Of a stretch of 64,000 nucleotides of DNA, positions 1 through 64,000 are shown piece by piece. The notes under the pieces were generated by a model. That model was not told where the DNA came from. It did no database searches and worked only from the letters and a program-made list of their open reading frames with translations. The position numbers and the translations under genes are program-made. How positions within the stretch are numbered: the stretch's first letter is position 1; each line of letters starts with the position of its first letter. Origin of the DNA: Trichoderma breve (taxonomy: Eukaryota; Ascomycota; Sordariomycetes; Hypocreales; Hypocreaceae); assembly GCF_028502605.1 (NCBI RefSeq), contig NW_026611594.1, positions 885,501 to 949,500 of the forward strand, given 5' to 3'.

Positions 1-180
1 GACTATGACTGTGATTCCCTCTTTTTCTTTGAACAACAATTGTGTTTCTTCCAAGGGCGGGAGATCCGATGCGTTGGCAAGTGTTGCAAAGACGAAAATA
101 GGCTCGTGCAGGGTTGTGGTGAGAGTTGCCAAGAGTTTGGCAAGTGACTTCTCACCCGGATCGCTTGCGAGTACAGACAT
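1..180 (-). CDS. ACT_3 (DUF2241)-domain protein, 5' part only
   Basis: The first 60 codons of a gene on the minus strand start at ATG 180 and run off the window edge at base 1. The peptide begins MSVLASDPGEKSLAKLLATL, then has a LHEPIFVFATL segment and ends near FKEKEGITVIV. This order (a leucine-rich start, a VFATL strand, then KEKEGITVIV) is that of the small ACT_3/DUF2241 proteins, about 130 residues long, whose biochemical role is unknown. No intron is visible in the part present. The reading frame on the opposite strand over the same bases is open but has no recognisable features. The call rests on my memory of the family pattern, and the C-terminal half is not in the window. Confidence 0.65.
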   Translation of the reverse strand, partial: MSVLASDPGEKSLAKLLATLTTTLHEPIFVFATLANASDLPPLEETQLLFKEKEGITVIV

Positions 181-728
181 GGTGATAAGAGTCGATTGGT
201 GGTTTAATTAGAAATGAACTTGTAAGGCGTATTTTCGTGATATGTCACTGTGACCTCTTCGTATTTGTTGTACATATGTAAATAGACAACGCCCGAACAT
301 GGATTTGAAAGAGTGAAGCCATTCAGTTTTATACGAAAATGAGCTAAGCGCTAGTCTCGTTCACAGGGCGCGCCTGCGTGTACATACGAGGTAGACTATC
401 ACCAGATTTGGCTAGAGGATGTACCGAAATATACGTGATGAGTTTGGCTATCCTTCTCAAGAGCCAAGCACAACAGAGGATGATGCCTTGCACTGAATCG
501 CATTTCGAACCGGTTTCTTGAATGATGGAAAGGGATGGAATACAGGAGTTGTGAATGATACACATACTGTATTTGTTTACAGGCTTTACAGATGATATAG
601 AGCACATGCGTCTGCTGTCACTGGGATATTGGCAAAACAAGGATGAAGCGTGTGCGATGAGATGCAGCAGGAGGTATTCAGATCTTTGAACGCTGGAAAA
701 TACTGCACGTAAACTAAGAAGTTGGTAT
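181..728. other. Intergenic, no gene seen
   Basis: This holds the upstream region of the ACT_3 gene and the downstream region of the crotonase gene. An open frame at 344-808 on the minus strand overlaps the 3' end of the crotonase gene out of frame and has no domain-like content, so I do not call it. Confidence 0.6.
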
Positions 729-1589
729 TTAAAGATTTGAGTTGTCCGCGCTCTTGAAAACACCATGCCGTCCAGCCCCAGCGCTAAACTGAGCGGCTCC
801 CTTGACACTCTCCTTCGTGATTACTGGAGCCCCATTGACAAACTCATTTCGCAGTGCATCCTCGAAGGACGTCGCGTTGTAAGCCGAATAGTAGCAGTTT
901 GATCGATCCACATTCATACAGAGCTGAGGGAATCCTAGCAGCTGCTTCGCAATCTTTATAGCCTCTTCAAGAGATTGGCCCTTGGGGACAACCCGGTTTG
1001 CAAGGCCCATCTGAAGAGCTTCCTGCGCTCCAACAGGTCTACCGGTGAGAATCAGATCCAGAGCTCGTCCGAGACCAACAATGGCCTGAAGCCGGACCGT
1101 TCCGCCATCGACGAGTGGCACGCCGAAGCGCCGACAAAAGATGCCAAAGACGGCATCCTCTTCAACAACGCGGATATCGCCAATGAGAGAAAGCTCCATG
1201 CCTCCAGCAACGGCGTACCCCGCAACAGCACAGATGACGGGCTTCTTGATCTGGAGCCTTGAGGGGCCGATAGGGCCGATCTGTCGGCCGCCCGTCACGG
1301 TGTGGGAGGCATCGACAATCGGGCCAAGATACTCGTTGTCTCCGGGGCCGTTCCACTTTGCTACTTCGTGTAGATCGAAGCCCGCGCAAAAGTAGCCATG
1401 GTCGCCGTGAAACACGCAGACCTTCTGGCTGGCGTCGTCTTCGAAGGCTAGAAAGGCTTCGTGCAGCTTTCGCGCAGTAGGGCCGTCAACAGCATTTCTG
1501 CGGTGACGTCTGTTAATGGCGATGATAGTGATGCCGTCGTCAGACTTGGTGACTTTCACAGACGAACTCTCGGCTTCAGTGGATGCCAT
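729..1589 (-). CDS. Crotonase-superfamily (enoyl-CoA hydratase/isomerase-like) protein
   Basis: An intact single-exon gene of 286 residues. The crotonase fold is clear: an oxyanion-hole strand CAGFDLHE (about 67-74), a second oxyanion element AVAGYAVAGGMELSLIGDIR (about 121-140), the FGVPLVDGGTVRL segment and the GLGRALDLILTGRPVGAQEA region. In classical enoyl-CoA hydratase two glutamates act. The first is kept here (GGMEL), but the second, in an FGQPE-like motif, is replaced within FGIFCRRFG, so ordinary hydratase activity is doubtful. Other crotonases with this change act as isomerases, lyases or thioesterases, so the reaction is open. The C-terminus is SNL, a weak resemblance to a PTS1 peroxisomal signal. 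It lies tail-to-head with the ACT_3 gene and divergent from the 2EXR gene. Family confident, substrate unknown. Confidence 0.88.
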   Translation of the reverse strand: MASTEAESSSVKVTKSDDGITIIAINRRHRRNAVDGPTARKLHEAFLAFEDDASQKVCVFHGDHGYFCAGFDLHEVAKWNGPGDNEYLGPIVDASHTVTGGRQIGPIGPSRLQIKKPVICAVAGYAVAGGMELSLIGDIRVVEEDAVFGIFCRRFGVPLVDGGTVRLQAIVGLGRALDLILTGRPVGAQEALQMGLANRVVPKGQSLEEAIKIAKQLLGFPQLCMNVDRSNCYYSAYNATSFEDALRNEFVNGAPVITKESVKGAAQFSAGAGRHGVFKSADNSNL

Positions 1590-2712
1590 CTTTATGGTAT
1601 TGAGATTATATGAGAGTCTTCGGTGAGGCTAACCGGTGGTACATGCAAAGTACATGCACTTGATGAAAATGAATGAAGATTACTTTATCTGCAATTGATG
1701 CGATGTATATAAAGCAATGTCCCCTCCGCTCACCCGGCACAAAGGCGTAATTTACACCTCATCTGTGAGGAGTCCGGAGTCGGTGCGGAGAAAGATCACC
1801 GGCACATGGGAATAAGCTTCACTACTACAATGCCGTGAACAGCCGGCACTGTGCTTATATCAATCGCATTCTTATTCGTGTAATGGCGACAGAGCTTCTT
1901 AAATGGTGAATACTTTTCTTTAGTCATTCTCATTTGAGATACAATTCGCTTCAATACCTCGGCAAAGTTGAGCATCTATGCGAGAATTGGGCTAACTTGG
2001 ACACAACTACACGTGCCTTGCCGAAAGAGTGTACAAAACCCGATCTTGGAGGGGATAATCCATGAAAAGACGCTTCCGGAATATAAGCGTACCAAGCAAA
2101 GAAGCACTAAAGGACGACGCCGTTAAATTAGATGCGAGACAAGCTTGACAGGTTAAAGTAATTGGTATTTAATAGCTTAAATCTTATTGCCTATATATGG
2201 TATCGAGCCATAGACTAAGATCTTGCCCAAGAAAACAGGATGGTCACTGACTATCGAATAATTTGCCAACCAACTTAAATAATTTATCGCTTAAACTAGA
2301 ATCTACCCAATACAATTGCAGTTAAGTCGCCGACTACCTAACCATAAAGACTCTGACAGAGAGGATTTGAAGGCTTAGGTATATTTGCTTTATTTATAGC
2401 ATACCAGAACAATGGGCCATCACAAATTACCTGGAATGAGGGCACTACTCCGTATGAGATCAGTAATCTGCAGTCCGAAATGCAATCTCACCAATCAGCA
2501 CCTTTGCGGGGTTAAGGCGCAGCGAGATGATAACGTAGAGTAATCGAATGGCATTTGCAAAAGCTCATTGGTCATTTATTCGGCGATTTATAGATACAAC
2601 TCATCAGATGCGCATCGCGAAGTAATCTCCAATATCATAACCATCCATAGAAGAGCGATACGACTTTTTGCGTATCGGACGACAGTTACCTTCATCTAAA
2701 CAAGCAACACCA
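1590..2712. other. Divergent intergenic region, AT-rich
   Basis: About 1.1 kb between the divergent crotonase and 2EXR genes. A TATATAAA box sits at 1706-1713. The part from about 2150 to 2400 is AT-rich and full of stops in all frames. I see no RNA gene, mobile element or long repeat. Confidence 0.55.
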
Positions 2713-4125
2713 ATGTCTACATTTCATCTCTTCCCTCTGTTGCCAGCAGAAATCCGGTCGGCGATATACAATCTGGCCACACCGCCTAGGGTCGTTTTTG
2801 TCCATCAACAAGTCGAAAGCTTTGAAGACTTCAAAGCGAGGTTACCGCACATCACAATCGCTGAGCGTAATCTGCGCCCGGATGTCGATTATGCTTCATT
2901 CTATGATCTCCTTCGCCAGGCATCGGCCACTCTTATTCATCAAAGGCGTAAACTGTTCAAGCAGACCAAGCTCGAGGCATATGGATTCACCAGCAACAAG
3001 AAGGCGGGCTTCTCTTGGGAGTTCGAGTCCATGATGCCGCTTGATACTCTCATGAATTACCCCACATTGGCTTTCCCTATGTATCGAAAGGTTGCCATCT
3101 CCTGCCAAGCTGCTATTCCACCGCTTCTCCATACTTGCTCCGAGTCGCGTTCCTTGCTCATCAGCTACGGATACCAGCTTGCGTTTCCTTCTACTGCCCA
3201 AGATCCACGGGTGTGGTTTAATTTTGGCCAAGATATACTGCTATTGGATGACGACTTTGACTGCAGTGATGACGATCTGTATGGACCGAGGGAGTCGGAA
3301 ATTGAAAGAATCCCACATACTTTTCACCATTTTAGGCCTCGAGATGTCGATCGACTCCAACGATTAGCATTGACCAATCATACCCACTTCAGTCGTATGT
3401 TTCTTGGCCACAAGCTCTGCCCAAAGCTAAAAGAACTTATACTTGTTGAGTGGGATGGTGACGAATCCGAACAAGCTCTACGCCAGTCAGTTGTTGATCC
3501 AACCCTGCTTCGCCCTGTTCCAAACATCCAACAAGCTTATCATAAAGGAGAGCAACTGTGCATACTACCGGTCGAAGAAGTTGATGCATTATGGACCACA
3601 CTGGAGTTGGGTGTATTTGGAGTCGTGGAGGATTGGCATCCTGCTATTAGAGAAAATGCATGGGATCTCAAACAGCATAAGCGTGATAATGGATTCCATA
3701 TCCCGTTTATTAAAGAAAAATTACGTCAAATGAAAGAAGAATATGTGCAGCGGAGACAAAGCATCGAATATTATAACAAGGAATTCTACAAGCCTTACCA
3801 GAAGTTCCCGGCTAAAGAGGAGGAGTATCCGCCATGGAGTATACATCAGTTGAGTTTTGCGCATATTTGCACACCCCACACTGCGAAGAGGATAATGGCA
3901 ACCCGCTTGACTTTCATGGAGCAGTTTACTAAGCTCAGGGCGGAGGCACTGCATGCAAATGATGAGTTTGAGCTCCCATGGATCAAGCAGCATCGGTTAC
4001 CGCCTCCTTTTGTCCTGCAGAAATGTAGTAATTGGCCCGCTGTCAATGAATCACTACACAGTACAGAGCTGGAATGGTGGATAAAGAACGGACTACCCAT
4101 ATTTGACAATTCTTTGCCAGTCTAG
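2713..4125 (+). CDS. 2EXR-domain protein of unknown function
   Basis: A single-exon gene of 470 residues from ATG 2713. An in-frame ATG at 2668 would add 15 residues, but the conserved domain starts right at MSTFHLFPLLPAEIRSAIYN, so the internal start is preferred. That N-terminal stretch, followed by LATPPRVVFVHQQ, is the signature of the fungal 2EXR domain (an F-box-like LPxE(I/L)R helix then PRVV), a family common in filamentous fungi and without a known activity. The rest is a soluble alpha/beta region, with an acidic run DDDFDCSDDD (about 193-202) and a lysine-rich helix near residue 330. No signal peptide or membrane segment is visible. It converges on the Zn2Cys6 gene at 6033-4246. Function unknown. 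Confidence 0.8.
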   Translation: MSTFHLFPLLPAEIRSAIYNLATPPRVVFVHQQVESFEDFKARLPHITIAERNLRPDVDYASFYDLLRQASATLIHQRRKLFKQTKLEAYGFTSNKKAGFSWEFESMMPLDTLMNYPTLAFPMYRKVAISCQAAIPPLLHTCSESRSLLISYGYQLAFPSTAQDPRVWFNFGQDILLLDDDFDCSDDDLYGPRESEIERIPHTFHHFRPRDVDRLQRLALTNHTHFSRMFLGHKLCPKLKELILVEWDGDESEQALRQSVVDPTLLRPVPNIQQAYHKGEQLCILPVEEVDALWTTLELGVFGVVEDWHPAIRENAWDLKQHKRDNGFHIPFIKEKLRQMKEEYVQRRQSIEYYNKEFYKPYQKFPAKEEEYPPWSIHQLSFAHICTPHTAKRIMATRLTFMEQFTKLRAEALHANDEFELPWIKQHRLPPPFVLQKCSNWPAVNESLHSTELEWWIKNGLPIFDNSLPV

Positions 4126-4245
4126 GCAAAGATTCACTCAGATTTCCTCCTGAAGGCGCATATTCACTATTAAATATGCATAATTATAGTTCTAGCCTAT
4201 TTCCCATCATCCATAAACGAGCAATGCAAGTATACAAGTACCGCA

Positions 4246-6033
4246 TTATGCCATGACCAAATTTCCTTGGATCATCTGAGCCTGACCTTCGCCCTCCACC
4301 GTGAGCGCCATCCACAAAAGCATAGATAAATCGTCCACTCTCTCAACCCATTCAGACAGCTCTTTTGCAAGCTCATCTTTTCCAGTCCCTTTTATGTCGT
4401 CGCCACGCGATAAAGACCGTCTAAGTAAAAATAGGTTGCCCATAGTTAAACTTCCTCTTCCCTTCTCAATCTTGGAGCTTATCTCTTCATTATATCGCTT
4501 TTTCCATTCTCTATCCGATATAGGCTGCCATAGCTCTCGTGTGCAAGGCAAGGGAAAGTTGATAAACTCTGGGCATTTCCCTTTCGAAGGGCTTTCGGCA
4601 TTGTTGTGAAGTAATAGGTCGACCAGGTATAACAGCAATCCGGTTCTAAGAACATTAGCAACAATTCTTCATCTAAAGCCATATACAATTAAAGAACATA
4701 CCTTCTCATGCTTTCTGCAAAAACCCAGCCACTCCGTGAGGATTGTATGTATTCTATGTCTATAGCCCACGAAGACATGCTGAATAATCTTCGGGCCATT
4801 GCCTATGCGATCCAAGTTAGTGACGATGACGACCATTGAGAATGTCACATCGGGTACAGTAGCATACCTCCACACTCAAGACCAACCATCCAGAATCTTC
4901 ACTCCCGACCGACTCGGTGCACTGTGATCGCAGCAAGCCGTAGATGATAGCTGTTTGTATAGCATGTAGTAAGCTCTGTTTGTCATAACTTCTAAACTAT
5001 AACGACATAAGCAAGCTGGCCGTGCTAGCTTTTTAATGAGAGCTGGGTTAAACAGAGAACTTACTTCGGCATGCATCTGGCGGAGATGAGAGTATATCTG
5101 GTCCCATATGAAGCCATTGGTTTTCGGAGTGCGCGAATAAAACATTTGCGTCAAGGTTCTGCATATCGCCAGAGTTTTAGGCAGGCAGGCATGAGGTGTA
5201 TCTGGGGGGCATTCGTTGTCTTGACTCAGAAAACAAGGCGGATGTATAAAGGGCGGTAAAGTTTTGCCCTCGGCCATTCGGTGCGTGTAGTCGATCATCT
5301 GGCTTAATAACATTTTCCCTGTCAAATAACCCTGCTGAAAGGATCTCTCCCGTGTTGAAAGGTAGGGTTTGCGTAAAACATTGGTCGCTTCAGTCAGCAG
5401 CTCTAGGCTACTAAAGTCTATGGAAGCTAGTACAGGGGAAGATGCAGTGCCAAGCCCAGTCACAAAAGGATAGGGAAAGTTGAAAGGATTATAAGTTGAC
5501 AGAGGATCCACATAATAAGGATACATGGATCCATTGTCAGAAGATCCTAGACTCTTAGACTCGGGAGTTACTGCATGTGATAAACTCGAACTGCTGGATA
5601 GGTCAAATAGTGACGGTGTGTCGCTTTGGCAGATGGTTAGATCCGGTGTTTCGGCGTCCGAACCAACCAACTTGGCAATATCGGCAAACGTATTGTCCTC
5701 TGATACAGTAGTAGAGCTAGGAAAAGAAATCTCCGCCGCTGTCGATAAGGTGGCTGGTAGAATAGCATCAGAAGCCTTGATCATAGAGGTCAAGTACTCC
5801 ATGCGTGGGTCACCATCGCCGGTAATGCTTTCAGCTGTTCCCAAATCAGTCGTAACTGGCAATATCGGTCTAAACTCCCTTTTCCACCGTTGAGGATTAG
5901 AAGTCCGACTCCGAGAAGACGAATAGTGACATTCAAGGCCTCGCTTGGCGCATCGTGAACACGGAGTCGCTAAAGAACAGCGTGTCTTGGCCACGCGGCA
6001 GTGGTCGCAGGATTTCGCTCGACTGATGGGCAT
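4246..6033 (-). CDS. Zn2Cys6 transcription factor 1 (four exons)
   Basis: Spliced as 6033-5065, 4996-4868, 4802-4702 and 4645-4246, giving 532 residues. The introns (68, 65 and 56 bp) have GTAAGT, GTATGC and GTATGT donors. Phase is kept at every junction, and the joined frame gives a coherent C-terminal helical region (FRSYDKQSLL, then AMARRLFSMSSWAID, then WVFAESMRRTGLLLYLVD) typical of fungal regulators of secondary metabolism. The Zn2Cys6 cluster is at residues 9-35 with CX2CX6CX5CX2CX6C spacing. A serine/threonine-rich linker follows. It lies divergent from the dehydrogenase gene across a 442-bp promoter that carries three CTCCGGAG palindromes, good candidates for binding by this class of factor. 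It is probably a pathway-specific regulator of the neighbouring dehydrogenase and P450 genes, which is inference from position and promoter motifs. Confidence 0.85.
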
Positions 6034-6475
6034 TCCGGAGTTTCGGTGTATCTGGCAAATCAGGTAACTGAGAAAGAAGCAAAATAAGAAAGGAGGATGG
6101 CTGAGTTATCACCATTTTCAGCGACTACTAGACATCCCTAAAACATCTCCGGAGTTGTGAGCCAATGACGTGTCGCCTCCGGAGATTGCAGCCAATCATG
6201 TCTGGCGTTTGGAGCCATATATGAAGCTGACTGCTCCGGAGCAACGAGGCGGGGCCGGCACTAGCATTCGGCACGTTAAGATACTACGGAGTGGAATTGC
6301 GTGTTAATGAGAGTGAAAGTCCGTAGTTGATAGTATCATATGTCCGTAGAGTCTCGAAATAATTGTATATAAAGGCCTGTATCTGTTGATATTCGAAGTT
6401 GGAATGCACCTCCAACTGTGGTTCGTTAGCTTTCTTCTCGGGTTCTTAAGACACATCTTCTACCATCATTACACA
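6034..6475. promoter_or_regulatory. Bidirectional promoter with three CTCCGGAG palindromes
   Basis: The region between regulator 1 (leftward) and the dehydrogenase (rightward) carries CTCCGGAG at 6147-6154, 6177-6184 and 6234-6241. Two are preceded or followed by CCAAT boxes (6162 and 6192), and TGACG lies at 6166-6170. A TATATAAA box at 6366-6373 serves the dehydrogenase. CCGG-centred palindromes are typical Zn2Cys6 dimer sites. The third site is part of a longer module shared with the P450 promoter (see 6221-6240). Confidence 0.6.
6221..6240 (+). promoter_or_regulatory. Shared 20-base module, copy 1
   Basis: The bases match ATGAAGCTRAYTGCTCCGGA. The second copy, at 10044-10063 upstream of the Erg5-like P450, differs at only two positions. 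Both copies have a GCCAAT element shortly upstream. The match outside coding sequence suggests joint control of the two promoters. Confidence 0.6.
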
Positions 6476-7454
6476 ATGGCTATTACAAGAAAAACCTGTC
6501 TCGTGACAGGCTGCTCCGCCGGTGGAGTTGGCCCGGCTTTCGCAGAGGCCTTCCGAAACAAAGGCTACCACGTCTTTGTCACAGCTCGCACACCCTCCAA
6601 AATACCAGAAAGATTACGCGAAGCAGCTAATGTCACTGTGATTGCACTCGATGTCACATCCCTGGAATCCATAGCATCAGCTGCAGAGGAAGTTCGTAAG
6701 CACACGGACAGACTCGATGTTCTGATCAACAACGCTGGTTTTGGCTTAAACATGCCGGGTCTAGACACTTCAATTGAGGAAGCCAAGAAGTTGTTCGATC
6801 TCAATTTTTTTGGCGTTCTTGCCATGATGCAAACTTTTAGCCCAATGTTGGTTGCAGCCCGGGGTTGTGTAGTCAACAATTCCTCTGTGGGGAGTGTTTT
6901 CCCTTTTGCTTTCTCAAGTAGGTACCAACAATATTTCCATCTCACCACAGCTAGTCAGGCTAATTTATACAACTAGGCATCTACAACGCTACCAAGGCAG
7001 CTCTCAATCAAGCAGGCGAGACTTGGCGCCTTGAAATGGCCCCTCTTGGAGTTCGCGTCATCACACTCGTCACGGGTGGCATTGCAACAAAGTTCTTTGT
7101 CAACCTACAAACGCTGACTTTTCCGGAAAACTCTTATTACAATTGTGTCAAGGACGTTATTGAAGACCACACAGAGGAGAATCCTTATGGTGTGAAGCCA
7201 GAGGTATTTGCCCAGGACGTTTTAAATCGAGTTGAAAAGGGGGCCACTGGCAAGCAATGGGTTGGAGGCGGTGCCAGTATTGGCAGATTTGCTTTATGGC
7301 TGCTACCTCAAGGTGTTATCGTGAGTTGCTCATTACAATATCGACTGCTGAGCCTCGTTCTGGACTAACAAGAGCGATTCGGCAGGACATGCTCATTCTG
7401 AGTCAAAAACAATGGTCGAAGAAGCTGGCACAAGAGCATCTCAAGACCGACTAA
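6476..7454 (+). CDS. Short-chain dehydrogenase/reductase (Ayr1-like)
   Basis: Exons 6476-6917, 6977-7320 and 7386-7454 give 284 residues. The introns are 59 and 65 bp, with GTAGGT and GTGAGT donors. The nucleotide-binding motif TGCSAGGVG (11-19) fits the classical SDR glycine-rich loop TGxxxGxG, and NNAG lies at 85-88. Catalytic Tyr150 and Lys154 sit in IYNATKAAL, a motif formed across the first intron, with the catalytic serine in the NNSSVGS strand just before. The TGCSxGGxG start and the long C-terminal part are typical of the Ayr1 (1-acyldihydroxyacetone-phosphate reductase) branch, whose fungal members also reduce sterol or polyketide ketones. ATG 6476 follows a TATA box by about 100 bases; an in-frame ATG at 6386 is less likely. 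It is convergent with the P450 gene. The substrate is unknown; an NAD(P)H-dependent keto-reductase role beside the P450 is inferred. Confidence 0.88.
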
Positions 7455-7875
7455 ATATAATGGCTGCGATCTACTTTCATTTGACCTGTAATAATACGCG
7501 ATTCTTTATCTCTTTTTGCAATTAGCTTTTATTTTTGTATAACTCACCCCAGACATCATTCACATCATAGAGTCCATGTGTACCAAGTCATGCAACTAAG
7601 AAAGCCGAAACCCTCAGAAGACTGAGCTCATAATATACTAGCATTTTTTAGCCTAATATGATCTACACGAATATTGGTGATGCATTAAATTCTAGTAATA
7701 TGTCGGACTGTTTATTTTCCCAAGTCGTCCGTCTGGCCTTCAGCCTGTTTGGTGAGGACTCCATTCCCTTGTCGTACGTTGCAAGTAGGGCAACCCGATG
7801 AAAGCAGCATTCAAGATTGGAACGCTACATGAGTGCATTAATAATAATGATATAAAAGTCTTTTGAGGTCATAAC
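7455..7875. other. Convergent intergenic region
   Basis: 3' flanks of the dehydrogenase and the P450. It is AT-rich and no gene is seen. Confidence 0.6.
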
Positions 7876-9670
7876 TTATTCTCGCTTTGTAAAGACGAGA
7901 GGGCATTCATCCTAGAGATACAGTTAGCTCAGACATCTACCAAAAGGCCTCTATAGTCAGATAGAGATACTGCAAACATTCAACATACCATGGGAAACAA
8001 GGTGGCAAACACTCGAATCTCTTCCGATCGAGGTGTCGCGTGGTGCACCCAATCAAGCTCCAAAGAAGCCTTGCCAATCATGGCAGCCATAGTTAGTGGC
8101 ACATATCGTCGCGCAAGACAGTCGTGCGCACCAGCACCGAAAACCAGCCAATTCTTGGTCTTAGTCTCGGCATCGCCTGTGATCCACCGCTCGGGGTCGA
8201 AAATGTCGGGATTCGGGTAAGCTACCGGGTCGTGGAGAGCCGGGTAACAAGAAGGAATAATCATGGCATTCTTCGGCACGGTATAGTCGGGAGTAACCGG
8301 GAACGCCTTCGTAGCAAGATAAGGCACAAAGATGACCGGTGGACGGTAACGAAGAAGCTCCTTGATCACAGCATTGGTGTAAGTCAGCGACTCAAACATC
8401 TCAAGCTCGAATGGCTTGTTCTTATCGCCACCTCGGGCTGCCAGATTCTCAGCTCGCAGGCGGTCCAAAACATCGGGTCTCTGAGCCAGAACCTGGAAAA
8501 GCCATGTGGTGGCACTGCTAGATGCGTCTTGGGAGGCAAAGAGGAACGTGAAGAGGGTCTGAGCAATCTCTTCATCTGTGAACTCGCGGATAAGATTGGT
8601 AGGCTTCTCGATTCCCTCTTTGCCCGCAGCAATGTCTTCGTTGTATTTCTTCGACTCGTACATGTGCTGAACCCATTGGTCAACGATACACGTGGCTTGA
8701 GCCCCAGAAGCCATGTTGGCCTTGCATGCAGCAGCACATCTTGTGAACTCGGCCAGTACGGCATCTGCCGTGCGCTTCCCCCGCCAACACTTGGTGCCTG
8801 GGATATGGATGGAGAGTGGGATGTTGACAAGCTCGAGTGCATCGGTGACGAGGTAGAAATCGTCTGCGATTCTCTTGACTGCCTCCTGGGAGATGTAGTC
8901 TCCAAAGAAAGTACGGCACGACAACGCGCAGTTGATCTCCCTGAACCAGCCCATGAACTTCGTAGGCTTTCCTCCGTTGGCTTTGCTGTGTTCGACAAAT
9001 CTGTCGAAGTAATCTGAATAGACCTTCTCTTGGACAGGCAGATAGGTACTGAGAGCTCTGTTCGTGAACAACCCAGTCAAGCCTCTGCGAAACTCGGCAT
9101 GTGCCTTTCCATTGAGGAACACCCATGCGGTTGGACGCATAATGTTGATCGCCATAGGGACGAGGCATGGTCTAACGAATGTAGGGGACTTGAAGACTTT
9201 GTGTGCCAGATCGCGGTCCGAGGCTAAGACAACAAATCTATGAAGAGATTAGCTCATATCTTAAACATCACACAAGGGCGAGACCTAGAGGTATGGAGGA
9301 AACTTACTTGTGAAACACAGATACGCAGCTGAGGGGACCACTGGCCCATTGAGCAAGATATGCTTCAAACTTGGGGTGGATGGCTTGCAGAAACGGTCCC
9401 ATGATCGGGATCTTGAAGGTAGGTCCAGCTATGGATCCCTTTTGCCAAAGGTACAACACTGTACTTGTATCAGCAAGCCATAACTACGTCAAAGATCTGA
9501 CGCAACATACACTGGTCATAGAGGACTAGAGAGAGAAAGGCTGTGATGGCAATCTGCCAACCTGAGTAACTTGACAGAAAGCCGCCAGCCAGTTTTGAGG
9601 CGCCATGTTGAGTCACATTGGCTGTAGTCTCAACAGAGAGCGGCAGACTGCCTTCGACGATGGTAGCCAT
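7876..9670 (-). CDS. erg5-like: CYP61/Erg5-type cytochrome P450 (sterol C-22 desaturase paralogue)
   Basis: Exons 9670-9511, 9458-9308, 9237-7989 and 7911-7876 give 531 residues. The introns (52, 70 and 77 bp) keep phase, and the last exon encodes only [11 protein letters not shown], the Erg5-type C-terminus. After a membrane anchor (about 38-52) come the Erg5 landmarks: [40 protein letters not shown], the I-helix [16 protein letters not shown] and the ExxR helix [10 protein letters not shown]. The haem loop is [13 protein letters not shown], with the ligand at Cys477. Erg5 makes the C-22 double bond of ergosterol in the endoplasmic reticulum. The haem loop differs from the FGxGPHxCLG form I expect in housekeeping Erg5, and the gene sits beside two regulators and a dehydrogenase, so I read it as a duplicated copy with a new or conditional role (inference). 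An upstream in-frame ATG at 9691 would add 7 residues. Confidence 0.88.
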
Positions 9671-10043
9671 GGTGTCGTTAGAGCTTTTCAACCACAGGTT
9701 ATGTTGCTAAAGAGTCACGAAAGCGTCTGAACAGCAAACAGCTTTCGGGCGACGGGTGTTCTTTAACTGTTTGCTAGTGGCCGACATCTTCGTCTTCACG
9801 TAATCATTGTGGGTGAATTAACCAATGGCAGTGAGTTTCAGGCCAGAGAAAGTGGCCAGATGTTGACCGCAATCTGAGCAAACGGCACGATCCGTATCCG
9901 CGAAATGTGTCGATTGCTCTTCGTACTCGTATTATCACCACATCTCGACATTTCTCAGCGAGTGGTAGCCGTTTGTGTACTAAACCCCGACACAAGATGA
10001 TGATGAGTGAGACACAAGACACACAACTGTGGGATAGCCAATA

Positions 10044-10063
10044 ATGAAGCTAATTGCTCCGGA
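10044..10063 (+). promoter_or_regulatory. Shared 20-base module, copy 2
   Basis: Matches ATGAAGCTRAYTGCTCCGGA and is 18/20 identical to 6221-6240. It lies about 370 bases upstream of the P450 start codon and carries a TCCGGA core. Confidence 0.6.
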
Positions 10064-10083
10064 ATTACCGCCGTGAATTAGAC

Positions 10084-10121
10084 ATTCGGAGTCTAGTCCT
10101 AATTAGTTCTAGACTCCGAAT
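10084..10121. repeat. Perfect 13-bp inverted repeat with CGGAG arms
   Basis: The left arm ATTCGGAGTCTAG (10084-10096) and right arm CTAGACTCCGAAT (10109-10121) are exact reverse complements around a 12-base AT-rich spacer. Each arm has a CGGAG element in opposite orientation. It lies upstream of the P450 and just downstream of regulator 2, so it could be a dimer-binding operator or a 3' hairpin. Confidence 0.75.
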
Positions 10122-10263
10122 TCATGGGATGTCCCTGTGGAGTCGAGCATGACAAGATTTTGGCATGATCCTTGTTGTGTCTCGAGCTTCGATTGGGTGT
10201 CATGATGAGAATCGAAAGAGCCCATGGTTTGATTGGATGACTTCCGTGAAACCCGCAAAATTG

Positions 10264-11902
10264 CTAACCTCCTTTTGCAGCCGTCTTAAACGCTTCCTCC
10301 CACTCCTGGCGGAAAAGTTCCTCTTGTGGCACCCTTACCCAGAGGATGCTCTGCAGATGCGTAAGGACATCCTCCCATGTGTTCAAGCCGAGAGCTGCTG
10401 CAGCCACGCTCGCTTGATCCGTAAACCATTCGTGGTTCCTGGTGCCAACGGTGGCCACCATGCCAACGGAAATAGCCCAGATCCCTAGTGGACCGCTGAT
10501 ATGGTCATTTCTCAGCAGGGCCGCCAGATGGCCTTTGAGCTGAAGAATGATGGCATTGGCTAAGCCAACGTGGGAATAATATGTGGTGCCATGTAAGATT
10601 AGCATATAAAGTGCGGTCGCGTATCGGAGACACTCAGAGGCGGCCGATTGCACTGGGTCTGCATTTGCATCCAGGAATGGAGGCACCAGCAGCAATTTGT
10701 GCATAACAAAACAGGTTAGATCATGCAGCTGCGTATTGGTCAAACTTGAATGCCATGAATGATGAAAGATGTTCCTGAGCCGAGACAAGATGTCGCTCAT
10801 AGCTGGTGTGACATTTAGTTTATACAGATTCGCGTCTTGTATCTCCGCGTCTGTCGAAACCAGCTGCCACTGCGGTATTGCGCTGATTCCATCTCCATGG
10901 CCAGAGTCGTCTTTAATCGGGAATTGAGGCGCTTCCATGACAAGCATAGATACCCTACAGAAAGTTATTCAGCTGTCATTCCCGCCATTCTTGCGTGCAA
11001 CACTCACCATGAGACCATTCTCGCCGTGAGCGGGCTTCTCTGTTTTAGCTCATCGATTCCACCCCTGATGCCAACCATTCTTTTGACTCCATCAATGTGC
11101 ATTCTGCTGGCTTCGATATTGCCCTTTCCATGCTATCGATATTCTGCGTCAGCGAGGAAAGCTATCACGTCAGAAAGAAGGAGATATAGTACCTCAATAG
11201 CAGCCAACGTTACCACAGAGTCTAGCGTCTCGTCTTGAAATGCTAATGATGAATCTTCGATTCTTCTTCTCACGAAAGCAATCGAGTCGACCATGAGGAG
11301 GTCTGAAATCGGGAACCCCTTCTGCGCCTGCAGCTCCTCGTAAAGAGATGCGGTCTGTAATGACACATGAAATAGTGCTTGGTCAGCAAGTGCAAGAGGC
11401 CACCAAGAAACAATGAATGGATTAGAGCCCATATTGAGGTCTAGCGGATAGTATTGAAACGCAATGCTGGACAGAACTGTCAGGGTTCATAGGTCAGTCA
11501 GCATTAGCTTTGATACAGGAAGAGGAAGAGCTACATACATCGGTGGATCAGGCGTTGAACATGTAGTCTAGGAAGCCTTGTCGGCGGATATGAATCAAAT
11601 GGATCGAAAGAGGCGGTTGCTGGGTTTCTTATCCAAGCCGGATTTTCCGAAAATCGAGATATTGTCTCCCCATCTTGGGGCAATACAGAAATCACCTCCC
11701 CAACAATGTCACCAGCCGGTGGACTGTAGCTAGTCACCTCTGTAGACGATCCATATGCATCCAAGGATGAGTTTAGCGGTTTATTTGCATATACGCATTT
11801 GGAGTTTCTCTTGATACACCGAGAGCACTGGGGGATTCTGAGATCACAGCCGAGCTTCGCCTTTGCGCACGCGTTGCAGGACCTCCGAAGGGTTGTGCGC
11901 AT
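10264..11902 (-). CDS. Zn2Cys6 transcription factor 2 (four exons)
   Basis: Exons 11902-11539, 11476-11193, 11132-11008 and 10954-10264 give 487 residues. The introns are 62, 60 and 53 bp with GTATGT, GTACTA and GTGAGT donors, and all junctions keep phase. The zinc cluster at residues 9-36 has CX2CX6CX6CX2CX6C spacing and follows the basic start MRTTLRRSC. The middle and C-terminal part is the helical region of the fungal-specific factor family, with WWPLALADQALFHVSL and DSVVTLAAIEHGKGNIEASR marks. This is the Pro1/Upc2-like arrangement, in which a short DNA-binding head is followed by a long regulatory domain. Some Upc2-type members sense sterols, which would suit a neighbour of an Erg5-like enzyme, but I cannot assign it to that branch from sequence alone. 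Oriented the same way as the P450, 594 bp upstream of it. Confidence 0.85.
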
Positions 11903-12647
11903 TTTTCAGTAGCAAGTTTATCGAAATTCAACATTAGAATATTCTCAGCTGGTGAAAAGAACGAGTGTGTGTGTAAAGTGCAGCCGCTGAGTTGTGATGG
12001 TATAAAGTGAATAAGTTGGTATGTGACTGTAAATTAAGGCGCACGGCTCGAGCATTTGTAGAATGGATGACTAATGCCAGCCGGGTTTCGGCCGGGCTTT
12101 GGTGACATATTCAAATAAAACTTGACAGTTTAAAGCATTTAATGCTATAAGCATAAATTGCCGACAAAGTAGCGTCACAATCTGGTTCCTTTGTATTTCT
12201 ACAAGTATATACTATGGAAGTAATTTTGAATATTTTTTTCCTTGTTCAATTGTACTACCGTGTCCATTTGAAGCGTTCAAAGCGCTGATATATGTCTGAC
12301 TAGCTGACGGGTAATCAACCGCCGGGTAATCGGATTTAACAATTGAAACACCACTCAGTGTGGAGATGAGGCATGCTCAAGACTTATGTGATATTCATTC
12401 TGAGAGAAGATGAGACCCAAAAATTGATACCTAAACCTAACCAGATAAAACGAGCGCATACATCATATAAAACACCCCTCAGATAGACCATAGGCTCTGA
12501 GACTTCCGCTTAGCTCCATAGCTCCGTTTCCCTTTCATCTTCCATAAACTCCTATCCCAGACAAACCCTTGCTCGACGAGCCAGACATCATAAATTCATT
12601 TCAAAACAACCGCTAATAAACAAACAATAGGTTAAGATTATGTCAAA
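11903..12647. other. Intergenic, no gene seen
   Basis: Promoter of regulator 2 and 3' flank of the F-box gene. A GCCGGGTTTCGGCCGGGC stretch with two GCCGGG repeats lies near 12078-12095. Nothing else is recognised. Confidence 0.5.
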
Positions 12648-14657
12648 TCAGTTGCCTCCTTTCATTTCAAAGATTGGGACCAAGATTTCCCCAAGAGAAT
12701 CTCTCTGCTCAGTCAACGGCGTGGCTTTGAATATTTTCTCCTCCGATCCCTCCGTTGCCTCGACTGACATTGGCCGCTGGCCGCAAAAGACCCATTTCAA
12801 ACTTGGTAAGACCGTGGCATATTGCTCTGCTTCCTTGAGCATGCGGTAAAGATGAGCACGCTCCCAGACCATGTCGTTAGGAGCAAAATTACCGACATCC
12901 ACATGGACGTTGATTTCGTAGTCTTCTCTTTCAAAACCGTAGTCGTCAACATCATCGTCATCAACCGAATCAGCTGCGCGGGCACCATGTCTCTGTCTAA
13001 GTCTCAAACGACCTTGATTGGCTGGACCAAAATGCGGGAGTGATAAAGCGTCATCGAACTCTGCCTGTGTCACCCACCGGTCGTCGTAGTAGCTTTCGAT
13101 ATCCCGAAATGGTATCTCATCCGGAATCATATATGTATCTCTTGAGAAGGCAAGCTTTTGGAGATTATCCAAGCCTTGGAGTCGCATACGCAAGTCATCA
13201 TGGTCGGGGAGCCAATACTGACGCCAGCCAGCAGCCTCACCAATAGCCTCACCAGCGCTGAGGCAAAGCTGCTCTAATGACTTGATACGAGTAATAACGG
13301 CTAGTGATTCTGCGGCGATGTGGGTATAGACTTGCTGGGTGTCTGAAGATGTGATATTTGCTGGATATCGCCATGATATTGAAAGGGAAGTAAGGTTTGA
13401 CCATTGTTCATTGGCCAAGGCTGGAAGAATGTGCTGGTCCAGAAGATAGGGTGTGCTGTTCTGGACAGAGAGTTTGCTGACATGAGAATGCCGCAAGACA
13501 AAATCCGCGATCGGCTTTGCGAATTCCATATCCATAGAGAGAGACGGTACAACCAGCGTTTCAAGGTCTTGAAACGTTGGGCAATCGGACATGTATTGTT
13601 TAGAGGTGTTTAGACCATTCAGAGGGAGTGACAGGTGTCTCAGCGGTGCAGACAAGAACGACGACCAAGCTGCCAGGTCGGGATAGCTCGTGCCAGAGGC
13701 AAGGTCGAGATAGCGAAGACGGGGAAACGTCATTGTCTCATGACCTCTGAATTTTTCAGCCTTTTTACCGGAGGATTGAATTGTGAGACTCTCCAGTGAT
13801 TCACAGTTATGCTGAAGGAAGCGTGATATGAGTGACGATAGTTTCTTAGATTTCTTTGGCTTGCCTTCCGCATGCATGGCCTCTTTGCACGAGCTGATGC
13901 CCAGAGAAAGTGATTGCAACTTTGCGGCGTGTGAGACCAACGGAGATTCTAGAGAAAATGGTACTCCGATGTAGGCTCCGGAAAACTCGAGATTCTGCAA
14001 GGGCAGACTTGCCAATGTCCTCATGGCCTCGATGTCGAGGCACATCTCATCATTCCACAAGAGGCTATCAAGATGGGGCATTGCCTCAGTCAGCACCTTG
14101 AGGATAGGTTGGCGGTACTTGATGAGGTACTTATATGCTGCATTGTTGCGCAGCTCATCCATTTGTTGCTGTGACAGAATACAGTTAGGATCTCCCGAGC
14201 TGGCCGCCCAGAGATCTTTGTGCGCAGCAGCAACGTGTCGCGGCTCAGGTTGAACTTTGACTTGACGAATACAAGAGCCAATAAATAGAGGAGCTGGAGT
14301 GCCGCTGGCAGTATCTGCTCTAATATGTGCTTCATCCACAAGCCGCTGTAAAAGCCTTCTTGATCGCGGTCCGTAATCAAAGCAAACCTCGACAAATTGA
14401 TAAGAACGAGCTAGCTGTCTACAATCGCTGTTTACTAAAGCGAGAGCAGATAGCGCAGCTTTGTCGTTGGCAATCAAGGCCATGATCTCTGTCAGGATTT
14501 CTGGAGGCAGCGCCAGAAATTGACTTCGCGATGTAATCGGGCGGCCTTCCATGGCCTGTGAGAGTAAGAGGGGTAGCTTCGTAGCTTCTTTTACGTCATT
14601 TTCCTTTTTCCGGGTTGACCACTGACCGGTCATGAGTTTTGAAATGTCGTGCTGCAT
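12648..14657 (-). CDS. F-box protein with leucine-rich C-terminal region
   Basis: A single-exon gene of 669 residues. The F-box is at about 43-90 (FLALPPEILTEIMALIANDK, then ALVNSDCRQLARSYQF), the Skp1-binding module of SCF ubiquitin ligases. The long remainder has irregular leucine-rich segments (for example LASLPLQNLEFSG, LRYLDLASG, LRHLSLPLNG, LTSLSISW, LQKLAFSRD) spaced like FBXL-type repeats, so it probably forms a curved substrate-binding surface. An acidic stretch, DSVDDDDVDDYGF, lies near residue 560. No membrane segment or signal is seen. Genes of this type are numerous in filamentous fungi and their substrates are rarely known. It sits outside the presumed regulator/P450 group, and I see nothing tying it to that group. 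Confidence 0.8.
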   Translation of the reverse strand: MQHDISKLMTGQWSTRKKENDVKEATKLPLLLSQAMEGRPITSRSQFLALPPEILTEIMALIANDKAALSALALVNSDCRQLARSYQFVEVCFDYGPRSRRLLQRLVDEAHIRADTASGTPAPLFIGSCIRQVKVQPEPRHVAAAHKDLWAASSGDPNCILSQQQMDELRNNAAYKYLIKYRQPILKVLTEAMPHLDSLLWNDEMCLDIEAMRTLASLPLQNLEFSGAYIGVPFSLESPLVSHAAKLQSLSLGISSCKEAMHAEGKPKKSKKLSSLISRFLQHNCESLESLTIQSSGKKAEKFRGHETMTFPRLRYLDLASGTSYPDLAAWSSFLSAPLRHLSLPLNGLNTSKQYMSDCPTFQDLETLVVPSLSMDMEFAKPIADFVLRHSHVSKLSVQNSTPYLLDQHILPALANEQWSNLTSLSISWRYPANITSSDTQQVYTHIAAESLAVITRIKSLEQLCLSAGEAIGEAAGWRQYWLPDHDDLRMRLQGLDNLQKLAFSRDTYMIPDEIPFRDIESYYDDRWVTQAEFDDALSLPHFGPANQGRLRLRQRHGARAADSVDDDDVDDYGFEREDYEINVHVDVGNFAPNDMVWERAHLYRMLKEAEQYATVLPSLKWVFCGQRPMSVEATEGSEEKIFKATPLTEQRDSLGEILVPIFEMKGGN

Positions 14658-15733
14658 GATGAAAATAGACGCGTCTCAGAGACGGCACAGTTGCTCTCTG
14701 GCTCTGGCTTTGGGTCCTGATCTTTGGTGTTGGTGGTTTTTCTTTTGGAAAATTTTATTTATGGGTAGCGGGATCTCGCCCCAGAGATCGTGAGATGCGG
14801 AGAAAGTAGTGAAATGAGGAGTAATGGTAACATTGACTCGGAATACCACTCCTCTTATGTCCGGGGGGCATGCTGCATACCAACTCAGCGGTCAGCCTGT
14901 CTGAACGAGCTGGGGGCCGTTCACCGGATGAATAGCCGAATTGATTGGCTCTCAACTCGGCTGCAAATTGAGTGCATGCTAGGTATGCAAGGGAGAATCA
15001 GGTGTCCAGGCGTTCAGGCGTCAAAGGTATGACGAATGTCGCATCTCTCTCAGTGACAAATAAATGTCATTCACGCTGGCAACTCCCTGCGCATGGTTCC
15101 GTTCCACAATCGCCTGCTTAAACTTGTATCGACGCTGAGGGTACAGAGCAGCGAGTCGTATATCTACGGTTAAAATTGTCTACTAGCCTGAGCAAGGATG
15201 AAGAGACTAAATCCGAGAATTGAAGATTGGTAAATGATATCATGGAGATGATGTAGCATCGACCTAAGCACCTTTTTTTAGCATGATCCTACGATCCCAA
15301 CATCTGATCCATGTCAACCCCGCAGATGCCCAGCGAAATCTGTCAGCATCAGCCCTTTCTTGTTTTGACTTGGTATTATCGCCGATTCGGCGATAAATAG
15401 ATGGTCTGAGGGGTATTCACAGGAATACAAGAGGAAGAGGAAGTTCGGCCATTTCATGCGGGGTGCGTAATAGAAGGAGTGGTTGAAGCAGCTTCTTGAC
15501 AGTACGGACCGCAGGACGAGATTAATGAATACTTGATTCTGTTCAAGAGCAAACTAAGCATAATGAAGACATGTCTTCACTTCAATGAACATCAGCAATA
15601 AAGCAGATTATTGCAACCACGTGTAATAGCCACAGCTATCTAATAGATAAATATCCCCACGGGATAGATTATATTCGAAAATAACACGATAGTGTTCAAA
15701 GTGTTGGTGTAAAAAAAAACGTGTTTTTGAATA

Positions 15734-15840
15734 GAATGGTGTCTACAGCTAGATCTCATCAGTTCTATTTATTTAAAAAGGGTTCAGTCTCGCTGCCTGT
15801 GAAACTCCGCACCAGTGTAGCACGATACGGCCAGCAGTGT
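15734..15840 (+). repeat. Diverged copy of the PQ-loop gene 3' end
   Basis: This stretch aligns, at roughly three bases in four by eye, with 19674-19782, which covers the last 36 bases of the PQ-loop coding region plus its 3' flank. Shared blocks include GAATG, CATCAGTT, AAGGGTTC, GTCTCG, GTGAAACTC and GCCAGCAG in the same order and strand. The match fades on both sides. It is either a decayed gene-fragment duplication or two members of a short dispersed element. Confidence 0.5.
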
Positions 15841-16185
15841 TATCTATTCCCCAAAAAAAAAGGCGACATCGCTCTTTCTGTAGCGTGCAGATTAAGAACC
15901 AGATTGAAGTAGTGTATTCTCAGATAGGTTAGACGTAAATACCAACTAACACGGCGAGCATCTTTTTGATCGGACCATACTCGCAAGTCCCATGTCGTTA
16001 TCAAGATGAGCCGTGTCCTCGAATAGTAACATAGAAACATCTCGATACACCCCCAATGAAGATGTGCGCCACAAACTATATCCTCCACGTACAGTCAAGT
16101 ATTCTGGCTATCCATTCGCAAGATATACTAGCCACTAAATTGTTAGTTGTGCCATTTGATAACACAAAGGGAGATATTATCGAAC

Positions 16186-16449
16186 CTATGGTGTTAACCA
16201 GTTGCAAAGACCTAGACATGCTGCTTGGCCACCCGGAGTTCCAATCAGTGGAATGGTACTATAACAAAGAGGCGTGAACCATGACAAGGGCGTTGCAGCA
16301 AAAACGGGAGTACTTGCGCCACAAAATTTTGCCAATGCACAAGGACCGGCCAGGCAGGCAGCCTTGCATGCAGCAAAGGAAATCAACAACGCATGCGCGC
16401 CAGGCAAAGTGAGTGGCAACAGGTAATAGTATAGCTGTAAAGGCCGCAT
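16186..16449 (-). CDS. Possible small secreted cysteine-containing protein
   Basis: From ATG 16449 the frame encodes 87 residues that start MRPLQLYYYLLPLTLPGAHA, which looks like a signal peptide. An alanine- and cysteine-rich body follows, with AACKAACLAG, LAKFCG and GGQAACLGLCNW segments and seven cysteines. An ATG further upstream at 16491 adds 14 residues. There is no clear intron. The composition is more protein-like than that of the surrounding frames, but I do not recognise the family and codon evidence is weak, so this is a tentative call. Confidence 0.28.
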   Translation of the reverse strand: MRPLQLYYYLLPLTLPGAHALLISFAACKAACLAGPCALAKFCGASTPVFAATPLSWFTPLCYSTIPLIGTPGGQAACLGLCNWLTP

Positions 16450-16864
16450 GTCGATAGGTAGACTGTGGGGATATCGTTCTGATCGGAACACAGCGGTATG
16501 ATTGTCGGGCTTTGTTCAGTTATCAAAGTAGAGGTGTCTCCTAGACCGTGCTAGGGATCAGCTCGGGGAAAGCAGTGATGAAGCTCATACGGATGTTAGC
16601 TGCATCATGTTTTTTGTACCAATATGAAATAAGTCAAGGATGTGCTCACCGACCTGAAGAGAGTGATAAAGCGTTCAATGGTAATTACTCGACTACCAAG
16701 TGTATGAAGCTGAGGTTTGTTCACTACAATGAAAAAAAAACAAGGAAGAGATAGCAGTCATATATTCAGCATGTTAAAACGAGAATGGCCGAGAACTTTG
16801 ATAAAAATCGCATTTGCCGACATATCTTGTCCGTCCGATGATGTGTCCTCTCGACAAACCTAAG

Positions 16865-17124
16865 CATACCCCGACCTCCGGCACACCAACTCCACCACAC
16901 CCAACTTCCGGCACACCCAACCTCCGGCATACCCAACCTCCGGCATACCCAACCTCCGGCATACCCAACCTCCGGCATACCCCGCCTGCACGCTCGGCAT
17001 GCATGTACCCAACCTACGGCACACCCAACCTACGGCACACCCAACCTACGGCACACCCAACCTCCGGCACACTTAATCTCCAGCACGGGTGCCCAACCTT
17101 CGGTACGCCCAACCTCCAGTACAC
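16865..17124. repeat. 16-bp minisatellite (CCCAACCTCCGGCATA-type)
   Basis: About 14 units of roughly 16 bases with consensus CCCAACCTCCGGCATA/CACA. The CGG positions at 16926, 16942, 16958 and 16974 are exactly 16 apart, as are 17018, 17034, 17050 and 17066. The outer units are diverged. The unit length is not a multiple of three, so the open frames it produces on both strands (48-bp, 16-residue periodicity) are by-products. Confidence 0.85.
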
Positions 17125-17561
17125 CTATCAGAGGCTGTGAACCTGAATAGGTGAAATGAAGCGTCCACATTCAAGATGGACTTTGTAGCTTCAGCATAAC
17201 GATATAAAGAGAGAGGATATCCCTTTTGGCGAAACAAATCCAGAGATAAATTCAGTCTTCAATATTACCTAGCTGCAGAGTGTGGCTAGAATACCTTGCT
17301 GTTCAATTGTCGTTTTGACTCCATCACTCTTCTTGTTGCGTTTCAGATTCCTGACAACAGCCAATCTCCGACAGCTTATACAAGGAGAAGAAATCCTTTC
17401 AGCTCTGATAGGCAAGAAAAAGAATTTCAACTAAGTTGGAATTCCCAAACAAAGTAAGCTTATATGGTCGTGTATTCAATTATATATATGTATAACCAGT
17501 GGCACCCAGAACAACAAACGCAGTTCCTTATACTTCTTCTCGAGGCCCACCAAGAACCAAA

Positions 17562-19100
17562 ATGCAAGCCCCAGCAACATTCTCAATGTCTCCAAGCATC
17601 AGATACATGGAACTCGATATCCAAAATGCCATAAATGCTGTCAAAAATGGCATATCGGTGAAGAAAGCTGCCCTTCTGTCTGGTGTTCCTCGCCAAACAC
17701 TCCAGGATCGACTGCACGGTAAAGCAACTTCAATGAAAATTGCAAAAGAAAGGTTCCAACGCTTCTCTCCAAGCTGGGAAGAATGCATATCTTGTTGGGT
17801 CTTTTTCAAGACAGCGGAGGGCCAGCCTCCAACGAATCAACAAATTAAAGAATTCGCCCAAGGCCTCCTCCGTGAGGAAGACGAAAAACCTCTTGGCAGG
17901 AATTGGATGACAGGCTTTCTGCATCGTAATCGCGGAATTCAGATTATACGCTGGCTATCAGTGCCGATTACTCTTGAATTACCGCATGATAGCCAGGTTT
18001 CATACCACTGGCACAAAGCGTTGTATTCCCAACGTATCATCTTCGATTTGGCCAAGCGTGAGACTCAGCAGCTTTCTACTTCCGAATTTGACTTTCGGGG
18101 AGCCACACAGACCTATCAGACTCTTAAATGCTCCATAATGCATTTCAATGATAAAGATTTCGCCAATGGCGGTCTAATTCTTATGAAAGCATTTAAAATT
18201 CTTGAGGTTGAGTTGTCTGAAGGCAACTTCAATGTCATTCAAGATATCTGTTTGAACCTCCTTGGGACCCTTGTCCGTTACAATTATCCTGACGTCGGTA
18301 CTATAATGCTCCAGCATTGCAGTAAATTATTCAGGATAAAGGACGAACAACACCCATATTGCTCTTTCTTCGAATGTTTGACCAAAGTTTTTGGTAACAA
18401 CAAAGCTCAATTAGAGTACTACCTTCCGCTACTTACTAGGCTCTACGCTGAAGAGCTCGAGTATTTACGAGGCCGCACCGACCGAAGTTCCATACAAGCA
18501 AAACGCCGAGATCGCCAAATTGTACGGGATTCCAAGAAGGTAGCTACAACCGAGGACACTGACGAAATGATCATTTCTTCTGAAAGCCTTCTGAAGTTGG
18601 TTATCTCACAGCTCGGGCCTCTTGACGACAAAACTCTACGGATTGAAAATGAGACTCTAAGAATGCAAAGCTATGTCGGCAAATACGAACCGAACTATAT
18701 CAGCAGGGTTGAGCAATCAATCAGTAAGATTGAAGAATGTTATGCGTCTGAACAGGTGCCCTTTAAGGATTGGAGCAAGTCACACCAATCTGCGTTCCTA
18801 CGCTTCCTAGAACGGAAGTTCGACTATTATAAACACTCCAACGACCATAATGCAGCAATAAAAACGGCAGGATGTATTTTGGAAAACGAAGGTTACCAGA
18901 CCGAGCGCTGGATTGTGTTTTCCCTCCAGTTCGAATCGTGGCTCCGAGACATAGGAGACACGGAGCCGTATTCGTACATGTATTATCGACTGGAGCGGCT
19001 CAAGTCGAATTATTATCAGAAGCTAGCAGAACTATCTACCGAGGGTCAAGATCTACAGCCACGAACGATTTCTGAGCTACGTAGGCTCAACTTATACTAA
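17562..19100 (+). CDS. psq/CENP-B-type HTH protein, probably derived from a pogo-like transposase
   Basis: An intronless gene of 512 residues from ATG 17562; the frame is open 21 codons further upstream but without an ATG. Residues about 16-55 (IQNAINAVKNGISVKKAA, then GVPRQTLQDRL) form a psq-type helix-turn-helix. Residues about 63-130 (ERFQRFSPSWEECISCW, then PPTNQQIKEFAQGLL, then NWMTGFLHRNRGI) form a Tc5/CENP-B HTH. In pogo/Fot1 transposases these two are followed by a DDE nuclease, which I do not see here. Instead there is a long helical region with TPR-like helices (about 190-330) and a coiled, charged stretch. It therefore looks like a host protein that uses transposase DNA-binding modules. 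It could also be a decayed element, but the 1.5-kb frame is intact. It is flanked by the minisatellite and a gene-poor region. Confidence 0.75.
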   Translation: MQAPATFSMSPSIRYMELDIQNAINAVKNGISVKKAALLSGVPRQTLQDRLHGKATSMKIAKERFQRFSPSWEECISCWVFFKTAEGQPPTNQQIKEFAQGLLREEDEKPLGRNWMTGFLHRNRGIQIIRWLSVPITLELPHDSQVSYHWHKALYSQRIIFDLAKRETQQLSTSEFDFRGATQTYQTLKCSIMHFNDKDFANGGLILMKAFKILEVELSEGNFNVIQDICLNLLGTLVRYNYPDVGTIMLQHCSKLFRIKDEQHPYCSFFECLTKVFGNNKAQLEYYLPLLTRLYAEELEYLRGRTDRSSIQAKRRDRQIVRDSKKVATTEDTDEMIISSESLLKLVISQLGPLDDKTLRIENETLRMQSYVGKYEPNYISRVEQSISKIEECYASEQVPFKDWSKSHQSAFLRFLERKFDYYKHSNDHNAAIKTAGCILENEGYQTERWIVFSLQFESWLRDIGDTEPYSYMYYRLERLKSNYYQKLAELSTEGQDLQPRTISELRRLNLY

Positions 19101-19746
19101 CCATCCTACAATTGTATGTTCCCGTACAGCCTTTGCTCAATACACGCTGTTACTAACTGCTTGGTGGTCGTGGACTGCGATTATGACTAGCATTCTGGAT
19201 CGCTGCATCTCTAAAAGGATTCTCAAGGTGGCACGCTCATTGCAAAAGGGTTCTGAGGCTATGACCTTAAGTCTTGAAGTCTCTGGTGAGGCGGGTTTCA
19301 AATAGCATTCGCTGGTGCGACACCTAGCGGTCCTGCCATGATTGTGACTCGTACAAGGGCCGCTGACCTTGGTGGCGGCAGCATCAATTCTACTTGTTTG
19401 AACTTGCTATTGTAGCCTATATCTACATGTATGTACTATAGGTAGATTTGCAGTGTATATTTAAAACACGGTCTCGGTGGTTAAAGAGCTGCATCTCGAA
19501 ATATCGTTAGCGAGAGATGAGCTCTCAACTAGGTTCGAGAGAATTTCTGAATCTGCATTAAGCGAATTGGACTTTTCAATCTGGAGCGCATTATTTACTA
19601 GGTAAATATTTCTATAGACCAGGTGATATTCCCGTATCGAGAGCCTAAAAGAGTATGTACTTATACCTTACGAGAATGTTGTTTCCAGTTAGATTGCATC
19701 AGTTCCGGTTGTCTAACAAGGGTTCCGTCTCGCCACCAGTGAAACT
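19101..19746. other. Intergenic, no gene seen
   Basis: 3' flanks of the convergent HTH-protein and PQ-loop genes. The part 19674-19746 is similar to 15734-15806. Confidence 0.55.
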
Positions 19747-20748
19747 CTACCCACGATGCAGTACGGCAACAGCCAGCAGCGCTGCTTGTACCAAAGCCAA
19801 CGCGGTATGATCTACGGCGACGAATCCAACAAGTTGATACCAAGTCATTCCGTAACCAACAGAAGGGAACACAAAGCGCCATGCCCATGCCCATGCTAGC
19901 ACCGCAAACACAACCGCTTGCATGGCTAAACTAATGAGACTGAGCGACGAAGAGGCCGTTCCTGGAGGGTACTGCAGGATCTGGGTCCGCTGGGAGAAGA
20001 AGGACACTAATATTAGGATAGTGACGATGGGATTGATCAACATTGTGTGAATGCCATGGAACAACGCCAGAGCCCACTTGTGGGAAGAAGCATCTTGCGA
20101 GGGCCACGCGCCGTCCACGACAACCGGTACGAGCGATATGAGGAGAAATGTCAAGTATATTGACAGCACAGTAGGCGCGGTAGAGTTGCGGACGCCGGGA
20201 GCCCTGTCACGGCTTTCTGATGGAAGCAGCAGCACGGCAGCAAATCTAGATCCCATAAAAAGAGAAAGCAATAAAGGTCAGTAGACAAAATCGTGAATGG
20301 TAGCGCACATAGACTCGGAGAGGTCAAGAGACCTGTACATATAAGCGCACACAAAAGAACGACGATGGAGAGGAGATAACTTACACGATTAGCCACAAAA
20401 CCCAAACCAAGCATCTGTGCCAGGTTCAGATAATCTCCCAGCTGTGGTGGGTTGTGTGTAAAGAAGTCAGGGCCAGGAGGCGTTTGGACGCTGTTGATCA
20501 TATAGTAGAATGCAAGCGCGAATAGTTCCGTCGCGCCGGTGAGCTGGAAGAGCATATAGTAGGGCGAGATGCCGCAAGCATTTCGCCGCAGCCAGAACTC
20601 ACGCAGCTGCGGGAGGAATGAGATTAGGCTGAGGACCAAGAGAATACTACATGTAGATCATACGAAGAGGCCAATGCCAGTTCCATCACTAAAAAGCTGG
20701 GGGGGCTGTTGCAGGCATTCTGATCCAGTTGGGCAACGAGGCTGCCAT
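19747..20748 (-). CDS. PQ-loop family membrane protein (predicted 5-nt micro-exon)
   Basis: Best model: 20748-20690, 20646-20385, micro-exon 20313-20309, 20245-19747, giving 274 residues. Exon 2 holds the PQ-loop motif LSLISFLPQLREFWLRRNA, then GISPYYMLFQLTG and a membrane helix. Exon 4 holds further helices (TVLSIYLTFLLISLVPVVV, MLINPIVTILILVSFF, then the AMQAVVFAVLAWAWAWRFVF region). Overall it has six to seven membrane segments, as in PQ-loop transporters of vacuolar or Golgi membranes. Joining exon 2 (phase 0) directly to the last exon breaks the frame. Two standard introns of 71 and 63 bp around a 5-nt exon (TCTAT) restore it. The other reading is a frameshift, from decay or sequence error. 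The first intron (43 bp, GTGATG donor) is also uncertain. The gene shares a short divergent promoter with the gene at 20938. Confidence 0.65.
20309..20313 (-). other. Predicted 5-nt micro-exon in the PQ-loop gene
   Basis: Bases TCTAT on the minus strand, preceded by CCGAG with a TTGAC branch-like element about 12 bases before the acceptor, and followed by a GTGCGC donor. The downstream intron has CTACTGAC and ends CTAG. It supplies the two bases (mod 3) missing between the flanking exons. It is a model, not proven. Confidence 0.4.
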
Positions 20749-20937
20749 TGTTGCGATTGGCCTATAGGGCGATGAAGTTTGGTTCCGAAAAGCAATAGTC
20801 TCCCGGAAGGGTGCCGTGTCTCTTTTACAGCGGCGGCCGAAGCCGCGCCGTGGCCCGAGAGAGCGGCGTGTGAGCCGAGGGACGGCTTCCTGCTGGCTAT
20901 TGAACGTTGAGGAGCGGCAGTGGAGAGCCCAGCAACT

Positions 20938-21724
20938 ATGGCAGCAGGAGAACGGAGCAAATCGCCTGGAGGCGATCGCCAAACGGAACGAGTGTAAGTT
21001 TTTCTCTGTTCTAAAAGCCTCTCCCTTTTTCTTTTCTCTCTCTTTTCAGAGTTTTGATGTTGACTAGAAGCCCCGTGATTGGCCTTCTGCTAGTCCATCG
21101 ACGCCTCTCCTCAATGCCACGCTCGACTGCCCATGGACAATACCCCATGGACACTCCTTTGACGTCACTCTCAAGGTCTCATACGAGGGACGAGTCTCCG
21201 ATACGCATGAACTGGAACTCACAGAGCGCTGCATCATTTTCTATACATATGATTTCCAATTCCCCAGCGGTCTCCGCGAGGGCTTCCGTCTCTGGTGTCA
21301 ACGACGGTCCGAGACATCGATCAGCTCGCATGATGACGGCAAATGGGTTGAATGCAGCATTCCAGACGACGATACTTTCCTGATCGCCGACGACCCTCCC
21401 GTCGACGTGCGGGTAGGCGATGATGTCGACAACTTTGTCACTCTCCGCGTGGGTGAGACGTGGACCTTGACGAAGAGCTTTGACTGGGGCTCGCTCCCCG
21501 ACGACACTGTGCCCGGCGATGTCTTTTCCCTTATGTTCCAGGACACCATCGTGGATTGGTGGGATTGGGGGAGCCAAGGGCAGGAGTATCGAGACACAGT
21601 CGTCAAATTGCCGTGCTGGATCGTCGGACCTGTTGTCGACCCGGCTGATAATGGAGGTCGGCCGCGACTGTTGGTGCCGGGATCGGCGAGAAGAGTCGAG
21701 TTTACAGTAGTCGTATCAAATTGA
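20938..21724 (+). CDS. Hypothetical protein, beta-rich, two exons
   Basis: Exons 20938-20991 and 21068-21724 give 236 residues. The 76-bp intron has a GTGTAAG donor and a pyrimidine-rich tail ending GACTAG. The protein starts MAAGERSKSPGGDRQTER and continues KPRDWPSASPSTPLLNATL. The rest alternates short strands, such as HSFDVTLKVSYEGRVSDTHE, IIFYTYDFQFPSG and VTLRVGETWTLTKSFDW, and ends RRVEFTVVVSN. This suggests a beta-sandwich, with a KWVECSIPDDDTFLIADDP segment in the middle. No signal peptide or membrane helix is seen. I do not recognise the family. The frame is clearly coding, being open for 219 codons with balanced composition and good splice sites. It is divergent from the PQ-loop gene with only about 190 bases between the start codons. 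Confidence 0.7.
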
Positions 21725-22474
21725 ATGCCCTAGAAGTTTATAAGTAACTCGACAGAGCTTGGTTTGAACGTTAACTTTGAGAGACTCACATCTGTACAAA
21801 ATGAACCTAGACAACAGAAAGGTTAGACATAATTATGAACGCTTCCCATAAGGTGTAATTCTAAGCCCAGAGCCTTGCCTTTACATGACTCATGTAAGAC
21901 ACGAGATTGTGACAGAGTCATCGTTGTTCCAGCTCAGTTGCGTCCGTACTTGCTTATACCAGTAAGGAATCGCTTCAGGATAGTAACATGCCTTATACAA
22001 AGCTGGTTTCCTGACGCAGAGCACTTGCTTCTTTCGTTTATTGACTAAGTATGTTAACTATCTCAACCCAAGTCTTAATTCGAATACCTATTGTGATGAA
22101 TTGTAGTTAAGTGACATCACAATAGCAGAGCCATGGCTTCATAACAGAATAAGACACGGTAAAGTAAGACACGGAACCTCGCGAGACACGGAACCTCGCA
22201 AAACACGGGAAAAGTTACACGGAAAATCTACACACGGAGGAGTCCGACACCGCAGAATTACACCGTAGAATTCACTCGTGACCATCCGACGTCACTTATA
22301 CAGTTCAAAGTTAGACATGCACTTCTTCAGACTGCAAACGAAGGATGCTCCTTACATGTAGCTCAGGTATTTAAAGGAGCAACTGCTACGGCCGAGGAGA
22401 AGAAATATGGGAGCGCCAACTCAAGCAAAATAATTCCCCATCTGTTTTATATACATCAACCAACTTGCCAAACA
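21725..22474. other. Intergenic, promoter of the secreted-protein gene
   Basis: No coding sequence is seen. It includes the ACACGG motif array (22154-22237) and a TTATATA box near 22447-22453, about 25 bases before the start codon. Confidence 0.55.
22154..22237 (+). promoter_or_regulatory. Array of six ACACGG motifs at 14-17 bp spacing
   Basis: ACACGG starts at 22154, 22169, 22186, 22203, 22217 and 22232, with a one-base variant ACACCG at 22247. Steps are 15, 17, 17, 14 and 15 bases. Two units extend to AGACACGGAACCTCGC. It lies 240-320 bases upstream of the small secreted-protein gene. Confidence 0.65.
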
Positions 22475-22873
22475 ATGAAGTTTGCCATTAGCGCGACCAT
22501 CCTGGCTCTGGCCAACATCGTCTCAGCCCAATGGGCCTGCGATCCCGGCTTTCAATGCGGCTCAACCATTATTCATCGTGGTAAGTGAGCCTTTCCCTAT
22601 ATACCTTTGTCGCTGGTACTAAATCCTGTTCCCATACAGATGACAGTGCTTTTTGGGTCCAGAACCTCAAGAACGCAGAGGCCGCCGTCGGGAGAGCCGG
22701 TCAGGATCCCTTGTGGGACCTCTTCCGTTGCAACAACGATCGAACCGTTTCTTTTGTGCAGCACTGTCCAGGTCGGTGTGCTTATACTGGCAGCGCTGGA
22801 CAGGATAGATGTGAAGGGTACGTGCATCATTATCCAAGTATATTGTATTGTCACTAAACGATTCAGGATTTAA
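22475..22873 (+). CDS. Small secreted cysteine-rich protein, three exons
   Basis: Exons 22475-22580, 22640-22817 and 22867-22873 give 96 residues. The introns (59 and 49 bp) have GTAAGT and GTACGT donors. The last exon carries only the end of a glycine codon, one isoleucine and the stop. A signal peptide, MKFAISATILALANIVSA, is followed by a mature protein of about 78 residues with six cysteines (WACDPG, FQCGS, LFRCNND, QHCPGRCAY, DRCEG), enough for three disulfides. No family is recognised. Such proteins in plant- or insect-associated fungi are often effector candidates, but nothing in the sequence proves that. Strong TATA box, a motif array upstream, and an isolated position between non-coding stretches suggest conditional expression. 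Confidence 0.72.
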
Positions 22874-23288
22874 ACCAACTACATGTACGGAATGTATTGA
22901 ATTCGTCGGGGGTGCCCGCTCGCCTAGGAAATAGTGTCGTTGCTTCAACAGCAGATCACTTGATGATTACAGAGTCCTAGCAGACTTGTAATTGCTACTT
23001 AACATAGCTCAATTTGATACAGTTCATAAGTTGAATTCTGAAACTAAACCATAACCAATGGTCAATGAAAATTATCTGTAATTGAAGTTTAAGGATAAAA
23101 TGAATGATCAATTTCAGATGCGCTTATGCAAATTTGCTCCTACAATTCTACTGGCCAGTTGACAACCCCGCCAGTACCCAGCCACTCACTTGGCGGCAGC
23201 ATCAGCAAGCGGTCGTGAGTCTTTAGATTTCATCCTGGATACGTCAAATGAAGTCGCGTTCTTTGACTCTGAAACTTGAGTTTACGCA
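22874..23288. other. Intergenic, no gene seen
   Basis: AT-rich region upstream of the STAND gene. Nothing is recognised. Confidence 0.6.
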
Positions 23289-26200
23289 ATGTTCTTGAAA
23301 CATCTTTCGTCCAAAGTAAAGGAAAAGCTCCCTCGCCATCACAGCAGATCTCGCAGCCCGTCCTTAAGAGAGGGTCCTGAGCCAAGTCTTCAGAATGTTC
23401 AAAAAACGACATCCACCCCGAGCGACATATCGTCGGCCACGGACTCTCCTCAAAAGGCCTCTGATGCTACAAATATCTCACAAAGCCGTCAATCTCTGCC
23501 CATCTTAGAAATCACCAAACCAGCAAGCCCACAAGGGCTAGAAGCTCAAGACCCCACTGCAAATTCTACTCTGGGTCCAGCACCAGATACTCGTAGCGAG
23601 AAAGAGAAGTCGGAACAATTAGTCCCTGAGATGATATGGGATCGTGCATACGATGCATTGAAGATCGATGATGCTGCACTGGTACAAGCATATGAGAGGA
23701 TTTTAACGAGCAAGCTTCAAAACACAGAAGTCAAGGCCGACGTGAATGTCATCAACCAGCATGACAAGGAGGAGAGAAGAAGTCAAATGCATCAGCTAGT
23801 CAAGGACGGCTTGGACAAGATTTCGAAGGAAGCAAATGTCAAGTCACTCGTCGGTTCAGTTTTACAAACGGTCAATCTCGCCCAGAATATCGTCACCGAA
23901 GTAGTCAAGGATGTGCCACAAGCTGCAATTCCATGGGCCGCAGTCTGCCTTTCACTTGAGGTAAAACAGCAATACTCTGTCAATCAGTAACATCTACTGA
24001 CGCAACGTCTTTACAGCTGTTGGCAAACCCCATATCGGAGACTGAAGCCAACTGCAAAGGAATTAGCCATGTGGTAGAGCAAATGAACTGGTACTGCGAG
24101 CTAGCTGGGCTTCTTTTCAGCGAAAATCCCGGTGGTGCCACAGCCGGAATCCAACAGGAGCTGCAGACAAAACTCATCGATTTGTACAAGAAGCTACTTT
24201 CGTTCGAACTCAAGAGTATATGCTCTTACTACCGTCATCGAGCACTTATCTTTTTGGGCGATCTCATCAAGCTTGATGATTGGGAGGGAAGTCTCAAGGC
24301 TGTTCAAAACGCCGAGGCCTTCTTCAATAAGCATGTCCGCGTGTTCCAAAGCGCCGACCTAGGCCAAGACGTGAAGCAACTCGTTGCTCATGCAAAAAAT
24401 GAACAGGAATACCGAAAGACGGATGACGACAAAAAATGCCTGAGAGATTTGTACATCACAGATCCACGAATGGACAAGAGCAGAATTGAATCAACCAAAG
24501 GCGGCTTGATTCAAGACTCATACCGTTGGATCCTTAACAATTCAGAGTTCAAAACTTGGCTCCATGACGACGACAAGCGGTTGCTTTGGGTAAAAGGTGA
24601 CCCGGGCAAGGGGAAAACAATGCTTTTATGCGGTATAATCGATGAAATCAAACAGAGCGCAACACACACAAATGCTATTTCATTCTTTTTCTGTCAGGCC
24701 ACCATCCCGACAATCAACAACCATCTGGCCGTTTTACGTGGCCTCATATGGTTACTTGTTGAACAACAGCCATTTCTCATTTCTCATATCAGAGAAAAGT
24801 ACGATCCTATCGGCAACGAACTATTTGAAGGACCCAACGCGTGGTACAGTTTGGCAAACATTTTCCGCAGCATTCTACAAGATGAGAGGTTGACCACGGC
24901 GTATGTGATCATTGATGGCCTCGATGAATGTACTACCGGTCTGGATGAGCTACTTGCACTTATTAAAGAAGCCTTGCCTTCCAGAAATGTCAAGTGGATC
25001 CTCTCCAGTCGGAACTGGGCAAACATTCGGGAAAGCCTTGAAGATGCCGGTGCTGAAGGTGTGAATCTCAGTCTTGAGATGAACGCCACCGTTGTGGCAG
25101 CTGCTGTGAATACATACATTTCTTATAAAGCATCCAAGATACCACTCTTAAAACAAGATGCCGAGTTAACAGAGGAGGTATGCAACTTGGTACGAGAAAA
25201 GGCCAATGGAACTTTCCTTTGGGTGGCAATCGTTTTCCAAGAACTGCAGCATCTGAATATCCATTACGATGACCGCGAATCTGTGTTGGAGCGGTTGAAC
25301 GGACTACCAAAGGATCTCACTGAGCTCTATGATAGAATGTTGCATCAAATCGGACGTCTAGAAAAGAGAGAGTCTGAGTTATGCGAGTCTATCCTCGGGA
25401 TCACCGTACTGGCTTATCAGCCCTTGCGTCTTCAAGAGCTGGCGACTCTAGCAAGCTTCAAAGGGAATCTCACTCGACCATCCACGCTTCAAAGCCTTAT
25501 ACATAACTGCGGGTCTTTCTTGACAGTCAAGGATGAAATTGTCTACTTTATACATCAATCGTCTAAAGAGTACTTGACCAGCAACAGCGCAGCTCAATCC
25601 ACCCTATTCCCAAATGGCATCAAGGAGATTCATCACAAAATGGCTATGCATTCAATCAATGCTATGGAACAGAAACTATGCCGAAATATCTACAAATTGA
25701 ACGATCATGCAATTATTCTTGCTGATATTAAGACGCCTGAGCCCGATCCATTGATCTCTCTGAGATATCCTTGTTCCCACTGGCTTCAACACATCTGCGA
25801 CTCAATATCCAACTCGGAAAATACACAGAATCAACTTATGTTAAACGATTCCAAGATATTAACATTTCTGAAGAAACACATCCTTCATTGGCTCGAAGTC
25901 ATGAGCTTGATGCGAAATCCGCCAGGCGGCATTCCATACATCAGCCGTTTTGGAGGCTTGCTTGAGAGATACTCTTCCAACAGCGAACTTTCACAACTGG
26001 TTTACGACATTCGTCGGTTTACACAGCACAACTCATGGATCATCTATAATGCTCCGCTTCAAATATACCTCTCTGGGATTCTATTTAGCCCTAAGCTTAG
26101 TATCGTGAGAACTCTTTTTGAAGAAGAGCTACTATCTTGGATTACAACTAAGCCGCTCGTTGGACGTCATTGGAGCCTTCTTCTACAAACACTCGAGGTC

Positions 26201-28120
26201 AAGTCCTTGCTAATCCCAGCGGCAATCTCAAGCGACAATAAGATCGCAGTGTACGATTATGATACTTTTGAGGTAAAGGTCTGGGATATTGCCTCAGGAA
26301 CGCAAATTCAGACACTCAAATGTAAAGGAATAATCAGCCAGCTCATCTTTTCTTGCGATTCTAATCGCATTTTGGCAGCACAGAACGGCCCTATTCTTTC
26401 ATGGGACGTAGATTCCGGTGCTTTACATCGTCAAGCATGGTCTCCTGGTTACCATGCATCTCTCTCTAGGGACGGCATGTTTTTGGCTTCACATACATCT
26501 GATAGTACTATTCAGATTCAAAATTCGGCTACAGGAGCACAGGTATCTCTTGTGAACGACAAATATGATTACCAGGGGGAAAAGAACAAACAATTGGTGA
26601 AACTATCGAATAACGCCAAGTTTCTGGCATTTGGCTGGGATGAGATAACCATATGGGACGTGGCTGCACACAAGGAGCATATGCGTCTCAACACATTAGG
26701 AGGAGGTCACAGGCAAGTCTGTTTTTCAACTGACTCCGAACTCATGGCATGGGAGTCGGGCGCTGTTCAAATATGGGATTTGGCTACGGAAAGGGAAATT
26801 CAGATCCTTCACATCCTTCACAGAGAAGGCCATTATACCAGCGAGTCTCTCTCATCACTCGAGTTCTCAACCGACTCTAAGCTCGTGGCTGGAGGGTGCT
26901 GGGGTAACATTTGGATTTGGAACGTGAAAACCGGCACCATGCAGACACATCTAGACACTAGAGGGCAGCAACCGTACGGCCTCGCCTGGTCTCCAAACTC
27001 CAAAATTCTGGCATCAACAAACTTTGAAAATATCACAATATGGGACATGGCCACTTCTGCAGAGACGGAGGATGTTCAAAGCACTAATGATGCAAATGAT
27101 GACTACTTGAACCTCTCAAAGACCACATTCTCACATAATCCCAATATCGTGGCTACAATTTCACAAACAGGCCATATCAAAGTTTGGGATATATCTACCG
27201 ATAGAGATGTATCGGAATTCATGAAAAAGGATCTTGTTAACAAAGCAAACTTTCCGCCAGACCCCAATCCTTCAGATGCAGACAACGGAGAGCAAAATGT
27301 CGAATCAGGGGACATACCTTCGGGGCTGCAAGGGGCTGGATTTTGGGATTTTTCGGGGTATAAGCCATGCAAGCAAATCGCATTTTCGAATAATGGCGGA
27401 TATTTCGCTGCAATTACGGACGACATTACGATATGGAAGACGTCAACAGGGGAAGTGATCTTCCAGTCTACAGTCTTTAACCGGGGTATCGCTGATATGG
27501 CATTCTCCAATAATGCACAGTACTTCAGCCTTTTATTAACAGACCGGAAACTGGTAGTGTGGGATATCACCACCGGTGATAACGTCATGTATGTCAAGGA
27601 TCATATATGCGAAAACGATGATGGCGAAGAATGGTGCAAATGCGACATCTCTGAACGCCCTTACCCAGGCGGTGATTCATCAGTCATCGCCATATCCAAC
27701 AATGGCAGGCAAGCGCTTGTTAGGAGTCCTTTCGGGGGTGAGATCTGGATATCCACCATGGGAGAGAAAAGGACTAGACTCATTCTCGGAAGCATCACGG
27801 CTTCAACTTTTGGATCTAGGGAATCGTATATTGGAACGGCGCGTGGTTTCCTCAACATTAAGGGCCTTCTGACTGGAGATGAGACACCGGACAGTTACAA
27901 AACCATAACCGAAGACCAACTTCGTTTTGAAGGATATGGTTTGAGCGCCGATAGGAGCTGGATTACCTGGAATGAGAAGAAAATTTTATGGCTACCAGTC
28001 ACTTATCGTCCACTTTCTTTGGCGCACGATTTCATCAACATGTCCCCTCTTGGCATCTCCATTTCTGCCGGTGCGAGTACCGATATGGATATCAGATTTT
28101 CCGGGCCACCTCCAGTATAG
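23289..28120 (+). CDS. NACHT-WD40 STAND (fungal NLR-like) protein
   Basis: Exons 23289-23960 and 24017-28120 (56-bp intron, GTAAAA donor) give 1591 residues. After a serine/proline-rich N-terminal tail (1-110) comes the helical NACHT_N type domain (about 112-390, with QAAIPWAAVCLSLELLANPI across the splice site, then HVVEQMNWYCELAGLL). The NACHT NTPase follows: Walker A GDPGKGKT at about 418 and Walker B VIIDGLDEC at about 521, then a winged-helix/helical part with RLQELATLAS. From about 958 to the end there are roughly ten degenerate WD40 units, each closing with WD-like signatures such as VWDIASG, SWDVDSG, IWDVAAH, IWNVKTG and VWDITTG. Such proteins act as signal-transducing switches, some in vegetative incompatibility. 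There is no HET, Patatin or other known effector domain at the N-terminus. The WD units are not near-identical, unlike the recombining HET-D/E repeats. Confidence 0.88.
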
Positions 28121-29483
28121 CCTTTTTATAAGGGAGAGATTTTACTACATTGGTGGTAACCGTTGAGAGGAAGACATGGCGGCAATGGCTTACCGAATAT
28201 TCTCTTGAGATTGGTCGAGAGAAAGAGTAACTCCGGTACAAAAGATGGATTGGCACTTAGCTATGAATGAGGCAAATATATGTAGAAAACTACGAAAGTG
28301 AATTCAAGTTATGCTATAACGAGGCTATCACTTCTAGGTGTCGTAATGACTGGTGGTGGGATTTGATTCGATAGCTTTGGCCGTCGAATCTCTCCTATAA
28401 CATGCAGAGGGTAAAGTTAATTCCCGATTCCGTAATTGACGTCTGTCATCGCTTCCTTGCGTTTCCTACGTGGCTCTAACCTGCTATTGGAGGATCCTCT
28501 TCAATCAAGGCGGGATGGTACAGCGTGCTGTAGACGGCGAATGCGGGACTGGTGGAGTCGGCAGCCGTATTTCACAGTCGCCAACTCATCGTCGCCGTCA
28601 TCAGAAGGTCCCGGGCGTTTACAGGGGGTTTCGTTGGCGACCATACGAGTACGTGTAGAAGTTCTCGGCGAATTCCGGTTCGTCTCCATCGTCGTATGGA
28701 ATTCCACATGTTGAGTCCCGGTCATTGATATTATCCCAGGCGTTTTTTCTCAAGCTGTCGCAAGAACTCTTCTAATTCGTCTTTGGCTTCTTCCCGCTGC
28801 AGACTCGGGACCCGGCGGCAAATTGCCAGACGAAACGGTAAAATTGCTTGGGCTCTATGTCCCAGTCGTATCTGGGTCTCGAGAGATGTATTCGCTTCTC
28901 TTTCACATGTCCTACTATTAATGAAGCATTACTGCTAATGTATCTGTCGATACTGTCGGTGAGAGGAGAGCCGCCTTTTGGGAAATAAAGACCTAAGTGG
29001 GCTGATACAGCTTGACCATTTTCCTCGGCAAAGCCGTTCATTTTCACTATTTCTTCCCTTGGTCGTGGATCTTAATAGAGGTGAAATCGAAAGGATCATT
29101 GCCTTAGACTAAGGTACTCAATAGAGTGTTGCAGTGATGGCTAAAGTGAGCCGACAGCACACACCGTCGCTGCCCGACCGAATGCATGCTCCACTACTTT
29201 ATACGTGGTGTAAGCCTGCACGGCAGAGATCTTGGTTTTATTCACATATCACTTTCCAAGCTTATTACAACCCATTCCTATATGCAATGTATCGTAGAAA
29301 AACGCCGGGTTGAGTTTATACAAAATGGATAATTGTACTTTATACTCCGTGGGGTAGATTGGTTATATATACCTGAACGCGTCCAGATACCTTGTCGATG
29401 CGATCTTATCCTTGAATCTACATTGTATATGGTGCGTCCCGCGTCGGTGATTTTCATGCTATTCGCAGCACTGAATCCCAATT
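28121..29483. other. 1.4-kb intergenic region with one doubtful frame
   Basis: Between the STAND and pseudokinase genes. The only protein-like frame is 28772-29041 on the minus strand (separate entry). Nothing else is seen. Confidence 0.5.
28772..29041 (-). pseudogene. Possible small gene or gene remnant
   Basis: From ATG 29041 an 89-residue frame reads MNGFAEENGQAVSAHLGLYF, has a RPRYDWDIEPKQFYRFVWQF segment and stops in a lysine-rich tail. A second frame overlapping its end and running on to about 28732 reads REEAKDELEEFLRQL, then EKKRLG and a stop, also protein-like. The two cannot be joined by a convincing intron, so a frameshifted remnant is as likely as a small gene. No family is recognised. 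Confidence 0.25.
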
Positions 29484-31010
29484 ATGACATCAACATCGAA
29501 CCCGCTGGTACGAGATTTGAACTATTTTGTCCTCTCCGCAGCGAATCCGGCCGCCATCCATCTTCTATCGGAAATCCAGTCCAAATCATCACCACCGACC
29601 CTCCATAGCGGTGAGGAGACAATTGGCTACCGCATATCCATCCCTTCTCACAACTCGCGTCAGGACGAAGTTTGCTACAAGTGGAGGGTTGGCGCTGGTC
29701 CCTCGCCAGCCATCGCCAAGATGGGGGATATTTTTGTCCCGGAAATTCTTCTCTGCCCGCAGGATACATCACAGACGCCAAGCTCCAAGACAGTACGTGC
29801 ATACATCAAGCACATTCACGCCGTTCTTTTCCTCCATCCACAGTCAGGAGCTCTGGTACTCAGATCACGGTCAAATAAACCCATCATCTATGAGCAAGGG
29901 GACATACACGACCAGGATGTAGAAATATGTGGGGGGCCAGACAGCAAGGTCAAGTCTTGCGTTCTGCGGCGAAGGAAAAACTACCTTCAATTCGGCCCAT
30001 ATCGCTTCCTTCTCGAGTTCACCGTCAGCCATCAAGATCGAGGCAGATTCAGCAAAACCATAGACCGGTCTCTCCACCACCGCCATCATAAGCTCTTCAG
30101 CTTCATTCCTAGCACAGATATCGAAACTCTCTGGAATATATGGCTTCATCGTAAAGTTCCGAATTCATCCTCACTACAGACCGGGGTTCACATCTATACC
30201 GGGCAGCCGGTGGCAGTAAAGACACTGCACAATAAAATCCGAGGGCGAAGATACATGATTGATCAGATTAAGCTCGCTTCTCGCTACAGAGACAAAGCAG
30301 ATAACGGTATACTTGGCATACTCGACGTTTGGTGTGAGCACTGGACATCTCCTCCATGCTTGTTGAAGCCGAGTAGCGCAGTCATCCAATGTCGAACCAC
30401 CTATTTCTCTATGCCTCTGGCTGAGCAGAACTTTCTACATAAGCGCTGGAGAAAGCTAGACACTAACACACATCTCAAGTATTTATACCAAACTTTATGT
30501 GGATTGGCTGAACTCCATGGCCAGGGAATTGTTCACGGAAATATTCAGCCTGGAACATTGCTAATATATGAGCAACGAGCCTATATATCTCTATGCATGC
30601 AGCGACCAGACGCATACGACCCAAGCATCTGCGCTGCACCAGAGGTCTGGCTAGACAAGTACCGAGAACTGGATGAGACAAAATTGGACATCTGGGCACT
30701 TGCTATATCATGGCTCTTTACATGTTTAAGACCACCGGCAGACCTCATGATAACACGGCATTCCTATAAACATCTCCAAACGACTTTAAAGTCTCGAAGG
30801 GACAAGGGCCGTGTTCCAGAACCGCTATTTGAGCTACTGCAAGAAATGCTGGCTTGGGATCCCTGCAATCGTCCAAGTGCAATAGAGGCTCTTAACCACA
30901 AGGCATGGCTGCCTGTTTTACCACGAATAGCTCGAAAAGCAAAAGGGTCAAGAACTCGAAGGTTGATACAGGCATTGGAACAAAGAGAGCAGAGAGCCAA
31001 GGAGCTCTAA
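29484..31010 (+). CDS. FHA-like domain plus protein pseudokinase
   Basis: A single-exon gene of 508 residues. The N-terminal part (about 40-180) resembles an FHA fold: IGYRISIPSH, then a long strand region with HAVLFLHPQSGALVLRSRSN and NYLQFGPYRFLLEF, though the phosphothreonine-binding residues are not clear. The C-terminal part (about 215-480) is a protein kinase domain. The ATP-site lysine is present (VAVK, Lys246) and so is the APE motif (385-387). The catalytic loop, however, reads IVHGNIQPGTLL (His351-Gly-Asn353) in place of HRDxKxxN, and the DFG motif is missing between YISLC and the APE segment. The fold helices after APE (LDIWALAISWLF, then LLQEMLAWDPCNRPSA) are intact. It is therefore probably catalytically dead and may work as a scaffold. 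Chk2/Rad53-type kinases pair FHA with kinase, so descent from that arrangement is possible. Confidence 0.75.
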   Translation: MTSTSNPLVRDLNYFVLSAANPAAIHLLSEIQSKSSPPTLHSGEETIGYRISIPSHNSRQDEVCYKWRVGAGPSPAIAKMGDIFVPEILLCPQDTSQTPSSKTVRAYIKHIHAVLFLHPQSGALVLRSRSNKPIIYEQGDIHDQDVEICGGPDSKVKSCVLRRRKNYLQFGPYRFLLEFTVSHQDRGRFSKTIDRSLHHRHHKLFSFIPSTDIETLWNIWLHRKVPNSSSLQTGVHIYTGQPVAVKTLHNKIRGRRYMIDQIKLASRYRDKADNGILGILDVWCEHWTSPPCLLKPSSAVIQCRTTYFSMPLAEQNFLHKRWRKLDTNTHLKYLYQTLCGLAELHGQGIVHGNIQPGTLLIYEQRAYISLCMQRPDAYDPSICAAPEVWLDKYRELDETKLDIWALAISWLFTCLRPPADLMITRHSYKHLQTTLKSRRDKGRVPEPLFELLQEMLAWDPCNRPSAIEALNHKAWLPVLPRIARKAKGSRTRRLIQALEQREQRAKEL

Positions 31011-31869
31011 TGTAATTATGTGGTTGCTTTCAATTTTCGTCCTGGAAATATAGGAGTCAATGGTTTAAAATATTACTGTACATAGAATGCATACATTTAT
31101 TTGCAGCAGGACATGCATTCATAGACTCTTTAGAAGTACCCCACGCCAGAAGTGCTACCACTCGTGATGGGACTTGCAGATGCAGCCGTACAACTACTAC
31201 TTGTTAGCGCATCAGAGAATCTTAATCGGGAATAACCTACATGTGTTTTCACTCTGATTGCTTGTCAATATCGCTCCCAATATGATCATTTGGCAGAGTC
31301 GATGTGAAAGCCAGAGAACCTCATGGTCCTACCCGGTAGATATCCAACTCGAAACAAACTGAACCCAAAATGTCGAATGTCTTCCATTTTACGTCTTCAA
31401 TTGAAGCATCTGGTATTTGTTTGCTAACCTTGGAAGAGGTTTCGAGTGTAATTTCATCGTCTCTATCACCCGCTGTCTTTCGTACAGAAGAAATCAGAGA
31501 ACGGCACCTAGCTAGGTTTAAATACCTGGATATATTATAGCATCTTCATCTATAACTTCAACATGACACTTCATGTGAAGAGACTGAGTGAATCACAGTA
31601 CAATTTGTACTATTACATAACTCGCTGGATGCTCTTCTTATTTTCTCTCTCTTCATTTTATCCTTTAATAATAAAACATCAAGCCCTCTGCCTGGTACTT
31701 CTTTCAATCAGTTTATGAGGCACGAGTCTGGTTGATCCAAGAGTGGGTACGTACCACCACGCTAGCTCCGATTTAGGCCTCAGGCAACACCATCGAATTG
31801 TGCCAGTCCAAAAACTTCAAGGTCCGTCAAGTCTACCCGCATTGCGATAAATCGGCCAATTATCCCACG
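31011..31869. other. Intergenic, no gene seen
   Basis: 3' flank of the pseudokinase gene and promoter of the ribosomal protein gene. From about here on, gene content changes from accessory to core. Confidence 0.55.
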
Positions 31870-32844
31870 ATGCCCCCCCGGATACCATTTCCCAGCGCTT
31901 CGCTGTGCTGCAGAGCGGCTCTCAGCACTCCCGCGACCTCATTGACCGCCTGTCTCGCCCGCCTCACCCTCCAACAAACCCGCAATGCCTCGATCCTAGG
32001 CAGCTTGGCCAACAATCCTGGCGCTGTTCACAAGAAGAAGAGAGTCGGTCGCGGTCCCTCCTCAGGCCACGGAAAGACTTCCGGAAGGGGTCACAAGGGT
32101 CAGGGACAGCATGGCAAGGTGAAGCCCTGGTTCCAGGGTGGTCAGACACCATTGATTGTGAAGCACGGCAGAAAGGGCTTTGACAACTTGTGAGTCTCTG
32201 GACGATGGCGGGGCACATATTTTCTGCACCCCCGCCATATGTCGAGATGAAAAGCAATGCTAACTGCCACCAGCCGAGCCCCTGAGATCTCCGAAGTGAA
32301 CCTGGACCAGATCCAGAACTGGATCGACCAAGGCCGACTCGACCCCACGAAGCAGATCACGCCAAAGGAGCTGATCGAAAGCAAGCTGATTGGCAGCGTC
32401 AAGGATGGCGTAAAGATTCTATCTCGCGGCGGCGAGAACCTCAAGCAGCCAATCAACGTCATGGTTTCAAGGGTCTCCTCAGGAGCAATCGCCGCCATCG
32501 AGGCTGCCGGAGGCACGGTCCTTACCAGATACTACACAAAGCTGGCTATTCAGCGACTCCTGACGGGCGAGTCGGTAAACACAGACAAGCCTCTACCCGT
32601 CGGCCTGGAACATGTGGAAGGGATCCTAGCAGAGGCGAGAAAGGGCCCTTTCCGATACAGATTGCCCGACCCTACGAGCCGTGCCGATATCGAGTACTAC
32701 CGAGACCCGGCGCATAGAGGATACCTGAGCCACCAGATTGCTCCAGGCCAGTCGCCCAGTTTGTACTTCAAGGTACCTGGTGTGCAGAAGGTGAAGAGCG
32801 TGGTGAAGACGGACAAGAAGAAGGCAGAGGAGACATTGTGGTAA
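31870..32844 (+). CDS. MRPL10: Mitochondrial large-subunit ribosomal protein uL15m
   Basis: Exons 31870-32189 and 32274-32844 (84-bp intron with GTGAGT donor and GCTAAC branch) give 296 residues. The N-terminus is rich in Arg, Ser and Ala and free of acidic residues over about 38 residues ([20 protein letters not shown], then [13 protein letters not shown]), a mitochondrial presequence. The L15 core follows: [20 protein letters not shown], then [13 protein letters not shown]-like WFQGGQTPL and, after the intron, [20 protein letters not shown]. The [19 protein letters not shown] segment is the glycine-rich C-terminal L15 signature. The protein binds 23S-type rRNA in the mitochondrial ribosome. 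Fungal versions are longer than bacterial L15, as here, with a C-terminal extension ending KKKAEETLW. The start at 31870 is chosen because the presequence begins there. Confidence 0.92.
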
Positions 32845-33728
32845 GGGAGGGAGTGGTGTGATGTGAAAGATGATGATTGTTGGTCCCGTTGTGTATAGAT
32901 GGGAATGGCGTGTATAAAAATAAAAAAGGTTGGCAGAGGATGATGGGAGTATGATATGAAATGTACAATATATGATGATTCAAAAGTAGTATATTCGTGC
33001 GGTGTGCTATAAAGTGTTTAGAGTTTCTAAATTGCTATACATGCCACGATACAGGCTATGAACAGAATCTCCAATGTCTCAATTAGCAGTACATGATGCA
33101 TCCTTTTTTGTTCCCAGATAATCTTCAAGAGGTGGCCTATCGCAGTCGCTTATCTGCTCCACCAAATCCCCGGCAAAGCACTGACAATATCGGTGTCATC
33201 GACTCCATGTAGGTACGTAGGTAATCAGGGAGCTTCTGACATGTGCCAGCCAAGCTCAAGCCTCACCGTCTCACCTGGCGTGCAGTAACAGTAATTGCTT
33301 CTTCTCTCCTTCTTCTCCTTGTATTCTTCTAATTCACCCCATTTATTATAATATCTACTCCCCAGTCAATCTTGTTGCTCTACATCACCTTTTCCATTCC
33401 AATCTACAGCACCCCCATGCCACCTGTCTTACAGCGCTATTTGACGCCCTAGCCAACAGGAATCGCCGCTGAGCGCACAGTGACCGCCTTAGTCCAACCT
33501 CCTAGCGCCGCCATTACGAGTTCGTCAACACTAAGCCAACTTGATACTGCGACTGACAACCAACCCAACCTCGCCTCCTCCAGACTCTTTGCATCAACCC
33601 CGCGGCCGCAGCAGATCTTCGCCCTTCTTTCACTTTCTTTCTGCCGTATTCCCCCTCATCTCTCTTTGTCACGAGTCGCACAAGAGCTCCAGCGAGTCGA
33701 TCACCGGCTCCCGGCCACCACAGACAGC
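32845..33728. other. Intergenic and 5' leader of MVP1
   Basis: The last 400 bases are pyrimidine-rich (CTTCTTCTCCTT-type runs near 33300-33350), as usual for fungal promoters and leaders. An open frame continues upstream of the MVP1 start to 33480 without an ATG. Confidence 0.55.
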
Positions 33729-36458
33729 ATGTCGCTCTTTGGGGATGAGCCCACCGACAATGGGCCAGCTTTGGGCTCGTCGCCTCGTCGCGGAGGAGCC
33801 CGAAGCAGCGGCCTTTTCGACGACGAGCCAGCGTCCGGCCGCAATTCCTCCAGCCTCTTCGACGACGGCAGCGGCGCCTCGTCGCCCTGGGACATGCCCA
33901 CGCCGCGCAAGCAGCAGAGCAGGGCCGAGCTGATCCGCAACCTGCTGCCGGCTTCGGACGTGCCCGACACCTATATCGAGACCTTCGATGCCGTAGTGCG
34001 TGAGGACGGTCAAGATGGCCAGGTTACAGCTTCGGGCATTGCCAAGCTGTTTGCCGTGGCCCGGCTTGAGGCCGATGCTCAGGCGCGCATCATGTCGCTT
34101 GTAGCTCCAGGAGGATCCGATGTGCTATTGTCGCGCAACGAGTTCAACGTGGTTCTGGCCCTCATTGGCCTGGCGCAAGAAGGCGACATTATCAGCCTTG
34201 ATGGAGTAGATGAGCGGCGAAGAGGTGAGGCAACATCCCATTGATACGCAATTTCCATTCCCTCTTTTCTTTGCCTAGTTAGAGCCCGTCATGTCAGACG
34301 CAAATGCACGGCTCTTACAAGTCCGCTTTGGCAACTCCGCTCTCAACTCTGAATCAGTCGCAAACGCTGCTTGGGCGAAAAGAGACCAATTTGCTGCTAC
34401 CAACTGATTCTATGCAAATTCTACAATGGCAATAGCTTCTTGAAACGGTGCTTTTGTTATCAAGGCTGGGGCAGCTGGCTAATGTTTCATCATCTCGTTT
34501 AGATATCCCTCGGCCCAAGCTGCCTGGACTGACCGCCGAACCGATTATGCCTCCTGTCGCTGAGCTTGCCGCAAAGCCGCCGCAAGTCCCGTCCAAACAC
34601 GAATCCGACCCTGAGCCCGAGTCCTACAACCCCGAGCCTCTGCCCCAGCCTCAACCTCAACCTCAGTTTCATCCGGCATCTCAGCCCGAACCTGAGCATT
34701 CACAGGCCCCTGCGAGTATCTTGAGCAGATCGACCATGGTTGACCCCGACGACGATCCGTGGAACACGCCAGATATGCACAAGGGACATTCTCATCAGAA
34801 TGGAAACGAAAGCCACAATCCAGCCATCAATGGACACAATGACGGCTTCAACCGGGATGCACCTCCAGCGTTTGATACACGCCCCACGAACCATTACAGT
34901 GCTCCGCCAGAGCCAATCCGCCCTCCTAATCGCCCACGACAAATCTCGAGTACGTCTTTGTCCGGTCAGGGCGGATGGGGGGCTGGATTCTACGGCAGCT
35001 CGCCCGCCGGTGGTGGCTTTACTGATATACACCAACCTCAACCTCAACCGCCCATTCCAAACATCTTTGGAGCTCAACCTCAGCCTCCCATCCCCAACAT
35101 CTTTGGAGCGGACGGCGCTGGTCAGATTGGAGCAATCGTCCCACCTCCCGTTGCTCCATCCCGGAGCTTAGGAGGCCGTGTCGGAAACAATACGGAGGAA
35201 GTCGTCGTTGTTACTCTCATGCCTGGCAAGGAGGGCATATTCATGTTTCAGCATCACAATTACGAAGTCACCAGCCAGCGGCGTGGGAGCAAGGTTGTTC
35301 GACGATATAGTGACTTTGTCTGGCTGTTGGACTGCTTGCACAAGAGGTATCCGTTTAGAATGTTGCCCTTATTGCCACCCAAGAGGGTAGCCGTGAATGG
35401 AAACCACCTATCCAACGATGGCGCCTTTATCGAGAAACGACGACGAGGGCTGGGTAGGTTCCTAAATGCCATTGTACGACACCCAGTGTTGAGCCTAGAG
35501 CAGCTCGTCATTATGTTCTTGACTGTCCCTACTGTAAGTTGTGTAATCTCCATCTTGATACGACGGAGGGACCAATTGTTTAACATAGGTACAGGAACTT
35601 GCTGTGTGGCGAAAGCAAGCAACAATTTCTGTCCAAGATGAATTTACGGATCGAGCACTGCCTCCCGGTCTGGAAGATTCGCTACCACCAACCCTCGAAG
35701 ACCTCTTTATTCGAACGCGCAACGGAGTTCGCCGATCTGCCGAGCTATACATCAACTCGTGCAACATCATGGACCGCCTCGTCAAGCGGACAGAGGGTGT
35801 CGCCGCTGATCATGCGCGGGTTGCCCTGTCGCTCATTTCGCTCACCGAGGTCTCTGCGGATACTTATGCTACCGATACGAGCGAGGTTCCGCTGCTCAAC
35901 GACGGCTTGACGGCCATGAGCAAGCATCTGCGGACCTGCCAAAGCTTACTTGAAGACGAGAGTCGAGGCTGGGATGAAGGTGTGCTAGAGGATCTGAAGC
36001 GACAGCGTGATGCTCTGGTTAGCCTTCGCGAGCTGTTTGATCGAAGGGAGCGGCTGGACAAGGACAACATTCCGTACTTGGAAAGGAGGATACAGGCCAA
36101 CGAGACTAAGCTGGCCAACTTGCGGTCTAAGCCAGAAGGCCTAGTTAAGCCGGGGGAGATTGAAAAGGTGGCAGAGGCCATCATCAAGGTGCGTTGATTT
36201 TCATGCTTAATCGTTTCTACAGGCGAACGCTAACACTTTAGAAAACAGGACAAGGAGTCTATAGTGCAGCAGCACAATCGCTCCATCTTTGTCAAGGAAG
36301 CGTTGCGCGACGAGCTCATCGCCTTCCAGTCGACGCAATACCACGTCAGCAGGTGGAATCAGGACTGGGCTGGCGAGCGCGTCAAGTATGCAGAGATGCT
36401 GGCCGACAATTGGCGGCGCCTGCTGGATGCTCTAGAGGGCATGCCGCTGGGCGATTAG
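33729..36458 (+). CDS. MVP1: Sorting nexin Mvp1 (PX-BAR protein)
   Basis: Exons 33729-34224, 34503-35533, 35589-36188 and 36249-36458 give 778 residues. The introns are 278, 55 and 60 bp. The third exon could also start at 35595 (two residues fewer). The N-terminus MSLFGDEP and repeated SGLFDDEP/SSLFDDGS phrases are the Mvp1 hallmark, followed by an EH-like helical segment (about 55-165). A proline/glutamine-rich linker with PEPQPQ-type repeats precedes the PX domain (about 400-510), which contains the phosphoinositide-binding RRYSDF motif and PPKR. A BAR domain follows (about 520-775, starting near AVWRKQATISVQDEF). Mvp1/SNX8 forms coats on endosomes for retromer-independent recycling and vacuolar sorting. 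It is longer than the yeast protein because of the linker. The first intron is large for this window. Confidence 0.92.
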
Positions 36459-37064
36459 ACTTGACGAATACGATTTGGGGGATGGGGACGAGCAATGAGT
36501 GTATATATGTGTCCATGCATGATGTAGGATAATGAGAGGAGGGGAGCAGCGATGCAAAGAAAGGTTCATGGTGGAGTGATTGAGCGGTTTCAAGAAAGCA
36601 GCAGTCGAGGCACGATACCCTTGATTTCTTTTTTCATTTTTTGTTTCTGCCTGTTTTTTGCTCTTTTGTCATATACGAGTTTGAAGACTGAGGTTCATTT
36701 TCTTTACAATGGGATGAGAGCGATGTGGAGAGACTATTCAGAATGATTCAAGGGGCTGCTGTGGGAGCTTATTCAATGAAGGGCTATCGACGCAGATGAC
36801 TACAGCGGATGTCGCATGGCAAGGTGAATGTTCAAGTGTGTCGATCGGGGTATTGCATAGTTATATAGCGGTTTGACTTCTGTGATGCTGCTTCCTGACG
36901 ATGACATCCTATTCCTCACGATGCTCATCCTCTATAAACAACGACAAGAGAAACTCATCATCATCCTGCTTGAACATACATCATACATCACATTGAGGCA
37001 GAGTGCACTAATACGATTTATCATTGTATTCATTCCATCATGAGAGAATCGACAAACAGCATCT
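36459..37064. other. Convergent intergenic region
   Basis: 3' flanks of MVP1 and the dehydratase gene. T-rich runs near 36630-36670. No gene is seen. Confidence 0.6.
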
Positions 37065-39176
37065 TCACCATCCATCCGTCACAGCTCCGTGACTAGCATC
37101 TCCCACCAACCTCGCATACTTTGCCAACGTTCCTCTCTTAACCGGCGGCTCCGGCGGCGTCCACTGCTTCCTCCTCTCCTCCATCTCCTCATCCGAAATA
37201 GCAACATCGATTCTATTGCTAACAGCATCAATCGTCACCTCATCACCATCCTTAACCAACGCAATCGGTCCTCCCACCGCCGCCTCAGGAACAACATGGC
37301 CAACGATGAATCCGTGCGAAGCACCGCTATACCGTCCATCCGTCACGAGCGCCACGTTACTCAATCCCGCTCCCATGATGATCGCCGAAGCACGCAACTG
37401 CTCAGGCATGCCCGGCCCGCCTTTTGGTCCTTCGTACCGCACAATGAGCACCAAGTTGCCGTCCTCGCGACGGATTTTGCCCGCTAGTAGAGCGGCGTCG
37501 AGCTCGTGCTCCTTGTTGAAGACGCGGGCTTTTCCGGTGAACGAGAGGCCCTCCTTGCCGGTGATTTTGGCGACGGCGCCGCCGGGCGCGAAGTTGCCCT
37601 TGAGGATGCGGATGTGGCCGCTGGACTTGATGGGGTCGTCTAGGGGGCGGATGATTTTCTGGCCGGGGTCGAGGGAGGGCCAGTCGGCGACGTTCTCGGC
37701 GAGGGTCTTGCCCGTGACGGTCATGATGGATCCGTCGATGAGGCCCGCTGCGATGAGCATCTTGAGCACTGAAGGAGTGCCGCCGACCTGGTACAGGTCT
37801 TCCATGAGATACTTTCCACTAGGCGCGATATCAGCCAGGAAGGGTGTGCGGTCGCTGGTGCGCTGGACGTCGTCAATGGTCAGGGGCACGTCGGCCGAGT
37901 TTGCCATGGCCAGGAAGTGCAGCACGCCGTTTGTCGAACCACCCAGGATCATGGTCAGGACGAGGGCATTCTCAAAGGCCGCGCGGGTCATGAGGTCGCG
38001 GGGGCGAATGTCCTTCTCCATGGTGATCTTGATGACCTCTGCGGCACGCTCGCACTCTCGCGACTTCTCTGGCGAAACAGCTGGATATGAGGATGAGCCG
38101 GGCAGTGTCAGACCCATGGCTTCAATAGCTGTGGCCATGGTGTTGGCAGTGTACATTCCACCACAGGCTCCAGCTCCAGGACAAGCATGACGCTCGATAT
38201 CGTCCATGACGTCGGAGCTGCTGCGTCCAGGGGCATCGGGGTTGGTCTTGGCCTTGAGCGAGCCGTAGGCATAGGCACCGGAAGCTTCGTAGCAGCTCGA
38301 GATGTTGATTTGTCTCTCCAGCAAGTTGGAGTGGCCCTTGCGGATAGTTCCTCCGTAGATCATGATGAATGGCCTGTTGTGGCGGGCAGCAGCCATGACC
38401 ACACCGGGCATATTCTTATCACACCCCGGAATCGAAATATTCGCATCGTGGTGCTGGGCACAAGTAACAGATTCGATGGAGTCGGCAATAATCTCGCGGG
38501 ACTGAAGGGAGAATCGCATACCTAAAACGGGCGAATACAATCGAAGCTGTTAGAATTGTGTATCTTTCATATCCAAGATGGGGGGGGGGGGGGGGTGAGA
38601 AACTAACCGTCGCCGCCCATGGTGATGGCGTCGGAAACACCAATAGTGTTGAATTGCCAGCCGAGCATGCCTTGTTTATCGACGGCTCGCTTGACGATTT
38701 GGCCGAATTCGAGCACTGCGGTTTACGTATAAGTTGGATTGCTTCGTCTTTTGGTGATGCCCAATATTCGGTTGATAGTCTCGTCACTTACAATGTGTGC
38801 TATAGCAACCTCGTTAGCTCTGATTTTCCCAATAAGCTTCTCATAAGAGCTGTCTCGCAACATACTTGCATGGATTTCCCTCCCACCAAACACTCGCAAT
38901 GCCGACCTGCGGCGCCGACTTCATCTTTTCCTTGTCCGGCACTCCAGCACCGTACAACATGGCCTAATTGCCGCCAACTATCAGCCCACGCTCCCATCTC
39001 GTTCAGAAATCTCTATATGTCCGTACCTGTGCTCCAGGATAGTCATGGTCCTTGGTAATCTTTCGCGACCAACGATTCAACGCACCTCCTGGAGGAAGAC
39101 ACGGGAACTGGAGGTAGTCCGTGGAGGACTTTGGGTCGAATGCCGGCTCGGCACTGCCAGAAGCTTGTGACGCCAT
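37065..39176 (-). CDS. ilv3-like: Dihydroxy-acid dehydratase family enzyme (IlvD/Edd)
   Basis: Exons 39176-39027, 38963-38866, 38799-38792 (8 nt), 38715-38608 and 38521-37065 give 606 residues, with all phases consistent. Family motifs are [19 protein letters not shown] (Cys82), [10 protein letters not shown] (Cys155) and [18 protein letters not shown] (Cys235, Cys241). These include the iron-sulfur ligands of dihydroxy-acid dehydratase, which makes the 2-keto acids of valine and isoleucine synthesis. The N-terminus ([20 protein letters not shown]) lacks a mitochondrial presequence. The [14 protein letters not shown] and WWEGNPCNTHLL phrases differ from the mitochondrial Ilv3 form I expect (SVWYSGNPCNMHLL). 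So it may be an extra, cytosolic copy or a sugar-acid dehydratase of the same family. The codon pair reading Asn-Thr-His-Leu is assembled from the 8-nt exon. Confidence 0.88.
38580..38595 (+). repeat. Run of 16 G inside a dehydratase intron
   Basis: Sixteen consecutive G on the plus strand (C on the transcript), in the 86-bp fourth intron (38607-38522). It is likely to be length-variable and hard to sequence. Confidence 0.9.
38792..38799 (-). other. 8-nt micro-exon of the dehydratase gene
   Basis: CACACATT on the minus strand, bounded by a GCTATAG acceptor and a GTAAGT donor, with 66-bp and 76-bp introns on either side. It completes the codons for Asn-Thr-His and starts Leu. The resulting NPCNTHLLEFGQ matches the conserved family motif NPCNxHLL, and skipping it breaks both frame and motif. 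Confidence 0.8.
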
Positions 39177-40542
39177 TGTGTTCAATTGCTATAGTTATTC
39201 GTTATTCGTTAATAATACTCTCATATAAGCCTCCACTAAACAAAAAAAAAGAGAGCTAAGAGGGAGCTTTGGTTTTATATGAAAGGTCTTTGGAGGGGAA
39301 AGCAACAGCTCACTTTCTCTCCCCCACCCACTGGTGAAGCTCGATCCTTAGCATCCATTGAGAGTCCCAGTAGCTTCGGGCCATCGTGGAGCGATTCCGG
39401 AGGGACCCAGACTAAGCTTGTTTGCCCCTCATCTCCTCCATCAGGTTTCGAGACGGCCAGTGACGGCTGTGGCCGGAGATGCAGCACGTTGTGAAGGTGT
39501 AACAAGCTTCATATACGAACACAATAGGACAAGCAAAGAAACACTCAACCACTTACCAATTCAACTCTCAGCCTATCAATCTCACAGCCCAAACAGCTAT
39601 ACACCTTCAAAAACAAGAAAAAACAAAGCAAGAGAAACCATCCAACTCCTCTTCAGTTCTGCCTCCATCTCCATCTCCAGCTTTCCCGGTCTCCACTCCC
39701 CCTCCGCACCCCTCCGTCATCGTTGCCAAATTCTTAGTCTACCGGTGCTTAGCATTAGTTACTAGTTATTTGCTGCCTTACTTTCAAACTCAGCCTAATA
39801 TGCCCATCCCAATTTATTCTCCTCGGGACCCTTTTTTGCGGGGAGCTTCCGAACGTCGAATCGCGTCGCGGGTTTTACTCACCCACGTTGGTTGTTTACG
39901 TACGCAGACTGCTTAGTTCCATTGTAGCTAAAGAGGCCTGTTTTATTGGGACGGGTACTTGTTCTGCCGATGGATGGGGTTTATACGAGGTCGCCAAGAG
40001 CGATAGGAGAATATTTACAATAGAAGCTCTACTATTTTGTTCATTTTTTTAAGCTTAACAATGGAGATTGCTCGAGTCAGTTGAACTTTTCAATTCAGGC
40101 TGATAACTAAATGGTAACTTTTCCCAAATGCGCTATTGGCAACCCAGATACATGGACCCTATTATATCCTCCTCAAACTTCACTGTCACCTCAAACTCTC
40201 CCTCGTTTCAGTGAACCCAAACCAAACGAACCCCAAAGAAGAGAACGAAAGAAGAAAAGAACATGGGGCACATCCTGCAAAATTACAAAACATATGCCCT
40301 GTTTCAGAAAACGCCCACTAAGCAAACTCTAATGTATGCGAACAACCATCATCTCCAAACTAGAGAGAAGGGTATTGAAAAAAAGGGTTCAAAATGGAAA
40401 AAAAAAGTGCAGAGTTCGGTCAATTCCACACCGAAATCCGCTAATTCCTATGCCAAGGAAAAATAACATCCAAACACCAAACATATTTCCCAACAAATCA
40501 AGTCTACAAAAGAAAAAGGTATATATTCAAGATGTTTTTCTT
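39177..40542. other. Intergenic, no gene seen
   Basis: Promoter of the dehydratase gene and 3' flank of the Myb/SANT gene 1. Open frames on both strands near 39275-39500 mirror each other and show no family features. An A-rich stretch lies near 40200-40520. Confidence 0.55.
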
Positions 40543-41492
40543 TTACCATTGACCAGGAGGGGTAGCAGGAGCATTCGTCCCCAGAATAGACGCGATGCTC
40601 GTCCTGTCCGCGCTGCTATCCCTTCTCAGCTCAACTTTCGGGCTGGTCGCGGGTGTGGGAGGCATAGCAGGCTGTGCTACTCTCTGGTTGAGCTTCCACG
40701 CCGTCTCCAACATGTCGGGCGACGCGTTGAGGCCGTAATCTCTAGCCACTGCGTCCCAGAAAGTAGCTCGGTGGGTGTTGTATATGGCATGAAGACGAGA
40801 AACGTCGACACGTGCTGGAGGCTGCGTCGCGGTGGACGGCAGAGAGAAGCCTCCATGCATCTCATGGTGCTGAGTGGCATGAGGATGAGGTTCCATGTAG
40901 ACCAGATCCTCGCGGTATCGGGGTACGGATTGTGAGTTTGGATCAGGCATGGCCGCGGGCTTGGGCAGGATGATGGGTAGTTGGGGAAATGCCCAGTTGT
41001 CGACGATGCTGGGGAGCTGGACTGAACCGCCAGACGACGTCGAGCTGTAACTCTCGTTCCTCCTGTGCATCGAGACGTGCTCGGTCGGCAGCTGTGAAGC
41101 CGGAGGGAGAACCGGGGGAGCAGCCAAAAGGGGGCCCTGGACAGTCATCTCAGGAGAAGACTCTGAGATGGACTCCTTCCGTCGACCGGTGGTGATCTGA
41201 TGGTAGTGCAGCCGACATGCAAGCTCCGTCTTATTAAGGTGGACGGCAATCTGCTTGTAAGGCACCTTTTGAAGGCGAGTCTCAACGAGGTAATGCTCCT
41301 AGTGAAGCCATCATGTTAGTCTCATCTCATCGCCCAACATCCATCATCATCAACTCATAGTAATCCTTGACCTACCTCAGCCTCGCTCCATGCACGTCCT
41401 CCGCCAGTGTGGGTTGCCTTCCGATTCTTGGTTACACCCTGTCCCATCCGTTGGGCGGTACCGCTCTTTGTGATATAACCCGGTCCCGTCAT
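40543..41492 (-). CDS. Myb/SANT-like DNA-binding protein 1
   Basis: Exons 41492-41376 and 41298-40543 (77-bp intron, GTAGGT donor, GACTAAC branch) give 290 residues. Splicing joins GRAWSEAE to EHYLVETRLQKVPYKQIAVH and then LNKTELACRLHYHQI. This is one Myb/SANT repeat (about 30-78) with the W-A-E start, the helix-2 region and the RLHYHQ recognition helix. The middle is serine/proline-rich and disordered, with YSSTSSGGSVQLPSIV. A second helical segment (about 205-240, RVDVSRLHAIYNTHRATFWD, then AVARDYGLNASPDMLETAW) looks like a short protein-interaction or second SANT-like unit. It is probably a nuclear regulator; targets are unknown. It is divergent from Myb/SANT gene 2, with an unusually long spacer of about 8 kb between the start codons. 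Confidence 0.78.
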
Positions 41493-43703
41493 TATGTATA
41501 TCGGTGTGTGTGATGATGTCTCTTGGGGTATCTTTCTTTTTTGTATTATATCCACGCTGCTTATTAAGGCGCTTCGGTAAACCAGGCCAATGTTTTTTGT
41601 TGTTGAATGATACGCTCGAATGAATTGATTCCGCTATGCAAAGATGATGGTTGTAGGATATGAGTATGAATGAGTATGAGCGTCGCCAAACCAGTTGGGG
41701 GGGGGGAAGGTGAGTCAAGTGAGCCAGCCACAAGAGTAAAAAAACAGGATTATTAAAATAAGAAGAAGAAAGAAAAAAACGGGGTTGAAAAACACGGCGA
41801 TCCAAACGAGGAAAGACAACAGGAATATACTCCAGAAGAAGAGAAAACACAAGTCCAGAGGTGAGAGGTGGCAGACGGACGCATGGGCAGTGAGCAAGTA
41901 TTAAAACATGCTCATCTCTATCATACTAAACCTGCGCACGAACGGGCTGCAATCTAGCAATGACCCGGGTTAGCCTCCTCTTTGTGTCCCCACGAAACCT
42001 GGCGATATCCATTATCTGGGCGCGCCAGGGGTCCCCCATCCCTCCTCACCCCTGGCCCGGCTTCTGTGAGATCGCAGAGTAACCTGTGACACTTTCGTAA
42101 CAGCATGTCGACATAAGCATAACGTTCTGGCCTCTTGTTTCTCATGCGGCCCCGTCAGGACGGCACCAAGAAACACATTTCAAACAATTTATGCAGTCTC
42201 GTCTAGTGCGGAAGGGCTAGTGAGGTTTTGCTTGTTTGAGACCTTCATCTTGTTCCGATTTGTGTGGGGTGGCGCCTGTCGATGGATCGTAGGGATACAG
42301 GATGCTGCAGTTATGCGGAAATAAAGTAAATTGACAGCTTGGCTTGATTGATTGCCGCGTTGACAGGCCTCGTCATTCTCCTTCAATCGATTTCTCCTCT
42401 CTTCTTTTCACTTCATCGTGATTCTATCCCGGTGGCGTACGAAAAAGTTAGACTCCCTCATACAAACTCCATGAGGCCCTCGTGCTCTCCAGTCCTACCT
42501 CTACACCTCATCAAACGCACGACAACAAACTCAACTGGCCCGCCTCTAAGGCCCCCCGATGGCTGCTCCCGAACCAATCAAACAGCGGCAGTTATCTCGT
42601 TCTCCGCATCGCAAGCGATCATGATGCAAGGAGCAGAGGCGTCGCTGTTTGAAGCCTGTTTCCATTCTTGAAACAAGGAGGCTGTTGTTCTCGTCCAGCT
42701 AAGCGAACGCCTCAGCAAAAAAAGCCAACGGGGCCGCCCCTTGACCCGGCTTCTCCAGCAAATGGACCCGCGGCTTGTTTTATGGAGTAATGGGAAAAAA
42801 AGAATAGAAAAGTCAAGGCGGATAAAATTCTCCGTTGCGGGATGGATCTGAATTTGGCATTATGGATCCTATAGAGGAAATTCGCCATGTTGCGCAACAT
42901 GGTAAAGTAGAAATAAAAGGTGGAAGCCGCAGTGTAAGTGGCTTGTTGACGGGAAGCATCATCGCACTCAATTCAACTCACCCCAACTCGTAAACACAAA
43001 TCAACCAAAACACACAACAGCCGAAAACAACCAACCCTTTCAGCAAAAAGACGAAACGAAACGAACAAACACGGAGCCTCCTCAGGTCTTCGGATGTCGT
43101 CCTGTTCCGGTAGCCGCCATGCCTCAGATGGGCGGCCGGGCATCATGCAGCCGCGTTTCAACCCTGCGCTTCGAAACACGCTAGAGGCGACTGGCGAAAC
43201 CCTCGCATGAAGGCGCCTCTCTTTTTTATCTTTCGTTTCACGTCATTCGCCTGTGTGTGTATGTGTTGTTTTCTCTCATCCTTCGAGGCGCATGAATTTT
43301 TGAGGCGAAAGAGAGGGACAAGACGGAAAAAGTCAAAAGATGGGCGGAAACAAGGTTGAAAACACACCTGGGGCCAGCCACTCAGACGGAGTGCCGTCGT
43401 CCCGGCGCAGGAGTGACGATGGTGGCAAGGGCATGTTATGTGTTTTGTCTGGGCGATGAAAACACCAAGATAGTGGCTGTTCGTTATGCTGATATGCTCA
43501 CATATCCCACATGCAGTTATCAATCAAAACCCCCCATCCGGCGGGTGGGCGTCGAGCCGTGTCTCCGAGGCACAGGCATGCTAATGTAATGTACTCGTAT
43601 GTATGAGCCGTATGTATGTGTAGCCGCTGCCGATGATGCCTGTAGTATGTATGCATGTATGTATCAAGGCATATCAATGCAGCGTTTCCAAGTTTTTTCG
43701 CCA

Positions 43704-43753
43704 TGTCTCTCTCTGTCTGCTGTCTGTCCGTCTGCCTGTCTGTGTGTCTGTCC
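43704..43753 (+). repeat. CTGT-type microsatellite
   Basis: TCTCTCTCTGTCTGC followed by CTGTCTGTC-like units. It is imperfect. Confidence 0.7.
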
Positions 43754-46482
43754 CGCCTGTTCCTCATCTCGTGAGACCTACTTCCCGCCAATGGCCAGAC
43801 AAAATGCAGCCCAACGCGGGCACAGTCGGGAGACGCTCATTTCGATTCATGGCCATCTCAGGCGCCTCCCTAGGGATGGGATTCTCCGGTTGGCTAGCCG
43901 AAGCATTCGCCCGGGAATCGTATGACATGCCGTTCGATCGGCGAAAAAAGAAATATTAAGGATTCAAAGTTATTTTTCTCTGCAATGTCCAATCACATAA
44001 TTGCCCATGGCTTTTCTTTTCTCTTCTTTTATTTTATTTTCCACTTCGTCGTTGACCGGATGACGCATCATTTTGGCTCAAATTGCATCGCAACTCTAGA
44101 TTTGCATGTGGCGAGCCAAGAAAGGCTCCCTCTCACTAAGACATTCACTTCCCATTCGATTCTACGCCACTTCCCCGATAAATATGGCATCATCCAGTAC
44201 TCATACAAACAGAGTACAATCTGAACCAGATAGAGACATGCCGACAAGGTATTTGCGTAGAGTCGATAGGGGCTCGCATTTGCTTGTAGGCCGCCCGTGA
44301 AAGAGTCTGGATGTCCCTATCGCTTCACCCTCAATGTGATATATCACACAGCTCGCCTGCTGTCATTTTAGCCTCTTGCCGCCTAATGGCAGCTCCTTTG
44401 CTCACATTTCGATTTGATTTGACGTGCGACTATGTGAGCAATCTGCATGTCTTTCATTAAATGTCCATTGCCGGGTAATTGCACGTGTGCTTTTTGCAAA
44501 TTTGGCACCCGGGCGTGGACACATTCCTCTCCTCGGTACAGTGGAAATGACTCGGTGACGGTGGCTGTGTCGATTCCTCTCACCTCCGGATAGGGTAGAT
44601 GGATTGGCCTCAGTGAGCCGCCTCGTCATCTCATCCCTTGCCTTGTGCATAACGCGTGCGTGCCTTAATATAGAGCACGAGCAGCAAGATGAGCGCTGAG
44701 AGGCTCCAAATTCCTGTTGCTTTGGCTTACCCTGCACTGTAATAGGCACCGAGGACGAAGAGAAAACGGCAGCTCGTATCCATCCTCGAGCATTTGTTGG
44801 GTCTATCTCACAATCCTATGATGCCCGTAACGGCAGCTGAGGCGAATTGGCCGGGTAAATTGACCCCCAACGATGATAGGTATCCAACATCCTACAGGTG
44901 CTTGTATGTATGTATGATCAATAGTAAGCCTGAAGTGGTGTTAAAAAGAGATGAAATGCAATGGCACACACCGCCCACCCCTGGGCAGATATCGCAAACG
45001 AGTACACATTTACACTGTATGCAGGCTCGTTCGTCTCTGGCAATAAAGCGGAGGTTGGGGAGCGAGATCATCTCAGCACGCCTCTATTCTGCAGGTTATC
45101 AAGCAAAGCTGCTGGTGAGTGGTACAAAGGTCCGACTCACATCGCGAGTTTCTCCATGCGTAGTAACGAGAGCTTCTGTCGTCGAAAAACACTAGAGCGA
45201 ATCGGATTATATTCCAATGCAACAGTGGCCACATTAAATGCCAAAAAATGGCATCCTCCACAGGTACAATGTTTGCAAGTCACCCAGGCCGTCAGAGGTC
45301 CCAGACGCTGGATCTGGACAAGCCATGTAATGTACACATGTAATGTACAGTACAAGGTGGAGCCGCGATGCGATGCGGCCCTAGCCTCGAAGCTCAGCAA
45401 AGGTATCGAGTACTTGGCGGCGAGGTATGCGATGGACATGCACAGAGTGTCAGAGTACATGATGCTTGCTTGCACTTGTGCCATGGCATGGCGATTTGCA
45501 GTTCGTGCGAGGGAGGTTGCAGGGGGGGAGAGAATTGGAGAGGTTCTGGAAGGACGGGAGCACAAGGTGCATGATGTTCTGGTGATGTGGTTGCTGCTGT
45601 TGCGTGCTGTGCTGTGCTGTGATTTGGTGCAACTGGACTGACGATGCCGGCCATATGCCACGGTGCTGGGCATCGAGAAAGAGGCAGAAGAGGCAGACAG
45701 ACGGGGCTCGATAAGGCTGGCCTGTTGTCTGTCTCATTCCCTTCTCTCTCTCCTCTCTGTTCCCTCCTCTCCCCTCCCGGGTTCCCCAGAGAACAAACGA
45801 GGCCATGGCGTATCACCAGCCGGCCAGCGCCGCTCGACGCTTGTTGACGCACGGCATGGCATTTCACGCATGGCCAGGCTCTTCTTAGGCCGCCATGAAG
45901 CACACACACATGTCATGTCCATCCCCGCTTTTCCCGGGCCTGTCTAAGATGAGATTCGTGTCATTCGACAGGGAATGCCTTGGCCGCCTAAGCGAGCGGT
46001 GGGAATAGGCAATACTGCTACTAATACTTGTCGAGCTGTGACTGTGGCTGTAAGTAGGTAGATACGAAATTAAACCTCAGGAAGAGAGAGAGACAATGAG
46101 AGAGATAGATTGGCGTCGACGATCCCCGCGGCCGGTTGCGTCATCCGCTAGAAGAAATGCGAGGCGAACAAGCAAAAAAGAAGCTCGAGAGAAGAAGCAG
46201 ATGAAAGGGAGTGCGATTGTCGTGCCTGTCCATCGCTGCCGAATACGAAAGCCGTGATCAGCGTTGGGCTGAGCTTTTGGGCCACTTTGGCGGGTGCTGG
46301 TGCTGGTGGCAGCAAGATAACTTTTGCACTCTCAGCGCCAATTGAACTTGCTCAAGGCGCAAAGAGTATCTGCAGCGAGTACGGAGTCGAGTCGTGATTG
46401 ATGGCTGGTCTGCATTGTTTCTGTTTCTGCTACTGCAAGGCAATCAATTGGTGCTACCGCCAGCGAAACGACGAGACCCGAA

Positions 46483-46540
46483 GGCGATGCGCGATGCGAT
46501 TGCGATCCAATGCGATTTGATGCGATGCGATACGATGCGC
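46483..46540 (+). repeat. Degenerate GATGC-type short repeat
   Basis: GCGATGC/GCGATT/TGCGAT units recur about ten times. The run at 47946-47980 is its reverse-complement type. Confidence 0.6.
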
Positions 46541-47945
46541 TACTCTGGTGGCAGGTACCGCATACCTGCTGCACCCGCCCGCCTTGCGAGCTTGTCCTCG
46601 TACTCCCGGGCTTGTACCGCTTGTACCTCCAGACTGGTCTCGTACCACGTACCCCCGTTGCACTCACACTCACCTAACCTCACGAACGCCTCCAGCTCGC
46701 GCAAGTACCTGTACCTTGTACTCGCGCTGCTGGCCCGCCCATTGGCCCGCAGCCAAGGCACGGCGAAATGAGTGGCTGGTGCAGGAAGGCGCGCGGGCAA
46801 TCGGAAGGCCAACGCGAGAGCGGATTGCGGCCGCTGATTGGCTGTGGTCGGAGCCCCAGCAGTTCCCAGCCGTTGTCTCTGGCTTCATTTCTTTTTATCG
46901 GAAGCTGCTCACCGGAGGCACGAGTACAAAGTACGTACATGGACTAATGCAAGTGCTGTATCAGTACCAGCACCCGTAGCAGTACCAGTACAAACACAAG
47001 CACCGGTACGCGACTGAGCCCGGAGCTCCGTCCCGTGATTTTTGAGTGTCCGTGCCTGTTTTTTAATGCCTGTATCTCTCTACCTATCTCTATCAATATA
47101 TTACTCGCAATAACGTCAACAGTACAGGGGCTGCGGAGCAGAGCCCCCGCGTCGTCTGTCTGTCTGTCCTCGCGGAAGGCACGGTAACGGTACTGCCACT
47201 GTACGAGCTGCCTGAAGGATCCATGGGAAGAACCGGCAGGGCAAAAGGTTCATCACGGAGCCTTGCTGTGTGCGTTGCGTGGACACGCCTCAAAGTAGTG
47301 GTACTAAGCACCGCTAGCGCTGGCCCGTGCGCCGCCCAACCTGCTGCGGTCTCCCGTTACGCACGGTGCGACGACGCTCGACACTCGAAACTGGACACTA
47401 TGCGCTGTGCGACACCACGGCATGCATCGCACAGTGCGGTGGGGAGTCACGAACCAGCACCTCGCACGGCCACGCCCCTCTGCGCCCCGGCAACGATGGC
47501 GCCACTCGAGATGTGTATCAGTACCCCGCCCAGCCCCCAACTTTGCGTGCGCCAAAAGTATCGGATCCGGGCATCACCACACGCCCCCTCTAGGTTCTCT
47601 TCTTCTGCTGCGCCCCACCCTTCCTGCCGCCAAGCTTTTCCCGTGCCCTCGTCACTGATCCTGGCCGCTTGCCTCCCTCCCACTTGCCCAGGTCGCGCAA
47701 CTTCTCTCTCCCCTTCCCCCCTTCCCCCAAAAAAAGACCCAGCACCAGCAGGCAGGCCAAAACATCTACCTCGTCCCCCAGAAAAAAAAAACCCAACCGA
47801 GTTACTTGGGCTCCAAGTACTCACATCAACGCTTCCACCCCCGAAGCGCCTGGCGACTCGACCTGGCCATTTCCATCGCACGCTTCTGCAACGGTGCTCC
47901 ACTGGCCTTCAGCTTTCAGCTTCAAACGTCCTGCAGAGGCCCGAC

Positions 47946-47980
47946 CATCGCATCGCATCGCATCGCATCGCCTCGCATCG
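47946..47980 (+). repeat. GCATC tandem repeat
   Basis: Pentamer CATCG repeated about six times with one CCTCG variant. It has the opposite orientation to the repeat at 46483-46540. Confidence 0.75.
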
Positions 47981-49507
47981 TGTGCCCCGAGTAACGAGCG
48001 AGTACGTGCCGTGCGTGCTCAATCAACTTTGCGTGCCGTCCGTCCTCGCGCCCCGGCCCAGCAAAAAAAAAAAAAAAAAACACTCTGCGCAGCCCGCCGA
48101 ACACGCTACGCTACTTACTCCAACGCATCCAATCCAATCCAGTACACGCTACTGTACCATCTGGCCTCACCTCACCTCAACCCGCTTCAACCACTCGCAG
48201 CTCACCCTGGCCGATCCGCGTCCTTTCAGACTCTCCGGAGTACCGACCAGTACCACTGCATCCGTCGGCCTGCGCCAACCAGCTCTCGTACGTGCTTTCT
48301 TGCTTCTGCTTCTGCTTTGCCTCGCTTTGCTTTGCTGCCTCTCTGCTGCCTCCCATTTGTTCGTTCTCTCTCAACTTGACTCAGTCGGGTCAAGCCAAGC
48401 AAAACCAACAGCTCGACACCCAAGCACGACTGAGCCTTGTCAGCACAGCACTGCAACTCCCTCACCCACTCAATCTTTTGCTCGTCCGTTATTCCCAACC
48501 CAATTAATCCCTCTTGCTCTCAATTCGCCGTCCGCACCCGTCACAATAGTAACCCAAGCCCACTGTCGCCTCGGCTTCGGATCTGCCCCCCTAGCCAACG
48601 CTTTTTCTCTCCCCACCACCACTGCCACAGCCAACTTACCACTGTTTTACACAATCCCATCAGTCCACCAACCCGCGCGCGTCAAGTCTCGGCTTGGCTA
48701 GTTTTTTTTTTGTATCTTTTTTTTTTTCTGTCCCTCACCTCTTATTAGGAGGCTCTTCAACCACACCCCCAAAAAGAAACCCACGGCCTTTTCGGTGCCA
48801 CTGCGGTTACAAGTACTTGTTGATCCAAGTGGTCTTGCACTACTTTGCCGAATTGTGCAACCTGACCCTTTCGGCCCCCAGCTTTGCTCCTTTGGTTGTT
48901 CGACCAAGGAAAAAAAAGCCGAGCCAGACTTGTTCCAGTCGGATGCGCTTTAGGCAACATTGACATACATTGCCTCGCCCGTAAGGACATTCTCTTTCTC
49001 TCCCCCCCCCTTGCTCCCTCTCGCCGGGCATCCTCACCTTGTGCCTTCGCAACGTCAATCCGTGGTAGCCAAGTTGTCGACGACACTCGTCGGGGATGCT
49101 CGTGTGTTCCCATTGTTGATGCTCCTGCGCCTATACTCAAGCTTCAAGCTGCGTCGCGTCAGTTCCGTTGCAGCCATTGTTGGGAGCTTGACCTTACGCG
49201 TGCGCTGCGCGTAAGCTCTCTTTGAGCAAACAACCCCTCTCTTTTGATTTTTTCCCCCTTCTATTTTTCTTGTGTTTTTTTTTTTTTCTCCTTGGTCCCT
49301 TTTCCGGTTGCTGTGCTGCAAGTCGACAGCCTTGCCGGCTCTTGGACGCGCCGCGTGCAACTAGGGCTTGAAGGGAAAAAGAAAGAAAAAACGCGCGGTT
49401 CCTCTCTTGCTGCATCTTGAAATTCTTCTTTGATTCCATCGACAAGCTTATTTAAAAAAGAGACGAAATCGTTACTGACCTTTATTCGCGTGCGCTATCA
49501 TCAGATC

Positions 49508-50986
49508 ATGCAGCAGTGGCAAGTCGGCCCCGTGCCGGACTACGTCTACTCCAACTCCCCCCACCCGTCCAACGACATGCAGTAAGTACTCGATCTCCTT
49601 GTTCCTGGTACATCGTCTTTCCACCATCTACACCAGGGCCCTCTGTTGTCCGTCACATTGTGCCTCCATCGACCACCAGCCATGTATTCAATGTATATCG
49701 TTTGAACTTTCTTTTTTACCCGTTTCTTATTTTTACACCTCTACCCCGTCATGGCATCACCGGCTGGGAGACAAACGAACGCTGTATCACCGTCTGCCTC
49801 CTGTTGATACCTTCTATAACTTCGCCCGCTGTGCCTGGCGAAACCATGGCCCTCTCTCCCTCTCCCCGCTTCCCACCCCCGGCCCCATCTAGAGGGAGCC
49901 CTTTCCTATACCATGCATAGTTCCATGCCATGCCATGATGATTCCCCTCCCCCGCCAGCGAGTCTGCTAACCGGGGTGCCTCGAACAGTAACCATCCTTA
50001 CCCGGCCGATATGGCTCGTCGCAACGACCGTATGGAGTTTCCCTACGGCGCTCAGCCTAACATGGCGGCCCAGCAGCAACACCACCCAACTCCAGTCCAG
50101 CCGCCCATGAGCGTATCGCAACAGCCCCCGAATGGCCCTCCGTCTCAGCAGCAGACGCCGACTCAGCCCGCGGCCCAGCCGCCCAACGCCCGCTCACGGA
50201 AGCGGCCGGCCCAGAACGCTGCGCCCTCACCCGCCACGGCTGCCGCTCCACCTCCCGTTGCCGCCGCCCAGGGTCAGCCTCCTGCGCCAACGCCTCCCGC
50301 TCCCCAGGCTGCTCCTCCGCAAGCCCAGCCGACGGCCAACGACAACGCAAACTCGACCGATGCCGCCTCGGGCCCTCCCACCAAGAAGAGCAGGACCAAC
50401 ACGCCGTGGACTCCCCAGGAAGAGCTGCGGTTGAAGCAGATGCGAGATGCCGGAAACAGCTGGGCTGAGATTGCTAAGGTATGTAGCCAATTCTTGACGA
50501 CAATGGAGGCAACGCTTGCCACTGTTGTTGGCTTCACTTGAAGAGAAAGAAAAAAAAGCTAATTGAGATTCACACAGACCTTCCCTACGCGGACAGAAGG
50601 ATCCGTGAAGAAGCATTGGTACAAGGACATGCACTATGCTGAGTTTGCCGAGGACGAAGTAAGTCATCTATTCACCCTCAATGTCGATGCCTCATTGATT
50701 GATCAGTCTGTTCAGAGTCAGGCGCTGTTGAACGCTATTAAAGAATACGAGAACAACAAGTGGAAGGTCATTGGCCAGAAGGTTGGGAAACCAGCAAAGG
50801 TATGACAGCCCCCCCTTCTTTTACCCCCCTTGGACCATATGCTAACTTGGTACAGGCCTGTGAACAGTATGCAAAGGAGCATTTTCCAGGTATGCTTACA
50901 GTCTTTGGCCGGTAGGGGTTAACCGCAACGATCGAGGTCCCGCTAACTCGTATGCAGATCTCTTTGGCAACCCCAAGGGGAGATGA
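49508..50986 (+). CDS. Myb/SANT DNA-binding protein 2 (six exons)
   Basis: Exons 49508-49581, 49989-50478, 50578-50658, 50707-50799, 50856-50889 and 50958-50986 give 266 residues, all in phase. The first intron is long (407 bp). The start MQQWQVGPVPDYVYSNSPHP is followed by a Q/P/A-rich disordered region (about 45-150) with a basic NARSRKRPA patch and PPTKKSRTN, a likely nuclear signal. A first Myb/SANT repeat (about 158-210, TPWTPQEELRLKQMRDAG, then NSWAEIAKTFPTRTEGSVKK) and a second degenerate repeat (about 216-255, ALLNAIKEYENNKWKVIGQK, then VGKPAKACEQYAKEHFP) follow. The protein ends DLFGNPKGR. Two-repeat Myb proteins of this size in fungi are usually transcription regulators or telomere-type binders. 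The targets are unknown. It faces away from Myb/SANT gene 1. Confidence 0.82.
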
Positions 50987-53113
50987 ACTCCACGTGATTG
51001 CTCGCCCGCGCCCCGGCCTGATGAATGCTCCTGATCGGACCGCTCGACGACTGTAATTGATGTACCCAGATGTCGTCTTGTATTCTAGTTAGGACTCAGG
51101 CCCCCGGGATCGCTGTGGAGAGGAATGGGACCAGCTGCCTTTGTTTATTTATTTCGGTCTTTTTTTTTTATCGTCGCAAGGGTTTCCAGTTTAATAACTC
51201 CAGATGCAGATCTCTGAAGAAAAAGCAAGGAACAGTAAGGAGTACGGCCAGGGTTTCCGCTACTTCGTTAATTGGCAAAGCTTGGCTTTTGTCATGACTT
51301 CTTCTTTTGTCTTTTTGTCCTTCTTCGCCGACTTTATTTAGTCTCCCGTTCTTCTCTTCTTTTTCTTTTGCCGGTCTTAGAGAGAGAGATGTGTCTATGT
51401 CGTTCTTCGTTCGCTGGGTGGGAAATGATTCACTGGACGGTCTTTGTTGGCGTTGGTGGCGGGTTGTAGTCCTCTTGGTCTTGCCTGTGCTCGTTTGAGA
51501 GGACTCGAACCGTGGCCTGCCATCGTTTGACTAATTGCCCCCTTGTTTTTTTCCTTTTTACGTCTTGTTTTTCCTTTTGTGTTTTCTGCTCTCTACTTTC
51601 AACGATACCTACGGGGATGGTCGAGAGAAGAGCTTTGGTGGGTTGGGTGTTCTTGAGGACTTACTGGGACAGGCCACGGAGTCGACGATGATGGGGTTTA
51701 CTCAGGCTCAGTTTGTCCTAGAGGCGTGGAATGCTGGAGGATTTCAACTGCTCCTGGCCTAGAGCTGGGGATGCAAAGACTGTCGCTGATAAGAGGCATA
51801 GCTATACCCGAATAACACAATTCCCCCCCTTCCTCCCCGTTTCTCTCTCTCCATCTCTACTTTTTGTACGAAGTATCTATTTTAATATGAAATTCACTGC
51901 GTTTGGCAGCTGGTGAATGATGCCTCGCAACGAGGAACAATATATGTGTATGACTGGCAAGGTACGATTTGCGTAGAGGAGACGAGGGAGCTTACCTAGT
52001 ACAAGTACTCAATACCTCTGATGATGGAGCTGCGAGGTTGTACCTGGGGGCCCCATCTAGATGGTAAAAGCGACTAGAGGAGACACCTGCTGGAAGTACA
52101 GTATTAGTGGCCTCACTTGTCCCAGTTTGGCGATGCAAGTTTGTGTACTTGTTGAAAAAGAATGTTTAGTCTGGCTGGTTTGCATCCGTAGTTGCAGGGC
52201 CGGTACCCCGGAGCTGGGTACCGGGTAGTGCGGCGCCACAGGTGCTGGCATTGTTCCCTTGATGTATCACGACCAAGCCAGGTACAGTATCTGTCAAGAC
52301 GGGGATGGGGATGGAATGCTACGTTGACCCGATGTTGAGGGAGGCGGTGTGAAGATGAGTGAATAAAATTGCACATGTGCAATACGTGCAATACGCTGCT
52401 GCATATAGCAAGACGGTAGACAGTTACACCATCATGTCAGTGTCCTCACCGTCCTTTGCTCGGAGGCGGAAGATATTGTGTGTACCACTGAGATACGCCG
52501 GCAGAGGGTTACAAGAGTTACAAGACACCTGGGATGGGAATGCAAGAAGCGAACCGGCCCTTGGAGGCGTTTCAGATCGGAAATCATGGCCGGCCCTTGC
52601 CGCCTTCAGCCCTACGGGCCCCAGATTGAGATGCAAGTTTGACGGGGACCTGGTCCAAATGTATGGATACATGGGACGCTTTTGAGGGAGCGAAAGGAGA
52701 AACTTGGGCGAGGTATCGTGTACGAAGAGGGACCTGTGCGGTACGTACACGGCCGGTGCGAAGGTAAGCGCTAGCAAGCAGTCAAACGTCGCTGTCGAGA
52801 ATTCGAGGTTCATGCGCTGGCCCCACTGGCAGGTACTTTCTTGTAGGTACCTACAGGCGCTACAGGTACCTTGGCTCGTGCCGGGCTAGGGGTGGTTTTT
52901 CCTGCTCCGTCGTGCAGTACAGAATGTACATTAGGCCTAGTAGGGGAGCTTGGGGCGATAAGATAAGGCGTGGGAATTTTTTTCTTTTCTTCTTTTTTTG
53001 GAGCGATAAGACACGATAAAGTAGCATCACTGTGTTTTTGCGTCGACCATAACCGCTCGCATCTACTCAACACTCACTGCATTCACTCCATTGGACGACT
53101 TTTGAGTGCAATC
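50987..53113. other. 2.1-kb intergenic region
   Basis: 3' flank of Myb/SANT gene 2, with T-rich runs to about 51900, then the promoter of DBP9. GTACC/GGTACC elements are frequent at 52190-52870. No gene or RNA is seen. A GGTTCGAGTCC-like string on the minus strand near 51501-51511 is not part of a tRNA. Confidence 0.55.
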
Positions 53114-55215
53114 ATGAAGCGGAAGCTCAACGAAAACGACGTGCCCACCTCGGCCGAGCCCGAAGCCGACACACAGATGGCCAACGCCGAGACCACGACA
53201 ACAGCGGCGACAACAGAGGAAGAGGCGACGTTTGCAGACCTCGGGCTCGATGCCAGGCTGGTGCAGGCCGTTGCGCAGCAGAAATTCTTGAAGCCGACGC
53301 TGGTCCAGCGAAAGGCCATTCCATTGGCGCTGGACGGAAAGGATGTGCTGTGCAAGGCGAAGACGGGGTCTGGCAAGACGGCGGCGTATGTGCTGCCTGT
53401 GCTGGCTGGCATTTTGAAGAAGAAGAGCGTACGTTGGCTTGTACCTATGGAGGGATATTGACTGTTTACTATGGAACTGGAGACTAATTGCTTGGGGTTG
53501 TTTAGGTTGATTCTACCGCTGCCACGACGGCCTTGATATTGGTTCCTACGCGAGAGCTTGCCGACCAGGTCTTCAAGTCGATTGAACTGTTTTCCGCCTT
53601 TTGCGCAAAGGATGTGCGGGCAGTCAAGCTGACGGACAAGCTCACCGACGCAGTGCAGCGGTCTCTGCTGTCGACGTGCCCGGACATCGTCATCTCCACG
53701 CCCGCACGAGCATGGCACAACGTCAATGGCAATTCGTCAGCCCTGGCTCTGGATAAGCTGTCCTATCTGGTTCTGGACGAGGCGGATCTTCTTCTGTCGT
53801 ACGGATACAGCGAGGACCTTGAGAGCCTGTCGTGGTCTATTCCAAAGGGCATTCAGACCATTATGATGAGCGCTACACTGACGACTGAGGTGGACTCTTT
53901 GAAGAAGATTTTTTACCGCGATCAGCAGCCTACGCTGTTGGATCTGGAGGAGCCGGATGCTGAGGGCGAGGGAGTTACGCAGCTGGTGACCAAGTGAGTT
54001 TCTCTGAGTTTGTACCCTTTTGTCGAAGTTTGTGCTGACATGGGTTATAGGTGTGGCGAGGACGAAAAGTTCCTTTTAATCTACGTCATCTTCAAGTTGC
54101 AGTTGGTCAAGGGCAAGTGCATCATTTTCGTCGCCGACATTGACCGATGCTACCGCCTGAAGCTCTATTTCGAGCAGTTTGGTATCCGAAGCTGTATCTT
54201 GAACTCGGAGCTGCCTGTCAACTCCAGAATCCACGTGGTTGAAGAGTTCAACCGCAACGTCTACGACATCATCATCGCCTCTGACGAAAAGGAAGTTCTC
54301 GGCAACGAAGAGAAGGCTGAGGAGGAGCAGGAGGAGGAAGAAAACGAGGGCGAGTCAAAAGAGGAGTCTCGACCCAAGAAGAAGCGGAAGGCTGCCAAGG
54401 GAGACGTGGAATATGGCGTGTCTCGAGGTATGGATATTGACAGACCTTGTTGGGGAACTTGAGAACACGTTTACTAATTTACTTGATATTAATTAGGCAT
54501 TGATTTCAAAAACGTCGCCGCCGTCATCAACTTTGACCTCCCCACATCCGCGTCGTCTTACACACACAGAATAGGCCGTACGGCACGAGCCGGACGAGCG
54601 GGCATGGCTCTGTCATTCGTCGTCCCCCAGGATCTCTACCGCAAACATATCCACACATCCATTGCCAGCTCGGAGAAGGACGAGAAGATTTTGGCGAGAA
54701 TCACGAAGCAGCAGGCAAAGAAGGGCAAGGAGATTAAGCCGTACAACTTCAACAAGGACCAGGTCGACGCTTTTAGGTACCGTATGAACGATGCGCTGCG
54801 TGCGGTGACCAAGGTGGCGATCCGAGAGGCGCGAACGAGAGAACTGCGTCAGGAGCTGCTGAAGAGCGAGAAGCTCAAGAGGTACGACTGACTTACATTG
54901 TTACAGATTGATTCTCGATGATGCTAACTGCCGTGTAGATACTTTGAGGAGAACCCGTCGGAGATGAACCACCTTCGCCACGATGGAGAGCTGAGAACGG
55001 CTAGACAGCAGGCTCACCTGAAGCACGTGCCGGACTATCTCCTGCCCAAGGAAGGACGGCAGGCGCTGACGGCGGGAGACATTGGGTTTGTGCCGCTCAA
55101 GAAGTTTGATAGGCGCGCGGGGACTAAGCGGAAGGGCGGGAAGCGGAGTGCAAAGGCTGGGGTGCGCAAGGGTGATCCCTTGAAGACATTCAAGGCGAGA
55201 CGGAAGACGAAATAA
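53114..55215 (+). CDS. DBP9: DEAD-box RNA helicase Dbp9 (60S ribosome biogenesis)
   Basis: Exons 53114-53428, 53506-53993, 54051-54427, 54497-54881 and 54939-55215 give 613 residues, all phases consistent. The helicase motifs run in order: Q motif ([15 protein letters not shown], Gln65), motif I AKTGSGKT (82-89), PTRELA, TPAR, motif II DEAD (196-199), SAT, then motif [12 protein letters not shown]. The insert between the two helicase halves is acidic and then basic ([20 protein letters not shown], then KKRKAAKGD), which is typical of Dbp9/DDX56. The C-terminus is a basic nucleolar-type tail ([20 protein letters not shown]). Dbp9 acts in the nucleolus on early 27S pre-rRNA processing. [16 protein letters not shown] after the third intron confirms that splice. 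Confidence 0.93.
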
Positions 55216-57045
55216 AACTAATGGGAGGGCTTTGATGGAGTGGATTCTTTATTGTTCTACTTTGTTGTTGGGGGTTGGTCGATATGGAGCGATGCTGAGG
55301 GTGGTTTTGTGTCTGGCATTGGAATTGGAGAGGGGCGGTTTTGTCATAAAAAATAATGCATGTACTTTGTTTTTACTTGAGAACAGCATAATGCGCACTG
55401 ACTATTTGATTATTCTCATCATGATTGCATTATGTGATTCGCATGGCATGGCATGGGATGGCGATTGAGACCCAGGCGGTGTCCGAGTGTCTTAAGCGAT
55501 GCGGGATAGCGAGCGAGCACGGGGAACACGAGCGATGGCTTGCCGATCGCGATGATCGAAAACATGGGGCAATTAAAGGAGTTCCTAGTAAAAGCATACT
55601 AATTCACGACCATTCACTTTTTAGATGCAGACGTTGGACGGCTAATTTAGTCCGTATGTAGCACGAAAAAAGTAGGCAGCTGATGCGGAGAATTCGAATG
55701 ACAGACAGTCTTTTCATGCAGTGTAAGTCGCCTGTCAATGGATTTGATGTTCTTTTGTCTTGTCTGTCCGGATATTTTTGCCGGGGCATGCAGTATGACC
55801 TACCTTAGTCTCCCCTGCAAAATGCAAAGTGCACCCAAGTGCCAAGTTTAGTATGTTAAAAAAGTTCACCAAAGCTCGGAGCTCGTATTTGAGCATGGAG
55901 AAAACAGTCCGTCCGGGTGCGGCTGGCTATCTTAGCTAACAGGTTTTTTTTTCTGGTTGATTTCTTTTGCTGGAAGTTGATTAGCTTGGGGGAGAGATGG
56001 GGGAGGGGGGTCCACACGCACCTCGTGTCTGGAGACCCGTTTTGGGTTCTTGTTCTTTTTTTGGGAATCGGCATCGGGGGGATTTAAATTTAATCTTGTG
56101 ATTTTTGGCTAGGGAGAGAGGGGATTTGAATTGAATTGAGTTGAGTTGAGTTGATTTGTGAAGGAAGAGGGAGAGGGAGAGAAGGAGTGAAGTGTTTGTC
56201 TTGGTGATGATGGCTTTGTACATGTACACTTACATTTGCAGTACTGTACTTGCTTGATGCTTGCCCGTGGCTGTAAAAGGCTGGAGCGGGATTCGCCTAT
56301 GCCATGTGCTGATTGTTCCCCTGATGGGTGGCGTGGTGGCGTATGGGGATGGTTTGGCGGCTGAAAGTCAGAGAAGAGCAGATGAATGTAGACGAGCTAG
56401 AGGTGAGAGACAGTTTGATGCTGCGTTAAAGGGGAGATTAGAGACGAGATATCATGACAATGGAATCAATAAAAATACATGTAGATGGGACTGAGCATCT
56501 GAAGACATTGAACTCACTACAGGCGATGACAGGCCTATTCATAGCCCGCAGCGGAGGGCGACCTGCCTGTTCAGGGACAGACGAGGTGCCATGGCCCAAG
56601 CTCTGCTAGGGGGAAAACCAGAGCCCGACTCCAGTGCTAGTTGAGACTTGCTGCAGGCCCTCCACTCCATACTAATATCTCGCCCCAGCGCCCATCACCA
56701 AAAACTGCATTCCTCTCCTCCTTTGCCGCTCCAAACGACAACAAACAACGACTCTCGCTTCCGTGTTTCTCGTTTTTTCTTGCGTCCCCCGAGCAGTGCG
56801 TCACTCGTTCATCGCACGCCTCAAGGGATTCGCATCCTCGGCCCTGTTTTAGTTTTCTTCTCTTATACTTTCGAGCTTCAATACTTAAATTTCGGATCGC
56901 TGTGCGCACGCGCATTCCAATCGCTCAATTTATTTTTTCGAAATTGAACCCCGTTACACGACACCTTGTCCCTTGACTTGAATCCCGATATCGCTTCTCG
57001 CTTCTCAGACGGTACCTTATTTCGAAGAGACAGAAGAAAAGAAAC
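55216..57045. other. 1.8-kb intergenic region
   Basis: Between DBP9 and the CRH gene. The last 300 bases are pyrimidine-rich leader. GAATTGA/GAGTTGA repeats lie near 56125-56156. No gene is seen. Confidence 0.55.
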
Positions 57046-58634
57046 ATGTTGCGTTCTGTTGCGATTGCTGCGCTTTTGGGCGCTGGGTCGGCTGCTGCGG
57101 CGTCGACTTGCTCCCTTACCAAAAAGTGCCCTGAAGACGCGCCTTGCTGCTCCCGTATGTGGAATCAATTGCGAATTCATTATTCATTTTCTTGCTGTAG
57201 GATTTCCCGCTGACAAAATGGTTCTTGTGTCTAGAATATGGCGAGTGTGGTGTTGGCGCCTACTGCCTCGGCGGCTGCGATCCCCGAATGTCCTTTTCGC
57301 TCGACTCGTGCACGCCCGCGCCCGTGTGCAAGTCCAAGACGATGACCTTTGACAAGGACCTCAGCAGCATCGCCGACATTAGCGACTACCTCGGTGACCC
57401 GTCCACGGCCGACTGGATGGCCCAGGGAGAGCCTGCCTACTTTGACGGCAATGTGCTGCTGACCATGCCCAAGAACAGCGTCGGAACTGTGCTGGCAACG
57501 ACCGAGTACATGTGGTATGGCAATGTCAAGGCCAAGTTCAAGACGAGCCGTGGCAGGGGTGTGGTGACTGCTTTCATCCTGCTGTCTGATGTCAAGGACG
57601 AGATTGATTATGAGTTTGTCGGTGTTGATCTGGGCACTGCGCAGACCAACTGGTACTTCCAGGGCATCCCTGACTGTGAGTTTTATTTCCCTTCCCAGAG
57701 ACGGTGTATCGTGATGATTGCAATTGAATCAATGCTGACGACGTGACTCACAGACAACAACTCTGGCAACATTACCAAGCTCTCCGACACCTTCAACAAC
57801 TACCACACCTACGAGATCAACTGGACCCCCGATCAGATCCAGTGGCTCGTCGATGGCCAGGTCGGCCGCACCGTCAACCGCAAGGATCACTGGAACGCCA
57901 CCTCCAACCAGTGGTCATTCCCCCAGACCCCCTCCCGTGTCCAAATCTCCATCTGGCCCGGTGGTCTTGCCAGCAACGCCCAGGGAACCATTGACTGGGC
58001 CGGTGGTGAGATTGACTGGAACGCTGAGGACATCCAGAAGAACGGCTACTTTTACGCCACCTTTGAGTCCGTCGAGGTTTCCTGCTACAAGGCCACTGGC
58101 GAGCTCGGCAGCAGCTCGGGCGTCAGCTACACATATGACAACATCCGGGCCACCAACGACACCGTCGTCAACGGCAACAAGCGCACCAACTTGGCCACGC
58201 TGGAGGGCACCGGTCTCGACATGGATGCCGGCAAGCAGGATGATTCGTCGTCGTCGTCGGCTGCACCCTCGGGAACCGCCTCCAAGTCTGCCAGCAAGCC
58301 CAAGAACACCCAGGCCTCGATCCCCGGTGGAAGCAACGGCTCTTCCGGCACCGTCCCCGGCGGCGACGACTCTGGCGACAAGGGAAGCTCTGGTGGATCC
58401 AGCGGCGGTAGCAGCGGAGGCAGCAGCGGAGGCTCCTCTGGCGGCTCCTCTGGCGGCTCTGGTGGCAGCGCCCCTGCTGATACTTCTGGCTGCTCGACTT
58501 CCAGCTTCAACCAGGACTGCGGCAGCAGCAGCGACTCCAGCGGCAGCAAGAGCGGCAACAAGAACGCCGGATCAAAGACTGGCGTCAGTGTCCTGGCAGT
58601 GGGCCTGGCCGGTGCTGCTCTGTGTTTGATTTAA
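57046..58634 (+). CDS. CRH-type GH16 chitin-glucan transglycosidase, GPI-anchored
   Basis: Exons 57046-57154, 57235-57675 and 57754-58634 give 476 residues. The first intron (80 bp) lies in the cysteine-rich head. A signal peptide (MLRSVAIAALLGAGSAAAA) is followed by a cysteine-rich, chitin-binding-like module (about 21-60, with CPEDAPCCSQYGECGVGAYC). The GH16 domain (about 75-285) has the catalytic motif DEIDYE at 158-163, with Glu159 as nucleophile and Glu163 as acid/base. Then comes a serine/glycine-rich linker with about six GSSG repeats and a C-terminal hydrophobic segment (VSVLAVGLAGAALCLI) typical of a GPI attachment signal. Crh1/Utr2 enzymes transfer chitin chains onto beta-1,6/1,3-glucan at the cell surface. 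The repeat-rich stalk is likely heavily O-mannosylated and length-variable. Confidence 0.9.
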
Positions 58635-59647
58635 GTCGAGTTGGATAGTCTGATGGCTTTGACTTGGTTCTTTTTTGGGTTAATTTTTGTTGACATTTTT
58701 GCGGGCTTCATATTTTCTCCCCCATCTTCTATACGCCTCATACTCTTGGTGTTTTGAATGTGTTTATGCATAGTTGAGAATAGTGCCGCCCTGAATCGGT
58801 TGGACAGATGTGCGAAATGATAATGAATGGAAGGGGCGGAGGGCCTTAATTTGGATGTATTTAGGAGAGATTGAAGTTGTATTTAGGGGTCAGATTTGAC
58901 TGATTACTTGTCTCATACTTGTGCTTGCTTACTGGTTTGTGCGCTGTGCTGGAGACGTAATATCACGTTTGAGTACTGCATTTTGTTTGGTTGTCTATTT
59001 CTAGGTGCCGTAAGAAACAATGACGCCTCATTCTATATTTTACACTGGAGGGCTTGAATTGGTTGGTGCAGTTCGTGAGTTTTGACAGCATCGTTGACTT
59101 GACGATGACTCAAGTGGCGTTTCTTTCATTCACATGTAGCGTGTGAAGCGTACGTTACATGAGATTCAAACGCAGCATATTGTCCATATAGAAGATGCAC
59201 GATACATGCAATGCTCATGCTACGTTGTCTTGGCCTCTGTTAGCACAAAAGATAGACAGTTTAACTGGAGCTACACGCAATGTAAAACGGCGTGTCGTGA
59301 CCCCCACACAGATCTATTTAATCAATCTCGCATCGAGAATAATCCCCGCGTACCCTGGAGAAAGTTTGTCATTACATTTTCTCTTCTTCTTTTACTTTTT
59401 TTCTTGAAGATTGTTTTCCATTTTGTTGTGAGCTGTGTGTCTTGTTTGGAAGGAATTGAATGTGTGACGGGATCGGCGATTGACTTAGAGTCTGACCTCA
59501 TTGTGATTGATTTGTGCGAGCTTGTGCTTGTTATTTTCCCCCACCTATTTCGACAAACTTCACTTTCAAACCGACATTGATCATTGACTCTTCCAAGCGC
59601 CATACAATTATACGCGTTCTACAGTTCTCATAAAGACTCTTACAATC
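58635..59647. other. Intergenic, no gene seen
   Basis: 3' flank of the CRH gene and promoter of the lactonase-family gene. Open frames at 59143-59580 look like chance. Confidence 0.55.
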
Positions 59648-60745
59648 ATGTCTCGCCGTCTGCTTATTGCTCGCCCGGGGCACATCTACCTCGCAACTTA
59701 CACCTCCGCCTCAGCAACCATCACAATCGACCTCGACGAGCCGTTTCCCGGTAATCCCTCTTGGTTCGCCGTTTCTCCCACGGATCCTCATTTATTATAT
59801 ACTTTTGATGAAGGTGGCTCGACGACGTATGCTTTTCGTCTGGATCTTTCGGCGAATACATTGACAAAAGTCGCTCAATTGGAAGATGGTAGCAATGGCG
59901 TGTGTCACTTAGCTTTCAACAAAGAGGGGACAATTCTGATTGGCACGTCTTGGGCTGAAGGCACAATCGATATATGGAACACGGAATCTGAAAATCCGGA
60001 ACTCATCACGACGATTCAGTCGAAAGACCCCGTAGTCGACGCTGGGAGAGTCGCGCGCGCTCACGAAGCTGTCCTCGATCCTACGGGCCGCTTCTTCATC
60101 GTCAATGATCTCGGCACAGATTCGATACTCGTGCTTGATGCTCTGCGTCCTGACGTTCCGGTCGTGAGACGCGTCACCGTGCCGTCTGGCTCAGGGCCTC
60201 GACACGGCGTGTTTTATCCCGCCGGGGAGGGCAAGCCAGCGACGCACTACTTTTTGCTCTGCGAGACGAGTAATCGTGTTGAAGTATTTAAGCTAAAGTA
60301 CACGGAGGTGGATATTGAGTTTACGGCTACGGGGAGCTATTCTACGTTTTTGGATGAGGATATGGGTGCGTTTGCTGCGGCGGGAGAGATTGTGCTTTCG
60401 AAGGATGGCGGGCATGTTTATACGTCGAATCGGTTGATGACGACGCCGACGGAGACGATTGCGCATTTTCGGGTGAAGCCTGAGGGTGATGATGGAGGAG
60501 AGCTGAAGTTGGAGTTGGTGGGGGAGACGTCGACGCAGGGGAAACATCCGAGGATGTTTAGTTTGAGCAGGAATGGGAACGAGTTGTTTGTTGGGAATCA
60601 GGAGGGTGAGTGGGCGGTTGTGGTGTTGAGGAGGCGAGAAGATGGGACGTTGGAGGAGAAGCCTGTTGCGGGGGTTTTGATGGAGGATATTGTGAAAGGG
60701 GAAGGGGATGAGAGAGGACCAATGTTTGTGTTGGAGGTTGTGTAG
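59648..60745 (+). CDS. Lactonase-family seven-bladed beta-propeller protein
   Basis: A single-exon gene of 365 residues. The repeated blades are visible as DPHLLYTFDEGGSTTYAFRL, HLAFNKEGTILIGTSWAEGT, EAVLDPTGRFFIVNDLGTDS, SGSGPRHGVFYP, EIVLSKDGGHVYTSNR and GKHPRMFSLSRNGNELFVGN. These fit the 6-phosphogluconolactonase/carboxymuconate-cyclase-like lactonase family. The SGPRHGVFYP and GKHPRMFSLS phrases are the usual active-face signatures. There is no signal peptide, so the protein is probably cytosolic. In fungi, members of this family include muconate-lactonising enzymes of aromatic catabolism (3-carboxy-cis,cis-muconate cyclase) as well as proteins of unknown function. The substrate cannot be fixed from sequence. 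The 3' third has marked G bias on the coding strand (GGGGGAGACG-type codons). Confidence 0.82.
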   Translation: MSRRLLIARPGHIYLATYTSASATITIDLDEPFPGNPSWFAVSPTDPHLLYTFDEGGSTTYAFRLDLSANTLTKVAQLEDGSNGVCHLAFNKEGTILIGTSWAEGTIDIWNTESENPELITTIQSKDPVVDAGRVARAHEAVLDPTGRFFIVNDLGTDSILVLDALRPDVPVVRRVTVPSGSGPRHGVFYPAGEGKPATHYFLLCETSNRVEVFKLKYTEVDIEFTATGSYSTFLDEDMGAFAAAGEIVLSKDGGHVYTSNRLMTTPTETIAHFRVKPEGDDGGELKLELVGETSTQGKHPRMFSLSRNGNELFVGNQEGEWAVVVLRRREDGTLEEKPVAGVLMEDIVKGEGDERGPMFVLEVV

Positions 60746-60878
60746 TTGGTTAAGAAAGGGATCGATGTATATGTATTCATCTATATGAACGCTACATGTT
60801 TGTCTGGGTATGGCAGTCTATACGATATTATACTAAGGTTCTTCAAATTTCTTCCGCCTCTTGAAATCAAGATTCTCT

Positions 60879-62898
60879 CTAAATTAACAACAGTCCCATC
60901 ACTGCAAACACCATGCTGAAAGCGAGGCCGTGTGCACCCATCTTGCCAGCACCGTTCTTATCGCCGCTCTGCGCACTCTCCGCATCAGCACCATTCGTAG
61001 CACTGCTCTTCGCAGTGTTAGCAGCCGTAGTCGAAGCAGCTTCCGTCGAGCGCGCACCAGAAGGCGATGCCGTCGTGGAAGAAGGGGGCTGGACGGTAGA
61101 TGAAGCGGGAGCAGTTGTAGAGGAAGCTGCCTTGGAAGCGGTCTTGGAAGGGGATGACGAGGATGATGATTGGGAGGGAGACGAGGGCTCTTCGCTGCCG
61201 TTGGTGTTGCATGTGCCCTCGAGGTCTTGGAGGGACGAGGTAGATGTGATAGTCTTGACGCTGGTGCCGCAGTTGACGTAGGGGGCGAGGTGGACCATGC
61301 TGCCTGTGAGGTCGAACACAGCTGCACATATTCCCATTAGTTTGTGTTTTATATAGAGACATTGTATCTATATACATGTATGTATAGGGGTAATAGAGAA
61401 CTTACCATATGCAGACCGCAAAAAGGTATCGCCAAGCAGCGCAAACTGCGTGCTCCCCATCATCCCCAGGTAACAATGCGGCGGCAGCGAAGACACCGAC
61501 CGGATCATCTCACTGTACGGCACCTTGATCGTGACCCCATCGAAATCGAAATCAATGGTTCCAGGCTCGTTGATAAGACCGCAGTCCACAATGGCGAACC
61601 CGCTGTCGTCAGTGCCCGTCGATCCAAGACTGTCCGCAATCTCATTCACCAGCGATTGCGGCAAGAGAGTTAGGGTCGAACCGCTGTCGAGGAAGACGGT
61701 CATTTTGGTGTTGGCAAAAGTCGTCGATTTGCCAGTCGGTGGCGATAGGGAAATCGAGTTCATGTCGACCCAGTAGCGAGCAACACCGTCAGGAGAATCA
61801 TCAGCAGGGACAATCGGCAGATGAGCAAGTTTACCACTGAATTTCCCCGTGTCAACACCGCCAAAGATGATGACGCCCTCCTCCTCCGTCTTGCTACCCA
61901 GCGCCAAACTAAACGCCTTCGTCTTGGTAACACCCTGCTTGGCCAGCTCGTCGATAAAGTTCGGATAGAGCGTGTTGACCCCTTCGCCGGCGCCGATGCC
62001 GAGAATACCCGAGAACTCGTCGACACTGGCGTCCGCAACACCAAACTGGACGTCCTTCATGGTGGCGGAGCCCGGGAGCGAGATGCTGTCCTGGACGTAG
62101 GAGACGTTTGCGCTGCCGATGCCGTAGCGGAGCTGGGCGGCGCTGCCGGTGACGAAGGAGGTGGACGAGGATTTGGGGTCGTAGAAGCCGATGGCGCGGC
62201 AGAAGCGCTGGTCGGAGGTTTGGACGTTGGAGCAGTCGGGGTTGACCCAGAGCTCGAAGGAGCCGGTGTCGATTTGGGCGTAGACGGTTTGGGGAGGAGT
62301 TCCAATGTTGACTATTCATATACATATATTAGCAGCTATATCAAGAGTGATCTTGGGATATGAGTTACTTACGTTGAGCGTAGTACGAAACATCAGAGCG
62401 GTTCTCGACTTGGACTTCTACGGCTCGCTTGTCCAAAGTGCCGTGGTGGGCGTGGATGATGGGCAACGTAATGGTCCCCGAAGGAATCTCCTCGACCGGC
62501 AGCTTGCGCTTCTCGTTAAAGGGGAGAATGTGGAAAGGCTTGTCTTCGTCATCCTCGCTTCTCCGCTGAGGCACGGGGAGAGTGATTCTGCCATCCGCAC
62601 CGTCGTCGTCCTCGAGAATCTTGCGCTTGCTGGGATTCGGGTACGGCAGGATATGCCATGGCTTGTCCTCCTCTTCCCGACTTTCGACGTCTCGTTTGCT
62701 TGGGTAAGGGAACGGCAGGATGTGAAACGGCTTGTCCTCCTCCTCGGCCTTAACATCTACTCCTCGGGCCGTTAAATGTGAAGCCGGAGGGACCGGTAGA
62801 GTGATTGTGTTGCCGACGTCTTCCGGCTCAAAGGCATGCTTTGGCCGTGCCTGAGCCAGGACGGCTAGAGAAAGGACGAGAAATTGTGAGATTGCCAT
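60879..62898 (-). CDS. GPI-anchored aspartic protease with kexin-site peptide repeats in its pro-region
   Basis: Exons 62898-62373, 62311-61406 and 61321-60879 give 624 residues. The introns (61 and 84 bp) have GTAAGT donors, and phases fit. Order: a signal peptide (1-17); a pro-region (18-158) of short cassettes with HILP at 59, 82 and 123 and ITLP at 32, 105 and 143; then dibasic sites at 68-69, 91-92, 112-113, 130-131 and 157-158. The last site lies just before the mature enzyme. A pepsin-fold catalytic domain follows, with active-site Asp190 (IDTGS) and Asp384 (LDSGS). Next is a Ser/Thr-rich stalk (SSPSKTASKAASSTTAPAS) and a C-terminal hydrophobic GPI signal (AFSMVFAVMGLLLI). Yapsin-like enzymes act at the cell surface on wall and secreted proteins. 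The repeat-rich pro-region is unlike the usual short propeptide and resembles a kexin-processed peptide precursor. Confidence 0.88.
62424..62848 (-). repeat. Coding repeats: peptide cassettes of the protease pro-region
   Basis: Covers residues about 17-158 of the protease. Three cassettes read EEDKPFHILPFPYPSKR, EEEDKPWHILPYPNPSKR and DEDKPFHILPFNEKR. Three others contain GNTITLPVPP, GRITLPVPQRR and GTITLPII. The order is ITLP, HILP, HILP, ITLP, HILP, ITLP. Acidic runs precede each HILP unit, and KR or RR closes five of the six. Confidence 0.85.
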
Positions 62899-64000
62899 GA
62901 TGCGTATATCAATGATTGTTGTCTTGTATAAACCGTATGCGTTTGTACTCGTATATGTGCGTGCGTATATGTGTAGATGCGTATATATTAACAGAACCAG
63001 ATATTAGAGAATGATAATGAAGGACAAAATCGCAATAAAAAAACAGCCGTCAAGGCCGTCGCGTTCAAAAAATGAGAAGCCAGCTCCCGAAAGGAAAAGA
63101 ATGATTGAGGATGGAAGCTTCGCGACAGAGTCAAAAAGAACAAAGAAAGAGGTTTAAAAAGAGGGAAGCATTACTCGGCTACATGTACAGATGAAATTGT
63201 AGGACGCAAAAGAAAAAACGAAACACAGACCCAAGAAAATCGCATCTAGGATGACGGAGCCGGGGTTAGAGGCTTGTTGTGAAAATGGGGACCAGGATGA
63301 GTTATTATTAGTGCGGCTCCAATGTTTACTGGATAGACGCTCTACTGTACAGCTTTCAGCTACTGGGATAGGGATTGAAGCTATTCGATATTAACTGGAG
63401 ACGGATCCAAAGACATGGTTGCGTGAACCAGTGAGTCTTGGCTGTCGTGTGTTAGTAGCGCTCCTGCAACGGCGCGGTCAAGGGACACGCGGCTGAAGAA
63501 AGAGCTGTCATATTCACTATTTACTGTATTTTCTCTCTTTCGTTTGGCTGGATTTTTACTACTTGGAGGTGATTAGGAGGCCTGCGGGGTTTGAAGTTTT
63601 GCAGGGGCGGTTGAGATGGTGAAACGCGAAGCGTCGAGGGTTCCGTTCTGGGGCTCAAACACGGAGGAAGAGAGCTTGGTGAACGCGTGGCTGAAGGTCG
63701 CTCCAAGTGCCGACGAGGCCGATCATGGTTGGTTGGCTTGAAGATATCTTTAGCGGAGGTTCTTCTTCACTATTCTTTTCGTCGTCATCTCTTGAGGTTT
63801 AGTTATGGCTGTGGTTGATATTGTTGAAGCTTCGGTTGAGCTGCCCTGACTCGTGGAGACGGGCCAAGAAAGTCCGGCGCCCCTGGTTCATCTTCTAGCA
63901 AGGCTATCCATCTCACCTATTGCAACGACACACCGTCCTGCCAAGCGTGCCTTGACGGCCCTGGAAATGAAAGATTGGCACAGCGGATGGACTAGCCTGT
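62899..64000. other. Promoter region, no gene seen to the window end
   Basis: Upstream of the protease gene. The first 100 bases have alternating GTATATGTGCGTGCGTATAT-like purine/pyrimidine steps, and A-rich stretches follow to about 63240. A minus-strand open frame at 63521-63706 lacks any protein feature. Confidence 0.5.

Follow-up and report, generated by a model that had tools for sequence, protein, structure and literature searches.

KEX2-processed repeat proteins (KEPs), which the available text of Le Marquer 2019 (PMC6339444) and Umemura 2020 (PMC7329392) defines by a signal peptide, repeats and kexin sites, share with the gene described here a probable signal peptide, a conserved core and a variable copy number. 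The gene differs from them in that its repeats are joined to a complete catalytic domain and a prosegment, and a stand-alone form was not found. The closest described case is the GH128-domain protein 365456 of Coprinopsis cinerea. According to the available text of PMC9769878, it has in common with our gene a kexin-flanked peptide and a C-terminal secreted enzyme domain as well as a signal peptide, which is probable in our gene, and its peptide has been detected in culture supernatant and tissue. It differs in carrying one peptide, unrepeated according to its authors, in its glycoside hydrolase domain and in its unrelated sequence (PMC9769878). The same text states that some peptides of this sort were still present in Coprinopsis kex knockouts. 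Ustiloxin-type RiPP precursors likewise have repeats with dibasic sites, whereas our gene has no UstYa neighbour and is fused to an enzyme.

The literature thus already describes repeat precursors processed by kexin, and also an enzyme that carries a single kexin-flanked peptide. Our literature search did not find a repeated, conserved array on a protease prosegment, and searching with the core letters gave no paper. A word search found neither aspartic nor aspartyl in the main texts of PMC6339444 and PMC7329392, nor in PMC7099791, a survey of RiPPs in Trichoderma.

We analysed a stretch of 64,000 nucleotides of Trichoderma breve DNA, hereafter the window. One of its genes appears to encode a precursor of both an enzyme and peptides (Table 1).

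Table 1. Features of the protease precursor gene, with residues of the encoded protein and positions in the window
Feature	Position in window	Strand	Remark
Whole gene, candidapepsin/yapsin-like aspartic protease precursor, 624 aa	60879..62898	-	GT-AG exon joins
Exon 1	62373-62898	-	62898 = A of ATG; 62373 = final exon base
Exon 2, bulk of catalytic domain, DTGS (190-193) and DSGS (384-387)	61406..62311	-
Exon 3, catalytic-domain end, Ser/Thr-rich stalk, hydrophobic C-terminus (probable GPI signal)	60879..61321	-
Probable signal peptide, residues 1 to ~17	62848..62898	-	Hydropathy and AF2 helix 2-15 in P0001
Unit 1, ITLPV, residues 32-36	62791..62805	-	ITLPV in 15/15 sequences compared
Unit 2, HILP cassette core DKPFHILPF, residues 55-63 (HILPF at 59)	62710..62736	-
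Dibasic KR 68-69, candidate kexin site	62692..62697	-
Unit 3, HILP cassette core DKPWHILPY, residues 78-86 (HILPY at 82)	62641..62667	-
Dibasic KR 91-92	62623..62628	-
Unit 4, ITLPV, residues 105-109	62572..62586	-	TLPVP unit in 15/15 sequences compared
Dibasic RR 112-113	62560..62565	-
Unit 5, HILP cassette core DKPFHILPF, residues 119-127 (HILPF at 123)	62518..62544	-
Dibasic KR 130-131	62506..62511	-
Unit 6, ITLPIIH, residues 143-149, predicted zymogen (prosegment) strand	62452..62472	-
Dibasic KR 157-158, likely activation site ahead of mature enzyme	62425..62430	-	Arg158 invariant, 69 sequences

Peptide cassettes and an aspartic protease in one precursor

By its sequence, the gene encodes a complete aspartic protease of family A1, of the candidapepsin/yapsin-like kind: Pfam Asp matches residues 171-491 (E 7.1e-62), and both A1 catalytic motifs are present, DTGS at 190 and DSGS at 384. 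The closest entry, P0001 of Trichoderma lentiforme (OPSB), is 98 % identical and differs at 14 of 624 positions, three of them in the pro-region (none in the cores), two in the catalytic domain and nine in the stalk and tail. Candida secreted aspartic proteases are the closest to the window protein by sequence and to P0001 by modelled fold. A probable signal peptide is predicted from hydropathy and the AF2 helix. The hydrophobic C-terminus alone points to a probable GPI signal, with hydrophobic 15-residue windows beginning at 605 and at 607-610 and a C-terminal helix at 609-623 in the AF2 model of P0001.

The pro-region encoded by exon 1 has six units in the order ITLP-HILP-HILP-ITLP-HILP-ITLP. 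A sequence-only reading of this DNA had pointed to six short units here, and we were able to place each of them exactly and to compare their number with chance. Unit repetition is well above chance expectation: among residues 19-158 we counted 17 repeated 4-mers, whereas 10,000 shuffles gave 0.22 on average and never more than 5; [IT]LP occurs six times against a shuffle maximum of three and at least five dibasics appear in just 0.09 % of shuffles. At the DNA level, the pattern for P-[FWLC]-H-I-[LF]-P is found three times in the window, compared with a mean of 0.02 in 100 shuffles of the window. The same reading had the units alternating, most of them followed by KR or RR. The alternation is not strict, but KR or RR does follow five of the six units (units 2-6), there being no dibasic between units 1 and 2. 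Its description holds in that an array of cassettes bounded by dibasics continues in frame into an intact protease.

One KEP criterion is at least three repeats with KR, RR or KK between them, and the gene has three HILP cassettes with KR after each. The Le Marquer threshold, as given in the available text, is that repeats make up at least 15 % of the protein (PMC6339444). The share in the window gene lies below this value, at 11.1 % when 23-residue cassettes are counted and 4.3 % when cores are counted. Among six orthologues, P0002 (T. barbatum, 25.9 %) and P0004 (T. arundinaceum, 19.7 %) exceed the threshold by cassettes, and none reaches 15 % by cores.

The last unit and the prosegment strand

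In the AF2 model of P0001, the sixth unit forms a strand (143-149, ITLPIIH) that is the sole strand of the pro-region and lies in a block with a mean pLDDT of 82. Superposed on this model, the first residues of mature Candida enzymes and pepsins fall on residues 141-142. His149 and Arg158 are invariant, and P146 nearly so, across 69 aligned sequences, a hand-picked subset of the 120 homologues. A single-unit relative from Diaporthe, P0048, has VHLPVVH alone; it is modelled as a strand at 31-37, with a mean pLDDT of 88 for residues 31-40, and when VIA-align compares the model with pepsinogen 2psg, the matched range opens at residue 30 of the model and 1P of the chain. Thus the two models and the invariant His and Arg make unit 6 look like an ordinary prosegment strand, and the prosegment strand of the A1 family is present, by prediction, in both proteins. 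The Pfam search of the window protein reported no A1 propeptide model. Compared with pepsinogen, unit 6 would take the place of the prosegment strand, whereas no helix is modelled between this strand and the mature enzyme in P0001 and pepsinogen has nothing that corresponds to the upstream array.

Units 1-5 are modelled quite differently. No residue of P0001 from 17 to 134, the stretch that holds them, reaches pLDDT 50; the model has a single helix of three residues there (129-131), and these units look, as predicted, to be outside the folded zymogen. The earlier suggestion that the array is not simply a propeptide has to be corrected for unit 6, which appears to be the zymogen strand of the family, whereas the units upstream of it are disordered in the model. 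All six units share LP followed by a hydrophobic residue. Because this feature is common to the units and the zymogen strand, the array probably arose from the propeptide.

Conservation, copy number and spread of the cassettes

HILP copies 1 and 3 of the window gene (units 2 and 5) have the same nine core residues although six of the nine codons differ, all synonymously, and synonymous sites between them are saturated. Their flanks differ by eight amino acids in the nine codons before the core and by six in the nine after. Two amino-acid differences (F/W and F/Y) separate the cores of copies 1 and 2, and likewise those of copies 2 and 3; synonymous differences number two in the first pair and five in the second.

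Across 15 sequences (the window gene plus P0002-P0015) we counted 46 cassettes, with P0001 left out as near-identical to the window gene, P0016-P0019 because their models start inside the pro-region, and P0121-P0131 also set aside. K-P-x-x-x-L-P is kept in all 46, H and I in 45 each, and a dibasic follows within 11 residues of the core in every case, while the outer spacers have an entropy of 2-3 bits. This count includes an NILP variant (second cassette of P0013) and an HMLP variant (one cassette in P0008). Adding the exon-1 entries P0121-P0129 brings the total to 69 cassettes, of which 67 fit [KR]P-x-HILP. The catalytic domain provides a yardstick: in 17 Trichoderma-type sequences, 55 % of its columns are invariant. 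The cores are thus far better conserved than the spacers, as the sequence-only reading had anticipated, and we are highly confident that the codon and residue patterns reflect purifying selection on the HILP cores.

The number of copies varies from gene to gene, a variation that the sequence-only reading had proposed to look for: one in T. austrokoningii, two to four in others including the window gene with three, six in T. arundinaceum and nine in T. barbatum. The T. barbatum and window genes are close on a catalytic-domain tree (drawn from sequences other than P0010 and P0014 and shown without support values), so the copy number changes fast. Adjacent cassette copies are near-identical in T. 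barbatum P0002. In P0006, P0007 and P0014, H-D-[IL]-P-F-[LV]-K-E-K-R stands in place of the last HILP cassette and is apparently a decayed copy. No cassettes are apparent in the entries of T. reesei, T. gracile, T. aethiopicum and T. citrinoviride (P0016-P0019), whose models begin at an internal Met. As that Met lies within the pro-region, these public models lack the signal peptide and would lack any cassettes; for T. citrinoviride, a separate partial pro-region model, P0130, from a contig equal in length to that of P0019, carries cassettes.

To look beyond Trichoderma, we considered 101 listed homologues, P0020-P0120, none of them labelled Trichoderma, and found no H[IM]LP motif. The catalytic-domain start that we used as a boundary is included in 97 of them, with none or one pro-region TLP motif in 67 and at least two in 30. 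In 61 of the 67 there are 54-76 residues before the boundary, signal peptide included, in contrast to the six units and 165 residues of the window pro-region counted to the same point; in this the gene departs from candidapepsins and yapsins. Named relatives with at least two TLP motifs come from Tolypocladium, Conoideocrella, Clonostachys, Metarhizium, Purpureocillium, Colletotrichum, Verticillium and Lomentospora, genera of the Hypocreales, Glomerellales and Microascales. Multiple TLP units are therefore more widely spread than HILP.

Orthologues lacking the cores had been named beforehand as evidence against the sequence-only reading's interpretation. HILP is indeed absent from P0020-P0120, yet it is present in P0131, a metagenome protein of 250 aa that corresponds to exon 1 of a relative. 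P0131 has four [DE]RPWHILP[IV] cassettes with two SLPVDDLPGGMTLPV units between them and ends with the same prosegment strand and exon border. Its final 44 residues, to YYAQ, match Tolypocladium at 31 positions and the best Trichoderma-type and Clonostachys sequences at 30 each, counts which place it probably outside Trichoderma. Compared with Trichoderma, its cores match almost completely at P, H, I, L and P and partly at the preceding acidic residues, and its outer spacers barely match. K is replaced by R in all four cassettes, W stands for the commoner F, and the F/Y after HILP becomes I/V. The changes at K and at the residue after HILP indicate that neither position is fixed.

Other arrays occur on relatives of this protease. 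Lomentospora P0051 has a type of its own, LPVDE...TLPV. The pro-region of P0087, a metagenome protein of 716 aa, has repeated LPVV-E-ES-GTLNV-like units with some dibasics, which suggests lineage-specific arrays on the same protease. The picture that we draw is of a pro-region that grew as modules containing LP were duplicated, one branch of which is HILP. That HILP descends from the prosegment strand we infer from the shared LP and hydrophobic residue, a likeness of three residues.

Candidate roles of the released peptides

We propose the following mechanism. Unit 6 (ITLPIIH...LDKR) would be the working prosegment, its strand filling, in the model, the slot taken by the mature N-terminal strand in solved mature enzymes; we hold this with high confidence, as we do the purifying selection that maintains the HILP cores. 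The five upstream units would be disordered extra modules, duplicated from the strand region and later diverging to the HILP type. In the Golgi, cleavage by kexin behind each KR/RR would set free peptides such as DVESREEEDKPWHILPYPNPS, as the conserved sites suggest, and yield one mature enzyme together with several acidic peptides with a hydrophobic LP core. A kexin-type P-domain is encoded in the genome, on another contig. We regard this duplication origin and kexin release as likely.

The peptides may then act in trans on their own protease as extra prosegment-like ligands, either aiding its folding or suppressing its activity after the cut, up to its dilution at the cell surface. Candidate ligands are peptides of the DKPFHILPFPYPS type, of the ITLPV/ITLPVP type and ITLPIIHAHHGTLD. 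There is a precedent in pepsin, whose prosegment peptide, according to the available text of PMC4077824, binds native pepsin in trans with nanomolar affinity and catalyses pepsin folding. Action with the protease is favoured by two observations, namely that our searches did not find the cassette without the protease and that the units resemble the prosegment strand. The single-chain AF2 model of P0001 docks no upstream unit on the enzyme and therefore gives trans binding no structural support, and nothing in the prosegment strand corresponds to K-P-[FW]-H, which points to another partner, in place of the enzyme or besides it. Taken with all the preceding steps, a kexin-excised array that derives from an expanded prosegment and whose peptides act with the protease is our leading reading, held tentatively and at somewhat less than even chances. 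It is more speculative still, and in our view rather doubtful, that the zymogen overproduces its own prosegment-derived trans regulator, with the copy number (1-9) setting the dose of inhibitor or folding helper per enzyme.

Alternatively the HILP peptides may be independent secreted peptides, such as a signal or an antimicrobial or surface-active agent, with the protease a mere carrier or co-expressed partner. This possibility, which we would place below even chances as well, is nearly as likely as action with the protease. The layout is KEP-like in its repeats, acidic spacers, dibasics and copy numbers of one to nine, and copy number changes fast, as between T. barbatum and the window gene. 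Furthermore the GH128 fungal protein with its one kexin-flanked peptide yields a detectable secreted peptide, according to the available text (PMC9769878). Independent peptides fit less well with the ITLP units, which match the prosegment strand instead of a separate peptide, and with the failure of the core letters to retrieve a paper.

They also fit less well with our searches for a stand-alone precursor. The exact pattern K-P-[FWLC]-H-I-[LF]-P occurs in the 38.5 Mb assembly exclusively at the three places in the window gene. A looser pattern gave 16 matches, of which three are in the window gene; 11 of the 13 other places have P-x-HILP frames, none resembling a secreted cassette precursor, and the remaining two encode HIF, not HIL. 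The sequence-only reading had suggested searching for the cassettes in stand-alone precursors, and none is among the 18 and 15 matches listed in two pro-region searches, made with a five-sequence pro-region alignment and with P0004 residues 20-245, respectively. Each search scored the approximately 8,000 candidates sharing most words, so this absence is not proof. Ten of the 18 matches (P0121-P0129 and P0131) represent exon 1 with translation continued beyond YYAQR into intron sequence, and the rest are the partial P0130, the Trichoderma protease copies P0012, P0015 and P0016-P0019, and Tolypocladium P0020, which has no HILP. All 15 matches to P0004 are protease entries. We also looked at 13 regions at other aspartic protease genes of the genome and found cassettes in none of the frames from ten of them, not all of these frames having a whole pro-region and L024, L025, L027, L001-L006 and L008 being outside the comparison.

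A further alternative is that the HILP core mimics a substrate and so inhibits pepsin-type enzymes at the active-site cleft, be it that of its own protease or of a competitor's enzyme, with Ile and Pro around the would-be cut hindering cleavage. The core K-P-[FW]-H-I-L-P resembles the renin substrate and its inhibitors (H-P-F-H-L/V-I-H), with P-F-H at matching places. Among the fold matches is 1gkt, a structure of endothiapepsin with H261, an inhibitor of the renin substrate type. The renin substrate is described with Ile5, Phe8, the Leu10-Val11 bond and Ile12 in the available text of PMC6378967. Strict conservation of the core is in agreement with such a role. The likeness extends over seven residues and was found after the fact, and AF2 orders no cassette on the enzyme. 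We consider this explanation unlikely and the active-site cleft, as an alternative target of the peptides, a lead only.

The array could also be no more than an acidic spacer whose length rises and falls through slippage and whose peptides have no function. The range of copy numbers and the near-identical adjacent copies of P0002 are what slippage would produce, but cores 1 and 3 have diverged synonymously and not in amino acids, and the core is nearly invariant in the 46 cassettes and kept in P0131 despite its differing spacers. For the cores, these sequence comparisons largely refute a passive spacer, which we regard as very improbable.

Least probable of all, to the point of being negligible, is that the cassettes are cores of a modified UstYa-type RiPP, a class of precursor with which the sequence-only reading had compared the architecture: the arrangement of repeat, acidic spacer and dibasic and a Tyr near the core in two of the three window cassettes fit, yet our searches found no stand-alone precursor and no UstYa gene is near, the window having no UstYa (DUF3328) match and the one match on this contig among 46 in the genome (C8:1300820) lying about 352 kb away.

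Propeptides are usually deemed disposable. Here one has seemingly been multiplied, with an HILP core that is nearly letter-perfect amid changing surroundings, and an enzyme prosegment is suggested as a route by which a kexin-processed peptide precursor may originate. The natural series of one to nine copies is suited to testing whether the peptides are regulators of their own enzyme or independent of it. Trichoderma species are used in biocontrol and enzyme production, so that mutants can be made.

Further open frames lie in the surroundings of the gene. At 57225-58634 on the plus strand, a frame with a GH16 match (57225-57743) is followed further on by a Gly/Ser-rich repeat and a hydrophobic end (58191-58634); both parts probably belong to a single gene for a cell-wall enzyme, which lies two genes away from the protease. 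A seven-bladed lactonase-type protein (Pfam PF10282) is encoded at 59648-60745 on the plus strand, tail to tail with the protease gene. About 2.2 kb past the end of the window, an open frame on the minus strand (L056:2302-3240) encodes a hydrophobic stretch and a very His-rich tail.
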